From a bacterium (GTDB lineage: Bacteria > CG2-30-53-67 > CG2-30-70-394): DNA of 8,432 nt. The DNA lies in contig JAJRSX010000013.1 of the NCBI GenBank assembly GCA_024278555.1, forward strand, positions 1 through 8,432, in the 5' to 3' direction. Positions 1 through 8,432 of the stretch are shown one piece after another. The notes beneath the pieces were generated by a model that did not search any database, was not told where the DNA came from, and was given only the letters and a program-made list of their open reading frames with translations. The position numbers and the translations under genes were made by a program. Position 1 is the stretch's first letter. The number at the start of each line of letters is the position of its first letter.

Positions 1-1
1 G

Positions 2-235
2 CTGGGAGAGATCGCCATCCGTCTGCGCCACCCGGAGCGGTACTGGGCGGGGCAGGTGAACCTCTTCCTCTCCGAGTGCGGTCGCCTCGACGCCCACTTC
101 GATCCGACCACCGGCTGGCTCCGCGCCCGCATCGACCGCCCCCTCACCCGCCGCACCGACCGCATCACCGCCTCCGCCCGCCGCAAGAGCGACAACCGCT
201 GGGCCCTCACCTCATGGCGGGTGGTGGTACCGTGA
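2..235 (+). CDS. 3' end of an unrecognised gene (77 codons, partial)
   Basis: The frame starting at base 2 is open to a TGA at 233-235. Nearly every codon ends in G or C, as in the certain genes nearby, and this is the main reason to call it coding; no start lies inside the window, so the gene enters from the left edge. The visible C-terminal piece begins LGEIAIRLRHPERYW and ends ALTSWRVVVP. It is basic, rich in Arg, Thr and Trp, and shows no membrane segment, metal-binding cysteine pattern or nucleotide-binding motif. I do not recognise the family and assign no function. It lies 100 nt before trxB on the same strand, so it may share a transcript with trxB, but nothing proves that. Confidence 0.6.
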   Translation: MGEIAIRLRHPERYWAGQVNLFLSECGRLDAHFDPTTGWLRARIDRPLTRRTDRITASARRKSDNRWALTSWRVVVP

Positions 236-287
236 CCGCGGCGTAGTTGACCACCCCACGAGGCGCTTCTACCATCCCGAGCCCTTC

Positions 288-314
288 GGAACCACCGCCG
301 TGCGCGGTGGCTCC
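288..314 (+). promoter_or_regulatory. Hairpin in the trxB leader
   Basis: CCACCGC at 292-298 pairs perfectly with GCGGTGG at 304-310 around a 5-nt loop. One mismatch then separates this 7-bp stem from three further pairs (GGA 288-290 with TCC 312-314). No T-run follows, so it is not a standard intrinsic terminator. It ends 10 nt before the trxB Shine-Dalgarno sequence and could be a leader structure, a weak terminator for the upstream gene, or chance in GC-rich DNA. Confidence 0.35.
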
Positions 315-324
315 AACCTACCTC

Positions 325-330
325 AGGAGG
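325..330 (+). promoter_or_regulatory. Strong ribosome binding site fixing the TTG start of trxB
   Basis: A perfect AGGAGG lies five bases before a TTG codon at 336-338. The frame also has a GTG at 300, but that codon has no such site, would add 12 residues unlike TrxB, and lies inside the leader hairpin. The TTG start gives the usual short N-terminus before the FAD motif. Confidence 0.85.
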
Positions 331-335
331 TCGTT

Positions 336-1253
336 TTGGCTGATTCCCACCACGAGAAGGTCATCATTGTTGGCGGCGGTCCCGCGGGCTACACGGCGGC
401 GCTGTATGCGGCGCGCGCCGATCTGGAGCCCCTGGTCCTGGAGGGGCCGCAGCCGGGCGGTCAGCTCACCATGACGACCGAGGTGGACAATTACCCGGGT
501 TTCCCCGAGGGGGTACAGGGGCCGGAGCTCATGGAGCTCATGAAGAAGCAGGCGGAGCGGTTCGGCACCCGTTGCATCTTCGAGGAGGTCTCGAAGGTCG
601 ATCTGAGCCAACGGCCGTTCACCCTCACCGCCGGCAGCGACACCTACACCTGTGATGCCCTGATCGTCGCCTCGGGCGCCTCGGCCCGCTGGTTGGGGAT
701 CGAGTCGGAGGCGAAGTACCGCGGCTTCGGGGTCTCCGCCTGCGCCACCTGCGACGCCTTCTTCTTCCGTGACAAGGAGGTCTTCGTGGTGGGCGGCGGC
801 GACACGGCGGCGGAGGAGTCGCTCTTCCTCACCAAGTTCGCCTCCCACGTCACCCTGGTGCACCGCCGGGATGAGCTGCGCGCCAGCAAGATCCTCGCCG
901 AGCGGGTCCAGGCGGATGAGAAGGTCTCCCTCCTGTGGGACTCGGTCGTGGAAGAGATCCTCGGCGAGGACGACCCGCCCCACGTCACCGGCGTGCGCAT
1001 CAAGAACGTCAAGAGCGGCGAGGTCACCGACCACCCGGCGGACGGCATCTTCATGGCCATCGGCCACACGCCGAACACCGCCTTCCTCAAGGGCCAGATC
1101 GAGGTGGACGACGCCGGTTTCATCACCACCGCGCCCCACTCCACCGCCACCTCGGTGGCCGGCGTCTTCGCCTGCGGCGATGTGATGGACCCGCACTACA
1201 AGCAGGCGATCACCGCCGCCGGCACCGGCTGTCAGGCCGCTTTGGACGCGTAG
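336..1253 (+). CDS. trxB: Thioredoxin-disulfide reductase (C-terminally shortened)
   Basis: This cytoplasmic flavoenzyme passes electrons from NADPH through FAD and a redox dithiol to thioredoxin. The 305-residue product has the family layout. The FAD Rossmann motif IVGGGPAG is at about residues 11-18 and the redox-active CATC at 136-139. The NADPH site is [11 protein letters not shown] at about 151-161, with the HRRDELRA phosphate-binding segment at 176-183. The FAD-contacting GDVMD, then [16 protein letters not shown], close the protein. TrxB proteins normally continue about ten or more residues past ALDA. Here a TAG follows directly, yet the same frame goes on as HFLTEAEA to a TGA at 1278-1280. 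The start is TTG with a perfect SD. The lost residues are the end of the last helix, far from the active site in known structures, so the enzyme may still work. queF follows and was probably co-translated. Confidence 0.95.
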
Positions 1254-1280
1254 CACTTCCTCACCGAGGCGGAGGCGTGA
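1251..1280 (+). other. trxB: In-frame TAG and stranded trxB tail
   Basis: The TAG at 1251-1253 sits where the family often has Glu (ALDA-E-...). The next eight codons read HFLTEAEA, a typical TrxB helix ending, before TGA at 1278-1280. A single G-to-T change (GAG to TAG) would explain it, as would a base-call error. With the tail restored the protein would be 314 residues. TAG also ends dedA and frdB in this window, so it is a normal stop here. Confidence 0.7.
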
Positions 1281-1669
1281 GCCACGGGCGGCTCGGTGAA
1301 GGGGAGGGCCGCGGGCCGTCAAACAGCCTCGACACCTTTACCAATCCGCACCCGGAGCGGGACTACGACATCGAGCTGGTCTGCCCCGAGTTCACCTGCC
1401 TCTGTCCGGTGACCGGCCAGCCCGACTTCGCCACCTTCACCATCCGCTATGTGCCCGACGCCACCTGCGTCGAGTTGAAGTCGCTGAAGCTCTACCTCTG
1501 GTCGTTTCGCGACCAGGGCGCCTTTCACGAGGCGGTCACCAACCAGGTCCTCGACGACCTGGTGGCGGCGGTGGCCCCACGGCGCATGGAGGTGGTGGCG
1601 GACTTCAACGTCCGCGGCGGGATTCACACGGTGGTGACGGCGCGCTACGCGCGCGGGGGTGGGGAATGA
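1277..1669 (+). CDS. queF: NADPH-dependent 7-cyano-7-deazaguanine (preQ0) reductase
   Basis: QueF reduces the nitrile of preQ0 to the aminomethyl group of preQ1, a step in making queuosine for tRNA wobble bases. The product is a short, single-domain (YkvM-like) form of 130 residues. The segment [17 protein letters not shown] (about 36-52) holds the catalytic cysteine, Cys43, and the acid Asp50. [13 protein letters not shown] (about 66-78) is the QueF signature, and FHE (83-85) and NVRGGI (111-116) are also conserved. The GTG at 1277 is preferred because it overlaps the trxB-frame TGA as GTGA and has a GGCGGAGG-like site just upstream. The N-terminus is shorter than in Bacillus QueF and its first 17 or so residues are Gly-rich, so the start is less certain than the identity. 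The last codons lie in an inverted repeat arm. Confidence 0.93.
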
Positions 1670-1686
1670 GGGATGAGGGATGGGGG
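1655..1686 (+). repeat. G-rich repeat copy 1, with G-quadruplex pattern
   Basis: Five runs of three or more G (1655-1659, 1661-1664, 1670-1672, 1677-1679, 1682-1686) are separated by loops of 1, 5, 4 and 2 nt, which fits the canonical quadruplex pattern. The unit GATGAGGGATG is shared with the copy near 8315. The queF stop codon, 1667-1669, lies inside it. Confidence 0.65.
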
Positions 1687-1691
1687 CAGGA

Positions 1692-1706
1692 CGGCCCTGC
1701 GGGCCG
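1692..1706. repeat. Small perfect hairpin
   Basis: CGGCCC at 1692-1697 pairs with GGGCCG at 1701-1706 around a TGC loop. It lies 22 nt after the queF stop. No T-run follows on the + strand, so termination is doubtful. Confidence 0.45.
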
Positions 1707-1743
1707 AATGAGATGACGATGGAAGCCACCCACGAAAATTATC

Positions 1744-1760
1744 TGGCCGCACAGCGGCCA
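1744..1760. repeat. Small perfect hairpin in the dedA leader
   Basis: TGGCCGC at 1744-1750 pairs with GCGGCCA at 1754-1760 around an ACA loop. On the - strand it is followed by GATAATTTTC, a weak T-tract, but no - strand gene lies upstream of it within reach. On the + strand no T-run follows. Confidence 0.45.
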
Positions 1761-1766
1761 ACCATT

Positions 1767-1798
1767 CCCCCATCCCCCACCCCCCATCTCCCACCCCC
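1767..1798 (-). repeat. G-rich repeat copy 2 on the - strand
   Basis: C-runs at 1767-1771, 1774-1778, 1780-1785, 1790-1792 and 1794-1798 give five G-runs on the - strand with short loops, again a quadruplex pattern. It is the inverted partner of copy 1 and lies in the leader of dedA. Confidence 0.6.
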
Positions 1799-1820
1799 GC
1801 GAGCGTAGCGAGCTTCCCCC

Positions 1821-2402
1821 ATGGACCAGGTCCAGACCTACCTCATCGATTACGGCCTCTGGTTCGTCTTCGTCGGCTGCATCCTCGAGGGGGAGGTCAT
1901 CCTGGTGGTGGCGGGCTTCCTCGCCCACATCGGCCTCTTCGAGTTCTGGCAGGTCTACGGGGTGGCGGTCATCGGGGCGGTCACCGGCGACCAGTTCTAC
2001 TACTACCTCGGCCGCTGGCGCGGCGAGCCGATCATCCGCCGGGTGCGCGCCTTCTCCGGCCGGGTGAACAAGGCGATGACCCTCATCGACCGGTACCACG
2101 GCTGGATCATCCCGGCGTCGCGCTACATGTACGGCTTCCGCATCCTCCTGCCCATCACCTTCGGGATGCTGCGCACCCCGCCGAGCCGCTTTTTTTTCCT
2201 CAACGCCGCCTCCGCCCTGCCGTGGGCGATCATCTTCACCTCCGCCGGCTACCTCCTCGGCCAGTTCGCCCTCGACCTCATCCAGCGCGCCAACGAGCAT
2301 CGGGGGATGGCGGTCCTTGCGGTGATGCTCGTCGCCGGCGTGGTGGGGGCTCTTATCGCCCTGCAGGCGTCGCGCTCGCCAAGGCCTCACCGACCCGAAT
2401 AG
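1821..2402 (+). CDS. DedA-family inner-membrane protein (YohD-like)
   Basis: DedA/VTT-domain proteins are inner-membrane proteins implicated in lipid (undecaprenyl phosphate or phospholipid) translocation and proton-dependent membrane homeostasis. The 193-residue product resembles E. coli YohD in length and along most of its sequence. The acidic pair EGE (Glu23, Glu25) sits in the first re-entrant segment and GDQFYYYLGR carries Asp57. The segment SRYMYGFRILLPITFG (about 100-115) carries Arg101 and Arg107, the conserved arginines of the family. Further hydrophobic stretches follow at about 125-150 and 162-182. The ATG at 1821 gives MDQVQTYLIDYG, matching the YohD N-terminus, but no Shine-Dalgarno sequence precedes it; the leader is repeat DNA. 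The gene ends with TAG, and its last 50 nt overlap the convergent 3' end of psd. The precise substrate cannot be read from sequence. Confidence 0.9.
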   Translation: MDQVQTYLIDYGLWFVFVGCILEGEVILVVAGFLAHIGLFEFWQVYGVAVIGAVTGDQFYYYLGRWRGEPIIRRVRAFSGRVNKAMTLIDRYHGWIIPASRYMYGFRILLPITFGMLRTPPSRFFFLNAASALPWAIIFTSAGYLLGQFALDLIQRANEHRGMAVLAVMLVAGVVGALIALQASRSPRPHRPE

Positions 2403-3171
2403 GCGCCTCACCCGGGCGCCCGAGCAACGGCGGCGCGGTGGGCGGCAACAGCAGCAGAATGGTGGAGCCGAGGGAGAAGTAGCCCATCTCCTCGCCCGCG
2501 GCGAGCTCCCACCGATGGTGGCCGGCCCGGCCGGCCGGTGGACAGACGCCGTGGAGCTCAACGCGGCCGACGTTGAGGGCCGCCACGAAGACCATCACCA
2601 GGGGCCAGCCCATGGGCGTCTCCGCCGCCACCACCACCCGTTCGTTCTCCACGAAGAGGTCGGGGATGTGGTCGATCCCCCAGCCGTTCACCGGCCAGCG
2701 GCGCCCCACAATGCGGCAACTCTCCACCACCGCCATCGCGGCGGGGGCGTGGTACCGGTGGTAGTCGCGCGGCGACAGGTAGAGGGTGAGCCACCGTCCA
2801 CCGTGGAGGCGCCCGGCCCAGTGGGAGAGCGGCCCGAGGAGGCCGTCGAGACGGTACGGGTGGCCCTTGGCGGTAATCGCGGCGCCGGCGGTAATCTCCA
2901 CCGGCGGGCCGACGCGGCCGTCGCAGGGAGATACCAGGGGCGCCTCGGCCACCGGTCGGCTGCCGAGCCGTAGGCGCCGGGTGAAGAAGGCCTCGAAGGT
3001 GGGGTAGGCGTCGAGCGCCGACTCCGCCTCACCCAGATCAACACGGTAGTGGCGCGCGTAGAGGCGCAGGAGGGGGAGGCGAACCCGCCGCCACAACCGC
3101 TGCCGCGCCACCCACCCCACGAGACGCGAGAGGAGGGCGAGGGGGAGGAGACGGAGGAGAGGGGAGGTCAT
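2353..3171 (-). CDS. psd: Phosphatidylserine decarboxylase proenzyme
   Basis: Psd is a membrane-associated, pyruvoyl-dependent enzyme that converts phosphatidylserine to phosphatidylethanolamine. The 272-residue proenzyme has the bacterial layout. The N-terminus MTSPLLRLLPLALLSRLVGW aligns with E. coli Psd, and YPTFEAFFTRRLR follows at about 56-68. SPCDGRV carries Asp84 and YLSPRDYHRYH carries His141. LGST at 233-236 is the self-cleavage site, where Gly234 and Ser235 would separate into the beta chain and the pyruvoyl-bearing alpha chain. Asp, His and Ser form the autocleavage triad known in E. coli. The ATG at 3171 is chosen by homology; the frame extends to 3285, but that extra part is unlike Psd. 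The ribosome site is weak. psd lies 124 nt after frdB on the same strand and may be its read-through partner. Its 3' end overlaps dedA tail to tail. Confidence 0.95.
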   Translation of the reverse strand: MTSPLLRLLPLALLSRLVGWVARQRLWRRVRLPLLRLYARHYRVDLGEAESALDAYPTFEAFFTRRLRLGSRPVAEAPLVSPCDGRVGPPVEITAGAAITAKGHPYRLDGLLGPLSHWAGRLHGGRWLTLYLSPRDYHRYHAPAAMAVVESCRIVGRRWPVNGWGIDHIPDLFVENERVVVAAETPMGWPLVMVFVAALNVGRVELHGVCPPAGRAGHHRWELAAGEEMGYFSLGSTILLLLPPTAPPLLGRPGEAPIRVGEALASATPAGR

Positions 3172-3295
3172 CAGCGACCACTCTGCCACACCAACCAGGT
3201 GCGCCGACGCACGGGAGCGCGGCAACTCACCGGCCACCCCGCTCGGGACGGCGCCCGGCCGCCCGACGAATGGCATGTCACCCAACTCGCTCCGA

Positions 3296-4063
3296 CTACT
3301 TGACCATCACCATCTTGCGCCGCAGGAAGGCAATCTGGGTCTGGTGCGGCAGGTCCTTCGGGCAGGTGTCCTCGCACCCCATGAGGCTCATGCAGCCAAA
3401 GACACCGTCGTCGTCACCGATGATCTCGTACCAGTCGTCGTCGGTCCGGTTGTCGCGGGTGTCGAGGCGGAAGCGGGCCACGTGCATGAAGCCGACGGCA
3501 CCGAGGAAGTCCTCGCGCATCCGCTTGGTACCACAGGCGGAGATACAGCAACCGCACTCGATGCAACGGTCCAACTCGTAGATCGCCTCTGCGAGGTCGG
3601 GATCCATCCGCTCCTCGAGGATGTTGTAGTTGCACTCCTTCGACCCCTCGCCGTGGATCCAGCTCTCAATGCGTTCACTCATCTCCCGCATGAACTTGCC
3701 GGTGTTGACCGACAGGTCACCGATGAGCTCAAAGGCGGGTAACGGCAGGAGGGTAATCTCGCCGTCGGTGAACTTGGCGGTCAGGGTACGACACGCCAGG
3801 TCCGGCCGCCCATTGATCACCATGCCGCACGATCCACAGATCCCGGCCCGGCAGACAAAATCAAACTGCAGGGAGGGGTCCTGGCGCTCACGGATCTCGT
3901 TGAGGGCGATAAAGATCGTCATACCGCTCTGCTCTTCGACCTCGAAGGTCTGCATGCGCGGCGTATCCCCCGGCAACTGCGGGTTAAAACGCAGGATGTG
4001 AAATTTGAGCCGGCGGCCCTTGCCGCTCGGAGTTCCGGTCTGTGTGGTCACGGGATCACTCAT
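3296..4063 (-). CDS. frdB: Fumarate reductase/succinate dehydrogenase iron-sulfur subunit
   Basis: This subunit carries electrons between the heme/quinone membrane subunit and the flavin subunit through three Fe-S clusters. All ligands of the 255-residue protein are present. The [2Fe-2S] site has Cys71, Cys76 and Cys79 ([10 protein letters not shown]) plus Cys91. The [4Fe-4S] site has Cys167, Cys170 and Cys173 (CIECGCC) with Cys234. The [3Fe-4S] site has Cys177, Cys224 and Cys230. Segments such as [17 protein letters not shown] and [16 protein letters not shown] closely match Wolinella FrdB, which places it in the type B, di-heme class rather than the E. coli Frd or Sdh classes. It starts with ATG overlapping the frdA stop (ATGA), with an AGG-type ribosome site six bases upstream. 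It ends in TAG. The genetics alone do not say which direction the enzyme runs. Confidence 0.96.
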
Positions 4064-6030
4064 TTTGTGCCTACCCCTATGCGCTCGTTCTTTTCCTTGT
4101 ACTTGGCCGGAAGCTCGAACGGCATCAGTGCGTTTTGGATTTCATACCGATCCGCATTCGGCATCGACTCCTTGATCTTTTTGATTTCCTCCACGCGGGC
4201 CGCGGTGTCCGGATGGTGGATCGTGTTGTCCGTTCCATACCCGCGGAAGCCCGGCGGGAGCTCCATCTTCTTGATATCGAGGGGCTGGTAGTCGATCTCC
4301 GGCTCTTCGTCCGTCTCGTTCCGCCAGTAGGCCAGGGTCCGTTTGAGCCAGTCTCGATCGTTGCGTTCCGGGTAGTCCTCACGGGTGTGGGCGCCGCGGC
4401 TCTCGGTACGCAGGAGCGCCCCCTTGGTCACCGTAATCGCCAGCTTCAACATCCGCTGGACCCGCAGGGCATCCACCAACTCCGGATTCGATGAGCGGAT
4501 GCGGTTGTGCAGGCCGATGTTCTTGCTACGCCGCAGGAGCTCTTTGAGCTCGTCGAATGCCTCTTGCAGCTTGTCTCCGGTTCGGAAGATACCGACCTTC
4601 TCCATCAGTATCTTCTGCATCGCAGACCTGATCTCATAGACATTCTCGCCGCTTGGACGTGCAACCAGTTCATCGATCCGGGCCCGCTCACGATTCATGA
4701 TGTCGGCGATCACGTGGGTCGAGATCTCCACGTCGGACTTCTCACAGTAGTCGGCGACATACTCCCCAACGATCATCCCGGAGACGACCGTCTCGGCGAC
4801 CGAGTTGCCCCCGAGGCGGTTGAAGCCGTGGAGGTCCCAACAGGCCGCCTCACCCACGGCGAAGAGGCCGCGGAGGCCGATGCTCTCGCCCGTGTAGTTG
4901 GTGCATACCCCGCCCATGGAGTAGTGCTGGGTGGGGCGCACGGGGATGTAGTCGGTGACCGGATCGATACCGAGGAAGCTCCTACAGATCTCCGTCACCT
5001 CACGCAGGTTTTTCTCGATGTGCTCCTTGCCGAGGATCGTGATATCGAGCCACAGGTGGTCCCCGTACGGCGACGGCACCCCCTTGCCCTTGCGCATGTG
5101 CTCGGTCATCCGGCGCGAGACCACGTCGCGACTGGCGAGTTCCTTCTTCTCCGGCTCGTAGTCGGGCATGAAGCGGTAGCCGTCGACGTCACGCAGGACG
5201 CCGCCGTCACCCCGACACCCCTCGGTCATCAAGATGCCGGCGGGCACGATCGCGGTCGGATGGAACTGCACCGCCTCCATGTTGCCCAGGGGCGCCTTGC
5301 CGGTCTCCAGGGTAATGGCGGCCCCCATCCCCTCGACAATGACCGCGTTGGTGGTGACCCCGTACATCCGGCCGTAGCCGCCGGTGGCGATGGTGGTCGC
5401 CTTCGCCACATAGGCGACCAGCTCGCCGGTGACCAGGTTCCGCACGATCGCGCCGTTGCACCGGTCCCCTTCGTGAATCAGCGCCACCGCCTCCATGCGC
5501 TCGTGGATCGGAATGTCGAGCTCGATCGCCTTGTTGTCCATGGCGTAGAGCATGGTGTGGCCGACGCCATCGGAGGTGTAGCAGGTACGCCACTTCTTCG
5601 TGCCACCGAAATCACGGGCCATGATCAGGCCGTGCGCCTCCTCCTTTTCGTGGATGGTGACCCGCTGCGCGTTGATCACCACCTCGTGGTCGCCGCCGCG
5701 CACCCGGCTCCACGGCACCCCCCAAGCGGCGAGCTCGCGCACCGCCTTGGGGGCCACATGGGTAAACATCCGGGCGACGGCCTGGTCACACCCCCAGTCG
5801 GACCCCTTGATGGTGTCCGCGAAGTGGACATCCTCGTTGTCGCCTTCGCCCTTCACCGCCGCCCCGAGACTCGCCTGCATACCGCCCTGGGCGGCGGCGG
5901 AGTGGGAACGTTTTGCCGGAATGAGCGACAAGATCAGGGTGTCGAGCCCACGCATCTTGCTCGCAACCGCGACACGAAGGCCGGCCAACCCGGCTCCAAT
6001 TACGAGAGAATCGGTATATACGACTTTCAT
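4060..6030 (-). CDS. frdA: Fumarate reductase/succinate dehydrogenase flavoprotein subunit
   Basis: This is the catalytic subunit, interconverting fumarate and succinate at a covalently bound FAD. The 656-residue protein closely matches Wolinella FrdA in length and sequence. The FAD motif VIGAGLAG is at about 10-17. His43 in [11 protein letters not shown] is the residue that binds FAD covalently. His257 (QFHPT), Arg301 ([11 protein letters not shown]), His369 (QHYSMGG) and Arg405 (HGFNRLGG) correspond to known substrate-site residues; Arg301 corresponds to the catalytic proton donor. The C-terminus [13 protein letters not shown] is also family-typical. The gene begins 5 nt after frdC stops; a GAGG inside the last frdC codons can serve as its ribosome site. 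Its TGA overlaps the frdB ATG by 4 nt, so all three genes should be co-translated. Confidence 0.97.
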
Positions 6031-6035
6031 CTAGA

Positions 6036-6800
6036 TTAGCCTCGCATCACGAAGGAGTAGCTCGCCGGTACAGAGGAGATGTAACGCTCGCCGGCATGGT
6101 CTCGGTGGTGGACACCGATCGTCACATACACAATCCAGGAGAGAATCCCGAGGGTAAGGAAAAACACGCTGGTAATATTCTTCACCTTCTTGAACTTCTT
6201 GCGTGCGACCAGAGGATCCTCCCCATCGAGGATTCCCCACTTGATCGCCAGCCGATACATGCCGACAGCAGCGTGCAACTCGACGGCGAAGAGCAGGATC
6301 AGGAAGAGCGGCGCCATCCAGTCGGTGACGAAGCGATCCGCGGAGGCATACGGGCCGATCGTCCCGGGGTTCGTCATGATCACGTACAGGTGCACCGAGC
6401 CGAGAAAAAACATAATAAAGCCGGTCACTACCTGCACATACCAGAGGTTCGTATCCGAATGGTGCATCATCTTCATGTGAGAGCGAAAAATCCGATTCTG
6501 TCGCCAGGTGGACGGAAACTTTCGCATCGCCAGGCCGGCATGGAGAATGAAGATGAGAAAGACCCCGAAGGCGATAATGAACGGCACAAAGGGGTAACCG
6601 CCCGGACCCTCTTTGAGAAAGCTCAACTCCATGAAACGGGAGAGGCCGTTCATCGCCCCCTTGCCGAGCAAAATACTCGACACGAGGACGAGATGGATCC
6701 ACATGAATACACCGAGCACGAGGCCGGAGAGGCTCTGAAGCAGATCCAGCCTTGCCGGCATACGGCTCTTGCGAACCTCATCTTTCAGCAATTCTTTCAT
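6036..6800 (-). CDS. frdC: Di-heme cytochrome b membrane subunit of fumarate reductase/succinate dehydrogenase
   Basis: This subunit anchors the complex in the inner membrane, carries two b hemes and reacts with quinone. The 254-residue protein has about five hydrophobic helices, near 22-45, 70-92, 117-142, 161-188 and 205-230. The likely axial heme ligands are His36, His87, His137 and His176, one on each of the first four helices, as in Wolinella FrdC. Glu174 in AVELH matches the Wolinella residue (Glu180) of the transmembrane proton path that offsets heme electron transfer. Glu58 may match its quinol-site glutamate. Conserved blocks include KSRMPARLD, AMRKFP and FFLGSVHLYVIM. It is the first gene of the C-A-B operon. 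The ATG at 6800 has only a weak GGAAAG-like site upstream. Its base composition is lower in GC than the neighbouring genes. Confidence 0.95.
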   Translation of the reverse strand: MKELLKDEVRKSRMPARLDLLQSLSGLVLGVFMWIHLVLVSSILLGKGAMNGLSRFMELSFLKEGPGGYPFVPFIIAFGVFLIFILHAGLAMRKFPSTWRQNRIFRSHMKMMHHSDTNLWYVQVVTGFIMFFLGSVHLYVIMTNPGTIGPYASADRFVTDWMAPLFLILLFAVELHAAVGMYRLAIKWGILDGEDPLVARKKFKKVKNITSVFFLTLGILSWIVYVTIGVHHRDHAGERYISSVPASYSFVMRG

Positions 6801-6849
6801 TTCACTTTCCGCCTATTTGAGAGCCACCGACAACCAATCTCCCCTAAAT

Positions 6850-6867
6850 CGACCGGAAATTTGGTCG
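6850..6867. promoter_or_regulatory. Inverted repeat upstream of frdC, possible operator
   Basis: CGACC at 6850-6854 and GGTCG at 6863-6867 flank the 8-nt centre GGAAATTT. It is one of the few AT-containing blocks of this region and lies about 50-67 nt upstream of the frdC ATG, where a regulator could bind. No named regulator consensus fits, so this is only a candidate site. Confidence 0.3.
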
Positions 6868-6894
6868 TGGGGCGGGGATTGTGGGGCAAAGCGG

Positions 6895-6920
6895 GCGGAG
6901 GGATCAATGGGGCCCTCCGC
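6895..6920. repeat. Perfect 8-bp stem
   Basis: GCGGAGGG at 6895-6902 pairs with CCCTCCGC at 6913-6920 around a 10-nt loop. It lies 95 nt or more upstream of frdC. No T-tract follows on either strand. Confidence 0.5.
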
Positions 6921-6955
6921 TCAAGATTTCCCGGCCCCGTAAAGGGCGTGCGGAG

Positions 6956-6993
6956 CCCCGCCGGGTAGGTACTCACTCTTCCCCCCGGCGGGG
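6956..6993. repeat. Perfect 10-bp all-GC stem
   Basis: CCCCGCCGGG at 6956-6965 is exactly complementary to CCCGGCGGGG at 6984-6993, with an 18-nt loop. A shorter alternative stem, 6978-6985 with 6990-6997, would compete with it. The role is unknown: a factor-dependent terminator or a protein-binding palindrome are both possible. Confidence 0.55.
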
Positions 6994-7032
6994 GAGGTAG
7001 GGAGCGACGGACCTCGCCGACACGCCCGCCTT

Positions 7033-7067
7033 GCCCCCGTCATCCCGCAAGGGAGAGGGCTGGGGGC
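7033..7067. repeat. GC-rich nested stem
   Basis: GCCCCC at 7033-7038 pairs with GGGGGC at 7062-7067, enclosing a TCCC/GGGA stem (7043-7046 with 7051-7054) that is closed by a GCAA loop. No T-tract follows in the direction of transcription. Confidence 0.35.
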
Positions 7068-7102
7068 GAAAAACAACGAGCCCCGAACGTCAAAAGCGGG
7101 CC

Positions 7103-7134
7103 CCTCCCCGTACCACGGCAGGTACCCAGGGAGG
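7103..7134 (-). terminator. Probable intrinsic terminator of the bactofilin gene
   Basis: CCTCCC 7103-7108 pairs with GGGAGG 7129-7134, and GTACC 7110-7114 pairs with GGTAC 7121-7125, around a 6-nt loop and a small internal loop. Reading the - strand, the stem begins 17 nt after the bactofilin stop and is followed seven bases later by TTTT (7095-7092). The T-tract is short and displaced, so efficiency is uncertain. Confidence 0.5.
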
Positions 7135-7151
7135 AGAGGCCGCGCACCGGG

Positions 7152-7691
7152 TCAGCTCGCGGCCACCTCGGTCTCGGGCCCCTTGTCCGCGGCCACCTTG
7201 AAGGGCGACGCCTTCGCCTCCGGCTTTTTCTTCTTCGCCGCCGGGGCCGGGCGACGGGAGGCGTCCATCTCGACGCTCCCCTTGAGGGTGGCGCCGTCGC
7301 TGATCACCAGGGACGGCGCCTTCACGTCGCCGATCACCACGCCGCCAGCGGCGATCTCCAGCCGCGCCTCCGCCTCGATGGGGCCGTGGACCTCACCCAC
7401 CACCACCACGTCACTGGCGTGGATGTCCGCCTCGATCACCGCCCCCTCACCAACGGTGAGGGTGTGGCCGGCGACCGCCACGTGGCCCTTGACCCGGCCA
7501 AGGATCTCCAAATCCTCGTTGGCGGCCACGCTCCCCTCGATCACCACCGTCTTTCCCACGGTGGCCCGTTGGGTAAAGGAGCGCGCCGGGTGGGGCTGGG
7601 TGCGGGGAAACTGCTCACGCAAAGCATCGTCGTGGCTGGTGGCGGGTTTGGCGACATCGTTGAACTTATCGGGCTTGGTAAACATGGCCAT
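7152..7691 (-). CDS. Bactofilin (polymer-forming cytoskeletal protein)
   Basis: Bactofilins polymerise without nucleotide into filaments that help set cell shape and place wall-modifying enzymes, often at the cytoplasmic face of the membrane. The 179-residue product has the single bactofilin domain at about 45-142. It is a right-handed beta-helix of repeating short strands with recurring Gly, Val and Ile, seen in EGSVAANEDLEILGRVKGHV, VIEADIHASDVVVVGEVHG and VIGDVKAPSLVISDGATLKG. Flexible ends flank it: a polar N-terminus of about 44 residues and a Lys/Pro/Ala-rich tail from about 145. No membrane segment is seen. The ATG at 7691 has GGAG at 7698-7701 with a 6-nt spacer; a second Met two codons later is the only nearby alternative. 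No wall peptidase gene, a frequent bactofilin neighbour, is in the window. Confidence 0.92.
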   Translation of the reverse strand: MAMFTKPDKFNDVAKPATSHDDALREQFPRTQPHPARSFTQRATVGKTVVIEGSVAANEDLEILGRVKGHVAVAGHTLTVGEGAVIEADIHASDVVVVGEVHGPIEAEARLEIAAGGVVIGDVKAPSLVISDGATLKGSVEMDASRRPAPAAKKKKPEAKASPFKVAADKGPETEVAAS

Positions 7692-7697
7692 GGAGAG

Positions 7698-7701
7698 CTC
7701 C
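7698..7701 (-). promoter_or_regulatory. Ribosome binding site of the bactofilin gene
   Basis: GGAG on the - strand lies 6 nt before the ATG at 7691 and favours this start over the second ATG at 7685. Confidence 0.6.
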
Positions 7702-7716
7702 GGCTTGAGGGGGAAT

Positions 7717-7744
7717 CACCACCCTATCGGTAGAGGGGGAGGTG
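7717..7744. repeat. Imperfect hairpin between gmhB and the bactofilin gene
   Basis: CACC 7717-7720 can pair with GGTG 7741-7744, and CCCTA 7722-7726 with TAG and GGG at 7731-7737 (one bulged A), around a TCGG loop. It sits in the 61-nt gap between the two genes without a T-tract, so a leader or processing role is as likely as termination. Confidence 0.3.
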
Positions 7745-7752
7745 TGGATGAA

Positions 7753-8352
7753 TCATAAAGGCGCCTTGAGGCGCGCCACCACCCAGCGGATCGCCGCCGC
7801 CAGATCGTCGAAGACCGCCTCCGCGTCGCCGCCCTGCCGCTCGGTCTCGACACCGTAGCCGGTGCGCACCAGGAGGGGGGTCGCTCCCACGCCGCGGGCG
7901 AGGTCGAGGTCCACCCCCTTGTCGCCGACGACGAAGGAGCGGGCGAGGTCGAGGGCGAGATCAATGGCCGCCTGCCTCGCCATTCCCGGCGCCGGCTTGC
8001 GGCAGCCGCACCCCGCATCCGGCGCATGGGGGCAGTGGTAGAGGCCGTCGAGGTGGGCTCCCTCGGCGGCGAGGAGCGCCTCGACCCGCCGGTTCACTGC
8101 CTGCAGATCCGCCTCGCCGAAGTAGCCCCGGCCGATCCCCGACTGGTTGGAGACGAGCGCCACCGGCACGCCGGCACGATTCGCCTCACGGATGGCCGCC
8201 GCCACGCCGGGGATGAGGGCCACCCCCTCCGGGTCGGCGAGGTAGTTGCGCTCCTCGATGAGGGTGCCGTCACGGTCGATCAACAGGCCGGGGCGGGGCG
8301 CGCCGGCCGCGCCCGGGGGTGGGGGATGAGGGATGGAGCGAGCTTCGCCCAC
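7753..8352 (-). CDS. gmhB: D-glycero-D-manno-heptose 1,7-bisphosphate 7-phosphatase (start uncertain)
   Basis: GmhB is a HAD-superfamily phosphatase that removes the 7-phosphate from heptose bisphosphate on the way to ADP-heptose for the LPS core. With the GTG at 8352 the product has 199 residues. HAD motif I is DRDGT with Asp26 and Asp28, motif II SNQSG at 68-72, motif III Lys119 in CRKPAPGM, and motif IV VGDKGVD with Asp144. The zinc loop typical of GmhB is present: Cys107, His109, Cys115 and Cys117. Related histidinol-phosphate phosphatases share this loop, so the exact substrate is inferred. The first 20 or so residues (SIPHPPPPG region) are encoded by the G/C-rich repeat, longer than usual before motif I, and no ribosome site is visible. 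The frame stays open into the poly-C end, so the true start is unresolved. Confidence 0.85.
   Translation of the reverse strand: MGEARSIPHPPPPGAAGAPRPGLLIDRDGTLIEERNYLADPEGVALIPGVAAAIREANRAGVPVALVSNQSGIGRGYFGEADLQAVNRRVEALLAAEGAHLDGLYHCPHAPDAGCGCRKPAPGMARQAAIDLALDLARSFVVGDKGVDLDLARGVGATPLLVRTGYGVETERQGGDAEAVFDDLAAAIRWVVARLKAPL
8315..8336. repeat. G-rich repeat copy 3 inside the 5' end of gmhB
   Basis: Starting at 8315, 20 of 21 positions match copy 1 starting at 1655: a G5-T-G4 block followed by ATGAGGGATG. It is followed by GGAGCGAGCTTCGCCC, resembling the GCGAGCTTCCCCC that ends the element before dedA. A further fragment, GGGATGAGGGGGTGG, lies at 8354-8368. Confidence 0.65.
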
Positions 8353-8377
8353 CGGGATGAGGGGGTGGACGTCCCTT

Positions 8378-8432
<55 letters not shown>

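Follow-up and report, generated by a model that had tools for sequence, protein, structure and literature searches.

A multi-copy palindromic repeat of operon spacers with co-varying tandem-array arms, found between queF and dedA in a CG2-30-53-67 bacterium

Among the systems closest to the repeat reported here are the G-rich heptamers GGGNATC and GGGGA(C/T)T of Xanthomonas and Nostoc, which Rehm et al. (2015; PMC4692102) described without an assigned role and which form 70-75 inverted pairs per genome in Xanthomonas. Together with the cyanobacterial STRR repeats, they share with our element 7-nt G-rich units dispersed in intergenic DNA, mostly between aligned ORFs and rarely between divergent ones, with the G-strand in sense right after a stop codon and in antisense right before a start codon. 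REP, BIME and REPIN repeats (GTAG and CGTC types; Di Nocera et al. 2013, PMC3733652) have in common with it two adjoining short GC hairpins, copy numbers in the hundreds per genome, and placement between unidirectional or convergent genes near 3' ends; in Anabaena and Halothiobacillus, REP dimers occur within longer palindromes (PMC3733652). MITEs are likewise non-coding and gene-adjacent, 70-300 bp long (174 bp here), with terminal inverted repeats (47-nt arms here) and a strong RNA fold. Arm homogenisation and spacer inversion link the element to template-switch quasipalindromes (Abraham and Hazkani-Covo 2021, PMC8604942; Monttinen and Loytynoja 2022, PMC8794818), and intergenic G/C-run repeats, sometimes in inverted pairs, are also a property of the TMECO/PIT intrastrand triplex repeats (Holder et al. 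2015, PMC4666352), which differ in being a 34-37-nt three-segment motif without strand bias. The family that we describe joins heptamer-type arms, a REP-like dimer and a start-codon tail; a literal literature search with its tail and array sequences returned no paper.

The window, the whole 8,432-nt stretch of DNA analysed, is contig C144 of a 3.06-Mb genome in 211 contigs. Between queF and dedA, an inverted repeat spans 1640-1813 (174 nt) and encloses two small hairpins. An earlier note on this DNA had described a composite inverted repeat with outer arms matching at 20 of 22 positions, five G-runs in each and two perfect hairpins between them, and all of this is in the sequence: 1643-1664 is identical to the reverse complement of 1789-1810 at 20/22 positions, the left arm carries GGGGG, GGGG, GGG, GGG and GGGGG, and the right arm has five such runs on the opposite strand. 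The borders given then, 1643-1810, are slightly too narrow, since the full 47-nt arms (1640-1686 and 1767-1813) are complementary at 40 of 47 positions in the arm alignment. Folded as RNA, 1643-1810 reaches -110.3 kcal/mol (z = -10.65), which none of 200 shuffled sequences equalled. This fold and the recurrence of the sequence throughout the genome place the palindrome beyond chance, and the folded RNA that the earlier note envisaged is borne out as a strong predicted hairpin, which might end the queF mRNA or control dedA. No Rfam family matched the window above its gathering cut-off.

Read along the forward strand, the repeat opens with the outermost left stem segment GCGCGCTACGCGCGC (1640-1654), which holds the last native or first element codons of queF and pairs with the tail at 1799-1813. 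An array of ~7-nt G-rich units follows (GGGGGTG GGGAATG AGGGATG AGGGATG GGGG, 1655-1686); it contains the queF stop codon TGA (1667-1669) and is the part of the left arm that covaries within copies with the right arm. The repeat core (1688-1760, on a profile of ~77 nt) has two hairpins on either side of a conserved middle, GATGACGATGGAAGCCACCCACGAAA. Hairpin 1 (CGGCCC-TGC-GGGCCG, 1692-1706) shows G-C/A-U exchange elsewhere in the family, and in place of hairpin 2 (TGGCCGC-ACA-GCGGCCA, 1744-1760) other copies may carry a second type, CCGGCC-GCA-GGCCGG. Complementary to the left array in the arm alignment is the C-rich array CCCCCATCCCCCACCCCCCATCTCCCACCCCC (1767-1798), and with it the 7-nt tandem units with G3-4 runs that characterise the heptamers are present at both 1655-1686 and 1767-1798. 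The tail module GCGAGCGTAGCGAGC (1799-1813) comes next, and then a linker TTCCCCC ending at the dedA ATG (together 1814-1823, the ATG at 1821-1823), with no Shine-Dalgarno 4-mer. The element thus fills 1670-1813 of the 151-nt queF-dedA spacer and supplies nearly all of the dedA leader, as had been proposed. The companion claim, that it provides the last nine queF codons, holds in part: the frame from 1643 (CGC TAC GCG CGC GGG GGT GGG GAA TGA) comprises eight sense codons and the stop, and part of this stretch is probably native QueF, because RY is present there in the congener too. At the other end of the window (8310-8432, the contig end), a second G-run array (GGGGGTGGGGGATGAGGGATGG...) lies ahead of a gmhB-like gene start, and the terminal C-run of the contig after this start region is probably an assembly artefact; palindromes of the G-run-array type may break contigs of this assembly.

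To establish the family, we combined a DNA search of the source genome with an iterated profile search, which yielded the ~77-nt core, and with a covariance model based on 22 copies. The DNA search gave 91 matches, the best other copies being 75-85% identical, and the covariance model (E <= 0.01) gave at least 123 matches in the source genome and 26 in the congener G001; since the matches include some double ones on both strands and scoring covered 150 candidates, we take ~110 loci as a lower bound, with copy counts drawn from searches and sampled stretches rather than from one whole-genome layout. The search for further copies that the earlier note called for therefore disposed of the idea that the sequence is present once, and its suggestion of an extragenic palindromic repeat proved right, with multiple copies found at gene ends and just before start codons. 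Across 60 genomes, DNA matches were confined to the source genome and its congener, and the covariance model found no match in six genomes of the same class. In core sense, a copy reads as an array of purine-rich 7-8-nt units, the core (hairpin 1, GGACGGCCCTGCGGGCCG; conserved middle, GATGACGATGGAAGCCACCCACGAAAC; either of two types of hairpin 2), a complementary pyrimidine-rich array and often GCGAGCNNAGCGAGC. Unit types vary, from the 7-nt units of the window to 8-nt TAGGGAGA-type or GTAGAAAG-type units elsewhere. Both core hairpins are kept across copies with G-C to A-U exchanges; covariation in the core is modest, its score being reached by 6 of 500 shuffles, and core pairs changed on both sides are not in excess (210/500 shuffles as high). 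The copies are old and diverged. A second family, of GTAG-REPIN type (GGTAGGAGGGGGTTGTACCCCCGATC...), was seen inserted within the cores of this element or directly beside them (L088, reverse strand near 4924; L097 near 4600-4810; L007 near 298; L008 near 1620).

The distribution of copies among genes is strongly non-uniform. Gene borders were taken from our own codon-usage caller, trained on the long ORFs of the sample, rather than from annotation. As for the heptamers, placement is mainly between aligned genes, with 59 of 64 placed copies between codirectional genes, 5 between convergent ones and none between divergent ones. The background is a 370-kb sample from hit-bearing contigs, in which the density of copies is biased upward and orientation should not be; its spacers of at least 100 nt divide into 88 codirectional, 18 convergent and 35 divergent, of which 23, 2 and 1, respectively, hold the core. 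Within the 59 codirectional spacers, the core is in sense in 50 (85%; binomial p = 5e-8), an orientation to which replication-strand bias could contribute. Median distances are 45 nt from the upstream stop to the core and 78 nt from the core to the downstream start, in spacers with a median of 211 nt.

The arms behave as a pair within each copy. For 50 copies, the summed duplex energy of each left arm with its own right arm was better than in all 20,000 of 20,000 permutations of partners (z about -4), with a mean of -50.5 kcal/mol for own pairs and -46.2 kcal/mol for permuted ones; the same test in the congener alone, with 12 copies, was non-significant. The number of TAGGG units also correlates between left and right arms (rho = 0.50, p = 2.5e-4). 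A G-quadruplex pattern, by the heptamer measure of at least four G-tracts, is present in the queF-dedA copy and in 40 of 71 left arms in sense (45 of 71 right arms in antisense), leaving ~44% of sense arms without it, and in the copy at L101:12891-12964 both flanking arms are GTAGAAAG-type arrays that lack G-runs and are yet mutually complementary. Because of these counts and this copy, we regard G-runs as common in the family and not required. The quadruplex-type arms by which the earlier note characterised the element are thus not a constant defining feature and were rejected as such; what persists instead is arm-arm complementarity.

To compare orthologous sites, we located both flanks of 18 copies in the congener, and the element or a remnant of it is recognisable in both species at about half of them. 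In the congener, the queF-dedA spacer retains G-run and C-run arms in decayed form, with a tail-like CGAAGCGAAC ahead of the ATG, a diverged element and not plain spacer, and some six other sites (28, 33, 36, 42, 55 and 66) are empty there. The core lies in opposite orientations in the two species at sites 61 (E = 2e-8) and 56 (L068, a match of the covariance model); signs of inversion are weaker at sites 11 and 34, and at sites 8, 9 and 68 the core points the same way in both. At sites 8, 34, 56 and 61, left and right arms both differ between the species, and at all four the summed pairing within species exceeds that across species. Arms that are alike within a locus and a spacer inverted between relatives are what the quasipalindrome papers report from single sites; here an entire repeat family shows them, across arms of differing unit types. 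Core inversion could alternatively reflect independent insertion into the same spacer. No target-site duplication was visible at these sites, where divergence of the flanks from the congener and variability of the outer borders prevent one from being defined.

The tail GCGAGCNNAGCGAGC has 73 copies in the genome, whereas its reversed control is present once, and 46 of these 73 lie 0-10 nt ahead of an ATG. In the sample, a Shine-Dalgarno 4-mer precedes none of 14 genes with the tail before their start and 160 of 298 others (Fisher p = 3e-5), a difference to be expected in part, as the tail takes up the position of that site. The predicted fold brings stop and start to a median distance of 16, compared with 20 in shuffled sequences (p = 0.006) and 21 in element-free spacers (p = 0.03); in the queF-dedA copy, it brings them no closer than in controls. 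Juxtaposition of stop and start by folding, weak across the family and absent in this copy, was accordingly set aside as an explanation.

Set against the described systems, the family departs from each in specific ways. Relative to the Xanthomonas and Nostoc heptamers, nearly all copies are inverted pairs around a conserved two-hairpin core, GCGAGCNNAGCGAGC often stands before the ATG, the arms covary, G-runs are dispensable and the core can be inverted; the lineage is also different. The core hairpins are palindromes of the REP kind, 20-40 bp in many extragenic copies, in at least ~110 loci. Their stems are 6-7 bp rather than 8-9, however, and we found no unpaired terminal GTAG and no valid CGTC (AGGA precedes hairpin 1, AACC follows hairpin 2, and an antisense CGTC overlaps the stem); the arms are variable tandem arrays and not a fixed palindrome, and there is no associated RAYT. 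In MITEs the ends are fixed-sequence transposase-binding sites, whereas here they are arrays, and no partner transposase with the ends of the element was found among the Y1 transposases, the family searched. The genome has four Y1_Tnp (RAYT/TIRYT-like) genes (L045, L046, L047 and L048), each with its own flanking inverted repeat (e.g., GGGGTCAGGTCTTG and AAAAGGGGACAGGACCCTTTT); these repeats are unrelated to the element, and RAYT mobilisation is accordingly not supported. The earlier designation "MITE-like" is therefore half supported: the long inverted arms and the sites empty in the congener agree with it, but no target duplication was visible and none of the Y1 transposases has the same ends.

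A similar architecture appears in other phyla. Tail and C-run arrays are present in Terriglobia/Bryobacteraceae and Frateuria, where the core model gave no convincing match (one, E = 0.007) and ATG codons are not preceded by the tail more often than expected; the likeness is consequently one of architecture rather than of demonstrated homology. Near 4600-4800 of L126 (Frateuria), a stop, a G-rich array, a short unrelated core, a C-rich array, GCGAGCNNAGCGAGC and an ATG follow one another in the order of the window. In two acidobacterial MAGs (G060 and G062; e.g., G060:C16:2914-2962), GCGAGCNNAGCGAGC often forms an inverted pair ~32-34 nt apart, and such pairs in Bryobacteraceae/Terriglobia genomes are a separate hairpin repeat.

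The palindrome has spread through the operon spacers of the source genome and its congener. We propose, with moderate confidence, that it is a dispersed composite palindrome between cistrons, in which template switching keeps the arms alike, and that it acts as an mRNA hairpin. Template switching homogenises inverted arms and inverts the stretch between them (PMC8604942), and it creates and maintains RNA stems and hairpins (PMC8794818); switching between the inverted arms during replication would be the main keeper of their complementarity and would account at once for alike arms and core inversion. Selection for pairing may add to it, and mutational homogenisation and such selection predict an identical arm pattern. 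That the core is so predominantly in sense, and that placed copies are missing from divergent spacers, suggests that the element matters at the level of the transcript, and a transcript-level role for REPs has been argued on like grounds (PMC3733652). Co-transcribed with its operon, the element would fold into a long hairpin between two reading frames, which, by analogy with operon REP/BIME hairpins, may shield the upstream mRNA segment at its 3' end or define where that end falls, and which may partly uncouple the downstream cistron, whose start would lie at the foot of the stem without an ordinary Shine-Dalgarno site.

Other readings account for parts of these data. A purely selfish MITE- or REP-like miniature element, moved by a transposase and found wherever and in whichever orientation insertion was tolerated, would explain the multiple copies, the inverted arms and the roughly six sites empty in the congener; absence from divergent spacers is expected if insertion into promoters is harmful, and the nested GTAG-type insertions demonstrate that these spacers do receive mobile repeats. 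We nevertheless consider this reading rather unlikely, given the lack of a visible target duplication, the unrelated repeats around all four Y1 transposase genes and the age and divergence of the copies, and given that tolerance alone leaves the sense core in 50 of 59 codirectional spacers unexplained. That the element is a transcription terminator or attenuator between queF and dedA appears improbable: a strong hairpin does stand directly after the queF stop and no placed copy is in a divergent spacer (0/64), but no U-tract follows the stem (GCGAGCTTCCCCCATG; stem followed by TTCCCCCATG), dedA starts 8 nt past it, and in the sample the core is present in 2 of 18 convergent spacers, where terminators usually reside, against 23 of 88 codirectional ones.

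Still less probable, in our estimation, is a G-quadruplex regulator in which the G-rich arm folds in RNA or DNA to control neighbouring genes. The five G-runs per arm at queF-dedA, the pattern in 40/71 sense left and 45/71 antisense right arms, and the in vitro quadruplex folding of the related Xanthomonas and Nostoc heptamers (PMC4692102) are in keeping with it; the ~44% of sense arms without the pattern, the copy with GTAGAAAG-type arms, and the retention of arm complementarity instead, in a duplex that competes with a quadruplex, speak against it. We also give little credence to a translational bridge, in which a rod-like stem joins the upstream stop to the downstream start, allowing ribosomes to re-initiate where no Shine-Dalgarno site is present. 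It would fit the tail 0-10 nt before ATG in 46/73 copies, the contrast of 0/14 with 160/298 in Shine-Dalgarno 4-mers (p = 3e-5), the restriction to codirectional genes and arms that pair whatever their sequence; on the other hand, the predicted stop-start distance is just slightly under that of shuffled or element-free spacers, and the tail fills the stretch before the start, so the absence of the Shine-Dalgarno site is partly built in. A related speculation, to which we assign a very low probability, is an operon connector, an mRNA rod of arbitrary sequence whose foot links the stop to a start without a Shine-Dalgarno site via GCGAGCNNAGCGAGC and which template switching preserves during drift; if true, it would be a new portable translation-coupling device.

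The palindrome between queF and dedA is thus genuine and belongs to a multi-copy repeat found in operon spacers, with sites that differ between sister species. No role is known for the inverted G-rich heptamers already described in Xanthomonas and cyanobacteria, and this family offers three handles on them: a core in sense in 85% of operon spacers, arms that change together, and a tail that replaces the Shine-Dalgarno site. These handles make it testable whether such repeats serve as mRNA devices or are selfish palindromes whose perfection is owed to replication errors. The orthologous pairs, too, provide a natural series, with differences in arms and in core orientation at a single site.
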